Shown one piece after another: positions 1-64,000 of a stretch of DNA of 64,000 nucleotides. Source of the DNA: Prochlorococcus sp. AG-409-D09 (GTDB lineage Bacteria; Cyanobacteriota; Cyanobacteriia; PCC-6307; Cyanobiaceae); assembly GCA_003215935.1 (NCBI GenBank), contig QCJQ01000002.1:28500-92499 (forward strand), in the 5' to 3' direction. How positions within the stretch are numbered: position 1 is the stretch's first letter; every line of letters begins with the position of its first letter. Position numbers and translations under genes: made by a program. Below the pieces are notes generated by a model. That model searched no databases. It had not been told where the DNA came from and saw only the letters and a list, made by a program, of their open reading frames with translations.

Positions 1-279
1 TGTGCCATGAATTAGAAATAATAGTTTAAGATATTAATAAAAATACTATTTAAAACCAAGATTTACGCCTTGAGAAAAGTTATAATTCTAAATAATCTAA
101 TGCTTTCTTCCCAGATAGCTTAATTTAATTATCTACTCTTATTAAGATTAATGGAAAATGATTGGTTACATTTCTCTCAAAAATATTTGTTTTATGCAGT
201 TATTACTATAATTTTATTTATAATTATATTTGGGATTATAATATTTATATTTAGTTGATATTTAAGCTTAAATAAGCTA

Positions 280-471
280 ATGACATTTCATGCTACAAAA
301 TTACGTATAAGAGAACTGGCTCAGGCCTTACAAGTAGATCCTTCTGATGTGATAGCTATTTGTATACTTTTAGATATACCTGCTAGCTCTCCTCTTACTT
401 CGTTAACTATTGAGCAATGCAAGAAAATAACTGATTACTATGAAAAATATGATAAAATTAAAATTGATTAG
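280..471 (+). CDS. Small protein resembling a stand-alone IF-2 N-terminal (IF2_N-like) domain
   Basis: KLRIRELAQALQVDPSDVIAICILLDIPA...LTIEQCKKI resembles the IF2_N pattern (elAkelgv..keli..l..lgi). Confidence 0.55.
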   Translation: MTFHATKLRIRELAQALQVDPSDVIAICILLDIPASSPLTSLTIEQCKKITDYYEKYDKIKID

Positions 472-517
472 TATATTAATACCATTAGATTAAATTTGAT
501 ATACAGTATATATAAAT

Positions 518-823
518 ATGATATTAAACATGCTATTTAAACCTATCCCAAGTAATTCAGAGTTTGATTTTGATAATATGCCACCAGGAAACTATACTTT
601 TTCAGGTGAGGAAGGAGTGATTCATTTGTATGTAGATGAAAATTCTGAACAACATTGGAATTTTGAAAACTGGTTTTCTACACTCGATCCTGATTCTTAT
701 TTAGACCCAAGCGTTGAAGATATTGCAATTATAAAAAAACGCATTGACCCTCTTACAGGTAATATTAGATCTATTCAAAAAAAGAAAAAAAATAGATTCT
801 TAGAATTATTTACAAGGCAATAA
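518..823 (+). CDS. Hypothetical protein, acidic with basic C-terminus
   Basis: Clean ORF of 101 aa with no overlapping competitor. Confidence 0.6.
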   Translation: MILNMLFKPIPSNSEFDFDNMPPGNYTFSGEEGVIHLYVDENSEQHWNFENWFSTLDPDSYLDPSVEDIAIIKKRIDPLTGNIRSIQKKKKNRFLELFTRQ

Positions 824-847
824 ATATTGTAAAAGATATTTAGATAT

Positions 848-1432
848 TTATAATAAGAAAGTAATTATTCCTGAAATGAAACCAGTCGAGTGACCAATAA
901 AACTTATATTTGGTAATAGAGAATATATAAACCCCATCGATATTATTGCTAAACATGTTCTTGTAATTGATCTATTTTTTTTAAGGCATATGTTGTAATT
1001 GAAAATCTTTTCTTTACCCAAAATACTTGACAGTAAAATGAAGCTTTCTAATCCAAAAATAATTCCACTAAAGCCATAGGAAATAGATAATTTATTATCA
1101 AACAGATATATATCTAACATGTAACAAATAAGAGGCTGTAAAGGTATTAAAACAAATATTATCATTATAAATGTAAATACTTTTTTAGAATTAAGTCCCT
1201 TAAGAAAATATCTACTTACTACTATTCCAAAAATGTTACTTAGGAGATGCGAAAAATCGTGGTGGATAAAATGAGAAGTAAGAATTCTATATGGTTGACT
1301 TAGTAATACTCCTGAGTAGTATGAAAAATTTAATTTATTTATTAAGTTAAATATATCTGAATATATATATGTGAAAACTAGTAAAAGAAAAATTATAATA
1401 TATTGCCAATCATCTTTGGCAATGGTGTTCAT
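848..1432 (-). CDS. Rhomboid-family intramembrane protease
   Basis: Multi-TM; SHFIHHDFSHLLSNIFG, GFSGIIFG (GxSG serine motif) and GHSTGFISG (catalytic His) in rhomboid order. Confidence 0.75.
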   Translation of the reverse strand: MNTIAKDDWQYIIIFLLLVFTYIYSDIFNLINKLNFSYYSGVLLSQPYRILTSHFIHHDFSHLLSNIFGIVVSRYFLKGLNSKKVFTFIMIIFVLIPLQPLICYMLDIYLFDNKLSISYGFSGIIFGLESFILLSSILGKEKIFNYNICLKKNRSITRTCLAIISMGFIYSLLPNISFIGHSTGFISGIITFLL

Positions 1433-1455
1433 GATATTTATGTAAAATTTAAAAC

Positions 1456-1638
1456 TTAATTATGCATGTGCTTTTGGTGAATAGTGTCTATACTTTTTAT
1501 ATCATGAGATCCAGCCAATTCTTTTAATGACTTAGAACCGCAAATAGCACTTATTGCTATTACTATTAATGATGCTGTGCTCAATAGTTGAAGTGCAATA
1601 GGTAGATGTAGATTGATCCTTTCTCTAATAGTAGTCAT
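1456..1638 (-). CDS. Small hypothetical membrane protein
   Basis: 60-aa ORF with one hydrophobic segment. Confidence 0.4.
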   Translation of the reverse strand: MTTIRERINLHLPIALQLLSTASLIVIAISAICGSKSLKELAGSHDIKSIDTIHQKHMHN

Positions 1639-1865
1639 TGTGAATTTATTTAAATCTTATGCAAAGTAGCTAATATTTTTGAAAATGTCAATTGTAATTC
1701 CTTATATTTCTTAGAATAATATCTATTTGTCAGGAACTTTTTACAGAAATCTCAATCAAATTTTTATAGAAATATACTCAAATTTCAACTATAATAATAT
1801 TTTACTCTGATATTTTATATAATATTAAGATCATTTGATATAATATTTATGACACCATCAATTCT

Positions 1866-2114
1866 ATGGAAACAGGTTACGGCACTTGGAAAAAACGTTT
1901 AGATACATTTTTAGTTTGGAATCTATTTGTAATAATTTTAGGAGCTTTATTCTTTATGATTAGTGCTTTTTTATCTTCGAAAGGATATGTTTATCCTTAT
2001 ATTATATTTCAGAAACTTTGGTTCCCTCTATTCATACCTTCACTAAGTTTATTTTTTACAGCAGTTTCAATAGAGGTAATTGTGAACTATATAAATAGAT
2101 CTTTGTTGAAATAG
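1866..2114 (+). CDS. Small hypothetical membrane protein
   Basis: 82-aa ORF with two hydrophobic segments. Confidence 0.55.
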   Translation: METGYGTWKKRLDTFLVWNLFVIILGALFFMISAFLSSKGYVYPYIIFQKLWFPLFIPSLSLFFTAVSIEVIVNYINRSLLK

Positions 2115-2371
2115 TTAATTTAGTCTTAAGTTAATCTTATAGTTATTTATTTATTAGATAAAATAATTAATACAATATTAGAATACTTCGCTCATGATAA
2201 AACAGAAAATATTTGTTTAGAATTACCTCACATTATTCTCTCGTGATGTTAATATTTTGGATGTGATGATGATAAATAGATTTTGGTAAAAAGTCGCTAT
2301 AACAGTGAATTTTACTTAAACAATAATAAGTTTTAATATTAATACCTAATTCATTAAATGCAGATAATTAA

Positions 2372-2653
2372 TCAAGCAGCTTTTGATTCGGTTGTCTCTG
2401 ATGTATCTTTTTTATTAAGAATATTAATAACATTATTTTTTGAAATATTAACGTTTAATTTTTTGGTTGAATCCATAGAGTCTTTTATTAATAGAATTAC
2501 TAAATCTTTAATACCTGATACTACATACTTTAGTCCTTCGTATATATTAACAAGCACTTCTTGAATCTCAAATTGGTATTTCCCTTTACTGATTACTGCT
2601 GATATAACCCATATACTTATTCCTGCAAAGATAAAAAATAAAAGTGCAATCAT
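2372..2653 (-). CDS. Hypothetical membrane-anchored protein
   Basis: N-terminal TM plus hydrophilic C-terminus; preferred over the overlapping + ORF at 2358..2564. Confidence 0.5.
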   Translation of the reverse strand: MIALLFFIFAGISIWVISAVISKGKYQFEIQEVLVNIYEGLKYVVSGIKDLVILLIKDSMDSTKKLNVNISKNNVINILNKKDTSETTESKAA

Positions 2654-3055
2654 TTGTTCATTATAAGTAATTCAATCAAACCATAGATACCGCTCACGTC
2701 AACTGAATTAAATACCTATATCTAAAATACAGTAGAGATTACCCTGTTTTCATAGCTTTATAATTCTTACTCTTAATTTATAAGCATACTAGCTTAGTTA
2801 CTCCTTTAAAATTTAATTTAAATGTAGATTAATTAACTTATTGAACTTCTATGATAGATTAAAATTTTAGTTTAAATAGTCGTTAAAGATCTCTTTTTTG
2901 ACTAATTCGTTGAATAAAAACTAGTTTAAAGTTTGATTTTTGTCGTAGATGACGTGTTAATTTTTATACAAGATCATAATGCAACCATTCCTGGACGCGA
3001 TCTGCTTACATGGTATTAAGGTATTTACACCTATATATTGATAGCTAAATAAAAA

Positions 3056-3077
3056 CCCCCTGTGCAGACCCAGGGGG
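3056..3077 (-). terminator. Rho-independent terminator (minus strand)
   Basis: CCCCCTG-8 nt-CAGGGGG stem; minus-strand read is followed by TTTTTATTT. Confidence 0.75.
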
Positions 3078-3284
3078 AGAAATTTAACATTCGCATTTAT
3101 ATATAAGCGCCTCTTTGGCTACATTGTCTCTGGTAGCTAATACTCAATTTTAAAAATTCTGTTTAAGGCGTATCAGAGCTTCAAGCCTCAGTATAAATTT
3201 AAGAATTTATTATAAAACTAGATTTTCAACTTAAATTATTCTTAGCAGAAGAATTACTAAATTTTAGTTTTATGATTGTTTTTC

Positions 3285-4478
3285 TTACCTGATCTTACCT
3301 GCCTGAGCTAATTCTTCTTGCATACTTCCTTCACATGACAGTACTCTAGACCAAGAAGGTAACTGTTTTGTTATTGGAGTTTTCAAGAATTTGTTTACTG
3401 AAGGTCTAATTAAACTAGAGAACTTTTGGACTGAAAGCTCTTCTTCATGACGGTTATAAGGTAATTGATTGATCGCTGAATCTAATCCAAATTGTTTAAC
3501 TCTATCTTCTCCAACACGACTATATAAAACCTCAAGAGTAGAGATTTGAGAAGGTGTAAGAGTTATTGATTGATGTTCCATTAACCCTCTTAATACTGTT
3601 GAAAGAATTTCAGAACACATTCTTTGAAGGCCGTCTTCAGAAGAATTTCCTATTGATTTATGTTTATGGTCAAATAGACCCAGATCAACCTGAGCGATTC
3701 GACTTGTCCTGACGTGCCTATAAACCTCAGAAAGCATTCCTATTTCTAACCCCCAGTCACAAGGGATTCTTAGATTCATGGCTAAAGTATTAGTAAATGC
3801 GAATTCTCCTGCAAGTGGGTATCTAAATGCTTGCAAGTATTTTAAGTATTGCTTTTCTCCAAATAACTTTTCAAGACTAGTTAATAGAGGTCCAACAAAT
3901 AAACGAGTTGCGCGTCCTTGCAATGAATTTGTTTCTAATGATATACGGCTATAAAAAGCTTTAACATATGAGATCCCTAGTGAAGGATCCAAAAGTGGCT
4001 GTAGCATCCTTACTGGATAAGATTTGGTAAAAGTCTTTATGTCTGCATCAAATAATGCAACAACTTCTGAGTTTTGTGTGGCAACACCTATTCCTTGCCA
4101 AACAGCCCAGCCTTTACCAGGAGGAACTAGTAGTTCTAGACCATGTTTCTTTTCTTGTTCTTTTAGAAGCTCAATCACTCCAGGACCATTTGTCCATTGA
4201 ATGTGAACATCAAAAGGTAAATCATCAAAGAAACTCTTGGCTTGCTCTACTTCAGATATATTTTGTGCGGCTAAGGCAATAACTAATTGATTGAGTCCAT
4301 TTAATTCTTTTAAAACTTCTCGGATTAATTTTAGTGCTGGTCTTTGAAACTCCTCAAATAGGCAAGGTATCAATATGGTTGATGGTCTTTTTTTTAATCC
4401 ATCTCTTAGTTGAGATATGGAATCATTGAAAATCCCATATTCATGAATAGTAGTAATTAATCCCTGTTGAAAATCCAT
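3285..4478 (-). CDS. gpgS: Glucosyl-3-phosphoglycerate synthase-like glycosyltransferase
   Basis: 397 aa; STILIPCLFEEF, LVPPGKGWAVWQGI, ALFDADI (DxD) and the GLFDHKHKSIG region are typical of GpgS/GT81-like enzymes. Confidence 0.75.
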   Translation of the reverse strand: MDFQQGLITTIHEYGIFNDSISQLRDGLKKRPSTILIPCLFEEFQRPALKLIREVLKELNGLNQLVIALAAQNISEVEQAKSFFDDLPFDVHIQWTNGPGVIELLKEQEKKHGLELLVPPGKGWAVWQGIGVATQNSEVVALFDADIKTFTKSYPVRMLQPLLDPSLGISYVKAFYSRISLETNSLQGRATRLFVGPLLTSLEKLFGEKQYLKYLQAFRYPLAGEFAFTNTLAMNLRIPCDWGLEIGMLSEVYRHVRTSRIAQVDLGLFDHKHKSIGNSSEDGLQRMCSEILSTVLRGLMEHQSITLTPSQISTLEVLYSRVGEDRVKQFGLDSAINQLPYNRHEEELSVQKFSSLIRPSVNKFLKTPITKQLPSWSRVLSCEGSMQEELAQAGKIR

Positions 4479-4712
4479 ACTCCTAAAGCATTAAGTAAAA
4501 ATAAGGACTAAATTATTTTTATTATATTTGATATTATATTGTTTTGATGAATATAAGTTGATAAATCTTAAGTTGTTCATATAAAACTTATACTTTTACT
4601 CTTAAATATTATATTTAGTCACGAGTGACGTTATGTATCAAAAACTACAATACTGAATTAATCGATATACTCTTTTGTCTTTATATAAAAAATTTCTTTT
4701 ACTTATATAAGT

Positions 4713-5282
4713 TTATTCTAGAATTAAAACATGCCTTGTTAATCCTTTTTGGTGTAATTTTCTTGAATTAATTTTCAATATTATCCCATCTGTAGGATAT
4801 TCGTTAAACAAATTCCCCTTAATCCAATCTTTATAAAACTTGTGGAAGTCTTTAGGATCCTGAATTTTCATGGAAGATGGGATATCAAAACCCCAATTAC
4901 TGAGAAGTGCAAGTGTATCTGTTTCATCTAAATCAATCTCCCCATTAATATCAAATATTTGAAAAGGACAGAATCTTAGATTTCTATGATACTTGAAGGA
5001 TTGTAATGATATATCTTTATGACTAATGGAATGAAATTCAGTTGTGTATAGCTTCCCTTTTATTTCTTTTACAATAAATGAGTTTATTCTTTTAGGAATA
5101 TTGTGAACTGATTTAAGACTTTTATTTAGATGTTTTACTCTTATTGAATTGATCTTGGTAAGTTCACCAGACTTGTATTGCAATATTATTTCATCACCAT
5201 TAATTTTTGGCTGTAAAACTAATGAGGTTGAGTCTGGTAAAGAAGTCCAAAAATCATTGAATTTCTTATTACAAATATGCAA
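4713..5282 (-). CDS. Stand-alone degenerate NAD+-dependent DNA ligase adenylation-domain protein
   Basis: LQPKINGDEIILQYKSGEL (cf. LigA LKLDGLAVSILYENGVL), LLSNWGFDIPSS (cf. LKKWGLPVSD), TDGIILKINSRKLHQKGLT (cf. IDGVVIKVNSLAQQEQLGFT). Confidence 0.65.
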   Translation of the reverse strand: MHICNKKFNDFWTSLPDSTSLVLQPKINGDEIILQYKSGELTKINSIRVKHLNKSLKSVHNIPKRINSFIVKEIKGKLYTTEFHSISHKDISLQSFKYHRNLRFCPFQIFDINGEIDLDETDTLALLSNWGFDIPSSMKIQDPKDFHKFYKDWIKGNLFNEYPTDGIILKINSRKLHQKGLTRHVLILE

Positions 5283-5528
5283 AAAAGATTCCTCAAGTAA
5301 TTAGCAAAATGCGTTAAGAGATTTCGCCTTATCGTTTGCATTTATTAATATAAATGATAATTGCTTGGATTGCGAGTATTTTCAAATATAAAGCGCTATT
5401 TTTGTGAAACCATCAAATTTGGAATCAAATGCTACATTTCTATAATCGATTATTGTATTGAAGCATAAATAATAAATAAAAACATATATCTAATAATATA
5501 TCTGCAATTAATAGTTATTATCAGTTTA

Positions 5529-5565
5529 AAATAAATAAATTTACTATTATTAAATTTATTTATTT
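5529..5565. repeat. Perfect inverted repeat (15-bp arms, 7-nt loop)
   Basis: AAATAAATAAATTTA pattern at 5529-5543 pairs with 5551-5565. Confidence 0.8.
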
Positions 5566-6458
5566 ATGAGGTTGAGAATCTTCTTCCTGTAAAAAAATTG
5601 CAATTGTTATTATCTATGGATGAAAAGCTATCTAAAGTCTCTTTTTTTAGAAATTTGTATTTAAGATTTAGGAGAGGGAAAGAGTAGAAATAATTAAAAC
5701 GTATTTTGTCAGCATTTAAAAACAGGACTAATACTTTTTGTATATTTAAAATAAGTGCTAAGGTTAAGTGCTGTAAAGACTCTAATCTATATTAGTAAAC
5801 TAATTTGAGACAAAGATAAGAATAAATAAATAATTTTTATTAGATTTGAAAACTTATCAACTACTATTAATTCCTTGATAAAAGAATAGGCTAATTAGAG
5901 GTTTGTTGGAAAAATTTATAAGAATTAAATATTTAGTAATTTATGCGAGAACTTTTATGAACAACAATTTTTAATTGATGAATTATATAAGAACTATGAC
6001 TTCCTATCCTTACTACCAAGACTATGACTTAAACATACGTAAGTCAAAATCATACAATTTATTACCCAAACAGTTTGATTTGATAATCCGAATTTAAATC
6101 AACATCAAAGAGTAGCTTTTATTACGAGGATTTGTTCCTTTACTCGATCATGCCGTATTTACATTCCTCTAAAAGGCTTTTAATAAATGGGATTAAAGAA
6201 TTAGGTAACATCTTATACTTTTCCACAATTATTCTTTTTTTCTAACAAAACTCAATTAATCTTTGCTGTGATTCATCAAAAATAAACTTCAATTATTTTT
6301 AGAGACCCAGTCGAATGATATTGATATCACTACATTTTCAGTCAATTGACTCCTGACGTTATATTTCCACTTATAATTTTGGCATAAAATTAGCACTTCC
6401 TAGAAAAAATATATGCAGTTGTGGAAATGTGGAAAAACTTTAGTTTATAGTATTGAGT

Positions 6459-6620
6459 TTACTTATAGGATTTATCGGAAGGAAGACAGCCTCTTTTTTT
6501 AATTTCATTTTTAGCGTCACTTAATGCCTTATTCTCTATTTCTTCTAGAATCATCCCTAATGAATCGACTTTACTAGCATTAAAAACAAAGTCACTTTGA
6601 TTTTTGGTTTCTTCAGCCAT
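6459..6620 (-). CDS. Small hypothetical protein (53 aa)
   Basis: Manual translation MAEETKNQSDFVFNASKVDSLGMILEEIENKALSDAKNEIKKRGCLPSDKSYK*. Confidence 0.5.
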   Translation of the reverse strand: MAEETKNQSDFVFNASKVDSLGMILEEIENKALSDAKNEIKKRGCLPSDKSYK

Positions 6621-6825
6621 ATCTTTTTTATCATTGAAATAAAAATCTATTCACGAATCTCTTCTGGGACATGAGCATAAATACCTTTTTTAATCCTTGA
6701 TTGATGTATTTAAACTTTATAATCTTACCTTGCTCACTAAATAGATAATAATTCGTTGGAACTTATATTATCTATTTAGTGACACGAAATTACTTTTTTA
6801 TCTTTAAATAGTAGTTGATTATTGT

Positions 6826-6904
6826 AGGAGATGTAGTCTGCCCTTAAATGTGGCCTTACCTAAGGTACATCTCCTCACTTGAAGGTTGCAAATGTATTAG
6901 CAAC
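6826..6904. ncRNA. Candidate structured RNA with composite stem and second hairpin
   Basis: AGGAGATGTA/TACATCTCCT (10 bp), nested CCTTA/TAAGG (5 bp), then GTTGC/GCAAC hairpin. Confidence 0.35.
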
Positions 6905-7028
6905 GCTTCTATCCTAATACTATTTAAAATAAGAATTTATAATGTTTATTATTTTATCCATCCAAGTGATATTTGTTATGTAAAGCTATATATTATCTAA
7001 CAAAATTGCTGAAATTAATTTATTACCT

Positions 7029-7250
7029 TTATAAAAGTTTTGGACATTTGGTTATTGCTACAGCTACGGCTGCAAAGCTTATATTTGATGAAGCTTTTAT
7101 AGTGTCTCGAACTTCTTTGACTCCGTATTTTTCACTTGCATCACTGTATGAAAGTAAAAGCGATTTATAGTTATCGTGTCCCTCTCTGCGATATTTACAG
7201 AAGTTATCACCGACTGTATTCAACAAAGCGGATAGTGTTAATTCAATCAT
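7029..7250 (-). CDS. Hypothetical protein
   Basis: 73-aa ORF with natural composition; overlapping + ORF judged spurious. Confidence 0.5.
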   Translation of the reverse strand: MIELTLSALLNTVGDNFCKYRREGHDNYKSLLLSYSDASEKYGVKEVRDTIKASSNISFAAVAVAITKCPKLL

Positions 7251-7574
7251 GCGTTAGGCTTCTTCTTGTTTAAGTACATATCAATGCTTTGATATGTTAA
7301 ATATGCTCACATATTTTGTTATAACATATAATTAATTAATTTACATCTTATTATTTTCTTATGAAAATTTATTCTTTTCTTTAATCTGGTTGTAATGTTA
7401 TATCAAATCTGTATTGAACGTTTATCAATAAGTATAGATTAAAAGTAATTTTTTTATTCAAAATACTTTTTGGCAAATTATTCATATTGATTAGTGTTTC
7501 ACTTTATTTTCTTTGTTTCATTTCTTCCTTTTGTTTAGTTCTGCCATCTATTGTTATGAAATTTACTAATCATT

Positions 7575-7910
7575 ATGGATACAACTCTCCTTTTTATTCT
7601 TCTGTTTATTTTGTTGGCTACAGTTTCTTTATTAATATTTGGTTGGAAAGCTCTTAAACCATCTCGTAAATATGAAGCAAAGGATGGTACAAAGTTTTCC
7701 ACTGAAAGTGAATTGAAAAAATATTCAGATCTATTAACCAAGTTAGAATCTATTTATGAAGAGAAGAATTTTCAATCTTCTAACAACGAAATTCTTGATA
7801 TCAAGGTTGACTTTTTAATTCAATTGAAAAACAAAGGTTTTCCTGATTTGAAAACACTTCTTAGGTTCAAAAATGATTTCATTAAGTTAGTTAGACTTCT
7901 CGAAGACTAA
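7575..7910 (+). CDS. Hypothetical membrane-anchored protein
   Basis: N-terminal TM then charged coiled domain; preferred over the antisense ORF at 7535..7741. Confidence 0.65.
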   Translation: MDTTLLFILLFILLATVSLLIFGWKALKPSRKYEAKDGTKFSTESELKKYSDLLTKLESIYEEKNFQSSNNEILDIKVDFLIQLKNKGFPDLKTLLRFKNDFIKLVRLLED

Positions 7911-7974
7911 TTAATTATTTTTTACATTTCATTTACATAGTAAATTATATACCTTTTGCTCTTTTGTAGTAATT

Positions 7975-8142
7975 CTATCCTGCTTTCAAGTATCTTTTTT
8001 TGTTTAAATAGTTCATTCTTTTGTGCTTTCGCCCCCTTATTGCCGCACTATGTTGACATTGATATTTAAATTGTATTTCTAAACATTTTTTTATATCTGA
8101 TATGAATGCACGCCTAGAATCATCTTCATTAATGTAATCCAT
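7975..8142 (-). CDS. Small hypothetical basic protein (55 aa)
   Basis: Manual translation MDYINEDDSRRAFISDIKKCLEIQFKYQCQHSAAIRGRKHKRMNYLNKKRYLKAG*. Confidence 0.45.
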   Translation of the reverse strand: MDYINEDDSRRAFISDIKKCLEIQFKYQCQHSAAIRGRKHKRMNYLNKKRYLKAG

Positions 8143-8275
8143 AACTAAAATATTATTTGAGTATTAATTATAAATTCCCATTGATATATTTATGTATAAA
8201 TTTAATTCATTACTTTTATACAGTTAAGGTATGAATTTTGAATAGTTCGCGGTAGCCTTTTTATTAATATATCGG

Positions 8276-8440
8276 TTAGGAATTTATTTTTGTTTTTACA
8301 GCACTCTCGGGCATGTGAGGTCTTAGAAGCGTTGCTGGTAATGCAAATAACATTGCAGCAGATACTGTTAGGATTAAATCAGTTGTAAAATGACTAATTC
8401 CAAATTCGGAATGAGCAAGTGCAAAAAAGGCATTAAGCAT
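8276..8440 (-). CDS. Small membrane protein (54 aa)
   Basis: Manual translation MLNAFFALAHSEFGISHFTTDLILTVSAAMLFALPATLLRPHMPESAVKTKINS*. Confidence 0.55.
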   Translation of the reverse strand: MLNAFFALAHSEFGISHFTTDLILTVSAAMLFALPATLLRPHMPESAVKTKINS

Positions 8441-8703
8441 TTTTGTCCAAAATATAAATTAATAAAAAAATAGTATTTTTTTGTTATTTTTGTGTAGTTT
8501 CTTAGTAAAAATTATTTATTTTTTACTTTAATCTCGTTTTTTATAAAAGTTCTAAATTTCAGTCTACCTAATTAATTGAATTTTCTGTTCAATTTTACTG
8601 GATTAACATTATATATTCTGATTCTCTTCAGCAGTACTATGCAGCTTTATTATTACTTTAGATTTGCTTGTTGAATGTATTTCCTTAATGATGTTAATTT
8701 TAT

Positions 8704-9039
8704 GTGGTTTCAATTCAAAATATAAATACCATGTCAAAACCTTTTAATATGACTTCAATAATAGAAAATTATTGCTATTCAAAAAAAATATCGGAAGATG
8801 AACTTAACTTTCTAGAAAAGTGTTGGTTAGACTCTCTTAATACCTTCCATTACAGCAGATTTCCTAGTTTTGCTCCTGCAATAGTATGTGATGTTGCAGG
8901 AGTTTCAAGAGGAAGTTATTGGATCAAATGCAATGCTTCTATATTGGATACTTTGAGACCACTTGGGAAAGCCCAACAATCACGACTACATCGTATAAAT
9001 ACTGTTTTAACTCAATCGGGAGTAGAAATAGCTGCTTAA
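8704..9039 (+). CDS. Hypothetical protein
   Basis: 111-aa ORF; internal start at MSKPFNM (8731) also plausible. Confidence 0.6.
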   Translation: MVSIQNINTMSKPFNMTSIIENYCYSKKISEDELNFLEKCWLDSLNTFHYSRFPSFAPAIVCDVAGVSRGSYWIKCNASILDTLRPLGKAQQSRLHRINTVLTQSGVEIAA

Positions 9040-9044
9040 TGTTT

Positions 9045-10109
9045 TTATTTAAAATATTTACTTTCATTTTTGGCTTTTAAAATATCTTTAAGTAATTCCC
9101 TAAGTTTAAATAATTCGTGTTTTGAACCTAATGCTATTAATACTTGACCAGGTTCAATTTTTTCATTACTGCTAGGATTGCTTTTTAATTCCATATTATC
9201 TCTAATTGCCAATATCATTGCACCACTTTTTTTACCTATATTTAAGCCAGAGATAGTTCTGATACTAAGTTTTTTGAATTTTTCCTCATTATTGGAAAGT
9301 TCAAATTCTTCAATTTCACATTTCGATCCTGCTAATAAGTCTAGAAAGTCTACTGCTATTGGCCTCAATGCAGTAGCGGCCATGGTTCTTCCTGCTGCTA
9401 CATAGGGGCTTATAACAGCTGTTGCCCCTGCTAATTTAAGTTTATTTGCGGCTTCTTCGCTATCTGCCCTTGCAATTAATCTACAATTATTATTTAGTCC
9501 TCTTGCACTAAGTACTACATATAGATTTGCCGCATCATTTGACAGTGTGGCAACTAAACTTTTGCAGTTAATTATACCTGCATTAAGAAGAGTTTCATCT
9601 AATGTCGCATCTGCAAGCAAGACATTTAGGTCTTTTTTTTCAGCCTCCTCTTTTCGATGTAAATTATTTTCAACTATTAATATCTGAACTTGTTCAGATT
9701 TCAGTTGTGAAGCTATTTCTTTCCCAGTACGTCCATAACCGCAAAGAATTACATGCTCTTTCATTTTTCTAAGTTTTCTTCTCCATCGTAATTCTTTCAT
9801 TCTGAAGAAATAACCAGATTCTGATAAGCGTAAAAGTCTTTGAAGAGTTAATTGAACTACAAAAAGTCCCCCACCAAGAATTAACACAGTAACTATTCGT
9901 CCTGCTGAACTTAAAGGTTCTACTTCACCAAAACCGATTGTGCTAATCGTAATTAAAACCATCCAAAAACAATCCCCCCAATCCCAGCCCTCTGTTATCC
10001 GATACCCAATTGCTCCTATTAGGATTAACCCGCTTAAAGATAGAAATGGTCCAATCCACGCTTTAAAAAGATTTTTTATTTGAAAGTCGTGAAAGAATGA
10101 TTTGAGCAT
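9045..10109 (-). CDS. TrkA-N/RCK-gated potassium channel
   Basis: Pore TISTIGFGEV; Rossmann HVILCGYGRTGKEIASQL; TrkA-C tail. Confidence 0.9.
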   Translation of the reverse strand: MLKSFFHDFQIKNLFKAWIGPFLSLSGLILIGAIGYRITEGWDWGDCFWMVLITISTIGFGEVEPLSSAGRIVTVLILGGGLFVVQLTLQRLLRLSESGYFFRMKELRWRRKLRKMKEHVILCGYGRTGKEIASQLKSEQVQILIVENNLHRKEEAEKKDLNVLLADATLDETLLNAGIINCKSLVATLSNDAANLYVVLSARGLNNNCRLIARADSEEAANKLKLAGATAVISPYVAAGRTMAATALRPIAVDFLDLLAGSKCEIEEFELSNNEEKFKKLSIRTISGLNIGKKSGAMILAIRDNMELKSNPSSNEKIEPGQVLIALGSKHELFKLRELLKDILKAKNESKYFK

Positions 10110-10230
10110 TTAAATATTTAGATGTATTTTAGAAATGTTTTAAAAGTAATTACAAATATTCTAAACATAATCATTCTTATTGCCTTTTATTAGTAAAACT
10201 CTTTATGCTTAATTTGGATAAATTATAATC

Positions 10231-10938
10231 ATGTTGACTATGAATGATAAATGTCAAATCGTGGCAATTGGTGGCGGAGGCTTTGGAAGAGCTATGGGAA
10301 ATATGAAGATAGAAAAATATATTTTATCACTTTCCAAATCTTCTAAACCCAGAATTTGTTTTATACCAACTGCTTCAGGGGATAATGACTTATACAAACT
10401 TTCTTTTTATAGGGTTTTTTCTAGATTAAATTGTTTTCCTAGTCATATTGATTTTTTTAAACGAACAATTGATTTAGAAAAATGTATTTTAGATCAGGAT
10501 ATTGTCTATGTTGGAGGAGGAAATACAAGAAGCATGTTAGCTATATGGCGTGAGTGGGGACTAGATGAGATTTTAAAGAAAGCTTATCAAAAAGGAGTGA
10601 TAATGTCAGGAGTAAGTGCAGGAGCAATTTGTTGGTTTGAAAAGGGCATTACCGATTCCAAAGCAGATGGTTTATCTTTGATGAGTTGTCTTAACTTTGT
10701 AAATGCTAACTGTTGCCCTCATTTTGATGAAGAGCCTGAAAGAATACCATATGTGGAAAAAATTATAAATAACAACATTATCGACTCTTGTATTGGAATT
10801 GAAGGGGACTGTGCACTTCATCTGATTAATGAGAAGCCCTATAAATCAATTGACTTTGGAGAAAAAAAGAATTCATATTTAATTAAAGTATTTGAAAACG
10901 ATCTTGTTAAGATTGCCTTTGATAAATTAGTTTTATAA
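10231..10938 (+). CDS. Peptidase S51 / dipeptidase E-like protein
   Basis: VYVGGGNTRSMLAIWREWGLD and GVSAGAICWFE nucleophile motif. Confidence 0.85.
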   Translation: MLTMNDKCQIVAIGGGGFGRAMGNMKIEKYILSLSKSSKPRICFIPTASGDNDLYKLSFYRVFSRLNCFPSHIDFFKRTIDLEKCILDQDIVYVGGGNTRSMLAIWREWGLDEILKKAYQKGVIMSGVSAGAICWFEKGITDSKADGLSLMSCLNFVNANCCPHFDEEPERIPYVEKIINNNIIDSCIGIEGDCALHLINEKPYKSIDFGEKKNSYLIKVFENDLVKIAFDKLVL

Positions 10939-11109
10939 ATTATTAAAAGGAAAAAGGTTATTCCGCTCTTATTCAATTAAATAAAGAAGAACGATATTGC
11001 TAGGTATAAATTGCTAGAGCTTATGAGGGGTTCTTTTTGGATTTTTATAAGTAATATTTAAACTTCACTACTTAAAGCTGACAAATCATTTTTTATAGGC
11101 ATTTTAAAT

Positions 11110-11304
11110 ATGTATACTTTTTTAATTATGCATCCATTTGCTAAGGAGTTCTTCCAACTAGCTAAGTCCCAAGAATATTCTGACCTCTTAGAAGATACCG
11201 ATTGGGGCAGTCAAAAGGTTCATTCATTTATTTCTGCTGGATATTCTGATTTATTAGAAGATACCGAATGGAACACAAGGACTGATGATATGGTTGTCGC
11301 TTAA
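11110..11304 (+). CDS. Small acidic protein with two internal repeats
   Basis: EYSDLLEDTDW and GYSDLLEDTEW spaced 22 aa apart. Confidence 0.5.
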   Translation: MYTFLIMHPFAKEFFQLAKSQEYSDLLEDTDWGSQKVHSFISAGYSDLLEDTEWNTRTDDMVVA

Positions 11305-11368
11305 TATTTTTTCTACATTATTATAAGTAATATTTTAATAATAATTTTATAAATCCTTAGAGATTTAA

Positions 11369-12103
11369 TTAAATTATATTATATGTTTTTCCAACTATAG
11401 GGTCAATTAACTTTATATTATTAGGAATGTTATTTTTAGCTTCTTCAATACTTCCATCTACCTCTATTAAGTTATTTAATATCCCTGAGAACTTTGAATC
11501 TCCTCCTGTAGTGCTAGCAAATATATATTTAGGCTCAAACTTATCTATTATTTCATTTAACACTCTTTTCCCATTTATAAAAGATCCTGCAATTGGCAGA
11601 TTTAAATTTATAACAGGAGTAAACACTGCAGTAGTTTTATTAGGTCGAAGTTTTTTTTCTAGAAATCCATGTGGCTCAATATAAAAGGATGAATTTTTAC
11701 TGCAGACAATATAACCATTTTCAATGTTAGGAACTGCTGCACCTTCTGTAGCTGTGACTTTTATTTCTGTGTATTTTTTACTCATACCTGGCAATAGAGT
11801 ACTTACATTTTTATATCCCAACTTAATAGCAACCTTTGCTGCACTTTTAGATCCAATCACTTCGATTTGCTTAGAAAGAGATTCTAATGTGGGTTGATGA
11901 GTATGATCAGCTAGTCCTTGAGTGAGGAGCAAAAGATCTATTTGTTCTGTAATTTCTATATCATTTTTTAATTGTCCTTTTATAAGCCATGGACCTGGTG
12001 AAAAAGTTAGGTCACCGGTAAGCCATGGATCTATAAGTATGCACTTATTCTCCATTATAATCTTCCATCCACTTGAACCTAAATAAGTCGCTGAAAAGCT
12101 CAT
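11369..12103 (-). CDS. MBL-fold metal-dependent hydrolase-like protein
   Basis: YLGSSGWKIIMENKCILIDPWLTG and LLLTQGLADHTHQPTL resemble the MBL HxHxDH-type region. Confidence 0.75.
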   Translation of the reverse strand: MSFSATYLGSSGWKIIMENKCILIDPWLTGDLTFSPGPWLIKGQLKNDIEITEQIDLLLLTQGLADHTHQPTLESLSKQIEVIGSKSAAKVAIKLGYKNVSTLLPGMSKKYTEIKVTATEGAAVPNIENGYIVCSKNSSFYIEPHGFLEKKLRPNKTTAVFTPVINLNLPIAGSFINGKRVLNEIIDKFEPKYIFASTTGGDSKFSGILNNLIEVDGSIEEAKNNIPNNIKLIDPIVGKTYNII

Positions 12104-12222
12104 TTCTTTAGAAACTATTATTAGTATATTTTATCAAAAGTGATTGAATATCTTTTAAATTAGAAAAATAATATTTTTTAATTAAATTAACAATCTGATA
12201 ATTCTTTAAATTATAAATTTAA

Positions 12223-12384
12223 CTATGCTACATCAGATGAGAATAAAAGCGACTCTGGAATGTAGTGAAGTTCGCCATTAGGACATTTATAAACTCTTTC
12301 AGTTTCCCCACAATTGTCTATTATTTTAATAACCTTGCAAGAAATTGAAAGCTTCTGCTCTTTTTTTGAGAATATATGGTTCAT
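12223..12384 (-). CDS. Small hypothetical protein (53 aa)
   Basis: Manual translation MNHIFSKKEQKLSISCKVIKIIDNCGETERVYKCPNGELHYIPESLLFSSDVA*. Confidence 0.5.
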   Translation of the reverse strand: MNHIFSKKEQKLSISCKVIKIIDNCGETERVYKCPNGELHYIPESLLFSSDVA

Positions 12385-12612
12385 GCCCCCTCCCTAAGCT
12401 TTTTATCTTTTTAACTCATTAAAAAACATTTACAATCAATAAAAATACTCAATTAATCTGTATTTAGGATTTTTGTTGAATTTAAAGCTAAGTTTTTCGT
12501 TTTCACTCATAGGAGGTCGATATTAAATCAAATTTTTGCTGCTTTTAGCTGAGAAAGCTTCTTTTTATTAAATTGGAGTGCATTTTTATCGAAAAGGTGG
12601 AAAACTATATTT

Positions 12613-12849
12613 ATGACAAGGTCATATCCAATGAATTTCTGGCCATTTCAAATACTTGTAGCGATTACTCTTACATCATTTGTAATCGTCATAATTATTT
12701 TTGCTCGATATAAGCTTTTCAATACTGAAAGGAAGGTTAAAGAAGATAAAGTCCTTCTAAAACAACTATTAGAAGGATTTGATTTAGAGATTCCTACCGA
12801 GTTGCAAGAAACCGATGGTGTAACTATAACTCAGATAGACGGAAATTAG
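12613..12849 (+). CDS. Small membrane protein
   Basis: 78 aa with TM near N-terminus; abuts the next small ORF. Confidence 0.5.
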   Translation: MTRSYPMNFWPFQILVAITLTSFVIVIIIFARYKLFNTERKVKEDKVLLKQLLEGFDLEIPTELQETDGVTITQIDGN

Positions 12850-13023
12850 ATGGATAGTGATCTATTAATTCCAATATTTTGGACAATTGTTTTTAGCTCC
12901 TTAGTTATAGCTGCATATAGACGATGGACTAAAAAACTACCTTCCAATAAAAAATGGATAAGACCAGAGAATGATGAAAATCAAAATAATAAAAAAATTA
13001 ATCAGAAGAATAATAATATTTAG
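12850..13023 (+). CDS. Small membrane protein (57 aa)
   Basis: ATG directly follows the upstream stop; MDSDLLIPIFWTIVFSSLVIAAYRRWTKKLPSNKKWIRPENDENQNNKKINQKNNNI*. Confidence 0.5.
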   Translation: MDSDLLIPIFWTIVFSSLVIAAYRRWTKKLPSNKKWIRPENDENQNNKKINQKNNNI

Positions 13024-13142
13024 ATTAATAATTTTATCTATATAAATCTTTTGATTCAATCAATTAAACACAAATTATTAAATTATTTTTAATTTACTTA
13101 ATCTAAGAATAAAGTTGATGAAATTAATTTTTATCTTACGAT

Positions 13143-13313
13143 ATGGATGACTTTTCTTTTGATGACACGACAAATACTGGTATATGGTGGTCTACAAGCT
13201 TGGCGATTAGAGATGCTTGTCTAGAATTGAAAGAAGATACTAATTGTGAGGATATAGAAATTATTAGATTGTTAAATTCCCTAGTAAAATCAATAGAGAA
13301 AGATGGACTCTAA
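13143..13313 (+). CDS. Small acidic hypothetical protein (56 aa)
   Basis: Manual translation MDDFSFDDTTNTGIWWSTSLAIRDACLELKEDTNCEDIEIIRLLNSLVKSIEKDGL*. Confidence 0.5.
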   Translation: MDDFSFDDTTNTGIWWSTSLAIRDACLELKEDTNCEDIEIIRLLNSLVKSIEKDGL

Positions 13314-13484
13314 TTTTCGATAATTTATAATCTAATTTATTTTCTTTCATAAATAAATTAGATAGCATTTTTAATTCAATTAGATTTTTATTCAAAATAA
13401 ACATTCGTTTGAGAAGAAAATATATGTCCTTATAACTTTTCCCATGCAATATTATTATATAAATCTATTTACTATAGTTCTTAT

Positions 13485-14519
13485 TTAATTTCTAGCGTAT
13501 TTTATTTGAGAATAGTCTAAATTTCTATTGAAACTTAAACTTTCTTTTTTGCGAAGCCAAGATGAAAGAGAAGTGATATTTACTCCGAATCTTTTAGCTA
13601 AATTTTTTACTGTCATTAAGTTTGCACCATATCCAGTTTCTTCTATCCAATTAGCCATTGTTGCTATGTCATGTTCTATCAGTCTGATCAAAAATTTTGG
13701 AACTATTGTATATTTAACTTTTTTTAATTTATTGTCTGCATTGAGTTTTTCAATTATTTTAAACATTTCTTTTCCTGTTAAATCCTCTCCCGCAATATTT
13801 AAACTTTTACCCATAAAGTATTCTCTGTTATTAAATGCTGCATTAGCCCATTGCCCTATATCTTCAACTGCAATTGTTTGCCATGGTTTATCGGGATTTA
13901 CTATACAGGGGAAAATCCCTTCAGAGATTTTAATTTTAGGTAAGTTAGTCTCAAAGTTTTCAAAATAGCTAACAGGTCGAAGAATAGTCGAATAGGTAAA
14001 AAGTCCTTCATTATTTAAATATTCTTCAATTTTCCATTTATTAGAAAAATGTTTAGGTGACTCAATATCTTTTAATGGGTCTTTGGCCTTGCAAATTGAA
14101 CTAAAAATAAAATGTTCTAATTTACCTTGTTCTTTGGTTGACTTAATAGCATCAATCAAATTACGTCCTTGTTCTAATTCATATTCATGAACCATACTTC
14201 CTTTAAAAGGCTTCCATCCTGTGGTTGGAGTTGTATTGCCAAATATTCCGTAAACATCTTTAAACGCGTCTTTTAAGCTTTTCTTATCAAGTAAGTCACC
14301 TTGAACAACTTCTACATTATTTAACTTTTTTAAGTGAATTGCTTTTTGGCTATTTGGATTCCGTGTAATAGCCCTTACCCTGAAACGATTCCCTTTGGCA
14401 AGGTTAATCGCAAGTGAATAGCCTTGTCGACTAGTTCCCATTGTTATGGCGATTATGGGCTTATCTTTTGTACCTTGTGCACTTTCTTTCATTTCCAATC
14501 TAAAACGAGATTTAAACAT
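13485..14519 (-). CDS. NmrA-like NAD(P)-binding protein
   Basis: ITMGTSRQGYSLAINLAKGNRFRVRAITRNPNSQKA...VEVVQGDLLD is typical of NmrA/atypical SDR. Confidence 0.85.
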   Translation of the reverse strand: MFKSRFRLEMKESAQGTKDKPIIAITMGTSRQGYSLAINLAKGNRFRVRAITRNPNSQKAIHLKKLNNVEVVQGDLLDKKSLKDAFKDVYGIFGNTTPTTGWKPFKGSMVHEYELEQGRNLIDAIKSTKEQGKLEHFIFSSICKAKDPLKDIESPKHFSNKWKIEEYLNNEGLFTYSTILRPVSYFENFETNLPKIKISEGIFPCIVNPDKPWQTIAVEDIGQWANAAFNNREYFMGKSLNIAGEDLTGKEMFKIIEKLNADNKLKKVKYTIVPKFLIRLIEHDIATMANWIEETGYGANLMTVKNLAKRFGVNITSLSSWLRKKESLSFNRNLDYSQIKYARN

Positions 14520-14701
14520 GTAGAAATGTAAAGCTTATATTGCGAAATGTAAAGTAGTAGACCTGTGTTTATCCTCTCTGCGATTTTTTAAGCTCCGAAA
14601 AGCTCCTCTTTAAGGGTTGTTTCAAGAGATTGCTTTTTGAATTATGCAATTAAGGGGTTATTTAACTGATGACTTTTTATTTAAATTTAGCTAGTACTTA
14701 A

Positions 14702-14923
14702 TTGAATTACGCGCTCATTGACATGGATTTTTGTGTCCTTGACGAAAACATCAGAAAAAACATCATATTTGATGTTATTGATGGAATTCCACCTTCTACT
14801 CAAGATTGCCCAGAAGCCCTTGAGTTTAGAAAGGAAATTGAGATAAGTAATAAAAATCTTGAATACCGTGCTGAGGAGCTCGGTATAGATAACCCTCTTT
14901 TTGAGTTTGCTAGTCAGGGGTAA
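14702..14923 (+). CDS. Hypothetical protein
   Basis: 73-aa ORF; may start at internal M of MDFCVLDE. Confidence 0.5.
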   Translation: MNYALIDMDFCVLDENIRKNIIFDVIDGIPPSTQDCPEALEFRKEIEISNKNLEYRAEELGIDNPLFEFASQG

Positions 14924-14954
14924 TTGTAACTTAACAGTATTTTGCTTTTAGTTA

Positions 14955-15098
14955 TTACTTTTTCTTTCTCCAGTCTCTTTTTAATTCAAAGTTTTTACTA
15001 TTGTCTAAATAAATTACTAATATAAAAAATAAGAACCCAAGAAACGTAACAAAAGCTATAAGTTGGTTAAATGGATTTAAACTTTCAAACCACAACAT
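14955..15098 (-). CDS. Small membrane protein (47 aa)
   Basis: Manual translation MLWFESLNPFNQLIAFVTFLGFLFFILVIYLDNSKNFELKRDWRKKK*. Confidence 0.5.
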   Translation of the reverse strand: MLWFESLNPFNQLIAFVTFLGFLFFILVIYLDNSKNFELKRDWRKKK

Positions 15099-15187
15099 TT
15101 TGTTTAATATATTTATTTTATATTTTATATTTCACTGAGATTAATTTTTGAATATATTACAGAAATTAATATATTATTTTTTCAATT

Positions 15188-15589
15188 TTACTCTAGACCT
15201 TGGAATAATTCCTTGTGAACAACAAATGTATGGTATTGCGTTGTACCTGACTCAGGATCTAGTCTTTCTCCTTCAATATTAAAAGCAACGCTGCATATTA
15301 AATTGCCGTCCCATCTAACGTTGTGCTCACTGACTGATTCCGACCATTGCCGTATTGAATTAAAATGTTCAGGCATATATGTCCCAATTTTCCTACAAAT
15401 TTCACATAGTATTGAGAGTACTGGTGGTTTAGATTTTAAATTTAGATCTTTCGTTAAACTAGGCTGATTAAAAACTCCTATAAAACGGATGTGATCTATT
15501 AATCTTTGCTCCTTTTCTGAGAGCTGAGCTTTTTCACATGCTTTTTCAAATTCATCTACACAGATTTTCGGTCTTGATTTTTTTTTCAC
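15188..15589 (-). CDS. Hypothetical protein
   Basis: 133-aa ORF without recognised domain. Confidence 0.65.
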   Translation of the reverse strand: MKKKSRPKICVDEFEKACEKAQLSEKEQRLIDHIRFIGVFNQPSLTKDLNLKSKPPVLSILCEICRKIGTYMPEHFNSIRQWSESVSEHNVRWDGNLICSVAFNIEGERLDPESGTTQYHTFVVHKELFQGLE

Positions 15590-15789
15590 TTTAATCTCCA
15601 GTCTTTTAACACATTTAATTTATGTAGTATATAATTAGCTAGGACTAACTTTTATAACCTTGGATAATTTCATATCTATTTTCGATATTGTAAAACTTTT
15701 GTTTGTCCTTTCCGTTTCAATTTTTGTATATAGATTTTGTTTAATGTTTATGAATGGAAGTAAATTTAAGAATATCAATTTATTTTCTT

Positions 15790-15819
15790 TATTTGATCAC
15801 TCGAACGAATGATCAAATA
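15790..15819. promoter_or_regulatory. Interrupted palindrome upstream of the Nif11-like gene (operator or terminator)
   Basis: TATTTGATCA (15790-15799) pairs with TGATCAAATA (15810-15819), inner TCG-AA-CGA. Confidence 0.4.
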
Positions 15820-15853
15820 TTCTAATTAACTTAATAATCTTTAGTCCTTAACA

Positions 15854-16069
15854 ATGTCCTTATCTCAAATTAAACTATTTCTTAATCGAATCCAGAATGA
15901 CATAGAGTTAAAGAAAAAGGTAATTAATTGCTCTACAGCAGATGAAGTTGCCCTAATTGGGTCCCAGAATGGATTTGTATTTTCAGGAGATGAACTTCTT
16001 CGCTTTTCTGGTAAAAAAGTTGGAAAAGTTACATTAAAGAAAAATGATATACCAGGAGAATATAGTTAA
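15854..16069 (+). CDS. Nif11-domain-like small protein
   Basis: MSLSQIKLFLNRIQNDIELKKKVINCSTADEVALIGSQNGFVFSGDELL matches the Nif11 leader pattern. Confidence 0.75.
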   Translation: MSLSQIKLFLNRIQNDIELKKKVINCSTADEVALIGSQNGFVFSGDELLRFSGKKVGKVTLKKNDIPGEYS

Positions 16070-16331
16070 TAATCTAATTAATTTTTTATTTGCATTATGA
16101 TTTAATTTGTAAAGAATATAAATATAATAATATTTTCTAACAAGCTTTTTTGTCATTTTTATTATCTTTCCTTTTCGGGATTTCTAGATTTCATTAGGAT
16201 CGATTACGTACTGGTTGACCAATGGAGCTTAATGTTGTAATAGATTTCTATTGAAATAAGCAAAAATGTTACAAATCACAAGAACATTGTGTTTCTAGTG
16301 ATTTGACTGTTATTTATATGGGGTCTTTCTA

Positions 16332-16490
16332 ATGACCATGTTTCCTTTTACATTCGCTGGGCTTCTAAGCACCCCTGCTCCAACAGCTCCTCTTATTGGT
16401 ATCGCATTTATGGCACTATTCGGAGTAATGGCTGTTGTTGTTGGTCCTAATTATGATGGATTTAATGACCCCAATAGTGGTAATAGGTAG
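16332..16490 (+). CDS. Single-TM microprotein with TPAPTA motif, copy 1 (52 aa)
   Basis: Manual translation MTMFPFTFAGLLSTPAPTAPLIGIAFMALFGVMAVVVGPNYDGFNDPNSGNR*; followed by a terminator. Confidence 0.7.
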   Translation: MTMFPFTFAGLLSTPAPTAPLIGIAFMALFGVMAVVVGPNYDGFNDPNSGNR

Positions 16491-16510
16491 TAAATACCTT
16501 CCATTAGGTC

Positions 16511-16542
16511 AAAAAGAGGGGCTTAAAGCCCCTCTTTTTTTT
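16511..16542 (+). terminator. Rho-independent terminator
   Basis: AGAGGGGC-TTAAA-GCCCCTCT followed by a T run. Confidence 0.9.
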
Positions 16543-16982
16543 GTGAATGCTCTAATACCCTCTGGTAAGCTTCTACCCCTTTAGTAGCTATGTCAGAGCT
16601 CTAAGTGAATTTGATTCCCTTGAGTCACTGTAACTAGGTATTTCACGAATACAATTTCAAACTAAAGTACAATTTTTTTTAATTTTACGAATTTATTTAT
16701 TTTTCTTGCAAGGTTACATTTTAATTTTCATCAATATAATGAGACTTCAGTTAATTAGAATTTAACTGAATTTAAATTTATTGGACTTCTTTTTGAAATT
16801 TTCAATTGAAGATAAAACTCTAAATTTACGTTTGATTGTGCTTTATTTTATATTTTGAGTACATAGATTATTCGTACTTGTATAAAAAGCTATTTTATTA
16901 TTGCTTGTATGAAGAACTTATAGAGTAATCAATAAACCTTTTATACTTTTCTGCTATTAATAACTAGCTATATTTAGTCATT

Positions 16983-17132
16983 ATGATTTCTCTATCTTTT
17001 GCAAGTCTTCTTGGTACTCCAGCCCCAACAGCCATAATTGTTGGTATTGCTTCAATTGCACTCTTTGCAATTGTTGGTTTAATGGTTGGCCCTGACTATG
17101 AGGGTATGAATGCTCCAGAGGTCAAAAAATAG
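16983..17132 (+). CDS. Single-TM microprotein with TPAPTA motif, copy 2 (49 aa)
   Basis: Manual translation MISLSFASLLGTPAPTAIIVGIASIALFAIVGLMVGPDYEGMNAPEVKK*. Confidence 0.7.
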   Translation: MISLSFASLLGTPAPTAIIVGIASIALFAIVGLMVGPDYEGMNAPEVKK

Positions 17133-17159
17133 ACTAGATATATAATATAACTTTAATAT

Positions 17160-17193
17160 TAAAATAACTATAACAATCTTGATAGTTATTTTA
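17160..17193 (+). terminator. Hairpin downstream of the second TPAPTA gene
   Basis: 12-bp stem around AAAATAACTAT/ATAGTTATTTT. Confidence 0.5.
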
Positions 17194-17251
17194 GTTACTA
17201 TAAATAAAAAGCTTTCCTTTCTATAGAAATTTTTCTTTTTATTTATAGTAT

Positions 17252-17860
17252 TTATGTTTTAATGAATTTTAAAACTAATTTTTCTAATTCAGAAATTGAT
17301 GGATGAATAAGCTTATATATCTCTATATTCTTTTCTATCTCTAATAGATTTCTTTGGAAAAGATACCAACCCTTTTCAAACCTTCTTGTTACTTCTATTT
17401 TGTCTCTTTTTCTAAACTTCATGTCTCTCTCTAACCTTCTCTTGTAGCAAATTTCTTTTCTTTCAGATATTAATATATTTATTATATTATTATGCTTAAG
17501 AAGTCTAGCCATATTAAAAGCAAATATCCCTTCAACAATTATAAGACTTCTGTCACTTATTTTATTAATATTTACTGTAATTCTCTCAGAAATTTTTGTT
17601 TTAAAATTATATTTATTAGTATTTATATTTGAAACCCCCTCTTTTACTTTTGAAATATCATTATATAATTTGCTTATATGAATACTATTTATATTATCAT
17701 AATATGAATTATTTACTAAACTTGCGAATTTAGTAAACATGTCGTCTTTATAATAGTCATCTGTGTGAAAAATAATACTACTTTTTATTTTTTTACCTAA
17801 TTTCTTGGCAAGATAAGTTTTACCACTTCCAGATGTTCCTGATATAAAGCAAAATATCAT
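17252..17860 (-). CDS. Uridine kinase-like P-loop kinase
   Basis: ISGTSGSGKTYLAKKL Walker A; FHTDDYYKDD; LIIVEGIFAF. Confidence 0.8.
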   Translation of the reverse strand: MIFCFISGTSGSGKTYLAKKLGKKIKSSIIFHTDDYYKDDMFTKFASLVNNSYYDNINSIHISKLYNDISKVKEGVSNINTNKYNFKTKISERITVNINKISDRSLIIVEGIFAFNMARLLKHNNIINILISERKEICYKRRLERDMKFRKRDKIEVTRRFEKGWYLFQRNLLEIEKNIEIYKLIHPSISELEKLVLKFIKT

Positions 17861-17867
17861 TTTTAAT

Positions 17868-18101
17868 TCATTGTGTTTTGCCAGATATTCTTATGCCGTA
17901 AATAAGTTTTTTGATATATCTCTTTCGTTTATCACTATCCAATTTGTCTAAAAGTGTTTTTGTTAACTCATTTTCAAGCTTATTTTGTTTTTTAAGTTTA
18001 TTTCTCTTTATTAGTACTTTACTAAGGCTAATTTTCTTTTTTTGTGTTTCTGCTTTTCTGTTCTCTTCACTTTTAGTCGAAGAATACTTATCAGTTGACA
18101 T
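17868..18101 (-). CDS. Lysine-rich hypothetical protein
   Basis: 77-aa highly basic ORF immediately upstream of the kinase. Confidence 0.5.
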   Translation of the reverse strand: MSTDKYSSTKSEENRKAETQKKKISLSKVLIKRNKLKKQNKLENELTKTLLDKLDSDKRKRYIKKLIYGIRISGKTQ

Positions 18102-18421
18102 GATATAACAATGATTTTTGCTTTTTCTCTATAAGGTTACACCCTATAAAGCATTATCTTTCCAAAATTAAGAAATTTGCTAAAACTGTTTTAGTTGCCA
18201 TAAAACATTGACATACCTATTAGTAGTTTTAATAGGATTGCTTCTATGCCCTTTCACTATTATGTATTTATGGGATTTTATATACGAAAATTCACATAAA
18301 GAATCTACTCCTAGGTTTCAAAGATGATTTTTTATAAATGCTAATTATCAAAACTAAGTAAAATTACTAAAATTATATTGATAACAAGTAATCTTGGTTT
18401 TTTCTTGGATCGGTTTACTAA

Positions 18422-18532
18422 TTATGTTTGGTTTGCTTTGAAAATTCTTTTCTCCATTATCTTAAAGAGCAATATCAGAACAGGTATATGGGCAAGTCCA
18501 CCTGCCACTACTTGAGTTTGACTGTATGCCAT
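18422..18532 (-). CDS. Putative small membrane peptide (36 aa)
   Basis: Manual translation MAYSQTQVVAGGLAHIPVLILLFKIMEKRIFKANQT*. Confidence 0.4.
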   Translation of the reverse strand: MAYSQTQVVAGGLAHIPVLILLFKIMEKRIFKANQT

Positions 18533-18679
18533 TAAACTTTTTAATAACTGTACTAATATTAAGCATTTCTTTTGTCCCAATGTAATCAATTAAAAAATAT
18601 ACATCACTTGTAAATTAAATTAATAGTTACGCTAAAATCTAGGATTTTATACCTATAAATTGTATCTGTTTAGACTGAG

Positions 18680-18916
18680 TTACTCTTCTTTGTCTATTTC
18701 GCTAAGTTCATTCTCAAAGAACCATGTGATTGCTCCGTTGCCAAAATCTATAGCTAATCCAAATTGATTAGCGTCTACCATTTTGTATCCAACTAATTTA
18801 CCGTAAGGATTAGCTTCGATTTGTTTTCTTAAGTTAATAGGTAATTTATCTCTTACTTTGTTTATATCAACTAATAGTGTCTGACCTTTAATGAGTTTAC
18901 TTGAGTCTTTAATCAT
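18680..18916 (-). CDS. DUF2862-like cyanobacterial small protein
   Basis: GQTLLVDINKVRDKLP...GKLVGYKMVDANQFGLAIDFGNGAITWFFENEL. Confidence 0.6.
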   Translation of the reverse strand: MIKDSSKLIKGQTLLVDINKVRDKLPINLRKQIEANPYGKLVGYKMVDANQFGLAIDFGNGAITWFFENELSEIDKEE

Positions 18917-18985
18917 ATAGAAGTTTATTTTATATTAGCTAATTACTCTTCTGAATTTATGCTTATTTTGATCTTTTAACGATAT

Positions 18986-19273
18986 TTACCCAATTATGGA
19001 TAGGCTTAATTCTGATTGCAAGCCTCTTAATTTTATATAATTTTGAAACTCGTGCGACTCAAAGGCTTTTTGAGCGGCGTCTTTTGATTCGAATTCAACT
19101 ACTACTCCAAGCTGTCCTCCATCCCACTCATTCAGATCAGAGTTTTGATTAACATCTTTTGCAATTATTGTTCCACCTACAGATCTAAGCCAAGGTACAA
19201 CAGTTTTTACATATTCAATAAATTGATCAGTATTTGCGATTTTTGCTTGCTTTAGCCAATAACCCTTAGACAT
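18986..19273 (-). CDS. DUF1330-like dimeric alpha-beta barrel protein
   Basis: GYWLKQAKIANTDQFIEY...GGTIIAKD...VVVEFESKDAAQKAFESHEFQ. Confidence 0.7.
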   Translation of the reverse strand: MSKGYWLKQAKIANTDQFIEYVKTVVPWLRSVGGTIIAKDVNQNSDLNEWDGGQLGVVVEFESKDAAQKAFESHEFQNYIKLRGLQSELSLSIIG

Positions 19274-19383
19274 TAAATCTAAAGAAAAGTTGAAGGATTA
19301 TTGCATGGTTTAGGGTGATTTATTTTTGCTTGGTTTATTTTTTAACAATGAATGCCTGGTCTATCGTTTCTAGATTCGTATTT

Positions 19384-19665
19384 TTACTTAGGGTTTGAAT
19401 AGGTCTCTGCGATAGCAGGTCCAGCTTCATCGTCAGTAAAAACAGGTGTTGTTTCCCATTGTAGGTATTCCCCCCATTCTGCAGCATGTGAGTAAATAGC
19501 TATAGGGTTATCAGTTTCTAAAATGATCCAACCTTTTAAGGATCCTGGGGCATGGTATCTCCCTAGCATTTTGACACCAGGAAAGTTTCCTCTTCCTCCG
19601 AGAAATTTATAGGCGCTTTTTTCATGACAGCCAGGTTTCATTTTCCATTCCATTAAATAAAGCAT
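19384..19665 (-). CDS. DUF3303-like protein
   Basis: MLYLMEWKMKPGCHEKSAYKFL...GSLKGWIILETDNP.AIYSHAAEWGEYLQWETTPVF. Confidence 0.65.
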   Translation of the reverse strand: MLYLMEWKMKPGCHEKSAYKFLGGRGNFPGVKMLGRYHAPGSLKGWIILETDNPIAIYSHAAEWGEYLQWETTPVFTDDEAGPAIAETYSNPK

Positions 19666-19766
19666 TTGAAGTCATTTATAGTTTTATCGTTCTAGCTAGT
19701 TGTAATTATTTTGTGAACCTATTATTAATAATTAGGATATACAGGGTTCTATGGCGATTGATTTGA

Positions 19767-20018
19767 TTAATTCTCTCTATATACGCTCCAATCAACTTTC
19801 TGCCCGTAACTATCTGAAATAGCGGCAAATGCTATATCCTTATTATCACTTGTTCTGACTACAATTTCTTTTGCTCCTAAATATGGAACTCTTATTTCTG
19901 ACTTGCTTTTGTCAGCTTGTTTTTGTTCATTAGGTGTAAGCATTGAAAGTATTTTTTCCCATATCTTCAAATCAGAAGTCTCTACGTCAACTGTAAATTT
20001 ACTTGGCCTTTGATCCAC
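19767..20018 (-). CDS. Hypothetical protein
   Basis: 83-aa ORF in the minus-strand cluster upstream of acsF. Confidence 0.5.
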   Translation of the reverse strand: MDQRPSKFTVDVETSDLKIWEKILSMLTPNEQKQADKSKSEIRVPYLGAKEIVVRTSDNKDIAFAAISDSYGQKVDWSVYREN

Positions 20019-20133
20019 GATGAAAATTTTTCTTAATTATATCTAAGATTTCGTTATAACTTAGTTTAACTGAAGAAAAAGATATTTACATTTAATTTAT
20101 TTAGGTTATTATTATATTGGATATTCGGTTGAA

Positions 20134-20313
20134 ATGCGTCTTCTAACTACTGAAACCCGAAGGAAACTTGAATGCATTATACAAAAAATATCTCTAGGAG
20201 AAGAAGTAAGTTTAAATCAAAGAATAGAATTACAGAAGTATTGCATGCATATTCCTTACTTAAGAGGAAAACTAGCTCAAGCCTTACGAATACAAGCAAC
20301 TATTCAGCTTTAG
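20134..20313 (+). CDS. Small hypothetical protein (59 aa)
   Basis: Manual translation MRLLTTETRRKLECIIQKISLGEEVSLNQRIELQKYCMHIPYLRGKLAQALRIQATIQL*. Confidence 0.55.
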   Translation: MRLLTTETRRKLECIIQKISLGEEVSLNQRIELQKYCMHIPYLRGKLAQALRIQATIQL

Positions 20314-20532
20314 TAATTAAATATATTTAGATACGGGTTAACCCTTTTATTAGTGCGTAATAAATATATACTAGCCTTTTAACGCAGAAACATAAATCGA
20401 TCTGATCGACTAAAAATCAAAATAAACGAACTAGCTCGATTAAGACCTTAATCAAGATCTATTAATTCATCCCTCAATCTGACCGTTTTTTTCGATTTAG
20501 GGCATAGAATTCACTTCGGATCTATTAATGGA

Positions 20533-21636
20533 ATGACAGCCACAGCTTCTACTCCTTCTCTTAGAGTTGATACAAGAGGTAAAAATGAGTTACCACCTCA
20601 TTTAAATGAGAATTTATTAACCCCTAGATTTTATGTTACTGAATTCAATAAGGCCTCAAAAACTAATCTAGAGGATGCAAGAGAAGAGTTTGAGGCAATG
20701 TTTAATGAGATGAAAGCAGACTATAACTGTACACATTTTGATAGAAAAGCTAGTTTAGACCGGTTAAAGGAATTACCTCAAAAAGACAAAGAAGTTTATG
20801 AAAGCTATCTTGTACGATCAGTCGTATCAGAGTTTTCAGGATTTTTACTATTTAAAGAGATATCAAATCGCCTTAAGAAAAATGGCAATAAAGAATTAAG
20901 TAAGCTTTTTACTTTTTTAGCTAGGGACGAAGCAAGGCATGCTGGTTTTTTAAGCAGAGCATTAGTTTCTGAAGGTATTGAGGTTGACTTACCTCATTTG
21001 GGAGGGAAAAGAGCTGCTACATGGTTCCCAATTAGTTGGGTTATTTATTCAGTTTATCTTTCTGAAAAAATAGGTTATTGGAGATATATCTTGATGGATC
21101 GTCATTTAAAAGCCAATCCTGAAGAGGCTTTTGCTCCTTTATTTGATTTCTTTGAACCGTGGTGTCAGGACGAAAATAGACATGGTGATTGCTTCACTGT
21201 GATGATGCGTTGTTGGCCTGGAATTACAGCTGGATTTAGAGGTAAGTTACTTAGTCGTTTCTTTCTTTGGAGTGTTTTCTTGACTCATACTCTTACGGTA
21301 TGTGAAAGAGGAGACTTTTATGAATTGTTAGGAATTGATCCTAAAGAATTTGATGAAGAAGTGATAATAAGGACTAACCATACCTCTAAAAATGCATTCC
21401 CTTGGGTTTTTGATTTCGAAGATGGAAGATTCTGGGACTTAAGAAATAAAATAATACTAGCTTTTCGCCAATTTGTAGAAGCAAAGGGAATCAAAAAACC
21501 AGTTAAACTAGCTAGATTTGTTACTCTTATATTTAGACAATTTGCATTACCAATGCAGAAAACAGAAGCAATAAGATATGACAAGCAAGTAGCTTTTACA
21601 GGTCAAGATATATTGAATTTCTGGATTGATAAATAA
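20533..21636 (+). CDS. acsF: Mg-protoporphyrin IX monomethyl ester (oxidative) cyclase AcsF
   Basis: Diiron ligand motifs (EFSGFLLFKEI, DEARHAGFL, DENRHGDCF) and family-diagnostic C-terminus. Confidence 0.95.
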   Translation: MTATASTPSLRVDTRGKNELPPHLNENLLTPRFYVTEFNKASKTNLEDAREEFEAMFNEMKADYNCTHFDRKASLDRLKELPQKDKEVYESYLVRSVVSEFSGFLLFKEISNRLKKNGNKELSKLFTFLARDEARHAGFLSRALVSEGIEVDLPHLGGKRAATWFPISWVIYSVYLSEKIGYWRYILMDRHLKANPEEAFAPLFDFFEPWCQDENRHGDCFTVMMRCWPGITAGFRGKLLSRFFLWSVFLTHTLTVCERGDFYELLGIDPKEFDEEVIIRTNHTSKNAFPWVFDFEDGRFWDLRNKIILAFRQFVEAKGIKKPVKLARFVTLIFRQFALPMQKTEAIRYDKQVAFTGQDILNFWIDK

Positions 21637-21650
21637 GATTATTTATTAAT

Positions 21651-22037
21651 CTAAATCTCGAAAGGGTTACCTGCTTGTGTATCTATACCTTTAAAATATT
21701 TTCCAAATTGTGATTCGTATACTTCATCCTCATCTTGAGTTTCACACTCTAGAGGACCAATAGCTTTTGAAACGCATAAAAGTCCATAGCCTTTATTTCT
21801 CATTTCTTGAGATAACCCAATACATGCTGTTTGATCTAAATTTCCTGAAATTATTTTCACTGCACACTCTGAGCAACATCCGTTTCTACAAGAGAATGGT
21901 AATTGTTCACCTATTATTTGGCCATTTTCATCTTTCGATTCGAAATTTCTAAGTATATATTCACCATCTGGTACCTCAAAGGTATATGTTTTACCTGTTT
22001 GCTTATGATGGATAGTGATTTTATGAAGTGGTTTCAG
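21651..22037 (-). CDS. 2Fe-2S ferredoxin with non-standard start (CTG proposed)
   Basis: KPLHKITIHHKQTGKTYTFEVPDGEYILRNFE...LPFSCRNGCCSECAVK...ACIGLSQEMRNKGYGLLCVSKAIGPLECETQDEDEVYESQFGKYF; the track lists only the C-terminal 69 aa. Confidence 0.85.
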   Translation of the reverse strand: MKPLHKITIHHKQTGKTYTFEVPDGEYILRNFESKDENGQIIGEQLPFSCRNGCCSECAVKIISGNLDQTACIGLSQEMRNKGYGLLCVSKAIGPLECETQDEDEVYESQFGKYFKGIDTQAGNPFEI

Positions 22038-22110
22038 AGGATTAAATGATATTTATATTGATTCTATCTAAATTGTGATCTTACTTCTTGTAAATCTTAA
22101 CTTAATTAGG

Positions 22111-22458
22111 TTACAAGTCGTTTTTTCGTTTAATTCCAATATCTCTTCTTTTGTCTGGTTCAGGAGGCTCAGGAGCAATTTCCCAAAGCTGATCTTTATT
22201 TATATTTGTTGTAGTTCTTTTACCACCAAATCTTAATTTAAGCCAAGCTATAGTAGAAGAATCTTCAGCAATAACAGCTTCTACTCCACTTTCATCAGTT
22301 AGATTCAATTTTTTTACTTTTTCTGGAGTGAGATACCACATGGGATAATCATTTCCCTTTCTAGATCTTCGTTCATGTATTGACTCTCTCAATTGCCCAT
22401 TTCCACAGAGTTGGCCTTCGGGAGCTAATAGAACATGAAGAGCTTGCGGCTCTGACAT
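22111..22458 (-). CDS. Conserved hypothetical protein
   Basis: 115 aa; well-composed ORF MSEPQALHVLLAPEGQLCGNGQLRESIHERRSRKGNDYPMWYLTPEKV. Confidence 0.65.
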   Translation of the reverse strand: MSEPQALHVLLAPEGQLCGNGQLRESIHERRSRKGNDYPMWYLTPEKVKKLNLTDESGVEAVIAEDSSTIAWLKLRFGGKRTTTNINKDQLWEIAPEPPEPDKRRDIGIKRKNDL

Positions 22459-22676
22459 ATTTACTTATTAATCGAAAAATAATTTACCATTTTATCAGGG
22501 TGAATAAGTATTTATCCATTATTTGAAAACAAACATTTAATTAATTTTTTAATGGCCACACCAAATAGCACAAGTTGTGTCATATTCTTTAATGGAATGA
22601 ATTTTATATAGTTTTTATAGCTATTAAAATTTCAAGTTTTTTGTTCTAATAGAATAAGCTTTCTATTTTGAAATTA

Positions 22677-22964
22677 TTATCTAAAAAAATCAGCAGCTTC
22701 ATTCATTGTTGCTGCAGGCTGTATTTCTATGTCTAGTCCTAGTTTTCTCCATTTTCCATAAACTTCCCATAGAATTTTTAAAGACTCTGCTTGTACTATC
22801 GAAACTCCTGTTCCATTTTGAATTAATGAACACCAACCTAATCTTTTGAACCCTTTAGGATCATTTTCAAATTCTTTATTGTCAAACCATTTAACAAAGG
22901 CTTTACCTGCTTCAAATTGAGTTTTAGCATCTGGTGTTTTCCAGGTAATTAAATAAGTTTGCAT
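22677..22964 (-). CDS. DUF3303-like protein, second copy
   Basis: MQTYLITWKTPDAKTQFEAGKAFVKWF...GVSIVQAESLKILWEVYGKWRKLGLDIEIQPA. Confidence 0.65.
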   Translation of the reverse strand: MQTYLITWKTPDAKTQFEAGKAFVKWFDNKEFENDPKGFKRLGWCSLIQNGTGVSIVQAESLKILWEVYGKWRKLGLDIEIQPAATMNEAADFFR

Positions 22965-23192
22965 TTTTCTAATATTGATTGGCTTATTATTACCGCTAAA
23001 ACAAGCTTTAATAAGGATTTATGTTTAAATTATATTAATTTTATATAGATAAAAATTATTATAAAATGTCTACTTTAATAGAAGTAGTTAGATACTCTTT
23101 GCCTTAATATATAGGTCATTAAATCTATTTATTTTATTTTCTTTAATGTTTTTTAATTTAATTTATATTTTAAAAATTTTAATCTTTGTGAT

Positions 23193-23441
23193 TTAAGAAG
23201 TAGAACTATTGTTGTTTTCATTTGCAGTTTGGGCTGTTGCTTTCTTAGCTGCTTCTTGTTGTTCTGCAGCTATTTTGGATTTCTCAAATTCTATGCGAGC
23301 ATTTAATTTTCCATTTGATCTCATCCAACCTTCTACAGTTGCTTCATTTCCATTTGCTTTACATTCTTCTTGATACCGAAGAAAGGGATACCAATGATGA
23401 TTTGCAACTTTGGGATCACTTGCATTTAGTGGATCATTCAT
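23193..23441 (-). CDS. Small protein, tandem paralog A
   Basis: SDPKVANHHWYPFLRYQEECKANGNEATVEGWMRSNGKLNARIEFE. Confidence 0.65.
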   Translation of the reverse strand: MNDPLNASDPKVANHHWYPFLRYQEECKANGNEATVEGWMRSNGKLNARIEFEKSKIAAEQQEAAKKATAQTANENNNSSTS

Positions 23442-23478
23442 TTTTTTAATTTCTTACCTTTTATTATTCTATCTCGAT

Positions 23479-23715
23479 TTAACCTTTTTTATCGTCTTTC
23501 TTAATTGCTTCAGCAGCTGCTTTTGTATTTTCAAAATCGATTAGATCATTTAATTTTCCGGTGGAGCGCATCCAATCATTTATGGTCACTTCTTTTCCTT
23601 GTTCTTTACACTCTTTCTGGTATCTCAAGAATGGATGCCAATGATGATCAGCAGTTGAGGGATCACTTGTTCTTCTTGGATCAACAGTCACTTTTCTATG
23701 AGTAGTTTGATACAA
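23479..23715 (-). CDS. Small protein, tandem paralog B
   Basis: SDPSTADHHWHPFLRYQKECKEQGKEVTINDWMRSTGKLNDLIDFE. Confidence 0.65.
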   Translation of the reverse strand: MYQTTHRKVTVDPRRTSDPSTADHHWHPFLRYQKECKEQGKEVTINDWMRSTGKLNDLIDFENTKAAAEAIKKDDKKG

Positions 23716-23830
23716 GTATCATCGCATTTGTTTGAGCTGGATTATCTTCCTTGGTGTTTTTTTCTATAATTTGATGCATTTAAATCTTTAATACTATTTA
23801 AAATAGGTTCTCATACTTCGGTTTTGATTA

Positions 23831-24721
23831 ATGATGGGCCAAAATGAGGTTAATTTCACTCAAAGATTAGGTTTTATAGGTTTAGGTGCAATAGGGGCAA
23901 AAATTGCAATCAACCTTTGTAAGTCAGGTTATTTATTAAATATCTATAATAGAAGCAAATTTATAGAAGAAAATGATCTTTTAAAAGAATGTATGCGTTT
24001 TTCTACTCCACTAGAACTAGCTAAAAATTCGAATGTTATAATGATTTGTGTAAGTGATGATATAGCAGTCGAAGAAGTTCTATTTGGAGAAAATGGAGTT
24101 TTTTCAAGTATTAAATCAAATAGTATTATTATAGATTTATCAACAATTAGTCCTAGTAAAGCTCGTTCTAATTATATACGACTCCTATCTAAAGGTGTTA
24201 ATTATTTAGATTGTCCAGTTACAGGAGGTACAGAAGGAGCTGAAAAAGGATTATTAAGTATTTTTGTAGGAGGTAATGAAGAGTCATTAAATGCAGTTAA
24301 ACCTATTTTGAAAAAGATTTCTTCGAGTATTTGCTATTTTGGGGAATCAGGTAAAGGACAAGAAGTTAAAGCTATTAATCAAGTACTTGTTGCTGGAACA
24401 TATATAGCAGTTGCAGAAGCAATTTCTTTAGGAAAAAGATTAAAGCTTCCTCTTCCCAAAGTTATAAATGCTTTAAGTAATGGAGCTGCCTCATCGTGGG
24501 CACTTTTAAATCGATCAGAATCAATGATTTCGGATGAATATCCTTTAGGTTTCAAGCTATCACTTCATTATAAAGATTTATTGATTGCATTAGAATTATC
24601 AGAAAATGTTGGACTTTCTTTGCCTATATCTTCTCAAGTGAAGGAAATAGAAGAAAAACTAATAAATAATGGATTAGGGAGTCTTGATGTATCGGCATTG
24701 CATATTGCAATTAATAAATGA
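23831..24721 (+). CDS. 3-hydroxyisobutyrate dehydrogenase / tartronate semialdehyde reductase family protein
   Basis: LGFIGLGAIGAKIAINLCKSGYLLNIYNR; DCPVTGGTEGAEKGLLSIFVGG; GKGQEVKAINQ. Confidence 0.85.
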   Translation: MMGQNEVNFTQRLGFIGLGAIGAKIAINLCKSGYLLNIYNRSKFIEENDLLKECMRFSTPLELAKNSNVIMICVSDDIAVEEVLFGENGVFSSIKSNSIIIDLSTISPSKARSNYIRLLSKGVNYLDCPVTGGTEGAEKGLLSIFVGGNEESLNAVKPILKKISSSICYFGESGKGQEVKAINQVLVAGTYIAVAEAISLGKRLKLPLPKVINALSNGAASSWALLNRSESMISDEYPLGFKLSLHYKDLLIALELSENVGLSLPISSQVKEIEEKLINNGLGSLDVSALHIAINK

Positions 24722-24730
24722 ATAGATTTT

Positions 24731-25123
24731 TTAACTTATTTCTATAAATTTTAGGCCTTCGTATCTTTGATAAACGACTTTCCATATTCGAAAACAATTT
24801 AATTTCAATGATTTAATAAATGAGATTTTATCTCCTGAATTTATCCATTCAGCCTTTATCTTTGGCAATATATCTTGCATGACTGACATTTCAATTTCTA
24901 TAAGAAGTAGACTTTCATCGCCTGCTGAGCTTTTGATTAAGCCTGATTCACTTTTTTGTAAAACCCTTACTAATAAATCAAGAGAAATTAATTTTGCATC
25001 TATCCATACTTTATTTGTATTGGATAAGTCAATTTTTATAGATTTCCCTCCTAAAGGCATACTCCTTATGCCTTTCTCATTTTCAATCATAGCAATTGCA
25101 ACTAGGTAAGGGAATTTTTTCAT
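24731..25123 (-). CDS. Hypothetical protein
   Basis: 130-aa ORF; antisense ORF at 24879..25109 judged spurious. Confidence 0.6.
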   Translation of the reverse strand: MKKFPYLVAIAMIENEKGIRSMPLGGKSIKIDLSNTNKVWIDAKLISLDLLVRVLQKSESGLIKSSAGDESLLLIEIEMSVMQDILPKIKAEWINSGDKISFIKSLKLNCFRIWKVVYQRYEGLKFIEIS

Positions 25124-25310
25124 AGGTGATGATTCATTCTATAACTATATATTCTATAAGATTGAAAAAAAATTAAAATTTAAGTCTTATATCTATCTTT
25201 TAGGATCTATGATTCTTATAACGCCCCTTCATATATTTGATTTAATATTATAGAATCACTTTATTCAATTATGCATAGGCAGAATTGAAATATCACCCTG
25301 GAGTAAAATA

Positions 25311-26303
25311 GTGAGAAAATCTAAACATATACAAGTTGAGAATTTATCGAAAATCTACCGTGTAGCAGATAAGAAGCCAGGGTTAAAAGGTACTTTTAGC
25401 CATTTTTTCAATAGGAGTACAAATAATGTAGAAGCTGTAAAAGGGGTCAATTTCTCTATTGAAGCTGGAGAAATTGTTGGATTTTTAGGTGCAAATGGTG
25501 CAGGTAAAACCACTATTTTAAAAATGCTATGTGGATTAATTCATCCTACTAATGGTTATATTAATGTTGCTGGTTTTTCACCACAGAGACGACAAAATGC
25601 TTTTCTCAAAGAAATTACACTTGTTATGGGGCAAAAGCAGCAATTGATATGGGACTTGCCTCCTATGGATTCATTTCAAGTAAATGCAGCAGTATATGGA
25701 ATCTTAGAAATGGAATCCAAAAATATTATTTTCGAACTTGCAGAAATGCTTGATATAGGAAATGAGCTTTATAGGCCTGTCAGGAAACTCTCTTTAGGCC
25801 AAAGAATGAAAGCTGAATTATTAGCTTCGCTAATTCATAGTCCTTCAGTCCTTTTTTTAGATGAACCAACTCTTGGTTTAGATGTTAATGCACAATCAAG
25901 AGTTAGAGGCTTTTTAACTGAATATAATAAAAGGACAAATGCAACTATTTTGTTGACCAGCCACTATATGGCAGATATTACAACTTTATGCCCTCGTATT
26001 TTATGTGTTCATGAAGGACAAATTATTTATGATGGTGACTTGGATAGTTTGTCATCTAGGCTTAATCCAAATAAGAAAATTATTTTTGAAGTAAGATCTG
26101 ATGTTAGTAAAGAATCATTTTCTAAATATGGAAAGATTCAAGAAATTAATAAAGGATTTATATCTTTATTAGTTTCAAGAAATAAAGTTAACTTTATTGT
26201 AAATCAATTGCTTAGTGATTTTGAAATTGTTGACTTAGAAATTAAGGATCCCCCTATAGATGAATTGATTGGAGATATCTTTTCTAATGGTAAGGTTTTG
26301 TGA
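25311..26303 (+). CDS. ABC-2 type transporter ATP-binding protein
   Basis: Walker A GANGAGKTT, signature LSLGQRMKAE, Walker B SVLFLDEPTLGLD. Confidence 0.93.
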   Translation: MRKSKHIQVENLSKIYRVADKKPGLKGTFSHFFNRSTNNVEAVKGVNFSIEAGEIVGFLGANGAGKTTILKMLCGLIHPTNGYINVAGFSPQRRQNAFLKEITLVMGQKQQLIWDLPPMDSFQVNAAVYGILEMESKNIIFELAEMLDIGNELYRPVRKLSLGQRMKAELLASLIHSPSVLFLDEPTLGLDVNAQSRVRGFLTEYNKRTNATILLTSHYMADITTLCPRILCVHEGQIIYDGDLDSLSSRLNPNKKIIFEVRSDVSKESFSKYGKIQEINKGFISLLVSRNKVNFIVNQLLSDFEIVDLEIKDPPIDELIGDIFSNGKVL

Positions 26304-27097
26304 AAATATTTGGTCTTTCTCCTAGAGTTATAAAAGTATTATTAACCACGCAATATGCTAATATGCTTGAATATAGAATTGAAATTGCATTATGGGCTTT
26401 ATCAGGAATATTGCCCTTTATAATGTTAAGTTTATGGACTGAAAGCAATACAGCAAATACATTTAGTTTTACTAATATTGAATTGTCGCGTTATTTTTTA
26501 AGTGCTTTTTTAGTTCGTCAATTTTCTGTAGTATGGGTTGTATTTTTATTTGAGGAGGATGCCTTACTAGGAAGACTCTCCCCATATCTTCTGCAGCCTA
26601 TTCATCCTCTATGGAGATATGTATCATCTCATTTGGCTGAGCAATTGACTCGATTTCCATTTGCATTCTTGATTGCCTTTATTTTCTTTACTCTTAACCC
26701 AAGTTCATTTTGGATTCCTTCTTTTCCTAGATTTTTATTTGCTTGTATCGCTACTAATTTTGCATTTATTATTGCATTTTTATTACAAAGTTTAATTGCA
26801 TCTCTTTGCTTTTGGAGTGAAAAAGCAAGTTCATTGGAAAGATTGATTTTTGTTCCTTATTTGTTTTTATCAGGATTGCTCGTTCCTCTCTCGGCCTTTC
26901 CTAGTCATATTTTAAAGTTTGTATTGTATACTCCATTCCCTTATTTAATAAATTTTCCCGCTAGAATTCTTTCAGGAATGCCAGTTGATATTTTAAAAAT
27001 TATCAGTATACAAATAATATGGATTTTAATACTTACACCAATTGTTAGGTTTTTATGGCAAATTGGAGTAAGAAGATATACAGCAATGGGATCATAA
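26300..27097 (+). CDS. ABC-2 type transporter permease
   Basis: Polytopic; overlaps the ATPase stop by 4 nt. Confidence 0.85.
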   Translation: MKIFGLSPRVIKVLLTTQYANMLEYRIEIALWALSGILPFIMLSLWTESNTANTFSFTNIELSRYFLSAFLVRQFSVVWVVFLFEEDALLGRLSPYLLQPIHPLWRYVSSHLAEQLTRFPFAFLIAFIFFTLNPSSFWIPSFPRFLFACIATNFAFIIAFLLQSLIASLCFWSEKASSLERLIFVPYLFLSGLLVPLSAFPSHILKFVLYTPFPYLINFPARILSGMPVDILKIISIQIIWILILTPIVRFLWQIGVRRYTAMGS

Positions 27098-27098
27098 T

Positions 27099-27887
27099 GT
27101 GAAACGTTATTTACTTTCATTAAGATTATTCTGGACTACTGCTTTATCAGCACAACTTGAATATCGATTTAATTTTTTAATCGAATTGATAGCAATGTTA
27201 GGAACTCTTCTTGGCAGTGTTTTTATACTTTCATTGTTTTTTAGTCATGGTAATAAAATAGGAGATTGGACCTGGGAAGCTGCTTTAGTAGTCCAAGGTG
27301 TTTATACATTACTAGATGGAATAACAAACACATTTTTAAAACCTAATCTTTCTGAAATTGTCAATTATGTAAGGGAAGGTACTTTAGATTTTGTTCTTCT
27401 CAAACCTATTGATAGTCAATTTTGGTTGTCTACAAGAACTATTTCTCCATCTGGTTTGCCAGAGATATGTTTAGGGTTTTCTTTAATTATTTGGTCATCT
27501 AATAGGGTTAGTAATGGAATACATTTTGATCATATTGCTATATTCATTATTTCATTATTTTGTGCAATTATAATTCTTTACTCTTTTTGGTTCCTTATTG
27601 CTTCTACCACTATATGGTTTGTTAAAACTTGGAATGCAACTGAAGTACTTAGAGCTGTTTTAGCATCTGGAAGATACCCTGTTGCAGCATATCCTCCCTC
27701 ATTAAGATTATTTTTTACTCTTGTTCTTCCAGTAGCTTTTTTAACAACAGTTCCCGCACAAATGATTCTTGGAAATATTAACCTCCTAAAGCTATTTACA
27801 TCTTTGCTATTTTCTATTATCTTCTTTAATTTAAGTAGATACTTTTGGAAATTTGCACTACGTTTTTATACTTCTGCCTCTAGTTGA
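27099..27887 (+). CDS. ABC-2 type transporter permease
   Basis: Polytopic; IVNYVREGTLDFVLLKPIDSQFW typical of ABC-2 exporters. Confidence 0.85.
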   Translation: MKRYLLSLRLFWTTALSAQLEYRFNFLIELIAMLGTLLGSVFILSLFFSHGNKIGDWTWEAALVVQGVYTLLDGITNTFLKPNLSEIVNYVREGTLDFVLLKPIDSQFWLSTRTISPSGLPEICLGFSLIIWSSNRVSNGIHFDHIAIFIISLFCAIIILYSFWFLIASTTIWFVKTWNATEVLRAVLASGRYPVAAYPPSLRLFFTLVLPVAFLTTVPAQMILGNINLLKLFTSLLFSIIFFNLSRYFWKFALRFYTSASS

Positions 27888-27907
27888 TGTACATATTTTT
27901 GTTGAAC

Positions 27908-29230
27908 TTAATTTATTTTTCCTAAACCTATAAAACTATTAGCAATAAATAATATACTGAATCCACATAAGAATAGTATTCCAAACCATGACAAATATTT
28001 CATTGATTTTCTATACCTATATTCTGGTTTAACTAAAGTACTATTTAATGTTCTCATAGCCATCCAGGCAAAAAGAGGAGCAGTTAAAAAACTGCCAGTC
28101 ATTGCACCAAAAACAAAGTCTTTAACACCTATTCCGCCTGCCTTGGCAATTAATAGGGCTATTAAAGATGTGAAAATATGAATTGTCATCCAAAGTTGTA
28201 GTCTTCTACGTTCTTTAATACTTGATAACTGACCTTTATCTTTTTTTTGAATTAAACCTATAGCAGCAGATACGCCTCTTGGGTATGCATCTAAGCACGT
28301 TATTGTGGTACTGAACATCGCAGCAAATGCGGCAGGAACTATTATCCATTTAGCCCAATTTCCTATTGACTCTGTATATAAATTAATAAGGTTCTGAGCA
28401 AATTGTATACCACTAGCACCTATCATACTTATTCCACTTCCGTACATTGTATAAGCACCTAGAATTACAAAAAATAATGAAGTTATAACTGTAATTATGT
28501 ACCCTAAATTGAAATCAAATTCAGCTTCTTTAACTGTTGCTATATGATTTGATCTTTTTGAATTAGAGAATAACCAAAGCGAAGGCCATACTGTTAGTTC
28601 CACAGGTCCAGGCATCCATCCCATCAAAGGGATTAGAAAACTTAAATTCTCAATACTCCAAGGACTTGGAGTACTATTTAGCCATGTACTATTTATATCA
28701 TTCACTGGTCCTTTTAGTATTATTGAGACTACTGCTATGAAGGTTAACAAAGTTAATAATGTCACTAGAATTTTTGATATATAGTCAAGCGCTTTGTATT
28801 TACCTACTAAAAGAATTAATCCACTTATAGCTAATATTCCAATGGCTAGATCCATTGGAGGAGTTTGACTAAATATAGATATATTTGTTAATAATAAACC
28901 AGATACAAAGCTTACGGCAGCAATAGTTAAGGTACCAGTTATTAGACTAACTATTAAATAAATAGGAAGATAAAGCTTGTTTCTTGATTGAAAGCCTTCT
29001 AATAATGAAATACCTGTAACTGATGTAAATCTTGTGCCAGCAAGTAGAAAGGGATATTTAACAAGATTTGTAATGAGAATTAATCCTATAAGTGCAAAAC
29101 CAAACCTCGCACCAGCGGTAGTTGAAGACATCAGGTGAGAGCCTCCAATGCATGCTCCAGCAAGCAATATTCCAGGTCCAACACTTTTTTTTAAGCTAGA
29201 AATAAATTGAGAGGTGGAGGATGCTCCCAT
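27908..29230 (-). CDS. NRAMP-superfamily transporter (divergent)
   Basis: VGPGILLAGACIGGSHLMSSTTAGARFG and overall NRAMP-like hydropathy; ITCLDAYPRGVSA. Confidence 0.75.
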   Translation of the reverse strand: MGASSTSQFISSLKKSVGPGILLAGACIGGSHLMSSTTAGARFGFALIGLILITNLVKYPFLLAGTRFTSVTGISLLEGFQSRNKLYLPIYLIVSLITGTLTIAAVSFVSGLLLTNISIFSQTPPMDLAIGILAISGLILLVGKYKALDYISKILVTLLTLLTFIAVVSIILKGPVNDINSTWLNSTPSPWSIENLSFLIPLMGWMPGPVELTVWPSLWLFSNSKRSNHIATVKEAEFDFNLGYIITVITSLFFVILGAYTMYGSGISMIGASGIQFAQNLINLYTESIGNWAKWIIVPAAFAAMFSTTITCLDAYPRGVSAAIGLIQKKDKGQLSSIKERRRLQLWMTIHIFTSLIALLIAKAGGIGVKDFVFGAMTGSFLTAPLFAWMAMRTLNSTLVKPEYRYRKSMKYLSWFGILFLCGFSILFIANSFIGLGKIN

Positions 29231-29532
29231 GAATTAAAATTAAACTAAATACATCATGGCAATTAGATAAATATTTGCACTTCTAATAAACAAAGATTAA
29301 TTATTATCTTCCTGAATCTCCTATCATTCCTATTTTTTATGTGGAAATGTTCTAAATCCTAAATCTAATATCTCGACAAAGTTTTAGATCTAAAATAAAT
29401 CACAGAATAATTTTTTCCATAGAAATCATACTAAGTGGATATGCTCCAGTTTTTTCACTCATGACAAAGTATCTATTTCATGTAAAAGTATAAGTATATT
29501 TTTAAATTTAGAGTTGCTCTCACGTAACTATT

Positions 29533-29673
29533 ATGAGTAAAACAAAATCGTATCAATATTATAGTTGTAAAATACCTAGAAGGGCTGAAGCTATTGAAGC
29601 TCTTTACTGTTTAGTATGGATGAAAAATAAGAAAGACATACCTAATTGGGTTTTAGAAGAATTAAAACGTTAG
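29533..29673 (+). CDS. Small hypothetical protein (46 aa)
   Basis: Manual translation MSKTKSYQYYSCKIPRRAEAIEALYCLVWMKNKKDIPNWVLEELKR*. Confidence 0.45.
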   Translation: MSKTKSYQYYSCKIPRRAEAIEALYCLVWMKNKKDIPNWVLEELKR

Positions 29674-29705
29674 ACTTTATCTGTTAAGTTTATTTAGCGG
29701 TATAT

Positions 29706-29951
29706 TTATTGTTTTAGTAATTCAATACATTTTTCTATAGAGAGATTTTTTTTCTTCTGTTTAGCAATACAATCATCGATTTTTTGTAATTCAGTTTTTC
29801 TCATTTTTTTCAACGGCTCCTTAATTTGAATTTTATCGATTTGTTTTATTTGAGAATTGCTTTCTTCTTCTTTTAGACCTTCAGATCCTTCTTTTTGGGG
29901 ACAGGCTGTTAGTAAACTCATTAAAATCGTTAGGTATAGCAATTTTTTCAT
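29706..29951 (-). CDS. Putative small lipoprotein
   Basis: Signal peptide with lipobox SLLTAC followed by charged region. Confidence 0.65.
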   Translation of the reverse strand: MKKLLYLTILMSLLTACPQKEGSEGLKEEESNSQIKQIDKIQIKEPLKKMRKTELQKIDDCIAKQKKKNLSIEKCIELLKQ

Positions 29952-30363
29952 ATTTGAAGATAAAATTTGATAATTAATTATAAGTTAATATCAAGCCTAA
30001 TAATGCTTTTGGATATATTTCAACTTATTTACAAGATCAAATTATGGCCAATTTTGTTTTTGTAGAATAAATCACCTAATAAAATTATATATATATTAAC
30101 GTCGATTTTCTGAATTATAGAATCTTCAATTTTGTAAATATAGATTTGCAACTTCTTAGAACTGTTATTAGATCTGCTTATCAATGACTTTAGTTTTTTT
30201 TATTAAGGTATGATTTTAATCCTATTAACAGATTTCAATCTAGATCCAAATTTGAGAAAAGAAGCGTATTCCATAGGCATAGTAATTTCCACATTTAAAG
30301 TCAATACACGCACTTTATTAGAAAATCAGTTAGTTTCTTTTTACCTGTGAGTACAAGGTTCAA

Positions 30364-30480
30364 ATGACTCAACGAATTTCCGTTGCACTTAATTCAATTC
30401 CAACTTGTAGTAGGGATTTACTTGAATTTATATTTTTTTGTGCAGTAGGTTTTACCGCTGGCTCCTTAGGGTTGATATAG
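30364..30480 (+). CDS. Putative small membrane peptide (38 aa)
   Basis: Manual translation MTQRISVALNSIPTCSRDLLEFIFFCAVGFTAGSLGLI*. Confidence 0.4.
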   Translation: MTQRISVALNSIPTCSRDLLEFIFFCAVGFTAGSLGLI

Positions 30481-30641
30481 ATCTAACAAATTAATAATTT
30501 TTTTCAGCTTTGGTAAGAATTATATTTTCCTGACTTGATATAATTAAAACAAATTTATTTTAATTTTTTATGTTGAGTTTATAGTATATATAATCATATT
30601 AGTATAAAATTATCAATAATTAATAGCAGTATAATAATATT

Positions 30642-30839
30642 ATGTTTTATATAATGAGAAAAATTTTTAATTATATAGATATTTTTAATAGAATTTTAAG
30701 CTTAGATTTCTTGCCTAAAATAGTCGGATATTTCTTTGACATTATATTATTATTTTTAATTGTATATTACTTTGATACCTTTAAGGAAATTTTATTAATG
30801 TCTTTATTACTTATTTTACTATGGAATAAAACAAGATAA
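30642..30839 (+). CDS. Small hypothetical membrane protein
   Basis: 65-aa hydrophobic ORF. Confidence 0.4.
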   Translation: MFYIMRKIFNYIDIFNRILSLDFLPKIVGYFFDIILLFLIVYYFDTFKEILLMSLLLILLWNKTR

Positions 30840-30923
30840 CAATCTCAAAATCTTAATATTTTATTCTTTTTTTATTGCTGATAGTTTGTAGCCAATTTAA
30901 ATTTTTTTGCTAATAATATATTA

Positions 30924-30981
30924 GAGGATGAGTTAATAAAGTAAGCTTCCCCAACAGTAGCTTAATCATCCTCACCTTTTT
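30924..30981 (+). ncRNA. Candidate small RNA or terminator hairpin
   Basis: GAGGATGA/TCATCCTC (8 bp) with inner TAAGC/GCTTA, followed by ACCTTTTT. Confidence 0.4.
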
Positions 30982-31248
30982 AAAAATATAATTTAAATCG
31001 CTTTATATAGAGAATACTATTACTCTAGATTATTAATATCTCGCAAGAATTGATTGCCATGAGTTCAGTAAGAAATAGCTTGAATATAAGAAAATAGCTA
31101 AATATAGCCAATTGAGCCAAGGAGGTCTCTTTTCTTTGGACATGGTGAATTTACATTTAAATCTATAATAAGCTATTTCTAAAATTTATCTCGTTTTCTT
31201 ATAAAAGCTATTTTTTATCTAAAATGCAATTTGCTAATATCTATAATG

Positions 31249-31300
31249 TATATAATTACTTATACATAAACTTATAGGTTTATGTATAAGTAATTATATA
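31249..31300. repeat. Perfect 23-bp-arm palindrome
   Basis: TATATAATTACTTATACATAAAC-TTATAG-GTTTATGTATAAGTAATTATATA. Confidence 0.9.
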
Positions 31301-31346
31301 TTTATTGGTTACTCTATAATAAATATCATTATATTTTAATGATCAA

Positions 31347-31604
31347 TTAATTATATTGATTTTTCATGCCACAGGCTAATGTTGCTTCTTTTAGATCCAT
31401 TTGACCTGAATTCCATTTCTCATATACGCATGATGAATATGGATTGCTTGGGTTTTTACTGTCATTTTTGGAGCCTATCAATGTTCTAAGATATTTTGCT
31501 TTTGCGTCTAAATATTCTTTTTTGGAAGTCCAATAAATAGTTTCTGCTATAGCTATAAAGCCAATAAGAAAGAGAGATATAACTAAGAGATTAAAAATTA
31601 ACAT
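31347..31604 (-). CDS. Hypothetical membrane-anchored protein
   Basis: N-terminal TM; conserved-looking C-terminal YSSCVYEKWNSGQMDLKEATLACG. Confidence 0.6.
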   Translation of the reverse strand: MLIFNLLVISLFLIGFIAIAETIYWTSKKEYLDAKAKYLRTLIGSKNDSKNPSNPYSSCVYEKWNSGQMDLKEATLACGMKNQYN

Positions 31605-31739
31605 CTTTTTACGGTGATAATTATATTAGGTCACTTTCTTGTCTATGGTCACTTGTATATTATACTCATTTTATTTTAATCACATTCCCACCTATTCTTA
31701 AGTATTTTTACTGTATATGTTTTTTCAGGGTATTTTATA

Positions 31740-31949
31740 TTATTCAATTTTTGTATCACTTGCTGATTTGTTTTTGTATATAATTTCTGCTGGCCTTAAG
31801 CATTTATCTTCCCATATGTTTCGAGAGTTATGTGATATTAGTCTCCGTTTTTTTGAATTATATATTAAAGTTTGCAAATCTCTAATGCCATTTGATAAAT
31901 CTTTTACTATATATTCAATTTCAATATTGAGTATTTGGCCCCTATTCAT
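31740..31949 (-). CDS. Hypothetical protein (antisense ORF at 31717..31956 also open)
   Basis: More protein-like composition than the antisense ORF. Confidence 0.3.
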   Translation of the reverse strand: MNRGQILNIEIEYIVKDLSNGIRDLQTLIYNSKKRRLISHNSRNIWEDKCLRPAEIIYKNKSASDTKIE

Positions 31950-32169
31950 TTACTAGCATATGTACTTATGTAAGTATTTTACCATGCATTTACTTTAAAT
32001 GTTTTTTGCTAATATCTATATTTTAAAATTTCATTTCATTAGTTCTCTTTTTCTTATTTAAAAGTATGTCTTAAATTAAATTACATGTTAAATTATTTGG
32101 TATCTAATATGAGTGGTTTATTGTTATAAAAATAAAGATTAATGCATTTTATTTATATATTTAATTTCT

Positions 32170-32358
32170 TCATTTAAAGACTATCTTTATTCCAATAAAT
32201 TTCTTTAGCTTCTTAGGAATCCTTGCTTTCTTGGAAAACTCATCTAATTGGATCTCTACTTGCTTGTTTATTAAATACTTAAGGTATTCAACTAGTTTCC
32301 ATGTGGTAATAATAGATATTATTGCGAAGAATATATAAATATAATATAGATAGTTCAT
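32170..32358 (-). CDS. Small membrane protein
   Basis: 62-aa ORF with N-terminal TM. Confidence 0.45.
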   Translation of the reverse strand: MNYLYYIYIFFAIISIITTWKLVEYLKYLINKQVEIQLDEFSKKARIPKKLKKFIGIKIVFK

Positions 32359-32402
32359 TTTATTTACTAAATAAATTCATAAGTATAACCTTAAGTTTTA
32401 AA

Positions 32403-32861
32403 CTACTTTTGGCCTATTTCATTTAGTACCTTGAGTGCTTCATTTACATGGGCTGGTCCATTAATTAAATCATTAAAGATATGACGAATCATACCTTTTT
32501 GGTCAATAATATAAGTCACTCGTCCATCTAAAATCCCTAGTACCTTTGGTACTCCAAAGGTTACTCTTAATTTATTATTCCCGTCACTTAATATTGGAAA
32601 AGGAAGTTTATTTTTTTTTGCAAATGCCTGGTGACTTTTTTGATCGTCACCGCTTACACCCCAAACTTCTGCTCCAAATATTTTAAATAAATCATATTTA
32701 TCCCTAAACCCGCATACTTCTGCTGTACATCCAGGTGTGTCGTCCTTAGGATAAAAAAATAATATTAATGGTTTACCTTTCAGTAACTTGCTTTTTCTTA
32801 GATGACCGTCTTGATCATATAACTCTATATTTGGTATAAGATCACCAATTTTCAACCCCAT
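32403..32861 (-). CDS. bcp: Thioredoxin-dependent thiol peroxidase (Bcp/PrxQ)
   Basis: FFYPKDDTPGCTAEVCGFRD signature. Confidence 0.93.
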   Translation of the reverse strand: MGLKIGDLIPNIELYDQDGHLRKSKLLKGKPLILFFYPKDDTPGCTAEVCGFRDKYDLFKIFGAEVWGVSGDDQKSHQAFAKKNKLPFPILSDGNNKLRVTFGVPKVLGILDGRVTYIIDQKGMIRHIFNDLINGPAHVNEALKVLNEIGQK

Positions 32862-32975
32862 TGAACTTTAAGTATTTGTTTCCATTATATCTGCTTTTCT
32901 CTAAAGCGTGGTTTTATTCTTAGAAAATATTTTAGTAACTATTAAAAAGTATATACATCCAATTTAGTTGAAAAT

Positions 32976-33302
32976 TTAACAAAAATCCCTAAGTTCTTTC
33001 CATTTATTAAGTCCTGCTTCTAGGTTAGAAATATCTTGTGTTGATTCACTTAATTTAAATGCTTTGATTAATGATTGTGTAGCTTCAACGCCCTGCTTGC
33101 CAGCTTCTCTTTGTTTTACGCAACCCTCAAGTGCATCTCCTTCCTTTAATGCAGCTTCTGCTTCTTTAAGTGAATCACTGGCTAATTCTATTTTTAAATT
33201 CCATTCGTTCATTAACTTATCATATTCACTTCCCGCTATAACTTTATCTATACTAGTAAAAATAATTGATATAAATAACATCATCCCGATCAAGTAATTC
33301 AT
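32976..33302 (-). CDS. Secreted hypothetical protein
   Basis: Signal peptide followed by helical region with two Cys. Confidence 0.55.
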   Translation of the reverse strand: MNYLIGMMLFISIIFTSIDKVIAGSEYDKLMNEWNLKIELASDSLKEAEAALKEGDALEGCVKQREAGKQGVEATQSLIKAFKLSESTQDISNLEAGLNKWKELRDFC

Positions 33303-33538
33303 CTTTACTAAACTTTTTTTAATTTAATTTTATTATAGCTATTTATCTCTCTAGTAGCTATAATTTAAAATGAGAAATAACTAATTAATATTTATTGCAT
33401 CTCTACAGATTAATATTAAACAATTTTTTTAAGCAATAAATATAGGTTGGCAATCATTGTTACTAAAATAAACCTTTAATTTAAAAAGCACATAAAATAT
33501 TGAATTATTTTTATTATGAATAATAATGAAAGAATTAA

Positions 33539-34132
33539 TTGTCTAATAAATCTGTGAAAAGCTTCATAAAAAGAATACTTAAAAAATCCAAGCTAATCAA
33601 AATATATGACCGGATAAAGTATGGTATTCGAACTAAACCAGTTATTTGTAAGTCCTTCAAGGCTTTTGATGTTAAGAATGGTTTTATAAAATGTGAATGG
33701 TCACCTTTGCTTAATTTACCAGTTAGAGCTTCTAAGCTTATTAGATACTATCTAGCAATTAGGGTTTATCAATGTGATGATGAAGATATTCCTTTGCATT
33801 TATTAAAAGAAACTGAGATAAGTAATAGGCTGAATTATTATTTTCTTCCAATTCCTTTATACTCCTCTAATATTAAAATCGAGCTTGGCTATACGTATAA
33901 ATCATCAGAATGGATAACTTTAGGTTTTGTTTCTATCCGCACTACTTCAATTAATATTAATAAATATTTTATTGAACCTGTTGCCGATTGGTTTTTTAAC
34001 AATATTGACTCACCTAGTGATAAATCACAGCATGAAACTATTTATCAAATGTCTTTGATTAACACTTTTGGTGCTTCTGAAAATTATATAAAGGGTAGGT
34101 TTAATGATTCTGGATCTTCTCATAATAAATAG
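33539..34132 (+). CDS. Hypothetical protein (DUF4912-like possible)
   Basis: 197 aa; NLPVRASKLIRYYLAIRVYQCDDEDIP...WITLGFVSIRTTSI. Confidence 0.55.
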   Translation: MSNKSVKSFIKRILKKSKLIKIYDRIKYGIRTKPVICKSFKAFDVKNGFIKCEWSPLLNLPVRASKLIRYYLAIRVYQCDDEDIPLHLLKETEISNRLNYYFLPIPLYSSNIKIELGYTYKSSEWITLGFVSIRTTSININKYFIEPVADWFFNNIDSPSDKSQHETIYQMSLINTFGASENYIKGRFNDSGSSHNK

Positions 34133-34180
34133 TTGAGGGATTTAAATTATATTAGTTAAATAATCAATTAATTATTATTA

Positions 34181-34324
34181 TTAGCTTTTAATGCCTTGAT
34201 ATACTGGCTGCATCATCCCTCCTCCTTGATCATCATCATCTTCACTATCATCTGAAAGGAGAAGATATGCAAATATAAATGCAATTACAGAGTAGATTAG
34301 AATTGGTTGATCGAATTCAGTCAA
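34181..34324 (-). CDS. Small membrane protein, TTG start (47 aa)
   Basis: (M)TEFDQPILIYSVIAFIFAYLLLSDDSEDDDDQGGGMMQPVYQGIKS*. Confidence 0.55.
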   Translation of the reverse strand: MTEFDQPILIYSVIAFIFAYLLLSDDSEDDDDQGGGMMQPVYQGIKS

Positions 34325-34427
34325 AACATTTTTTAGATTCAAATGACCTTACACGATTTTTTGTGATTCATGGTGATTTTTCATACCAATCAATATATAA
34401 GTAGTAAAATCTCGAAGCTTTATTCAT

Positions 34428-34610
34428 ATGGCTGAGAAAGATCTTCAACTTTTCCTTCAAAAGGTGGCCCAACTGAACGAGCTTGTTGATTCTCTCAATG
34501 AGATTGACGGTAGAAGAGAGAAGCTTTCGCAATGCTGCACTCATGAAGAGGTTGTCCTTTTAGCTAAGCATTGGGGCTTTGATATTGGTCGTCGTTGGGG
34601 AGAGAAATAG
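34428..34610 (+). CDS. Nif11-domain-like small protein, second copy
   Basis: DLQLFLQKVAQLNELVDSLNEIDGRREKLSQCCTHEEVVLLAKHWGFDIG. Confidence 0.7.
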   Translation: MAEKDLQLFLQKVAQLNELVDSLNEIDGRREKLSQCCTHEEVVLLAKHWGFDIGRRWGEK

Positions 34611-34790
34611 TTTTATATCCATTTTGTCGTTAATGAAAAACGGACTATTAAACTGATTAAGTTATTTATACTTTAATAATCTGCTTTCAATTTTTAAATT
34701 ATTTCCCTAATGAATGATAATTTTATATATCGCACTTAACAGTATTAGATTATAATAATAAAGAATAAAAATAATCTTTTACAATTCTCA

Positions 34791-35135
34791 TTGCTTCTTA
34801 TGTCAAATTCTTGGGATGCTTACTACAATCGCTATTCTGATTGGGATGAATCTCATATTTTTAATGTAAAGATAAAATTAGAGTATGAAAAAGAGTTGCT
34901 GGAACTTGGTTATTCTTCTTTTAAACAAGTTGATATTAATGATTTTATTCCGAATAACAATTATTCAAGGAATATCTCTGAAAAAGGAAAATACATTAAG
35001 AATGACAAATCACTTGAACTGTCATTTGAGGCCCCTTACGATTGGTCTATTGATTCTGATTGGGAAGATAAAGCACTCGAACTTTTAAATATAAAAGATG
35101 AATGGGTTATTGATTCTATGGTGGAAGACGACTAG
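34791..35135 (+). CDS. Hypothetical acidic protein
   Basis: 114-aa ORF; second frame ORF 34885..35088 spurious. Confidence 0.6.
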   Translation: MLLMSNSWDAYYNRYSDWDESHIFNVKIKLEYEKELLELGYSSFKQVDINDFIPNNNYSRNISEKGKYIKNDKSLELSFEAPYDWSIDSDWEDKALELLNIKDEWVIDSMVEDD

Positions 35136-35172
35136 AAGTTAGTAAAATATGTGTATTAATAAATATTTAATG

Positions 35173-35427
35173 TTAAGAGTAAAATATTAGCAGCATTCCA
35201 TTCTCTGTTTGATGGAATTCCTTTTCTTCTCTGCTAAGATCTATAGAAATTTCAAGACCTTCAGTAATTGCTACTTCATATATTGGGTTTAATTGTTTTT
35301 TATTTCTATTTAAAGCTGCAATTCCTATTGGAGTAGTTAGCCAGATAAAATTTTTAGTTTCTCCAATAGGAGATTGGTTAAGTGAATCCTTTAAAAGGCT
35401 TGATATATCTGAATTTTCTTCTTTCAT
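35173..35427 (-). CDS. Hypothetical protein
   Basis: 84-aa ORF. Confidence 0.5.
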   Translation of the reverse strand: MKEENSDISSLLKDSLNQSPIGETKNFIWLTTPIGIAALNRNKKQLNPIYEVAITEGLEISIDLSREEKEFHQTENGMLLIFYS

Positions 35428-35652
35428 GGATTTAAAATTAGTTAATTAATTAAAAAATTTATTTTAATAAATAAAAGTATATTAATACTATTAATTGATT
35501 AGAAGATTTTCATCTTTCATGAGGGATTCAATATATATATTATTCGTTGGGTATAGCAATAGTTATGAATCTGTCCTGGATTCAGAACGAAATCAATTTT
35601 TCTAATCTGATTAAAACCTGAAAAGTATAATATAGTTAGTGGCTTGTAATTA

Positions 35653-35898
35653 ATGGGTTCTAAGAGAGAAAAGTATCCCGAAAGATGTCCTTGGGATAAA
35701 GGCCCTACTCAAAAAATGTCAGATAGAGATGAGTGGATTCTTAGTTGTGGGTCTGAATTCGTTAGATTTAGTCGCAACAAACTTGATCAGCACCACTTTC
35801 ATGTTTTTATGAAAGACAGTGAAGAACAAATGTTAGCTTTTAGGGCGAGGCTTCTATATCAAAAGCTTTTAGATAAAGGCTATAAACTTGAAGAATAA
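35653..35898 (+). CDS. Conserved-looking hypothetical protein
   Basis: 81-aa ORF. Confidence 0.6.
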   Translation: MGSKREKYPERCPWDKGPTQKMSDRDEWILSCGSEFVRFSRNKLDQHHFHVFMKDSEEQMLAFRARLLYQKLLDKGYKLEE

Positions 35899-36118
35899 GA
35901 GTTGAAATAGAAATAATTTTTTTGGATTTCAATTTTTATCTAATCAACTGCTTAATTAAGGCTTGTAAACATACCTCCATATTGAAGAGAGAAAATTTCC
36001 AACTAAGTTTTCCCGTATTAAAAGATCTTTGGAATTCCATTCAAATGAACCAACTTTACAGTTAGTTGCAAATGTGTTATATTACTTTACACCTGTTACA
36101 TTCTTTAAGGTTTAAACG

Positions 36119-36226
36119 ATGACTCCTGAAGCAGAAAAATTTAACGGTTGGGCCGCAATGATTGGTTTTGTTGCTGCATTTGGAGCTTATGCAACAACCG
36201 GTCAAATTATTCCAGGGATTTTTTAA
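36119..36226 (+). CDS. hli: High-light-inducible (Hli/Scp) chlorophyll-binding-like protein (35 aa)
   Basis: MTPEAEKFNGWAAMIGFVAAFGAYATTGQIIPGIF* carries the Hli motif ExxNGxxAMxGF; missed by the track. Confidence 0.88.
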   Translation: MTPEAEKFNGWAAMIGFVAAFGAYATTGQIIPGIF

Positions 36227-36229
36227 AAG

Positions 36230-36334
36230 ATGCAACTAATATCTAAAATAAAATATAGCTCTATATTTTCAGGATTACTTGCTTTTTCTGGGACAATATT
36301 AATTGCAACTCAGTTGCAAATACTATTTATCTAA
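36230..36334 (+). CDS. 34-aa hydrophobic peptide following hli
   Basis: ATG 4 nt after the hli stop; MQLISKIKYSSIFSGLLAFSGTILIATQLQILFI*. Confidence 0.5.
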   Translation: MQLISKIKYSSIFSGLLAFSGTILIATQLQILFI

Positions 36335-36425
36335 TATATCTTATAAGTTATTTCAGAATAATTTTAAATAATTCATTTTTAAATATCTATTGTTTGACTT
36401 TTAAAGATATTCTTAATGAAACGGA

Positions 36426-36821
36426 TTATAGCTTATCATGAACTTTAATAAATTTGATTAAAATATCAATTTCTTTTTTATCTAACGATTCAAGTATTTT
36501 CATTTTATCTAACTCATTATTGTTTTTGTAGTTATTACCCTTTTTTTGCTCGTATATAATTCCCTCATCTGATATTAACTCATTTATTTCTTCTAATATT
36601 AAAGGTTCTTTTTTCTTTAAATCGATTTTGATATTAGAATTATTCAATTTATGATTATTTTTTAAATAGGGAATTGATATTCCTCTTGCTTCTAAAGCTT
36701 CTTCAACAAGTATACCTACAATTTTAGACTGACTAATATTTTGCTCGTCAGAAAGTTTTTTTATTATTTCTTGAATTTCTGGTCTTGGTAAATAACCTAT
36801 TCTTATTTTTGAAGTTGGCAT
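36426..36821 (-). CDS. Ribbon-helix-helix-like regulator
   Basis: IRIGYLPRPEIQEIIKKLSDEQNISQSKIVGILVEEAL resembles RHH/CopG N-termini. Confidence 0.45.
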   Translation of the reverse strand: MPTSKIRIGYLPRPEIQEIIKKLSDEQNISQSKIVGILVEEALEARGISIPYLKNNHKLNNSNIKIDLKKKEPLILEEINELISDEGIIYEQKKGNNYKNNNELDKMKILESLDKKEIDILIKFIKVHDKL

Positions 36822-36890
36822 TTTATATTATACGGTGTTTCATGAGTGTAGCACTATTCTTTGTTATTTAATAAGGTTTTTCTAAGTTAT

Positions 36891-37067
36891 TTATATTACC
36901 CATTCTTTTATGATCGCATTAAGCTCTTCCTTTTTGTTTTTTGCTTTTAAAAAATGAGTTCTTTGAATAGCGCTAAATGGCATATTTCCCTCTTCCCAAA
37001 AAAAACAATCAAAGTCTTTATGATAACTAAATTCGAGTGTGTGATCTTTTTTTTCTTTTTTATTCAT
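36891..37067 (-). CDS. Small hypothetical protein (58 aa)
   Basis: Manual translation MNKKEKKDHTLEFSYHKDFDCFFWEEGNMPFSAIQRTHFLKAKNKKEELNAIIKEWVI*. Confidence 0.5.
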   Translation of the reverse strand: MNKKEKKDHTLEFSYHKDFDCFFWEEGNMPFSAIQRTHFLKAKNKKEELNAIIKEWVI

Positions 37068-37291
37068 GAGCCTATGAATGTAGTTTACTGTAAGGCTTAG
37101 TTTTTGTATTATTTTTTTGACTATTTATAGATTAACCCTTTACCTGTACCTTTAGTTCAAAATAGAAAATAATTTTCAATGTTATTTATTTATAAAAATA
37201 TAGGTATGTTTTTTAGCAAATTTATTTGACAAGATAAATGATCTTATACGCCTAATAGAAATGGTATTTATTAAATTATGGACTTGTTATT

Positions 37292-37519
37292 CTAGCTGTG
37301 TTTATTTTTGTTTTTCTCAGAAGGGAATTCAGGTTTCCCCTTCTTTTTCCTTCGTCCATCACTTATTTCAAGTAACGTAGATAATTGTTCATAGACAGAC
37401 CTTAGTGATGATAATTCTGGTAAAAGCCCATCGTTTCTTAGGTCTTCATCCATGTATCTAAGCTCCTGCCTTATATAGGCAAGAATTGATTTGGCTTCAT
37501 CTCTCTTTGGGCCAGCCAT
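37292..37519 (-). CDS. Small helical protein, family 'YIRQELR', copy 1
   Basis: Paralog of 48645..48848. Confidence 0.65.
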   Translation of the reverse strand: MAGPKRDEAKSILAYIRQELRYMDEDLRNDGLLPELSSLRSVYEQLSTLLEISDGRRKKKGKPEFPSEKNKNKHS

Positions 37520-37631
37520 TTATTTTTGATTAAAATTTTGCTAACAATAGTAAAAACAAGAGCTTTTTTGTTGATTAAACTGATTTAAGCTTGATACCAA
37601 CATAATTTAATATAAAGCATATTCAGAATTC

Positions 37632-39581
37632 TTAGTTGCTCATATCACTTAATTCAAGCCATCTTGTCTCTGCTTTATCGATCATATCAATTACAGCAGC
37701 CAGTTCAATACTTATTTTAGTTATATCACTATTTGATGAAGAAATCATCGATTCTAATAATATACGTTTTTCTTCTAGTTTAGGTAACTCTTTATTTATC
37801 TCTTCTAATTCCTTAGATTGCTTAAACGTTCTTCTTCTGATTTTTTTTGCTATTTTATTATTTTTATTATTAATAGCTAGATTGTCTGTTGATTCTTTTT
37901 CTTTTAAAAAGTTTTTATTTTGCTGTGTATTATTAATTTGTTTAATACCTCTCAGTTTTTTGTTTTTTAATTCTTTTTGATTTAAGAATTCGGTGTAGTT
38001 TCCTTCATACCTTACTAGGTTTCTATTTTCAAAATTAAAAATTCGATTTACTGTCCTATCTAGAAAAAATCTGTCATGCGAAACGATTATTACACATCCA
38101 GTAAATTTATGAATAAAGTCCTCCAAAATACTAAGTGTATTTATGTCTAAATCGTTCGTAGGTTCGTCTAATAGTAATACATTAGGACCACTCATTAGTA
38201 ACTTGCATAAAGCTAGTCTTCTCCTTTCTCCACCAGATAAATTTTTTAATTTACCATGTTGCTTCGAAGGTGAAAAAAGGAAATTTTCAAGTAACTTTGA
38301 AGCACTTACTTTACAATTATCTAAAACCAGATTATATGATGACTCTTCTATATATTCTATAACTTTTTTATTTAAGTACTTTTCTTCATTCAGAGTATTA
38401 GTATATTGATCTAAATAACCAATATTTACCGTTTCTCCTATTTTAATTGTTTCTTGGTCTATATTACTTCTATTATAAATTTTATTTAAAATCGTTGACT
38501 TACCACTTCCATTTGGTCCTATGATTCCTACCCTGTCATCAGGCCTGAAACTGTATGTAAAACTATTAATTAATGTTTTTTGATTGTTATCTGAAATTGA
38601 TTTGATAGTTAAATTATTAATTTCAATTGCTACTTTACCTATTCTTTTTGTATTAGATTTTATATCTAAAGGTTCTTCTTTTAATATAGGCTTGTTATTT
38701 TTCATTTCTTCTATTCTTTTTATTCTTGCCTTTTGTTTTGTACTTCTTGCCTTAACACCTTTTTTCAACCACTTTAGTTCTTTTTTAAGTATATTTTTAA
38801 ATTTATTATTAGACGCAATCTCTGATTTTTCTTCTTCTATTTTTGATAGCAGATATTGACTGTAATTACCATTATATTTTTTAGTAATACCATTATTTAC
38901 TTCCAACATTCTCTGAGTGACTATATCTAAAAAATATCTATCATGAGTTACTAATACTATAGAACCATGATAGTTTTTTAACCATTTTTGAAGCCATTCT
39001 ATAGCATGCGCATCTAGATGATTTGTTGGTTCATCTAGAAGAAGTATATCTGGTTGTGAAACTAGTGCAGAAGCAAGTGCAACTCTTTTTTTAAATCCAC
39101 CAGATAGCTCATTTATTGGTTTATTAAGATCATTAATTCCTAGCCTATTGATAATTTCTGTGCATTGTTGTTCTAAAGTCCAAACTTCTTCTTTATCCAT
39201 TATTTCACTTATCCTGCCAAGTTCTTTTATTAGTTTTTCTGATGTAGCTTCTTTTGCAATAGTCTCTGATATGTTTTTATAGCGTATTAATATCTCCCTT
39301 TTTTTGCCACAACCATCTAGTACTTCTTCTAATACACTTTTATTAGTGTTTCGGTTTTGATTTTGATTCACTAAACATATACTTAATTTGGATTGTGCTG
39401 TTCTTATGCCATCCATTAATGGTTCAATTCCTGCTATAACCTTTAATAGTGTTGACTTGCCTGAACCATTAGGTCCGATAAGTCCTAATCTGTCTTTTTT
39501 CTCAATATTTAAATTTAGATCTTCAAATAGAATCTTTATACCAAAGTCTTTAGAAGCATTTTTTAGACTGATTAAACTCAC
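37632..39581 (-). CDS. ABC-F family ATPase (Uup-like)
   Basis: Two nucleotide-binding domains with GPNGSGKST, LSGGFKKR/LSGGERRR and LLLDEPTNHLD/LLLDEPTNDLD. Confidence 0.95.
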   Translation of the reverse strand: MSLISLKNASKDFGIKILFEDLNLNIEKKDRLGLIGPNGSGKSTLLKVIAGIEPLMDGIRTAQSKLSICLVNQNQNRNTNKSVLEEVLDGCGKKREILIRYKNISETIAKEATSEKLIKELGRISEIMDKEEVWTLEQQCTEIINRLGINDLNKPINELSGGFKKRVALASALVSQPDILLLDEPTNHLDAHAIEWLQKWLKNYHGSIVLVTHDRYFLDIVTQRMLEVNNGITKKYNGNYSQYLLSKIEEEKSEIASNNKFKNILKKELKWLKKGVKARSTKQKARIKRIEEMKNNKPILKEEPLDIKSNTKRIGKVAIEINNLTIKSISDNNQKTLINSFTYSFRPDDRVGIIGPNGSGKSTILNKIYNRSNIDQETIKIGETVNIGYLDQYTNTLNEEKYLNKKVIEYIEESSYNLVLDNCKVSASKLLENFLFSPSKQHGKLKNLSGGERRRLALCKLLMSGPNVLLLDEPTNDLDINTLSILEDFIHKFTGCVIIVSHDRFFLDRTVNRIFNFENRNLVRYEGNYTEFLNQKELKNKKLRGIKQINNTQQNKNFLKEKESTDNLAINNKNNKIAKKIRRRTFKQSKELEEINKELPKLEEKRILLESMISSSNSDITKISIELAAVIDMIDKAETRWLELSDMSN

Positions 39582-39737
39582 TTGATGCTTTTTAAGCTTT
39601 TTCAGTAATTATTATACGACGTGACTTAAAATTCCATATTTTTACATATTATTCAATTAACTCTTATTTATTAATTGCATTAACTTCCTAAATAATATTT
39701 CTATTAATGTTGTGAATACTTTAGTTTTTTAATAAGT

Positions 39738-40397
39738 ATGAATAGAAGTTTTATTACCAATCATAACAAATATATTTACGTATTAATATCAATGATTATT
39801 GTTGATTTCCTGGGATTATGTATAATGAAATTATGTCATATTAGATTTATGGACTCCATTAGACTATTTAAAAGCCGCAGAACAATTCATAATTTTAATA
39901 AGAAAAAAGTCTCTGAGGATATAATTTTAGAAGCAATTGAAGCTGCTAATTTTGCACCATGCCATAGAAATACATTCCCATGGAGATACTATGGTTTAGG
40001 TGATCACATGAGGTCTACATTATCAGAACTATTTTATAATATAAAGACTCAAAATAGTAAACTATCAGTAAGGTCCAAAGAATTGGTTATTTCAAAAATA
40101 CTAAATCCATCTCATTTGATTTTTGCTTCTCAGGTAATAAGCAATGATTCATTTCAAGCAAAAGAGGATTATGCTGCCTGTAGTTGTTCTATTCAAAATT
40201 TGATGTTATCCCTTGCTTCAAATGGTGTAGGCTCTAAATGGTCCACTGGTGAAATTATAAGTTCATCTCAAATTTATGATTTATTAAATATAAGTCAATC
40301 TAAAGAAGAAATTATTGCGTTATTATTTATTGGTTATGGAGATACGCCTAATGATATAAATAGACCTACGCTAGATCAAATATACAGTCATCTATAA
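39738..40397 (+). CDS. Nitroreductase family protein
   Basis: RSRRTIHNFNKKKVSEDIILEAIEAANFAPCHRNTFPWRYYGL; true start probably MDSIRLFKSRRT. Confidence 0.85.
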   Translation: MNRSFITNHNKYIYVLISMIIVDFLGLCIMKLCHIRFMDSIRLFKSRRTIHNFNKKKVSEDIILEAIEAANFAPCHRNTFPWRYYGLGDHMRSTLSELFYNIKTQNSKLSVRSKELVISKILNPSHLIFASQVISNDSFQAKEDYAACSCSIQNLMLSLASNGVGSKWSTGEIISSSQIYDLLNISQSKEEIIALLFIGYGDTPNDINRPTLDQIYSHL

Positions 40398-40404
40398 AAT
40401 CCCC

Positions 40405-40671
40405 ATGTTTAATGCTTTATTTGTTAATGTGTATGTAATTAATTATTTCTTTTATAAATCTATTGTAATGGCATTGGAACCTGAGATTATACCCTCAAAT
40501 AGTAAAGATGGAGAAGATGCTCAAACTCTTTCTCCGAAGTGGAAAAAACCAATATTTTTCGTACCTTTATTATTTTTATTTATTTATATATTAAAAACTA
40601 TTTTTACTTCTATACTTATTTTTCTTGGACTTTATTTTATTTGGAATCTTGCAACCAAAAAGATTAATTAA
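40405..40671 (+). CDS. Small membrane protein
   Basis: Likely starts at internal MALEPEIIPSNSKDG; C-terminal TM. Confidence 0.5.
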   Translation: MFNALFVNVYVINYFFYKSIVMALEPEIIPSNSKDGEDAQTLSPKWKKPIFFVPLLFLFIYILKTIFTSILIFLGLYFIWNLATKKIN

Positions 40672-40772
40672 TAATGATCTAATTTTTGTTTTTTAATTTT
40701 ATTTTTATTGTAAATTTTACTTGCCAATACATATTTTTGTTGTCATTCTATCAGTATTCATAGCAATTTATC

Positions 40773-40922
40773 ATGTTTGCAGATTTAAATATACTTTCAA
40801 TTTTAAGCTTAATCAAGCATCCATTGGAGGGGATAGCTTACCTTGTTTATGTAGGAATAATATTTCGGTGGTTCAGACCAGCTTTATGGAATAGCTTTTT
40901 AGACAAACTTAAATATCATTAG
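40773..40922 (+). CDS. Small hypothetical protein (49 aa)
   Basis: Manual translation MFADLNILSILSLIKHPLEGIAYLVYVGIIFRWFRPALWNSFLDKLKYH*. Confidence 0.5.
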   Translation: MFADLNILSILSLIKHPLEGIAYLVYVGIIFRWFRPALWNSFLDKLKYH

Positions 40923-40955
40923 TGTCTTTGCAAATAATTTATTACTATAAGATAT

Positions 40956-42221
40956 ATGGTAACTATAGATAAAAAATCAAATATTTATGATCTTATTGTG
41001 GTTGGTGGAGGAGCTTCAGGATTTATGTCTGCTATTACAGCCGCAGAAAAAGGTGTTAAATCTATTCTGATTTTAGAGTCCAGCTCCAACACTTTAAGCA
41101 AAGTTCGTGTAAGTGGTGGAGGTAGATGTAATGTTACTAATGCAACTTGGGATAATAATGATCTTGTCTTAAATTACCCTCGAGGATCTTTATCCTTAAA
41201 AGGAACATTTAGTCGCTTTTCTACTTACGATGCGGTTTCATGGTTTTATGAAAGGGGCTTGGAATTAAAAACAGAGTCTGATGGTCGAATGTTCCCAAGT
41301 TCAAATACATCCGAGGAGGTAATTAACCTTTTTAGAAGATTATCTAGAGATTTAGGAATAGATACTCAAACAAATAATTGTGTTAAACTTATAAAAAAAA
41401 TATCATCTGAAACTTTTCTGATTCATAACCAGCATAAAGAATCATTTTTATCTAAAAGAGTTTTACTGACTACTGGTGGATGTTCAAAAGGAATGAATAT
41501 TGCATCTTCTTTAGGTCATAATATTATCCCTCCTGTACCATCTTTATTCTCTTTCACCTTAAGAGATAAATTTTTAATATCTTGTTCTGGAATAACTGTT
41601 AATAATGTTCTTATAAAACTATTTTGTTCTGAAAAAGTATATGTAGATAAGGGTAATATTTTGATTACACATAGAGGCATAAGTGGTCCATGTGTTTTGA
41701 GGTTGTCTGCCTTTGCAGCTAGAAATCTTAGTAATGATTTTTATTCATGTAAAATTCAGATTTCTTGGATTAGTGATGATTTAGAAAGTATTAGCTCTAA
41801 ATTTGATTCTTTAAGAGTTTCTTCTTCTAATATCGCGATAGGGACTTATTCACCATTTGATAATTTACCGAAGAGATTGTGGCGTAAACTATTAGAGCAA
41901 TCAAATCTAGATGCGAATATAAAATTCTCATCATTTTCTAAAAGATACGAATCAATTATTACTGAAATGTTATTAAAAACTACTTTAACTCTTAAAGGAA
42001 GAGGCCCTTTTTCGGATGAATTTGTTACAGCTGGAGGTATTCATTTGGCTGATATAAATCATAAATCTATGGAGAGTAAGAAAATCAACGGATTATATTT
42101 TGCTGGAGAAATTCTAGATATTGATGGATTAACTGGTGGTTTTAATTTTCAGCATTGCTGGAGTAGTGGTTGGATTGCAGGTAAATCTATAGCTAAGTCT
42201 TTATTTATTAGTAATATTTAA
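40956..42221 (+). CDS. HI0933/YhiN family flavoprotein
   Basis: DLIVVGGGASGFMSAITAAE; VSGGGRCNVTNA; TAGGIHLADIN; GLYFAGEILDIDGLTGGFNFQHCWSSGW. Confidence 0.95.
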   Translation: MVTIDKKSNIYDLIVVGGGASGFMSAITAAEKGVKSILILESSSNTLSKVRVSGGGRCNVTNATWDNNDLVLNYPRGSLSLKGTFSRFSTYDAVSWFYERGLELKTESDGRMFPSSNTSEEVINLFRRLSRDLGIDTQTNNCVKLIKKISSETFLIHNQHKESFLSKRVLLTTGGCSKGMNIASSLGHNIIPPVPSLFSFTLRDKFLISCSGITVNNVLIKLFCSEKVYVDKGNILITHRGISGPCVLRLSAFAARNLSNDFYSCKIQISWISDDLESISSKFDSLRVSSSNIAIGTYSPFDNLPKRLWRKLLEQSNLDANIKFSSFSKRYESIITEMLLKTTLTLKGRGPFSDEFVTAGGIHLADINHKSMESKKINGLYFAGEILDIDGLTGGFNFQHCWSSGWIAGKSIAKSLFISNI

Positions 42222-42301
42222 TTAATTCTTTAGTTAGTTTTTATTCAAATGTATATTAATTTGCTTAATCTTATAATTCATTTCTACACCACTTCTTAAC
42301 T

Positions 42302-42634
42302 ATGAAGATACCGCTTATAAATGATATGTCTGACTATTTACTTGTTAGAAAAAAAACCTTCACAAGAATAGCTATAGCTGATATTATGGACGATAAAATG
42401 TTGTTGAAATGGTATAGAAAAGTTTTAGATAACCAATCTAGTCTTTTTAGCCTTAAGGGTTTTGGATATTTTGAATCTGAACATTCACATGGTTATGTTA
42501 TGGCATCAAGGAGATTTAATAAAATTGCTTTGGATGTTATTCGGTTTCAATTAGAATTACGTAAAATAAACATAAGGAATAATAGACAATTATCAATATT
42601 GGAGGATTTGTCAGAAGGCTATTTTCAAAGTTAA
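42302..42634 (+). CDS. Hypothetical protein
   Basis: 110-aa ORF. Confidence 0.55.
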   Translation: MKIPLINDMSDYLLVRKKTFTRIAIADIMDDKMLLKWYRKVLDNQSSLFSLKGFGYFESEHSHGYVMASRRFNKIALDVIRFQLELRKINIRNNRQLSILEDLSEGYFQS

Positions 42635-42707
42635 TATATTTATTATTACTTCTATTTGATAATATAAATTATAATATTTTTTTGTTTTCTGTTGGTAACA
42701 CTAATAT

Positions 42708-43451
42708 TTATTTGCTTAATTGATTTAAGAAACGCCTACTTCGTTCATTTTTTGCATTTGTAAAGAATATTTCTGGTGTTGTTATTTCTACCACTCTCCC
42801 TTCGTCCATAAATAAAACTCTATCTGCAGCTTCTTTTGCAAATTCAATTTCATGAGTAACTATAATCATAGTCATTCCTTTTTTAGCTAGCGATTTGATT
42901 GCATCTAGCACTTCATTTACTCTCTCAGGATCTAAAGCACTTGTTGGCTCATCAAATAGCATTATTTCAGGATTCAAAGCCAAAGCTCTTGCAATAGCTA
43001 CGCGTTGTTGTTCTCCCCCGCTTAATTGTTTTGGATATTTAAATGCATGCTCTTCAATACCCATTTGAACAAGCAGTTCATATGCACTCTTCTCGGCATG
43101 TTTCTTGTCTTTGTTCTGAACTTGTATTGGTGCCAATGTTATATTTGACAACACTGTTAAATGAGGAAATAAATTAAATTGCTGAAAGACCATTCCAACT
43201 CTTTTCCTGATTTTTTTTATTATTTCGTCGTTACTAAATGAATTTAATCTTAAACCTAGAATGTTCAATTCTCCTTTATCAATTCTTTCAAGTCCATTAA
43301 AAGTTCTTATTAGAGTACTTTTACCGGATCCAGAAGGCCCCATAATTACAAGCACTTCACCTTTTTGCACTTCAAGTGAAACATCATTAAGCGCTAGTTT
43401 ATTTTGGGAGAAAGATTTCACCAAAGACTTCGCAATTATTGTTTGACTCAT
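42708..43451 (-). CDS. Polar amino-acid ABC transporter ATP-binding protein
   Basis: GPSGSGKST, LSGGEQQRVAIARAL, MLFDEPTSALDP; GlnQ/AapP-like. Confidence 0.93.
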   Translation of the reverse strand: MSQTIIAKSLVKSFSQNKLALNDVSLEVQKGEVLVIMGPSGSGKSTLIRTFNGLERIDKGELNILGLRLNSFSNDEIIKKIRKRVGMVFQQFNLFPHLTVLSNITLAPIQVQNKDKKHAEKSAYELLVQMGIEEHAFKYPKQLSGGEQQRVAIARALALNPEIMLFDEPTSALDPERVNEVLDAIKSLAKKGMTMIIVTHEIEFAKEAADRVLFMDEGRVVEITTPEIFFTNAKNERSRRFLNQLSK

Positions 43452-44488
43452 AAGTCTCCTTGGAAATTTAGAGATTTAGAAAAATGTCTTTCAATCTTTT
43501 TTGCTAACAATGCAATTATTGTACAAACTAACCAATAGATAAGGGCTAACCAAACATATACTTCTAAGTGACTTCCTATAAATTGAGGATTAGCTAATAT
43601 GCTTCTGCTAATGCCAAGAAGCTCTACTAAACCAAGAATAGCCATTAAACTTGTATTTTGAAGTAATCCTATTGCTTGATTTGTAAGTGCTGGTATAGCT
43701 ATAATAAGAGCTTGGGGTAAAACAATAAATTTGTTTATTTGATATTTGTTAAGTCCTAAAACCTTTGCTGCCTCTATTTGATTTTGTGGAACAGATTGCA
43801 ATCCACCTCTTATATCTTCTGAAATATAAGCTGATACAAAAATAGAAAATGAGAAAATTGCTCTGATAACACGATTTATTTCCATACCAACAGGCAATAA
43901 TAAAGGTGTTAGCAATTGTCCAAAGAAAAGTATTGCGATTAATGGAACTGATCTCATACAATCTATATATAAAGACGTAATTTTCTTAATAATTAAAAGA
44001 TTACTCTGTCTTCCTAGTGCTAGTAAGATCCCTATCGGCAAAGCAATTATTATACTAATAAAGGTCAAAATTAGTGTTAATGATAACCCTCCCCAAAAAT
44101 TTGTAGAAATTGGAATTATATTTATTCCACCTGCCAGTAGATATATACCAAGAGGTATTATCAATAACCAACATATATATATAAATCTCTTTTTAATATA
44201 ATTCAACTTTTTAAGCAAAGTTGTAAACGATAATAATATTATTATTGAAATCCATAAAAAAGGACGCCAAGATAATGCTTTAGGGTAAGTCCCAATTATA
44301 TATAGATTTAAATTTCTACTGACAACCTCCCAATTTGCATGGAAAAATATCCAATTAAGAAAATTTGTAAGAGTTGCGAATACTCCAACTAATAATATAA
44401 AAGTAATAAATAGATCAGTTTTATTATTAATGCCAATTTTTCTAGCTTTAAATAATAAAAATTTTATATCTTTAGTTATAATTTTCAT
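43448..44488 (-). CDS. Amino-acid ABC transporter permease (AapM/BztC-like)
   Basis: His/Glu/Gln/Arg/opine permease pattern; overlaps neighbours by 4 nt. Confidence 0.9.
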   Translation of the reverse strand: MKIITKDIKFLLFKARKIGINNKTDLFITFILLVGVFATLTNFLNWIFFHANWEVVSRNLNLYIIGTYPKALSWRPFLWISIIILLSFTTLLKKLNYIKKRFIYICWLLIIPLGIYLLAGGINIIPISTNFWGGLSLTLILTFISIIIALPIGILLALGRQSNLLIIKKITSLYIDCMRSVPLIAILFFGQLLTPLLLPVGMEINRVIRAIFSFSIFVSAYISEDIRGGLQSVPQNQIEAAKVLGLNKYQINKFIVLPQALIIAIPALTNQAIGLLQNTSLMAILGLVELLGISRSILANPQFIGSHLEVYVWLALIYWLVCTIIALLAKKIERHFSKSLNFQGDL

Positions 44489-45375
44489 GCTTTATTTTTG
44501 AGTATATTCCTATTAAAGAATTCCATTATATTACTTATAATTAAATTTATAAATAGGAATCCAATTAAAAGTAATATAAAGCCCTCAATAGATTTTCCTG
44601 TTTGATTTATAACAGTATCACTAACTGCATAAATATCAGCATATCCTACAGCTATAGCTAAAGTGCTATTTTTTGCTAAATTTAAATATTGGCTTGTAAG
44701 ACCAGGAAGTATCGCAGGGAGAGCTTGAGGGATAATTATATCTTTAAGACCAATAGAATCTGAGATTCCTAATGATTTATATGCTTCCCATTGTCCTTTT
44801 GGTACTGAGTTTAATCCACCCCTTACGATTTCTGCTATGTATGCGCCAGTGAATACACTTAAACCGATTATTAATGATGAAAATTCTGGAGTTAATATAT
44901 ATCCAAAGATATTTATACCTTGATTTGAAATATTTATAATAGGTACAATTATGTTGACAGGATTTCTTATGCTTAGAAATCCAACAAAATACCAGAATAG
45001 TAATTGTAAAAGGAGAGGTGTTTGTCTAATTATTAATATGTATAATCTAGATATAAACTTTAATATATAATTATGAGATTTACCTAATATTCCTGCAGAT
45101 ATTCCGATAATTGTTGAAAATATTAAAGCGACAAATATTACTCTTAAACTGTTTGTCCACCCAACTAAAAGTGCCCATGCAAAACTATTAGATGGAGAGT
45201 AAGGCAAAATATGTTCTGCTAATGAAAAGCTTGCTGGTCTAAATAACCAAGCAAAGTCGAATCCTAATCCTGTCCTTATCAAATTGAAATGCACATTATT
45301 TATTATCAAAATTAAAAATAAAATTATTATTAATAAAAATAAATATTGTATAATATATGATTTTGTAAATCTCAT
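44485..45375 (-). CDS. Amino-acid ABC transporter permease (AapQ/BztB-like)
   Basis: GAYIAEIVRGGLNSVPKGQWEAYKSLG EAA-loop motif. Confidence 0.9.
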   Translation of the reverse strand: MRFTKSYIIQYLFLLIIILFLILIINNVHFNLIRTGLGFDFAWLFRPASFSLAEHILPYSPSNSFAWALLVGWTNSLRVIFVALIFSTIIGISAGILGKSHNYILKFISRLYILIIRQTPLLLQLLFWYFVGFLSIRNPVNIIVPIINISNQGINIFGYILTPEFSSLIIGLSVFTGAYIAEIVRGGLNSVPKGQWEAYKSLGISDSIGLKDIIIPQALPAILPGLTSQYLNLAKNSTLAIAVGYADIYAVSDTVINQTGKSIEGFILLLIGFLFINLIISNIMEFFNRNILKNKA

Positions 45376-45392
45376 TGATATTTAGCGCTATT

Positions 45393-46439
45393 TTAGTTGA
45401 ATGGAGGTGATATAAGTATTCCTCCTTGCTTGCTAATCTGATTTAACCCCCTAGGTATATAAACCTGACTATTAGGACCTAAATTTCTATTATAAATTTC
45501 ACCATAATTGCCAGTAGTTTTTATAATTTTAACTACAAAATCATTTGCTAGCCCAAGTTTTTCGCCAAGATCACCTTCTATCCCAAGGAATCTTCTCAAT
45601 GGCTTCATTCCTTTGTTATCTTTGGCCAAATCTAGCTTTTGATTTATATTACTTTGAGTAATTCCTTTTTCTTCAGCTTCAATTAGAGCATATATTACCC
45701 ATCTAACGGCATCTGCAAGTCTTTCGTCATTACCTACTGTTGCTGGTGCTAAAGGTTCTTTACTTAGTATATTATCAAGAATAACATGATTTCCTGGATT
45801 TTTAAAGCTAGATCTTGCCGCGGCTAATTGTGATCTATCCGATGTCATAGCTGCACATCTTCCTTGTAAATAACCAGCTATAACTTGATTGAGATCTTGA
45901 TATTTTATGGGAGTATATTTCAGTGACTTTTCTTCAAACGCATCGTTAATATTCTGTTCAGTTGTTGTACCTGAACCTACACATATTGATTTATTAGAAA
46001 GATCTTTTAAATCTTTTACACCACTATTAATTTTAACCATCAAGCCTTGCCCATCATGAAATACAACTGGTGCAAAAGACAAACCATTACCTTTTTGTGA
46101 ATCTCTACTTAAGTTAAATGTTGTATTTCTCGAGAGTAAATCTATTTCTCCGGTTCTTAGTGAAGTAAATCTTTCTGCTGCAGTTAATGGTCTTAATTGA
46201 ATATTATTAGGTGATTCTAGAAATGCAGCTGAAATAGCCTTGCATATATCAACATCTAATCCACTATATTTTCCATTTGTATTTAAGAAACTAAAACCAG
46301 GAATCTTTCCACTAACTCCGCATATTAATTGGTTTCTTTGTTTTATTATGTCGAGCCTTGATTTACCTATTTGATTACTTGAGCTGCAACCTGAAATTAA
46401 TAAGGTTAAACCAATTATTGATGACAGTAATTTTCTCAT
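45393..46439 (-). CDS. Amino-acid ABC transporter substrate-binding lipoprotein (AapJ/BztA-like)
   Basis: Lipobox LLISGC; LICGVSGKIPGFSFLNTNGKYSGLDVDICKAIS. Confidence 0.93.
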   Translation of the reverse strand: MRKLLSSIIGLTLLISGCSSSNQIGKSRLDIIKQRNQLICGVSGKIPGFSFLNTNGKYSGLDVDICKAISAAFLESPNNIQLRPLTAAERFTSLRTGEIDLLSRNTTFNLSRDSQKGNGLSFAPVVFHDGQGLMVKINSGVKDLKDLSNKSICVGSGTTTEQNINDAFEEKSLKYTPIKYQDLNQVIAGYLQGRCAAMTSDRSQLAAARSSFKNPGNHVILDNILSKEPLAPATVGNDERLADAVRWVIYALIEAEEKGITQSNINQKLDLAKDNKGMKPLRRFLGIEGDLGEKLGLANDFVVKIIKTTGNYGEIYNRNLGPNSQVYIPRGLNQISKQGGILISPPFN

Positions 46440-46583
46440 AGCTAATCAACTTTTATTTCATAATGCTTATTAAGCTGGTGTTGTCTACTAGTTGTTGCGT
46501 AATTGAGATTATGTTTGATTAAAACACTCAAATAAAATTATATTGTATTGGTTAAGTCGAATAGTAATCTTATAAATGTAATT

Positions 46584-46670
46584 TTAGTGAGATAGCGCTA
46601 TAAGCAAAGCAGGTGTAGCTACGATAATGATACCTATTGCTGCAGTGGCTGCGAGAAGTGAAGTGCTCAA
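46584..46670 (-). CDS. Putative 28-aa single-TM peptide (TTG start)
   Basis: (M)STSLLAATAAIGIIIVATPALLIALSH*; size and hydropathy like small photosystem subunits, family not assignable. Confidence 0.35.
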   Translation of the reverse strand: MSTSLLAATAAIGIIIVATPALLIALSH

Positions 46671-46843
46671 AACATAAACGAAGCTACCCTTATTATAAAG
46701 AAAAGATAAAGAATATACTGTTACTAATTTTACAAACTAATGCTTGAGCCGAAACATATAAGCTAAACCTATCTAAGTTCCTTGAGCGTTTGTGTTGGCC
46801 AATAAATATGTACGGTGAATTTAAGTTTATTTGATCAAGTAAA

Positions 46844-48025
46844 TTAATTCTTTTTGAGAGAACGCCCTTTCCATGTCCAATTGATTCCTGATATTGTTTT
46901 ATATGCAGAAGCTATCCCTAATGTTGAAATAATAAAACCTCCGATAAAACTTAACCACCAAAACTTAATAGGCAATTTAAATTTCTTGTAAAAAAATAAT
47001 CTAATTAAATATTGTGTAAATATACTAACAAATGATAACGACAATAATATACAATTTAATAATGTAATTTCTCTATTTATTATTATTCCACAAATTGTTA
47101 TCCATGGATAACAATACAATATAAATATAAATAATGACAGTAATATTGCTTTATTTATATCACGATCAAGGGCAATAAACCAATTCTTACTCCAACCTTC
47201 CCATAATGATTGGAAGTCATCATACATTCTTATTTCCAAAGAATTAATACCTATTATATATCCTAGTTTCATTCCATACTCCTTGATTTTCTCTGAAAGT
47301 GCCAAATCTTCAACTACTTTATCCGATACACTTTTGTGCCCTCCTATTGATTTATAAGAATTTGATTTAAATAACATAAAAGGTCCTGAGGCAAAGGCCA
47401 TTTGACTATTTTCCCTGTTTATTTCCTTTATTGGAAATCCTAAACTTATAAGTGATGCCATTATTGGCTGTACTATCCATTCTGTTAGACAAGTGCATTT
47501 CAGCTTTGGAGCAATACTTAAAAGATCATAGTTGTAATATGAAGCTACTTTAATTGAGTCTAATATACAACTTTTATATAATTTGATATCGGCATCTATA
47601 AATAAGACCCATTCACTAGTTAAATATTTTAAAGCGTGAGAACAAGCCCAATTTTTTCCTACCCAATGCTTGTCTGTTGGTCTTTCACCTGCTTGTATTA
47701 TTTTAAAATTATTACTATCGATATTATGTTCATCACGTAACTCCTTAGCAATATTTATTGTTCTATCATTACTGTTATCATCTATTAAAATAATTTTCCA
47801 ATTTTCTAAAATACTTACATTGATCAAAATATTATAAAGGCATCTTCTAATATTACGTTCCTCATTAAAGGCAGGAATAACTATCGTAATGCTATCTTTG
47901 GGTTTATAGTTTAGTCTGTTTGATATTTGGTCTAACCATTCTACACCGTTATAATTATTTCTTAATTTGAAAAGAATATATAAAAGTCCTATAAAACTTG
48001 TAAAGCTTAAAAATACTTGAATCAT
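46844..48025 (-). CDS. Family 2 glycosyltransferase (HpnB-like)
   Basis: SITIVIPAFNEERNIRRCLYNIL; ILIDDNSNDRT; VLFIDADIKL; C-terminal TMs. Confidence 0.85.
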   Translation of the reverse strand: MIQVFLSFTSFIGLLYILFKLRNNYNGVEWLDQISNRLNYKPKDSITIVIPAFNEERNIRRCLYNILINVSILENWKIILIDDNSNDRTINIAKELRDEHNIDSNNFKIIQAGERPTDKHWVGKNWACSHALKYLTSEWVLFIDADIKLYKSCILDSIKVASYYNYDLLSIAPKLKCTCLTEWIVQPIMASLISLGFPIKEINRENSQMAFASGPFMLFKSNSYKSIGGHKSVSDKVVEDLALSEKIKEYGMKLGYIIGINSLEIRMYDDFQSLWEGWSKNWFIALDRDINKAILLSLFIFILYCYPWITICGIIINREITLLNCILLSLSFVSIFTQYLIRLFFYKKFKLPIKFWWLSFIGGFIISTLGIASAYKTISGINWTWKGRSLKKN

Positions 48026-48141
48026 TATTTTAGAAATATCATTTTTATAAACCTAATCAAATATCAGTTGTTTAGAGATAATCTATGAAATAGTTTTATA
48101 TTTCTTATTTGTACTTATAGTATAAATAAGAATTTGCTTTA

Positions 48142-48444
48142 TTACTTAATTTTTTTCCTTTTTTTTCTGACAGAAAGATAAATCCATAGCCATGTAGGTA
48201 AAGTTATAAAGAAACCTATTAAAAATATATATTCTCTTGTCGTTTGCCATGCAGATTCATCGCAAAGCTCTTTTATTTCTTGTTTTTCCCTAACCAATGC
48301 ACTTGTGTTTAATTTTCTGCAGATATTTAGCCCATGCAGACTTAATGAACCATATGTAATTGCAGTAGGTACTGTTGAAAGCCATATGGCTAGAATTAAA
48401 TTTCCTAATTTGAGCTTTAGATTTTCTTTTCTTGAATCACTCAT
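48142..48444 (-). CDS. Hypothetical membrane protein
   Basis: Two TM segments, 100 aa. Confidence 0.6.
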   Translation of the reverse strand: MSDSRKENLKLKLGNLILAIWLSTVPTAITYGSLSLHGLNICRKLNTSALVREKQEIKELCDESAWQTTREYIFLIGFFITLPTWLWIYLSVRKKRKKIK

Positions 48445-48644
48445 AACAGCTAGATATGTTTTTACATTTTAGGTCATTCATCATCATAAATTTTCTCAGG
48501 CTAACAATGTCATTACATTAAATCAGCCTTTTAATCCTACTAATTTGAAAAAAATATATTTTTCCTTATGTAGTTCAACTAATATTGATCGAATGAGCCT
48601 ATTGTTTTATAATTTGTAGAGTAGGAACATTAGATTTTTCTTTA

Positions 48645-48848
48645 ATGTCAACCAGCAAGAGAGAGGAGGTTAGCTCCCATTTGCGTTATATCCGCCAAGA
48701 GCTAAGAGACTTAGATGAAATGCTCCGAAAACATGGCTTGCTACCAGAGTTAGCTGAGTTGAAAGAGGTTTACAATTCTTTGGATGCTTTGTATCAACTT
48801 CTTGCAGGGAAGGTTAAAAAGAAACCAAAACCAGAATTTGATGATTAA
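48645..48848 (+). CDS. Small helical protein, family 'YIRQELR', copy 2
   Basis: LRYIRQELRDLDEMLRKHGLLPELAELKEVYNSL; paralog of 37292..37519. Confidence 0.7.
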   Translation: MSTSKREEVSSHLRYIRQELRDLDEMLRKHGLLPELAELKEVYNSLDALYQLLAGKVKKKPKPEFDD

Positions 48849-49065
48849 GTCTATATAAATTTAAGTTTTAAAAGTATATTCACTTCCTTTGAATATTCTA
48901 TAATCATTGTGTTATATAATATCTATCTTGTTAAGTCTTGCATTATAAGAATTCTAATAATGAAATTTATTTAAATAGATTGTTAAATTAATCCTAGTAT
49001 TTTGGTGAAATTTGTATGAATTTTTATCATCTTACAGATATGTAATTAGCAATCATATTTAAGGC

Positions 49066-49171
49066 ATGAAAGACTTGAGGGATTATCTTTACAAGTTTTA
49101 GACCAAAAATCATTATTTTTAGCTTTAGACTTTGCGAAAGAAATTGGAGCTAATCCAATAGAGTCCCCATA
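49066..49171 (+). pseudogene. Possible gene remnant without start codon
   Basis: Open frame ERLEGLSLQVLDQKSLFLALDFAKEIGANPIESP* with in-frame TAG upstream and no ATG/GTG/TTG. Confidence 0.3.
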
Positions 49172-49333
49172 ATATGTACTTGAGGTAATCAATAATCCAC
49201 GGAAAAGCATTTTCAACATTTTATTGATTCATGATTACTTTGATAAAAGCGCTTTTCTATAATTATTGCATCGGTGCTATTACTTATTTTTTCTATTTAA
49301 ATAATACTTGAATTATTGATTATTCCAATATAT

Positions 49334-50410
49334 TTAATGCAATTTTCTTTGAGGACTATTGTCAAGTATATCCTTGATTAAGATTTCTTTTATAATTACC
49401 TGCATTACAACTGCAAGAGGTAGTGCAAGAATAAGACCTATTGGACCGAAAATTATTGTAAATAAAAATTGCGCTGTTATTGTTAATCCAGGAAGTAACT
49501 TGACTTGTTTTTGCATTACTGAAGGCGTAATAATATAGCTTTCAAGATTTTGAATAATTATGTATATTCCCAGAATTGCTAATGATTTCCATGGCGAATC
49601 CAGAATTGCCACTGACATTGGAAAAATAGTACTTATTGTCGGACCAATGTTAGGAATGATGTTTAATATTCCTGCTATTAATGCATTTGCTATTACAAGC
49701 TTTATACCTAATAAATAAAGACTTATCCCTGCTAATATTGCAACAAATGAAGAACTAATAATTACACCTGACATCCAGCTGCTCAGGGCTTCTCCACATT
49801 GTATTAATATACTTCTAGCTCTTCTTCTATAGAATGAAGGCACTAATAATATTGCTACTTCCCTGTATGCAACAGGTTGTACTGTTATCATCAAACTTAC
49901 ACTAAGCACGAAGATTAATTGCACAATACCAATTCCTAAATTGCTTGCTAAGTTAAGTAGTTTGCTAAGGCTTTCAGCTATCCCATTTGTTAATGTTTTA
50001 ATATCTGTAATTGGATATAAGCTTTTTCTTAATAGCTCCTTGCTTATGATTTCATTATCACTGTTGTTAAGTATAATAGTTGATATTTTGTCTGAAATTG
50101 TTGTAATCAAATCAATTAATTCTTTTGCTGCAGATGGTATTTGAAGAATTAACAATTGAAATTCTTCAATAAATTGTGGAATGATTAATATTGATGTTAA
50201 GGAGAATAATAATATGACACCTATTAACGATATAAATAAAGATATAGATCTATTTATTTTTAGTATCGATTGTACTTTTCCTATCAATGTGCAAAGTGCC
50301 ATTGCTAAAATTATTGCAGCAAATATTTGTATTATTAATTCTTTTAAGCTCCATAATAATAATGTAGCTATTACAAGTGCTATTAAACTTAAATAATGAG
50401 AGAGTTTCAA
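49334..50410 (-). CDS. AI-2E/PerM family transporter
   Basis: Eight-TM pattern; IPNIGPTISTIFPMSVAIL and GPIGLILALPLAVVMQV. Confidence 0.9.
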   Translation of the reverse strand: MKLSHYLSLIALVIATLLLWSLKELIIQIFAAIILAMALCTLIGKVQSILKINRSISLFISLIGVILLFSLTSILIIPQFIEEFQLLILQIPSAAKELIDLITTISDKISTIILNNSDNEIISKELLRKSLYPITDIKTLTNGIAESLSKLLNLASNLGIGIVQLIFVLSVSLMITVQPVAYREVAILLVPSFYRRRARSILIQCGEALSSWMSGVIISSSFVAILAGISLYLLGIKLVIANALIAGILNIIPNIGPTISTIFPMSVAILDSPWKSLAILGIYIIIQNLESYIITPSVMQKQVKLLPGLTITAQFLFTIIFGPIGLILALPLAVVMQVIIKEILIKDILDNSPQRKLH

Positions 50411-50419
50411 TTTATTATT

Positions 50420-50770
50420 CTATTTTTCTGAGTAGCCCAAACCATTGTATTCAGCATATCTATTTGCAAACCGCATGAATCTATTAAACTCTTGGTCTGT
50501 TTTCCAACTAAAAATAGCTTCTATTGAAGTGAGTTTGCCATTTGAAACACTTACATTCACTTGCCTTGTGGTTAATTGACCTTCCTCGTCAATCATAAAC
50601 ATACCTTGGATCTCTTTGAATTTCTCATTTTCCAAAGCTTTTGGTTTGTCAAAGAAAAAAATTGCTTGACCGACCCTTCCATCTTTGCTTCTTGTAAGCC
50701 TAATTTCTGGTATTACGGTTTCGTCTATTCCTTGGAAAAATCGAATAATAGCTTTACTTTTCTCGTTCAT
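50420..50770 (-). CDS. psb28: Photosystem II assembly protein Psb28
   Basis: AIIRFFQGIDETVIPEIRLTRSKDGRVGQAIFFF; MFMIDEEGQLTTRQVNVSVSNGKLTSIEA. Confidence 0.95.
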   Translation of the reverse strand: MNEKSKAIIRFFQGIDETVIPEIRLTRSKDGRVGQAIFFFDKPKALENEKFKEIQGMFMIDEEGQLTTRQVNVSVSNGKLTSIEAIFSWKTDQEFNRFMRFANRYAEYNGLGYSEK

Positions 50771-50809
50771 AGTTTCTTGGGCTTTTATTTAAATAAGTTA
50801 TTATATTAA

Positions 50810-51895
50810 TTAAATCATATTATCTATAAATTCTTTGACAGAGAATTCTATATTAAGTCCAGTTAGGTTAATTATTCTCTTATTTGAAATTTTTGATAGT
50901 TGATATTCATAACATTTATCATAATAATCCAATATGTAAGAACATGCTTTTGGCCAGTCCCCTTTATCGATAGCATTAGTAGCTTTATAAGCTCTTTCTT
51001 TCCCTAGTCTTTTACTTATTCTTAAGGTTGCTTCTGTCAGTCCTTTTTTTGAATTTTCACTATATCCTTTAACTAAATGTTGAATTCTTTCATTTTTGTC
51101 TCTAATTATTTCAACAAAAGGTGCTACTTTCATTTGATCTAATAGTTTTTGGGGTATACGACATTTCCCTAAGTTAGATCTTTCGTCTTCTACCCAAATG
51201 CATTGTTGAATATTGGATTTAAAGTTATTTAGATGCTCAGCGATCATATTTTCGTAATGTTGAGATGTTGGTTGTTTTGGAAGCCCTAGGCCTCCAAAAC
51301 TACTTCCTCTGTGGTTTGCTAAGCCTTCTAAATCCAAAATAGGAAACCCTTTTTCAGATAATGCATTTAGAAGATCTGTTTTTCCTGTCCCGGTTTTTCC
51401 CCCAATAATTTTTATTGGCCATTTGCATTCGAATTGTTGTAAGACCCAATTCCTATAGGCTTTATAACCATTTTTAAGGAGAAAAGTTTTTAATCCTAAT
51501 TGATTGGCAAACCAGGCAATACTTGCTGAACGCATACCCCCTCGCCAGCAATAAATTTTCAATGGCCTTGATTGGTCTGCTTTTATACCTGGGTGATTGT
51601 TATTGCTTATTCTTTTTAACAACACTTCAATTTTAGACAGTTTGGAGATCGTCAACTTGAGCCCTATGGCTGTTGCTTTTTCTTTACCTTGAACTTTATA
51701 GGTTTTTCCTACAATTGCCCTTTCTTCATCTGAAAAAATTGGAATATTAACCGCACCAGGCCAATGTCCTTTTATAAACTCTTCTGGGCTCCTAACATCT
51801 ACTATTATTCCTTTGGATTCCCGGAATTCTTCTGCAGATAAATAGGCGAGGGTTCCTGTTCCTGACATAGTGGTAGAAGCCTGCTTATTTAGCAC
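50810..51895 (-). CDS. mnmH: tRNA 2-selenouridine synthase (rhodanese plus P-loop)
   Basis: IIVDVRSPEEFIKGHWPGAVNIPIF; YCWRGGMRSASIAWF; GGKTGTGKTDLL; DLEGLANHRGSSFG. Confidence 0.93.
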   Translation of the reverse strand: MLNKQASTTMSGTGTLAYLSAEEFRESKGIIVDVRSPEEFIKGHWPGAVNIPIFSDEERAIVGKTYKVQGKEKATAIGLKLTISKLSKIEVLLKRISNNNHPGIKADQSRPLKIYCWRGGMRSASIAWFANQLGLKTFLLKNGYKAYRNWVLQQFECKWPIKIIGGKTGTGKTDLLNALSEKGFPILDLEGLANHRGSSFGGLGLPKQPTSQHYENMIAEHLNNFKSNIQQCIWVEDERSNLGKCRIPQKLLDQMKVAPFVEIIRDKNERIQHLVKGYSENSKKGLTEATLRISKRLGKERAYKATNAIDKGDWPKACSYILDYYDKCYEYQLSKISNKRIINLTGLNIEFSVKEFIDNMI

Positions 51896-51906
51896 GGTAT
51901 AAATTC

Positions 51907-52623
51907 ATGGTTTCTGAAACATCCCATTCAAAAAAGGAGAGCATTGAAGAGCTACTTTTGAGCTTTTCAAATGCTAATACCAGAAAAAGAAGATCTTTCT
52001 TCGAGACTCTTGAAGAGAGAATTGTGGAAATATCAGATTTAGGATTAAAGGCTTTCAATTGTTTTGATCCCAATGGGTATGATTGGGCTGCTGGATGGAT
52101 TCTTCAAGCACTTTATAGGAAAAGTCAGGAATCTTTAGTTGACTTTCAACCTTTCTCTGAGCATGGATGGTTCAATGCTGCTAGTGAAAAAGGTATTGAT
52201 TACGAGCAATTTCAAAAGAATTTAGTTGCGCAAAAATTTGAAGAAGCCGATCGTTTTACTAGTTCAATTTTGAGACAATTAGCTGGCTCGGAAGCTGTTG
52301 AAAGAGGTTATGTATATTTCAGTGAAGTTGAATCTATGTCAAAAACAGATCTAATGACTTTAGACAGATTATGGATAGCTTATTCACAGGGTAAATTTGG
52401 ATTTTCTGTACAAGGTAGAATTCTGAAATCTTGTGGGAATAGGTACGATAAATTATGGCCGCGTATAGGGTGGAAAAAAGATGGGGTTTGGACTAGATAT
52501 CCAAATTCATTTGACTGGTCTTTAAATGCACCAGATGGTCATATGCCTTTAATTAATCAATTAAGAGGAGTTCGACTTATGGATTCATTGCTTAATCATC
52601 AAGCAATAAAATCTCGTATTTAG
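51907..52623 (+). CDS. GUN4-domain protein
   Basis: QKFEEADRFTSSILRQLAG...MTLDRLWIAYSQGKFGFSVQGRIL...GWKKDGVWTRYPNSFDWSLNAPDGHMP. Confidence 0.92.
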   Translation: MVSETSHSKKESIEELLLSFSNANTRKRRSFFETLEERIVEISDLGLKAFNCFDPNGYDWAAGWILQALYRKSQESLVDFQPFSEHGWFNAASEKGIDYEQFQKNLVAQKFEEADRFTSSILRQLAGSEAVERGYVYFSEVESMSKTDLMTLDRLWIAYSQGKFGFSVQGRILKSCGNRYDKLWPRIGWKKDGVWTRYPNSFDWSLNAPDGHMPLINQLRGVRLMDSLLNHQAIKSRI

Positions 52624-52692
52624 AATTTCATTCAGATTAATTTTGAAATCTTCTTCTAAAGCATTATCTTCAAAATAAGTATTAGCAGGAAA

Positions 52693-53145
52693 ATGAGCGT
52701 GAGCTCAATTAATCTAATTAAAAATAAATTTAAACCTTTTTTATTTTTTATTGGATCTGATTATAAGTGGGTTGAATTCATTTATCCTTCAACTCTTCTT
52801 ATAGCACCTGTTGTTAAAATCCTTGTTGAACCAATTAAGTCAAATGATTCATTAGCCTCTATTGAATTAGGTCTTCATGAAGCCCTGGTTAATGCGGTAC
52901 AGCATGGGAATAAATCCAATAATAATAAAATACTTCGTATAAGAAGAATAGTTACATCTAACTGGTTTATTTGGCAGATTCAAGACGAAGGAGAAGGGCT
53001 TTCTAAAAAGCAAAGAAGAAGTTCCCTTCCTATTAATATTGATTCCAAAGGGGGAAGAGGGTTATATCTTATTCATCAATGTTTTGATGACGTTAGATGG
53101 AGTCAAAAAGGTAATCGGATTCAGGTTGCATCTAAACGTAAATAA
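52693..53145 (+). CDS. HATPase_c (RsbW-like) protein
   Basis: LGLHEALVNAVQHGNKSNNNK; WQIQDEGEGLS; GGRGLYLIHQCFDDVRW. Confidence 0.85.
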   Translation: MSVSSINLIKNKFKPFLFFIGSDYKWVEFIYPSTLLIAPVVKILVEPIKSNDSLASIELGLHEALVNAVQHGNKSNNNKILRIRRIVTSNWFIWQIQDEGEGLSKKQRRSSLPINIDSKGGRGLYLIHQCFDDVRWSQKGNRIQVASKRK

Positions 53146-53150
53146 AATTT

Positions 53151-53393
53151 TTAATGATTTGGGCACCCAGGATCTTTTATTTCTTGCTTGATCCATTTAA
53201 TTGCTTGCGTTAATAATTCTTCTATTTCAGAATCGTCTCCATTGTTAATTAATTGAGATAATCCACTTACTATTAGTTCTGCTGCTCTTCTATCTTTATT
53301 TCCTTTATTCTTATGCCAATCTATATGACTAATTCTAAACTCTTCATTTAATTTTTTAACCAGTTCTTTTTTTCTTGAAGACCAATTATTCAT
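53151..53393 (-). CDS. Hypothetical protein
   Basis: 80-aa ORF with cyanobacterial conserved-hypothetical appearance. Confidence 0.6.
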   Translation of the reverse strand: MNNWSSRKKELVKKLNEEFRISHIDWHKNKGNKDRRAAELIVSGLSQLINNGDDSEIEELLTQAIKWIKQEIKDPGCPNH

Positions 53394-53507
53394 TAGATGA
53401 GATTTTATTTTATTTTATTTTATACGAAGAATTAGTGTTTAGATCAAAAATAACCCTGTAAAAATTATTAGTAGAGTAGTTTGGGTTAAGATTGTAAAAT
53501 ATTATAT

Positions 53508-54572
53508 TTATTTTGGCTTTGTTGCTTTCCATACTCTTGTCATGAAAAATGATTCGGCTTTTATTTCTTGAAAACCAGCATTTTCAAGCTTATAATTAAT
53601 ATCGTCATTTATGTAATCGTAATAAAAAGGCTCATGAAAAATCTTATAAAAATTTTTCATTATTTCTGAAAATTGAGGCGAGTCAGAAATTTGAATAGAG
53701 TCTGCAAGTATCAATGTCCCTCCAGGTCTAGTGATTCGAAAACATTCGTTTAATACATTTTGTCTTGCATTTCTAGGTAATTCATGAAGAAGAAAAACAC
53801 ATGTTAGTGCATCAAAATTATTCTTTTTAAAAGGCATATTTTCAGCATTCCCTTGTACAAGTTGAACTAATTCTCCCTCTCTATTACTTAGATGATGACT
53901 TGCTTTTTTGAGATATGCACTTGATAAATCCAATCCATATAATTCAATATCTTTAAGTGCACTTCTTATTTGCTGAAGAGTTCTTCCTGTTCCCGTTGCA
54001 ACATCTAGAACTTTTAATTTATTGCAGTCTTTTTCTCTTAGATCTTCTAAACCAGATTTTAAAGGTGAAATTATCCTTCTTCTCATCGCGTCCGCTGTTC
54101 CATTAAATAAAATCTCTACTTGGATGTCATATAAGTTTGCTGAATGCTCACTTAAATAACCATCAGTTTGATGATGGAAATTTTGGAGATAATAATTAGG
54201 ATAATCTTTTTGGGAAATATTATTTGGAAGCTCTCTAGTTTTTCTATTTTTACGTCTTTCCCATGTAGATGGCATGTCGAGCCATAATAATGGGTAATTA
54301 ACTAACAAATGCAGAAAAGGAAAGTCAAATAATTGTCGTTTAGGGTAAAGGCCTTCTTCTGCTTCTTTCCAATCTATCTTTTCAAGTTCTGACATTGATT
54401 GTCGAACTTCTTTGAAAAGCTTTTTGTCTATTTGAAATTTTTCTGATAAAGCTTCAGGAGCTAATAGCTCCATTAGTTTTGTACTTAGTTCTTTATGAGC
54501 ATATCCAGCAAGCCCTTTTCCTTGTTGAATTGTGTGATAAGCAATTTTTGCGAGACTTGTGTTATTAATCAT
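53508..54572 (-). CDS. SAM-dependent methyltransferase
   Basis: LKVLDVATGTGRTLQQIRSAL; NMPFKKNNFDALTCVFLLHELPRNARQNVLNECFRITRPGGTLILAD. Confidence 0.9.
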   Translation of the reverse strand: MINNTSLAKIAYHTIQQGKGLAGYAHKELSTKLMELLAPEALSEKFQIDKKLFKEVRQSMSELEKIDWKEAEEGLYPKRQLFDFPFLHLLVNYPLLWLDMPSTWERRKNRKTRELPNNISQKDYPNYYLQNFHHQTDGYLSEHSANLYDIQVEILFNGTADAMRRRIISPLKSGLEDLREKDCNKLKVLDVATGTGRTLQQIRSALKDIELYGLDLSSAYLKKASHHLSNREGELVQLVQGNAENMPFKKNNFDALTCVFLLHELPRNARQNVLNECFRITRPGGTLILADSIQISDSPQFSEIMKNFYKIFHEPFYYDYINDDINYKLENAGFQEIKAESFFMTRVWKATKPK

Positions 54573-54623
54573 CTTGAAACTCTATCTCTTTCATCAGAAT
54601 TTAATAGATTTCTTATTTTCTTT

Positions 54624-54676
54624 ATAAATAAATTTAAAACTGTGTTAAAAATATACACAGTTTTAAATTTATTTAT
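54624..54676. terminator. Perfect 22-bp-arm hairpin downstream of glnA
   Basis: ATAAATAAATTTAAAACTGTGT-9 nt-ACACAGTTTTAAATTTATTTAT. Confidence 0.75.
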
Positions 54677-54702
54677 TAATTCAATTAAAAGAATGACTTT
54701 TT

Positions 54703-56124
54703 TTATGCATCATAATACATAAAGAATTCATGAGGATGAGGTCTTTGTCTTAATTGCTGAACCTCTTCGTATTTTAGTTCAATCCAGTTGTTAATAAAGT
54801 CATCAGTAAAAACACCACCTTCTTTTAGATAGTCTTTGTCGGAATTAAGTGCTTCAAGAGCATTGTTTAAAGATGAAGGCACTGTATCTATTTTTGCTAA
54901 TTCATCTGCTGGCAATTCAAATAAATCAACATCAACACCTTCACCAGGGTCGATCTGATTTTTAATACCATCTATACCTGCCATCATCATTGCTGAAAAG
55001 GCTAAATATGGATTAGCAAGAGCATCTCCAGATCTAAACTCTAATCTTTTTGCTTTAGGACTTGGCCCTGTTAAAGGTATTCTAACTGCGGCTGATCTAT
55101 TTCCTTGAGAATATACAAGATTTACTGGTGCTTCAAAACCTGGTACTAGTCTTTTATAACTATTAGTAGTTGGATTTGTAAAAGCTAGGAAAGAAGGTGC
55201 ATGCTTAAGTATTCCCCCTATATACCATTTAGCAGTTTGAGAAAGGTTTGCATATGTTCCTTCTCCAAAGAATAATGGCTGCCCTCCTTTCCAAAGGCTT
55301 TGATGCACATGCATTCCAGTACCATTATCATTAAATACTGGTTTAGGCATAAAAGTTGCTGTTTTACCATATTTTTTTGCAATATTTCTTACTACGTATT
55401 TATATATCATTACATTGTCTGCAGCATTAATTAATGGTGCGAATTTCATTCCTAGTTCATGTTGTCCAGCTCCAGCGACTTCATGATGATGTTTTTCAAT
55501 TGGTATTCCAAGTTGACCCATTAAAAGAAGCATTTCTGATCTAATATCTTGTGCTGTGTCATTAGGAGAAACTGGAAAATATCCTTCTTTTAATTGTATT
55601 TTGTATCCGAGATTACCTCCCTCTTCAATCCTTCCTGTATTCCAAGGAGCTTCAATTGTATCTACGTTATAAAAACAACCTCCTTCGCTAGAATCATATC
55701 TAACATCATCAAATATAAAAAATTCTGGCTCTGGTCCAAAGAAAGCTGCATCAGCAACATTTGTACTTGATAAATAATTTAGTGCTTTTTGAGCAAGTGC
55801 TCTTGGGCATCTTGCATAGGGTTCTCCGCTTCTTGGTTCTTGAATTGAGCAAATCAGACTTAGTGTTTTATGACGATAAAATGGATCAATCCAAGAAGTA
55901 CTCGGATCAGGCACCATTGACATATCTGATTCATTGATAGCCTTCCATCCTCGAATTGATGATCCGTCAAAGGCAAGCCCTTCAGTAAAAGAATCAGCTT
56001 CGATTAAATCCGAAGTTACAGTCAAGTGTTGCCATTTTCCATGTAAGTCTGTGAATTTGAGATCGATGAGCTCAATGCCCTCGTCCTTGATTTGGCGGAG
56101 GACGTCATTGGCTGATTTGCTCAT
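54703..56124 (-). CDS. glnA: Glutamine synthetase type I
   Basis: [44 protein letters not shown]; adenylylation region [17 protein letters not shown]. Confidence 0.98.
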
Positions 56125-56361
56125 GTTTAAGATTTCTACTATTGGACAATTTAATAAAACTAATCAGAGATAGATTCTGTTTTTGTATCAATGCGTACTT
56201 TTTTAAGATTTCTGCTTTGTTTCAAGCATTTCAAGATAATTTTTGATCTTTCTTATCTTAAATTCAGTTTAATTCCTATTTTGCTATTGCAATGCCTAAA
56301 AGAATTTTGCTTAGATACCCCATGGCTGTTTAGGCTCACACTTAAGTGAGCTGTTCGGATT

Positions 56362-57528
56362 TTGTCGATCACACAAATGATTCAATCTATTGATAATCAG
56401 CATCGTAAAGCTTTTGGACCTATTGATGCTCCAGAGAGGCTATTGCTAGGGCCTGGTCCATCTAATGCACACCCGAATGTTCTAAATGCTTTAGCTCTCC
56501 CACCAATAGGTCATTTAGACCCTTTTTATGTGAATTTAATGGGAGAAGTTCAAGAATTATTGAGATATGCATGGCAGACAAGTAACAGGCTCACTCTTCC
56601 AATGAGTGGCACAGGAAGTGCAGCTATGGAAGCTACTATTGCAAATGTTGTTGAGCCTGGAGATACTGTTTTAGTTGCTGTTAAAGGTTATTTTGGTAAT
56701 AGGTTAGTAGATATGGCAGGTAGATATGGAGCAAATATTTGTACTATTGAAAAGAATTGGGGACAAGCATTTTCTCTGAATGATATAGAAGATGCATTAA
56801 TCAAATACAAACCAAATTTGCTAACTATTGTTCATGCTGAAACTTCTACTGGTGTTTGCCAACCTATGGAAGGAATAGGAGATCTTTGTAGAAAATATGA
56901 TTGTTTGTTATTGGTAGATACAGTTACTTCTCTTGGAGCTGTTCCTCTTTATTTAGATGAATGGAAAGTTGATTTAGCATATAGTTGTAGTCAAAAAGGT
57001 TTGAGTTGCCCTCCTGGGTTAGGACCTTTTACTATGAATGAACGAGCAGAAAAAAAACTTAGCTTAAGAAAAGGGAAAGTTCCTAATTGGTATTTAGATG
57101 TATCTTTATTAAATAAGTATTGGGGCAGCGATCGTGTTTATCATCATACTGCTCCTGTAAATATGAATTTTGGAATTAGAGAAGCTCTTAGACTTCTTGC
57201 AGAGGAAGGACTAGAAAAAAGTTGGGCAAGACATAGAACGAATGCTGAGAAACTCTGGACTGGCTTAGAAGAAATAGGTTTAACCCTTCATGTTGAGAAT
57301 GATTTGAGGCTACCTACTTTAACTACAGTCAAAATCCCCGAAGGTGTTGATGGTAAAGCTTTTACTCTTCACCTTTTAAATACATATGGAGTAGAAGTTG
57401 GAGTTGGGCTTGGAGATCTTGCAGGAAAGGTCTGGAGAATAGGTTTAATGGGATATAACTCAACCAGTCAAAATGTAGAAAAAGTCTTGAATCTTTTTGA
57501 TACTGAAATGTCTAAATTTAAGAAGTAA
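56362..57528 (+). CDS. Serine/alanine-glyoxylate aminotransferase family (TTG start)
   Basis: LLLGPGPSNAHPNVL; DTVTSLGAVPLYLDEWKVDLAYSCSQKGLSCPPGL. Confidence 0.93.
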   Translation: MSITQMIQSIDNQHRKAFGPIDAPERLLLGPGPSNAHPNVLNALALPPIGHLDPFYVNLMGEVQELLRYAWQTSNRLTLPMSGTGSAAMEATIANVVEPGDTVLVAVKGYFGNRLVDMAGRYGANICTIEKNWGQAFSLNDIEDALIKYKPNLLTIVHAETSTGVCQPMEGIGDLCRKYDCLLLVDTVTSLGAVPLYLDEWKVDLAYSCSQKGLSCPPGLGPFTMNERAEKKLSLRKGKVPNWYLDVSLLNKYWGSDRVYHHTAPVNMNFGIREALRLLAEEGLEKSWARHRTNAEKLWTGLEEIGLTLHVENDLRLPTLTTVKIPEGVDGKAFTLHLLNTYGVEVGVGLGDLAGKVWRIGLMGYNSTSQNVEKVLNLFDTEMSKFKK

Positions 57529-58006
57529 ATTTTCTTTTTTCTTTAAACCATCTAATAATCATACTTCTAGATATGTCTTCCATTACCCCTTTTTTTACTA
57601 ACATATAATGATGTGAACTTTTATGCTTAGATAAATCTAAGGCACCTCCCAACCCCCCTTTTTTATAGTCACTTGCACCAAATATAACTTGTCCCATCCT
57701 TGCTTGAACAAGTACCCCTGCACACATAGTACATGGCTCTAAATTTACTATTAAGGTACATTCATTGAAACGCCAATCATTTTTTATTAATGATGCTTGC
57801 TTGAGTGCAATTATTTCAGCATGAGCAAGAGGATCAGACTCTTTTTCCTTTCTGTTACTGCCATGTCCAATGCAATGTCCAAATTCATCTAAAATCACAG
57901 CAGCAACAGGTACTTCTCCATTTGAGCCAGCTTTCTTAGCTCTGGATAACAAGATTGTCATCCATTCATTTAATTTATCTTCTGGAATCTCAAATGGTTT
58001 ATTCAA
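57518..58006 (-). CDS. tadA: tRNA-specific adenosine deaminase-like cytidine deaminase
   Basis: DPLAHAEIIALKQA and LEPCTMCAGVLVQARMGQVIFGASD. Confidence 0.93.
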   Translation of the reverse strand: MNKPFEIPEDKLNEWMTILLSRAKKAGSNGEVPVAAVILDEFGHCIGHGSNRKEKESDPLAHAEIIALKQASLIKNDWRFNECTLIVNLEPCTMCAGVLVQARMGQVIFGASDYKKGGLGGALDLSKHKSSHHYMLVKKGVMEDISRSMIIRWFKEKRKFTS

Positions 58007-58110
58007 TTGATTTAGGAAAATCTTTGTTGGTTGTCAAATTAAGACTTTAAAAGTGAAAATAACAAGAGATTATCTTTCTTAACTTTCAACTTTCTAAAAT
58101 AGTTACCTCT

Positions 58111-59484
58111 TTGGACCCTTTTGCTTCACCATCTAAGTTTGATCATGAGTTGCTTTCTTTTTTGCAGGAAGCATGTAATGAATTATGTGAATGGTTTAAG
58201 AATTCCAAGACAAATGGTCCTTTGCCTACATTTGCTGAATTCCCAAAAGTTGAGCCTTCAATTAAAGGGCTTTCGTCTAAAGAACTTTTATTTGATCTTC
58301 AGAAGATAATGAATGGTGCTTATAGACCATCTCATCCTGGTGCTCTAGCTCATTTAGACCCGCCGCCATTAACAGCCTCTATAGTTGGTGATTTAATTTG
58401 TGCTGGGCTAAATAATAATCTTTTGGCTGAGGAATTATCGCCAAGTTTATCTAGATTGGAAAAAGAACTTTGTTATTGGTTTGCAAATCAAATAGGTATG
58501 GAAACTCTTGCAGGCGGAGTGGCTGCTAGCGGAGGCACGTTAAGTAATTTGATGGCTTTGGTTGTTGCTAGAAGGCATGCAGGTCTTCAACTTGATCCTT
58601 CAGCTGTAATACTTGCAAGTTCTGATGCCCATGTTTCGCTTGTCAAGTTGATGACAGTGATGGGCTTGAATTCTGATTCCTTAAGACTGGTGAATGTTGA
58701 CATAGAAGGAAGTATGTCTATTCCAGATTTAAAAAAACAATTAAAAAAATTAAAAGCTGAAGGAAAGAAATGTTTCGCAATTGTTGCAACTGCTGGGACC
58801 ACTATTAGAGGAGCCGTTGATCCTATTTGTGAAATATCTAAATTGTCTACTAATGAACGAATTTGGTTGCATGTTGATGCTTCAATTGGAGGAGTTTTTA
58901 CATTATCTTCTGGTACTTCAAGATTAGTAAGAGGGTTAAATTTGGCAAATTCAGTAACATTAAATCCGCAGAAATTATTAGGTGTGTCAAAAACATCATC
59001 AATTTTAATATTAGCAGATAGAACAAATCTTAATGCTACTTTTTCAACAGGTCTTCCTTACTTTGAACCTGTTAAATCTAATGAATATCACTTTGGTGAA
59101 ATGGGTTTGCAAGGAACTAGATCTGCAGAAGTTCTTAAACTTTGGTTGGGGTTAAAGCAATTAGGTGAAAAAGGTATTGAGAATATTTTAGAGCAGGCCA
59201 TTAGTCGTAAACAATATTTTTTAGATAAATTGGATATATCTAAATTTCAATTATGCACTGGGCCTCTTCATTTACTTGCTTTCACTCCGAAGAATCTAAA
59301 TTTGGAGAAAGCTAAAGTTTGGTCAATTAATACGCGTGAAACTTTGTTGAGAAATAATTTTATGCTTTCTAGACCACTTTACCAAGGACGTTTTTATTTA
59401 AAGGCTGTTTTTGGTAATCCCCATACAGATCAAAAGCATTTAGATTCGTTGGCAGAACTTGTTAATGAATCCACTGCGTTGTAA
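58111..59484 (+). CDS. Group II PLP-dependent decarboxylase (TTG start)
   Basis: ASGGTLSNLMAL; HVDASIGG; SVTLNPQKLLGVSKTSS lysine region. Confidence 0.9.
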   Translation: MDPFASPSKFDHELLSFLQEACNELCEWFKNSKTNGPLPTFAEFPKVEPSIKGLSSKELLFDLQKIMNGAYRPSHPGALAHLDPPPLTASIVGDLICAGLNNNLLAEELSPSLSRLEKELCYWFANQIGMETLAGGVAASGGTLSNLMALVVARRHAGLQLDPSAVILASSDAHVSLVKLMTVMGLNSDSLRLVNVDIEGSMSIPDLKKQLKKLKAEGKKCFAIVATAGTTIRGAVDPICEISKLSTNERIWLHVDASIGGVFTLSSGTSRLVRGLNLANSVTLNPQKLLGVSKTSSILILADRTNLNATFSTGLPYFEPVKSNEYHFGEMGLQGTRSAEVLKLWLGLKQLGEKGIENILEQAISRKQYFLDKLDISKFQLCTGPLHLLAFTPKNLNLEKAKVWSINTRETLLRNNFMLSRPLYQGRFYLKAVFGNPHTDQKHLDSLAELVNESTAL

Positions 59485-59594
59485 TCAAATTATTTTCAAT
59501 CAAATGTCTAAATTTCCATCACGTAAAAAAATCATTGCGATTTGCACAGCTATTTTCTCAGTTTTGATTGGCATAATCTATTTAATTCTTATAG

Positions 59595-61151
59595 CTATTT
59601 TGGATTCTCGAGGTCCGATGCTCCCTCCTCCATCTGAAGCCTTTGGTTTGGTGGTAATTTTTTAAGGTGTTCATTAGTTAATGGTTTTATAACTTGTTTT
59701 AGAGCATTATCTAAAAACTTATTAAGTGTTTCTTCTCTTTTATTTAACCGGTAATGTAGTTGAACAACTTCTTGCATTCCACCATCTCCCCAATTTTGGT
59801 CTTGTTGAAAGTATGTAATAAAGCTTGCACCGGCCACCCTAGTTAGCCATGCAGCTGTAACGCCTTGAACTGCTCTGCTTAATAGCAATGTTGGTAAAGT
59901 AAGATTTAAACTTGAACTTATAAGGCTAATACCACCTTTGACAATGCCTAGGCCTGCAAGAGTTTTTCCAACAGACATTGCTAACTCTTGAGCCCGAGAA
60001 TTTGTTAGTTGAATGCCGTAAATATTTGCTATTTCAATTACCATTTGTGCATTTACTGCAGCCGCAGCTAATAAATCAATTCCTGGAATAGCTGTTACGG
60101 CAACAACTCCACTACTTATCCAGCAGTATCGATCTATGCAGTTTCTTGAACTTCTTAATCGCTGTTTATTAAGTATATGTCTACTTTCCTTATTAAGATT
60201 TCTACATTGCAAGAGTATATTATCTGATATTAGCTCTTCTCCTTCTTCGTTTAACACCTGAGCAATTCGTTTGATTAAACCATAAATTTCTGGAGATGGT
60301 TGAATTGGTTTTCCTCCAGGTGCCGGTATTGATTGAGGTGAGGCAGCTGTTGAAACTACATCAGCTGCAGAAACAAAATTTGAACATCTGTTTCTTATAA
60401 GGTTTAATAATTTTCTCTCTTCTTCTTCACCTCTTAAATCAATTTTATTAAGAACAATTAAAACTCTTTTACCTATTTTAGTAAGAACATTAATAGTTTC
60501 TATTTCTGTTGCTCTTAAATCGCTATCAACAACCACAATCATTAAATCTGCTTTTTTTGCTTTTCTTAGAGCAGTTTCTTCTCTTAATCGACCTTCTGTC
60601 CCTGCTTCAAGTATCCCAGGGGTGTCACTAACTTGAATAAATCTGTTTAAACCCTTTAGTTTAAGTCTATAAGAACTTATCGATTTTGTTGAACCCATTT
60701 CTGCTCCAACTTTACCAACAATTTGGTTAAGTAGTGCTCTTATTAGAGATGTTTTTCCACTTGAACCTGTACCAAAAACTACAATTATTAGATCTCCACG
60801 ATTAAATTCATTTTTTATCTTCTCTCTTTTTTGCTTTAATGCTTTAACTGTAACTTGATCATGTATTAGTTCAATAAGCTTATCAATATTTTCAATACTT
60901 TTAAGGGCTACTTGTTTCTTACTCATAGACTTTATATTAAATTTATTTGAAGTTGAAAAAAGTTTATTCTTTTTAAGTAATTTTTTCCAAAAAGGCTTCC
61001 CAGTTAGAATAGAAAATATAATTATTAAGAATATTGCTATAAGTAATGCTTGAATATTAATTAATTTTAATAAGGCTCCTATAAGACTAGAAAGAAACAA
61101 TAGAATTGATCCGAAAATAAATATAATATAAAATACTTGCTTATTATTCAT
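59595..61151 (-). CDS. Membrane-associated GTPase (DUF697-like C-terminus)
   Basis: FGTGSSGKTSLIRALL, DTPGILEAG, VLNKIDL; C-terminal hydrophobic region. Confidence 0.9.
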   Translation of the reverse strand: MNNKQVFYIIFIFGSILLFLSSLIGALLKLINIQALLIAIFLIIIFSILTGKPFWKKLLKKNKLFSTSNKFNIKSMSKKQVALKSIENIDKLIELIHDQVTVKALKQKREKIKNEFNRGDLIIVVFGTGSSGKTSLIRALLNQIVGKVGAEMGSTKSISSYRLKLKGLNRFIQVSDTPGILEAGTEGRLREETALRKAKKADLMIVVVDSDLRATEIETINVLTKIGKRVLIVLNKIDLRGEEEERKLLNLIRNRCSNFVSAADVVSTAASPQSIPAPGGKPIQPSPEIYGLIKRIAQVLNEEGEELISDNILLQCRNLNKESRHILNKQRLRSSRNCIDRYCWISSGVVAVTAIPGIDLLAAAAVNAQMVIEIANIYGIQLTNSRAQELAMSVGKTLAGLGIVKGGISLISSSLNLTLPTLLLSRAVQGVTAAWLTRVAGASFITYFQQDQNWGDGGMQEVVQLHYRLNKREETLNKFLDNALKQVIKPLTNEHLKKLPPNQRLQMEEGASDLENPK

Positions 61152-61226
61152 TTGAAATTGAGAATAGTGGGATTCTTTGTTCTAAATGATTTTTTAGGAT
61201 TAAATTTTAATGAATTAAGCATGATT

Positions 61227-61691
61227 TTATCTTTGACTGTAATAAGCATGTATTAGTAAACCTATAATTGATATATTAATTGCAATATCAGCTAGATTAA
61301 ATATAGGAAAATTTATAATTATAAAATCAATAAAATCATTTACATAACCTAGTGAAATCCGATCAATTCCATTTCCGAGAGTTCCACCAAGTAGAAAAGA
61401 TAGTGAAATTCCTTTCAAAAACGATAATGGAGTATTTCCCCATAAATAAATAATTAGACCAGCTGCGACGCTAAAACTTATAAATGTTAATAAAATTGTC
61501 GAATTATTTAAAAGACTGAATGCTGCTCCAGTATTTTTGACAAGTCTTAGTTGAAATACACCTGGAATTATTTCTATTATTTTACCATTTTCTAATGTTG
61601 AGACTGCTATATATTTAGTAATTTGATCTATAGCAATAATTAAACTGCTAAATATAAATATTTGTCTTTTATCTAATATATATTTTTTCAT
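61227..61691 (-). CDS. lspA: Prolipoprotein signal peptidase
   Basis: DQITKYIAVSTL; LRLVKNTGAAFSLL; GGTLGNGIDRISLGYVNDFIDF; FNLADIAINIS. Confidence 0.96.
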   Translation of the reverse strand: MKKYILDKRQIFIFSSLIIAIDQITKYIAVSTLENGKIIEIIPGVFQLRLVKNTGAAFSLLNNSTILLTFISFSVAAGLIIYLWGNTPLSFLKGISLSFLLGGTLGNGIDRISLGYVNDFIDFIIINFPIFNLADIAINISIIGLLIHAYYSQR

Positions 61692-62254
61692 TTAAGAATG
61701 AGTATCTGTTTTAATATAATTGCTAAAATTGCAATGGCTGGACATATAAAGATTTGCGCTGGTAGTGGAGCAATAGTATAATTGAAGATTATATCGTATA
61801 AGTTCTCATTTTGTTTGCTTAAAAATGAGATAAAATATAGGTTTATTATTCCACATAAATGAATTATAGATAAACCTACAAGAGCTTTTTTTGTAAATCC
61901 AATAAGATTATTTTTTGTGGATAATTTTCCAATTATTATCACTGAGGGAATAAAACCTATAAGATAACCAAATTCTGATGTAAGTAAATATCCTAGGCTT
62001 CCGCCTCCATGAAATACTGGATAAAAAAATAACCCAATAGTTAGGTAGGCCGAAACAGCAATAACACTCGATCTAGAACCACATACGATTGCAGAAGTGA
62101 GTAGTGATGGAATTTGCCATGAAATTCCTAAGGGTACAGTATTTAGAGGTGAACCTATTTTAGGAAAAGTTAAAGCTGCTGGTATCATTCCTCCTATGAT
62201 AATCACTAATAGAATTGTTAGCGCAATACTTAAAGTAGCTAAGTACTTCACCAT
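61688..62254 (-). CDS. bioY: Biotin transporter BioY family
   Basis: TIGLFFYPVFHGGGSLGYLLTSEFGYLIGF. Confidence 0.9.
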   Translation of the reverse strand: MVKYLATLSIALTILLVIIIGGMIPAALTFPKIGSPLNTVPLGISWQIPSLLTSAIVCGSRSSVIAVSAYLTIGLFFYPVFHGGGSLGYLLTSEFGYLIGFIPSVIIIGKLSTKNNLIGFTKKALVGLSIIHLCGIINLYFISFLSKQNENLYDIIFNYTIAPLPAQIFICPAIAILAIILKQILILK

Positions 62255-62343
62255 TTACCAACGTCTAAGACTATGATGCATTATTTTGCATGAATACGCT
62301 AGGTGAGAAGTTGATTTTCAATTTAAAAGATATAAGACTATAA

Positions 62344-62595
62344 TTGTACCTAATAATAATGTTTTTAAATAATTGCATTATGACTTTTATTTCGGGAGAT
62401 GAAGTTACTTTGATTGCGCCATTGCCTTTTTTAAAAACAAATGATGCCACTGCGATGCTTAGGCCACCTGACCTTGTTTCACTAGGTGAGATTGGACATG
62501 TTGTTTCTGTTAAGTCAGACAATATCGTTGAAGTTCAATTTAGAAGAGGGATATTTTTAATTTCTTCAGAAAAACTTACTAGGAGAATGTGTTGA
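62344..62595 (+). CDS. DUF3148-like cyanobacterial small protein
   Basis: MTFISGDEVTLIAPLPFLKTNDATAMLRPPDLVSLGEIGHVVSV; true start probably internal M. Confidence 0.75.
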   Translation: MYLIIMFLNNCIMTFISGDEVTLIAPLPFLKTNDATAMLRPPDLVSLGEIGHVVSVKSDNIVEVQFRRGIFLISSEKLTRRMC

Positions 62596-63856
62596 ATTTA
62601 TTTACTTCTATTTCATTAGATAATTTCTCTACTGTTTTTTGTGGACCACATATGCTGATTAATGGCTTTTTTAAATATTTTTCGGCACATCTTTGTATAT
62701 CAAGTCTCGATATAGATTGAATTTGTATTAAATTAAATTCGTCAAGATTTTCTTTTAATCTAAGACCTAGTAAGTGTGCTTTTCTTTCTGCTTGTTGACT
62801 TATATATTGTGATGAATGAGCTAATTGACCTTTGAATTTCGCTCTTGCTAGTTTTAACTCTTCTTCCGTAATAGGTTTATTAATAACACTAAACCAACAA
62901 TCTATTAGTAACTGGAGAGTATGATTAGCCTTATCTTCAGTAGTTGAAGCATGAAAAATAAATGGAGAGATTAGTTCTCTTGCCGGATTATAAACACCTA
63001 CTTCATAAGCAACTCCGTACTTTTCTCTAAGAGTTTGGAATAAAAGGCATGACATACCTGAACCTAGATGGCATGCTAGTAATCGAAGAATAGTATCATC
63101 AATATATCCATGTGGAGTTGTTGTAGCACCAATAATGATGGCAACCTGTTGTGTCTCTAAGAAATGTATAGAATATTTTTCGATTGTATTGTCTATAGAA
63201 GATTCTATAAAATGAAGATTTTCATTCGTTTTATTTATAGAAGATTGATTAGATAAAATTTCAAATGGTTCTAATTGATTAATCTTATATTCTAAGTCCT
63301 CTTTTATACTACCTGCAATCACTAAAACTTTTTCTCTTTTTTGTGTATTATTAAATAGTTCTATTAAGTTATCTCGATCTATTAGCATTAGATCTTCTTT
63401 TATACCAAGAGGGTCATGGGCATAATTGTTTTTTCTATATGCAATACGTCTCCACCCATCATAGGCAATATTAAAAGGATATTCTTTTTGTCTATCTAGA
63501 GCTTGAAGTGTTAACTCCTTTTCTAACATTATTTGATCTGAATTCAGGTGTGGTTTACAGATCATCCATCCTAGAATTGAGAGTAGTTGCTCTATATCAT
63601 TTTCTCCGCATTTAAGACTTAATAAAAATCCATCTTCATATGTATCGCAACGTAAACCAGCTCCTGCACCCTCAACAATGTCGGCAAGATCATTTTTGCT
63701 ATATGGTCCGCAGCCTCTACTAAGGAGAGCGCCTAGAAGTTGATGTAATCCTTTTTTATTTAATGGGTCTGCTCGACTACCTTCCCTTATCCACATTTTT
63801 GCTGATATGATTCCAGGAGATATTATTGGTCGTAATTTTATATTTAATAAACTCAT
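62579..63856 (-). CDS. M16-family zinc peptidase-like protein
   Basis: GSRADPLNKKGLHQLLGALLSRG; LGSGMSCLLFQTLREKYGVAYEVG. Confidence 0.9.
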   Translation of the reverse strand: MSLLNIKLRPIISPGIISAKMWIREGSRADPLNKKGLHQLLGALLSRGCGPYSKNDLADIVEGAGAGLRCDTYEDGFLLSLKCGENDIEQLLSILGWMICKPHLNSDQIMLEKELTLQALDRQKEYPFNIAYDGWRRIAYRKNNYAHDPLGIKEDLMLIDRDNLIELFNNTQKREKVLVIAGSIKEDLEYKINQLEPFEILSNQSSINKTNENLHFIESSIDNTIEKYSIHFLETQQVAIIIGATTTPHGYIDDTILRLLACHLGSGMSCLLFQTLREKYGVAYEVGVYNPARELISPFIFHASTTEDKANHTLQLLIDCWFSVINKPITEEELKLARAKFKGQLAHSSQYISQQAERKAHLLGLRLKENLDEFNLIQIQSISRLDIQRCAEKYLKKPLISICGPQKTVEKLSNEIEVNKFNTFS

Positions 63857-63866
63857 CTAATTGGAC

Positions 63867-64000
63867 TTAGGATGGTGTTGCTATCAGGGTAAAACTTTTT
63901 TCAGACTTTAATTGAGAAATTATTTCTTTTTGAATTTTATTTCCTTCCCAATAACCAATATTGCTTAATGGCTCTAACAGAGATTGTTGTCTCCCCCATA
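63867..64000 (-). CDS. C-terminal part of a second gene, probably the M16 partner (cut by window edge)
   Basis: Open frame WGRQQSLLEPLSNIGYWEGNKIQKEIISQLKSEKSFTLIATPS*. Confidence 0.5.
   Translation of the reverse strand, partial: WGRQQSLLEPLSNIGYWEGNKIQKEIISQLKSEKSFTLIATPS

Follow-up and report, generated by a model that had tools for sequence, protein, structure and literature searches.

The question raised by this locus is whether two very short, similar reading frames in the genome of a low-light Prochlorococcus encode real proteins and, if they do, with which part of the photosynthetic machinery those proteins would work. The frames lie 492 bp apart within the 64,000-nucleotide stretch of DNA analysed here, which we call the window, and are named after their shared TPAPTA motif:

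16332..16490, + strand: TPAPTA microprotein copy 1, a 52-aa ORF with a probable start at ATG 16338, giving 50 aa
16983..17132, + strand: TPAPTA microprotein copy 2, 49 aa, of the paralog type nearest the copy fused to ferredoxin-NADP reductase (FNR) in genome G003

The first-pass annotation of this DNA had described the two frames as paralogs, and this is borne out by a local alignment score of 134, where 5000 shuffles averaged 25 and never exceeded 55. Used as a query against its own genome (G000, a partial assembly, about 65% complete), copy 1 recovers these two ORFs only, with E-values of 2.5e-31 and 7e-13; with a broader family profile, one further and divergent gene, belonging to a sister subfamily, also emerges (G000:C2:21865-22002). 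Conservation outside the strain, on which the earlier proposal depended, is found in dozens of genomes. Among these orthologs the mean pairwise pS and pN are 0.29 and 0.016 for copy 1, and 0.48 and 0.018 for copy 2; the pN/pS of about 0.04-0.05 for both copies indicates strong purifying selection. Both ORFs are therefore genuine coding genes, and they are related to one another. The second ATG of copy 1, at 16338, is an invariant methionine across the family alignment, and the true start of this gene is therefore probably there.

An AlphaFold2 model built with 15 family members has a short helix at residues 8-12, a turn at the TPAPTA motif, a long helix at residues 19-37 and a loose tail, with a mean pLDDT of 75. 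The model agrees with a single transmembrane (TM) helix spanning residues 19-37, as had been proposed for each ORF from its sequence. Conservation of the VGP.Y..N motif in the tail equals that of the helix.

Neither the two ORFs nor the family profiles match any family in Pfam, NCBIfam, PHROGs or the PDB, in keeping with the earlier failure to assign them to a named one. Their size and topology had been likened to those of small photosystem subunits. No profile or sequence match to the known small subunits of PSI, PSII, b6f or NDH-1 was found in Pfam, NCBIfam or the PDB chains, and PDB matches to PsaL and an Mtr subunit were dismissed as chance (E above 2). As worded, the photosystem proposal is not supported, for no named photosystem subunit and no solved chain of PSI, PSII or another complex is matched, and the evidence presented below favours FNR and cytochrome b6f. 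A phage origin, or a role as an auxiliary photosynthesis gene, was also set aside, with no copy in IMG/VR viral contigs or phage records.

Among the 300 genomes of the host's family that were searched, many low-light-type Prochlorococcus genera contain close relatives, and the named records that match the family are all Prochlorococcus. The divergent sister subfamily, with the pattern 'GGFNPSAA...IAGPNL.KFD', is also present in genomes of the high-light type, according to inferred clade labels; when it is included, a genome that has any member carries one to four copies in total. In 292 genomes sampled across the phylum, nothing outside Prochlorococcus matched credibly, and weak matches in larger picocyanobacterial genomes (E 0.1-0.9) failed with profiles. 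Judged by these searches, the family is conserved and restricted to Prochlorococcus in the sampled genomes. The copy 1 proteins group together with a support of 100/100, and copy 2 is missing from some close relatives (L102, L107); among named relatives, those nearest in local gene order come from single cells, for example AG-409-P19 (L106). Partial or stop-containing copies are present at G160:C1:1438814-1438939, G271:C23:18242-18376 and G247:C5:858-962, and they show that members of the family are still being gained and are still decaying. We also observed a further family of 41-50-aa proteins, together with one 94-aa protein adjoining a microprotein of the MAYS type described below (L178-L183 and L176:942-1226); these have only an N-terminal half, '(L)ATITVGGFNPLAA..G', in common with the TPAPTA sister subfamily.

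A pointer to function is provided by one TPAPTA match that lies inside a 382-aa ORF, identified as FNR both by its own sequence and by its match to the petH gene of every relative. In every examined Prochlorococcus genome except this one, G003, FNR (PetH) begins with a hydrophobic 'MAYSEA.V.AGGLAHIP..IG' segment of hydropathy 2.1-2.2 (the MAYS anchor) followed by a low-complexity linker, and the petH of the window's own genome bears this anchor (L068). The larger picocyanobacterial genomes have a different FNR N-terminal domain, which we take to be CpcD-like. A CpcD-like domain is the means by which FNR docks in cyanobacteria with hemidiscoidal phycobilisomes (PMC10696076), and a published statement calls Prochlorococcus FNR soluble (PMC5082946).

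G003 is complete in one contig and has a single petH, with no second copy found. In this only petH an N-terminal hydrophobic TPAPTA helix stands directly before the FNR catalytic domain; the ORF begins MYITFASLLSTPAPTAVLAGIGSILLFAIVGLVVGPDYDGMNAPAIK and is nearest to copy 2. Along the DNA, an upstream region and MAYS segment matching the petH of its relative G059 are followed by a stop codon, the TPAPTA domain, a new linker, and an FNR catalytic part that again matches G059, and the insert has 77% DNA identity to G003's own stand-alone TPAPTA gene. The split gene occupies L034:4186-5695 (G003:C1:520185-521694), where the old MAYS anchor and linker now form a separate upstream 115-aa ORF. Because the DNA on both sides matches G059 and the insert matches the stand-alone gene, the sequences indicate that a TPAPTA copy was inserted into the petH linker and is now the N-terminal anchor of G003's only FNR. 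Two further genomes from the G003 genus, both incomplete, do not show the fusion; as a feature of one genome only, it may be an accident that shows mere tolerance of TPAPTA as an anchor.

The fusion also bears on the orientation of the proteins. FNR acts in the cytosol and sits at the C-terminal end of the TPAPTA domain, and the tail of the stand-alone proteins therefore presumably faces the cytosol. The helix would lie in the thylakoid membrane. In each protein a brief N-terminal stretch would lead through a kink at the TPAPTA turn into the single TM helix, and VGP(D/N)Y(D/E)G.N would form the tail on the cytosolic side.

The MAYS anchor is itself not confined to FNR. It heads proteins of 170-280 aa whose central part is charged and which have a further hydrophobic helix at the C-terminus (L189:318-1160, L188:1004-1813, L187, L190, L191), the protein of L189 containing a LysM domain (PF01476). 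Many Prochlorococcus genomes encode another MAYS protein, about 100 aa long, whose tail is rich in Ala, Lys and Glu (L184:748-1044, L185:754-1056, L194:739-1050); in LLI-type genomes its place is taken by a short MAYS microprotein.

The TPAPTA proteins, like the MAYS domain, might simply be membrane anchors of general use, which are duplicated, now and then become joined to one soluble protein or another, and are tied to no specific complex. The spread of MAYS over FNR, the low-complexity proteins of about 100 aa and the LysM proteins would fit this explanation, as would the variable copy number of TPAPTA and the decayed copies with in-frame stops. However, the majority of TPAPTA proteins are joined to nothing that they could anchor, a tail as conserved as the helix suggests a binding partner, and strong purifying selection also argues against a generic role; we therefore consider it unlikely.

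The surroundings of the TPAPTA pair contain three further genes:

18422..18532, - strand: stand-alone MAYS microprotein, 36 aa, a homolog of the FNR N-terminal membrane anchor, identified with the MAYS profile
18680..18916, - strand: PetP-like protein, 78 aa, PF11061 'Cytochrome b6f, subunit Tsr0524-like' (E 1e-16), directly upstream of the MAYS microprotein
18986..19273, - strand: DUF1330 protein, 95 aa, upstream of the PetP-like gene, in an order kept in sister genomes

The ORF at 18422-18532, 1.3 kb from copy 2, is the only match to the MAYS profile within the window. The window, G055 and G109 all have this arrangement, in which a PetP-like gene and the MAYS microprotein that follows it on its strand are separated from the TPAPTA pair by about 1 to 1.6 kb, and clustering of TPAPTA with a MAYS microprotein gene extends over three related genera. 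Six of the nine unbroken genomes have a TPAPTA-type gene no more than 3 kb from a PF11061 gene, where 0.2 would be expected and none of 20000 randomisations reached six, although this random-placement test disregards common descent and the tendency of small genes to gather in islands and is supportive rather than proof. The remaining three of the nine have no such proximity. In MIT9211-type genomes the TPAPTA gene and the sister-subfamily gene are each about 2 kb from a different PetP-like gene, and the draft genomes G012, G017 and G052 likewise strengthen the association. No PSI or NDH-1 gene was recognised among the neighbours in the examined loci.

Prochlorococcus genomes carry up to three PF11061 paralogs (G003, G010, G077 and others). 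Those near TPAPTA-type genes are additional to the canonical PetP of the genome and do not necessarily bind b6f; some of these extra copies have open frames of 126-145 aa. Closer to the pair, the window encodes a 71-aa Nif11-domain protein of the prochlorosin-like leader type just upstream of copy 1 (15854-16066, + strand; PF07862, E 8e-12), and a PRK/uridine-kinase-like P-loop protein convergent with copy 2 (17255-17860, - strand; PF00485), whose identity among sister genomes is 36-38% despite the same position. The kinase, NmrA and Nif11 genes do not keep this position in all genera, and for that reason were set aside as a functional clue.

Each copy was also inspected for its own expression signals:

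16266..16275, + strand: ATGTTACAAA element, a possible promoter or regulator site, at a fixed distance across orthologs
16511..16542, + strand: intrinsic terminator of copy 1 (z -4.4)
17158..17195, + strand: weak AU-rich hairpin between copy 2 and the convergent kinase gene (z -1.2)

The TGTTACA of ATGTTACAAA starts exactly 71 bases before the start of copy 1 and is invariant in every inspected copy 1 ortholog; a single exact match within the window is not itself significant, and the evidence lies in the constant spacing across orthologs. No TGTTACA box was found before copy 2, and separate regulation of the two genes is therefore probable. The first-pass annotation had given each copy a terminator-like hairpin. 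For copy 1 this is sound, with a GC-rich 13-bp stem at 16511-16539 followed by a U-run (-22.9 kcal/mol); downstream of copy 2 the sole hairpin is the AU-rich stem, and no strong terminator is present. Rfam matches on the copy 1 terminator fell below the gathering score and were set aside. A GC-richer, well-folding stretch right behind this terminator (16557-16640), which may be a small RNA or a remnant, is recognised by neither ARAGORN nor Rfam; a tRNA remnant is not recognisable there, and the window has no tRNA or tmRNA.

Small, hydrophobic proteins encoded in tandem with a strong terminator recall type I toxin-antitoxin-like systems, in which the pair would be duplicated small toxins, each transcribed alone. 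This is very improbable: the genes keep fixed orthologous positions and are under strong purifying selection across genera, and a TPAPTA domain on the only FNR of a living cell is hard to reconcile with toxicity. In addition, no Rfam family match above threshold occurs in 15000-18500, and so no Rfam-recognised antisense RNA gene, bearing in mind that Rfam sees known families only.

Taken together, the exchange of an FNR anchor for TPAPTA, the proximity to PetP-like genes and the free FNR anchor in the locus lead us to propose that the TPAPTA proteins are accessory or tether subunits, each with a single TM helix, at the site of contact between FNR and cytochrome b6f, a reading to which we give a probability of about 0.4. 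The helix would be docked next to b6f, or next to a supercomplex that contains it, and the tail, with the PetP-like proteins and stand-alone MAYS anchors, would help to hold FNR or to keep it away, such that the ratio of free to fused anchors could set the balance between linear and cyclic electron flow. TPAPTA could act in either direction, recruiting or displacing FNR. Both b6f as the partner complex and a regulatory effect on electron flow are what we infer from these associations. Some genomes with a MAYS-type FNR and PetP have no TPAPTA proteins at all, and the family is therefore dispensable. In Synechocystis, PetP binds the cytoplasmic side of b6f where ferredoxin-FNR is proposed to dock, and has been proposed to compete with ferredoxin-FNR and so to set the linear/cyclic balance (Proctor and colleagues, PMC9342900).

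The fusion by itself names no complex, and FNR works with the ferredoxin of PSI and for cyclic flow driven by NDH-1 (PMC9144156). The TPAPTA proteins could thus be lineage-specific small subunits of another ferredoxin-proximal thylakoid complex, on the PSI acceptor side or in NDH-1, and the fusion would merely put FNR beside that complex. In size and topology they resemble such subunits. The recurrent neighbours are nevertheless PetP-like genes, which point to b6f, and the lack of any recognised PSI or NDH-1 gene in the examined loci and of any match to a solved chain of either complex also speaks against this alternative, which we regard as possible but on the unlikely side.

To return to the FNR-b6f interface, a broader and more speculative extension, which we think doubtful, is that Prochlorococcus, whose CpcD dock for FNR went when the phycobilisomes were lost, positions FNR by interchangeable anchors, and that free TPAPTA and MAYS proteins compete or co-anchor to load FNR onto or off b6f, as a microprotein switch between linear and cyclic flow. 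An exchangeable hydrophobic FNR anchor, with free anchors beside PetP-like genes, offers concrete, small gene targets for the question of how FNR is positioned and the linear/cyclic balance kept in a phycobilisome-free cyanobacterium. In the open-access literature, to which the search was confined, we came across no account of either the MAYS anchor or the TPAPTA proteins.

Consideration of known systems places these proteins among small thylakoid components. NdhP, NdhQ, PsbX, PetM and other single-TM subunits share their size and topology, but none corresponds to TPAPTA by a profile match in Pfam, NCBIfam or the PDB. PetO is larger than TPAPTA and belongs to the green algae. Like the role proposed here, it is single-pass and bound to b6f under cyclic-flow conditions, and may offer an analogy in how it works (PMC9342900). 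PetP (Ssr2998, Tsr0524; PF11061) is the recurrent gene neighbour and is proposed for the same FNR-b6f site; however, it is peripheral, on the cytoplasmic face (PMC9342900), whereas TPAPTA is a predicted membrane helix and not a homolog. Closest in kind is the MAYS anchor of Prochlorococcus FNR, likewise a short N-terminal single hydrophobic helix, whose place TPAPTA takes in G003 and whose stand-alone form lies with that of TPAPTA within one locus. The two helices have no detectable sequence similarity, TPAPTA proteins giving no match to the MAYS profile (signature MAYS..V..GG.AHIP), and the conserved VGP(D/N)Y tail belongs to TPAPTA and not to MAYS. The TPAPTA proteins would thus be a new family within a known kind, the single-TM accessory proteins of photosynthetic electron transport, and unusual among them in their exchange with an FNR anchor.
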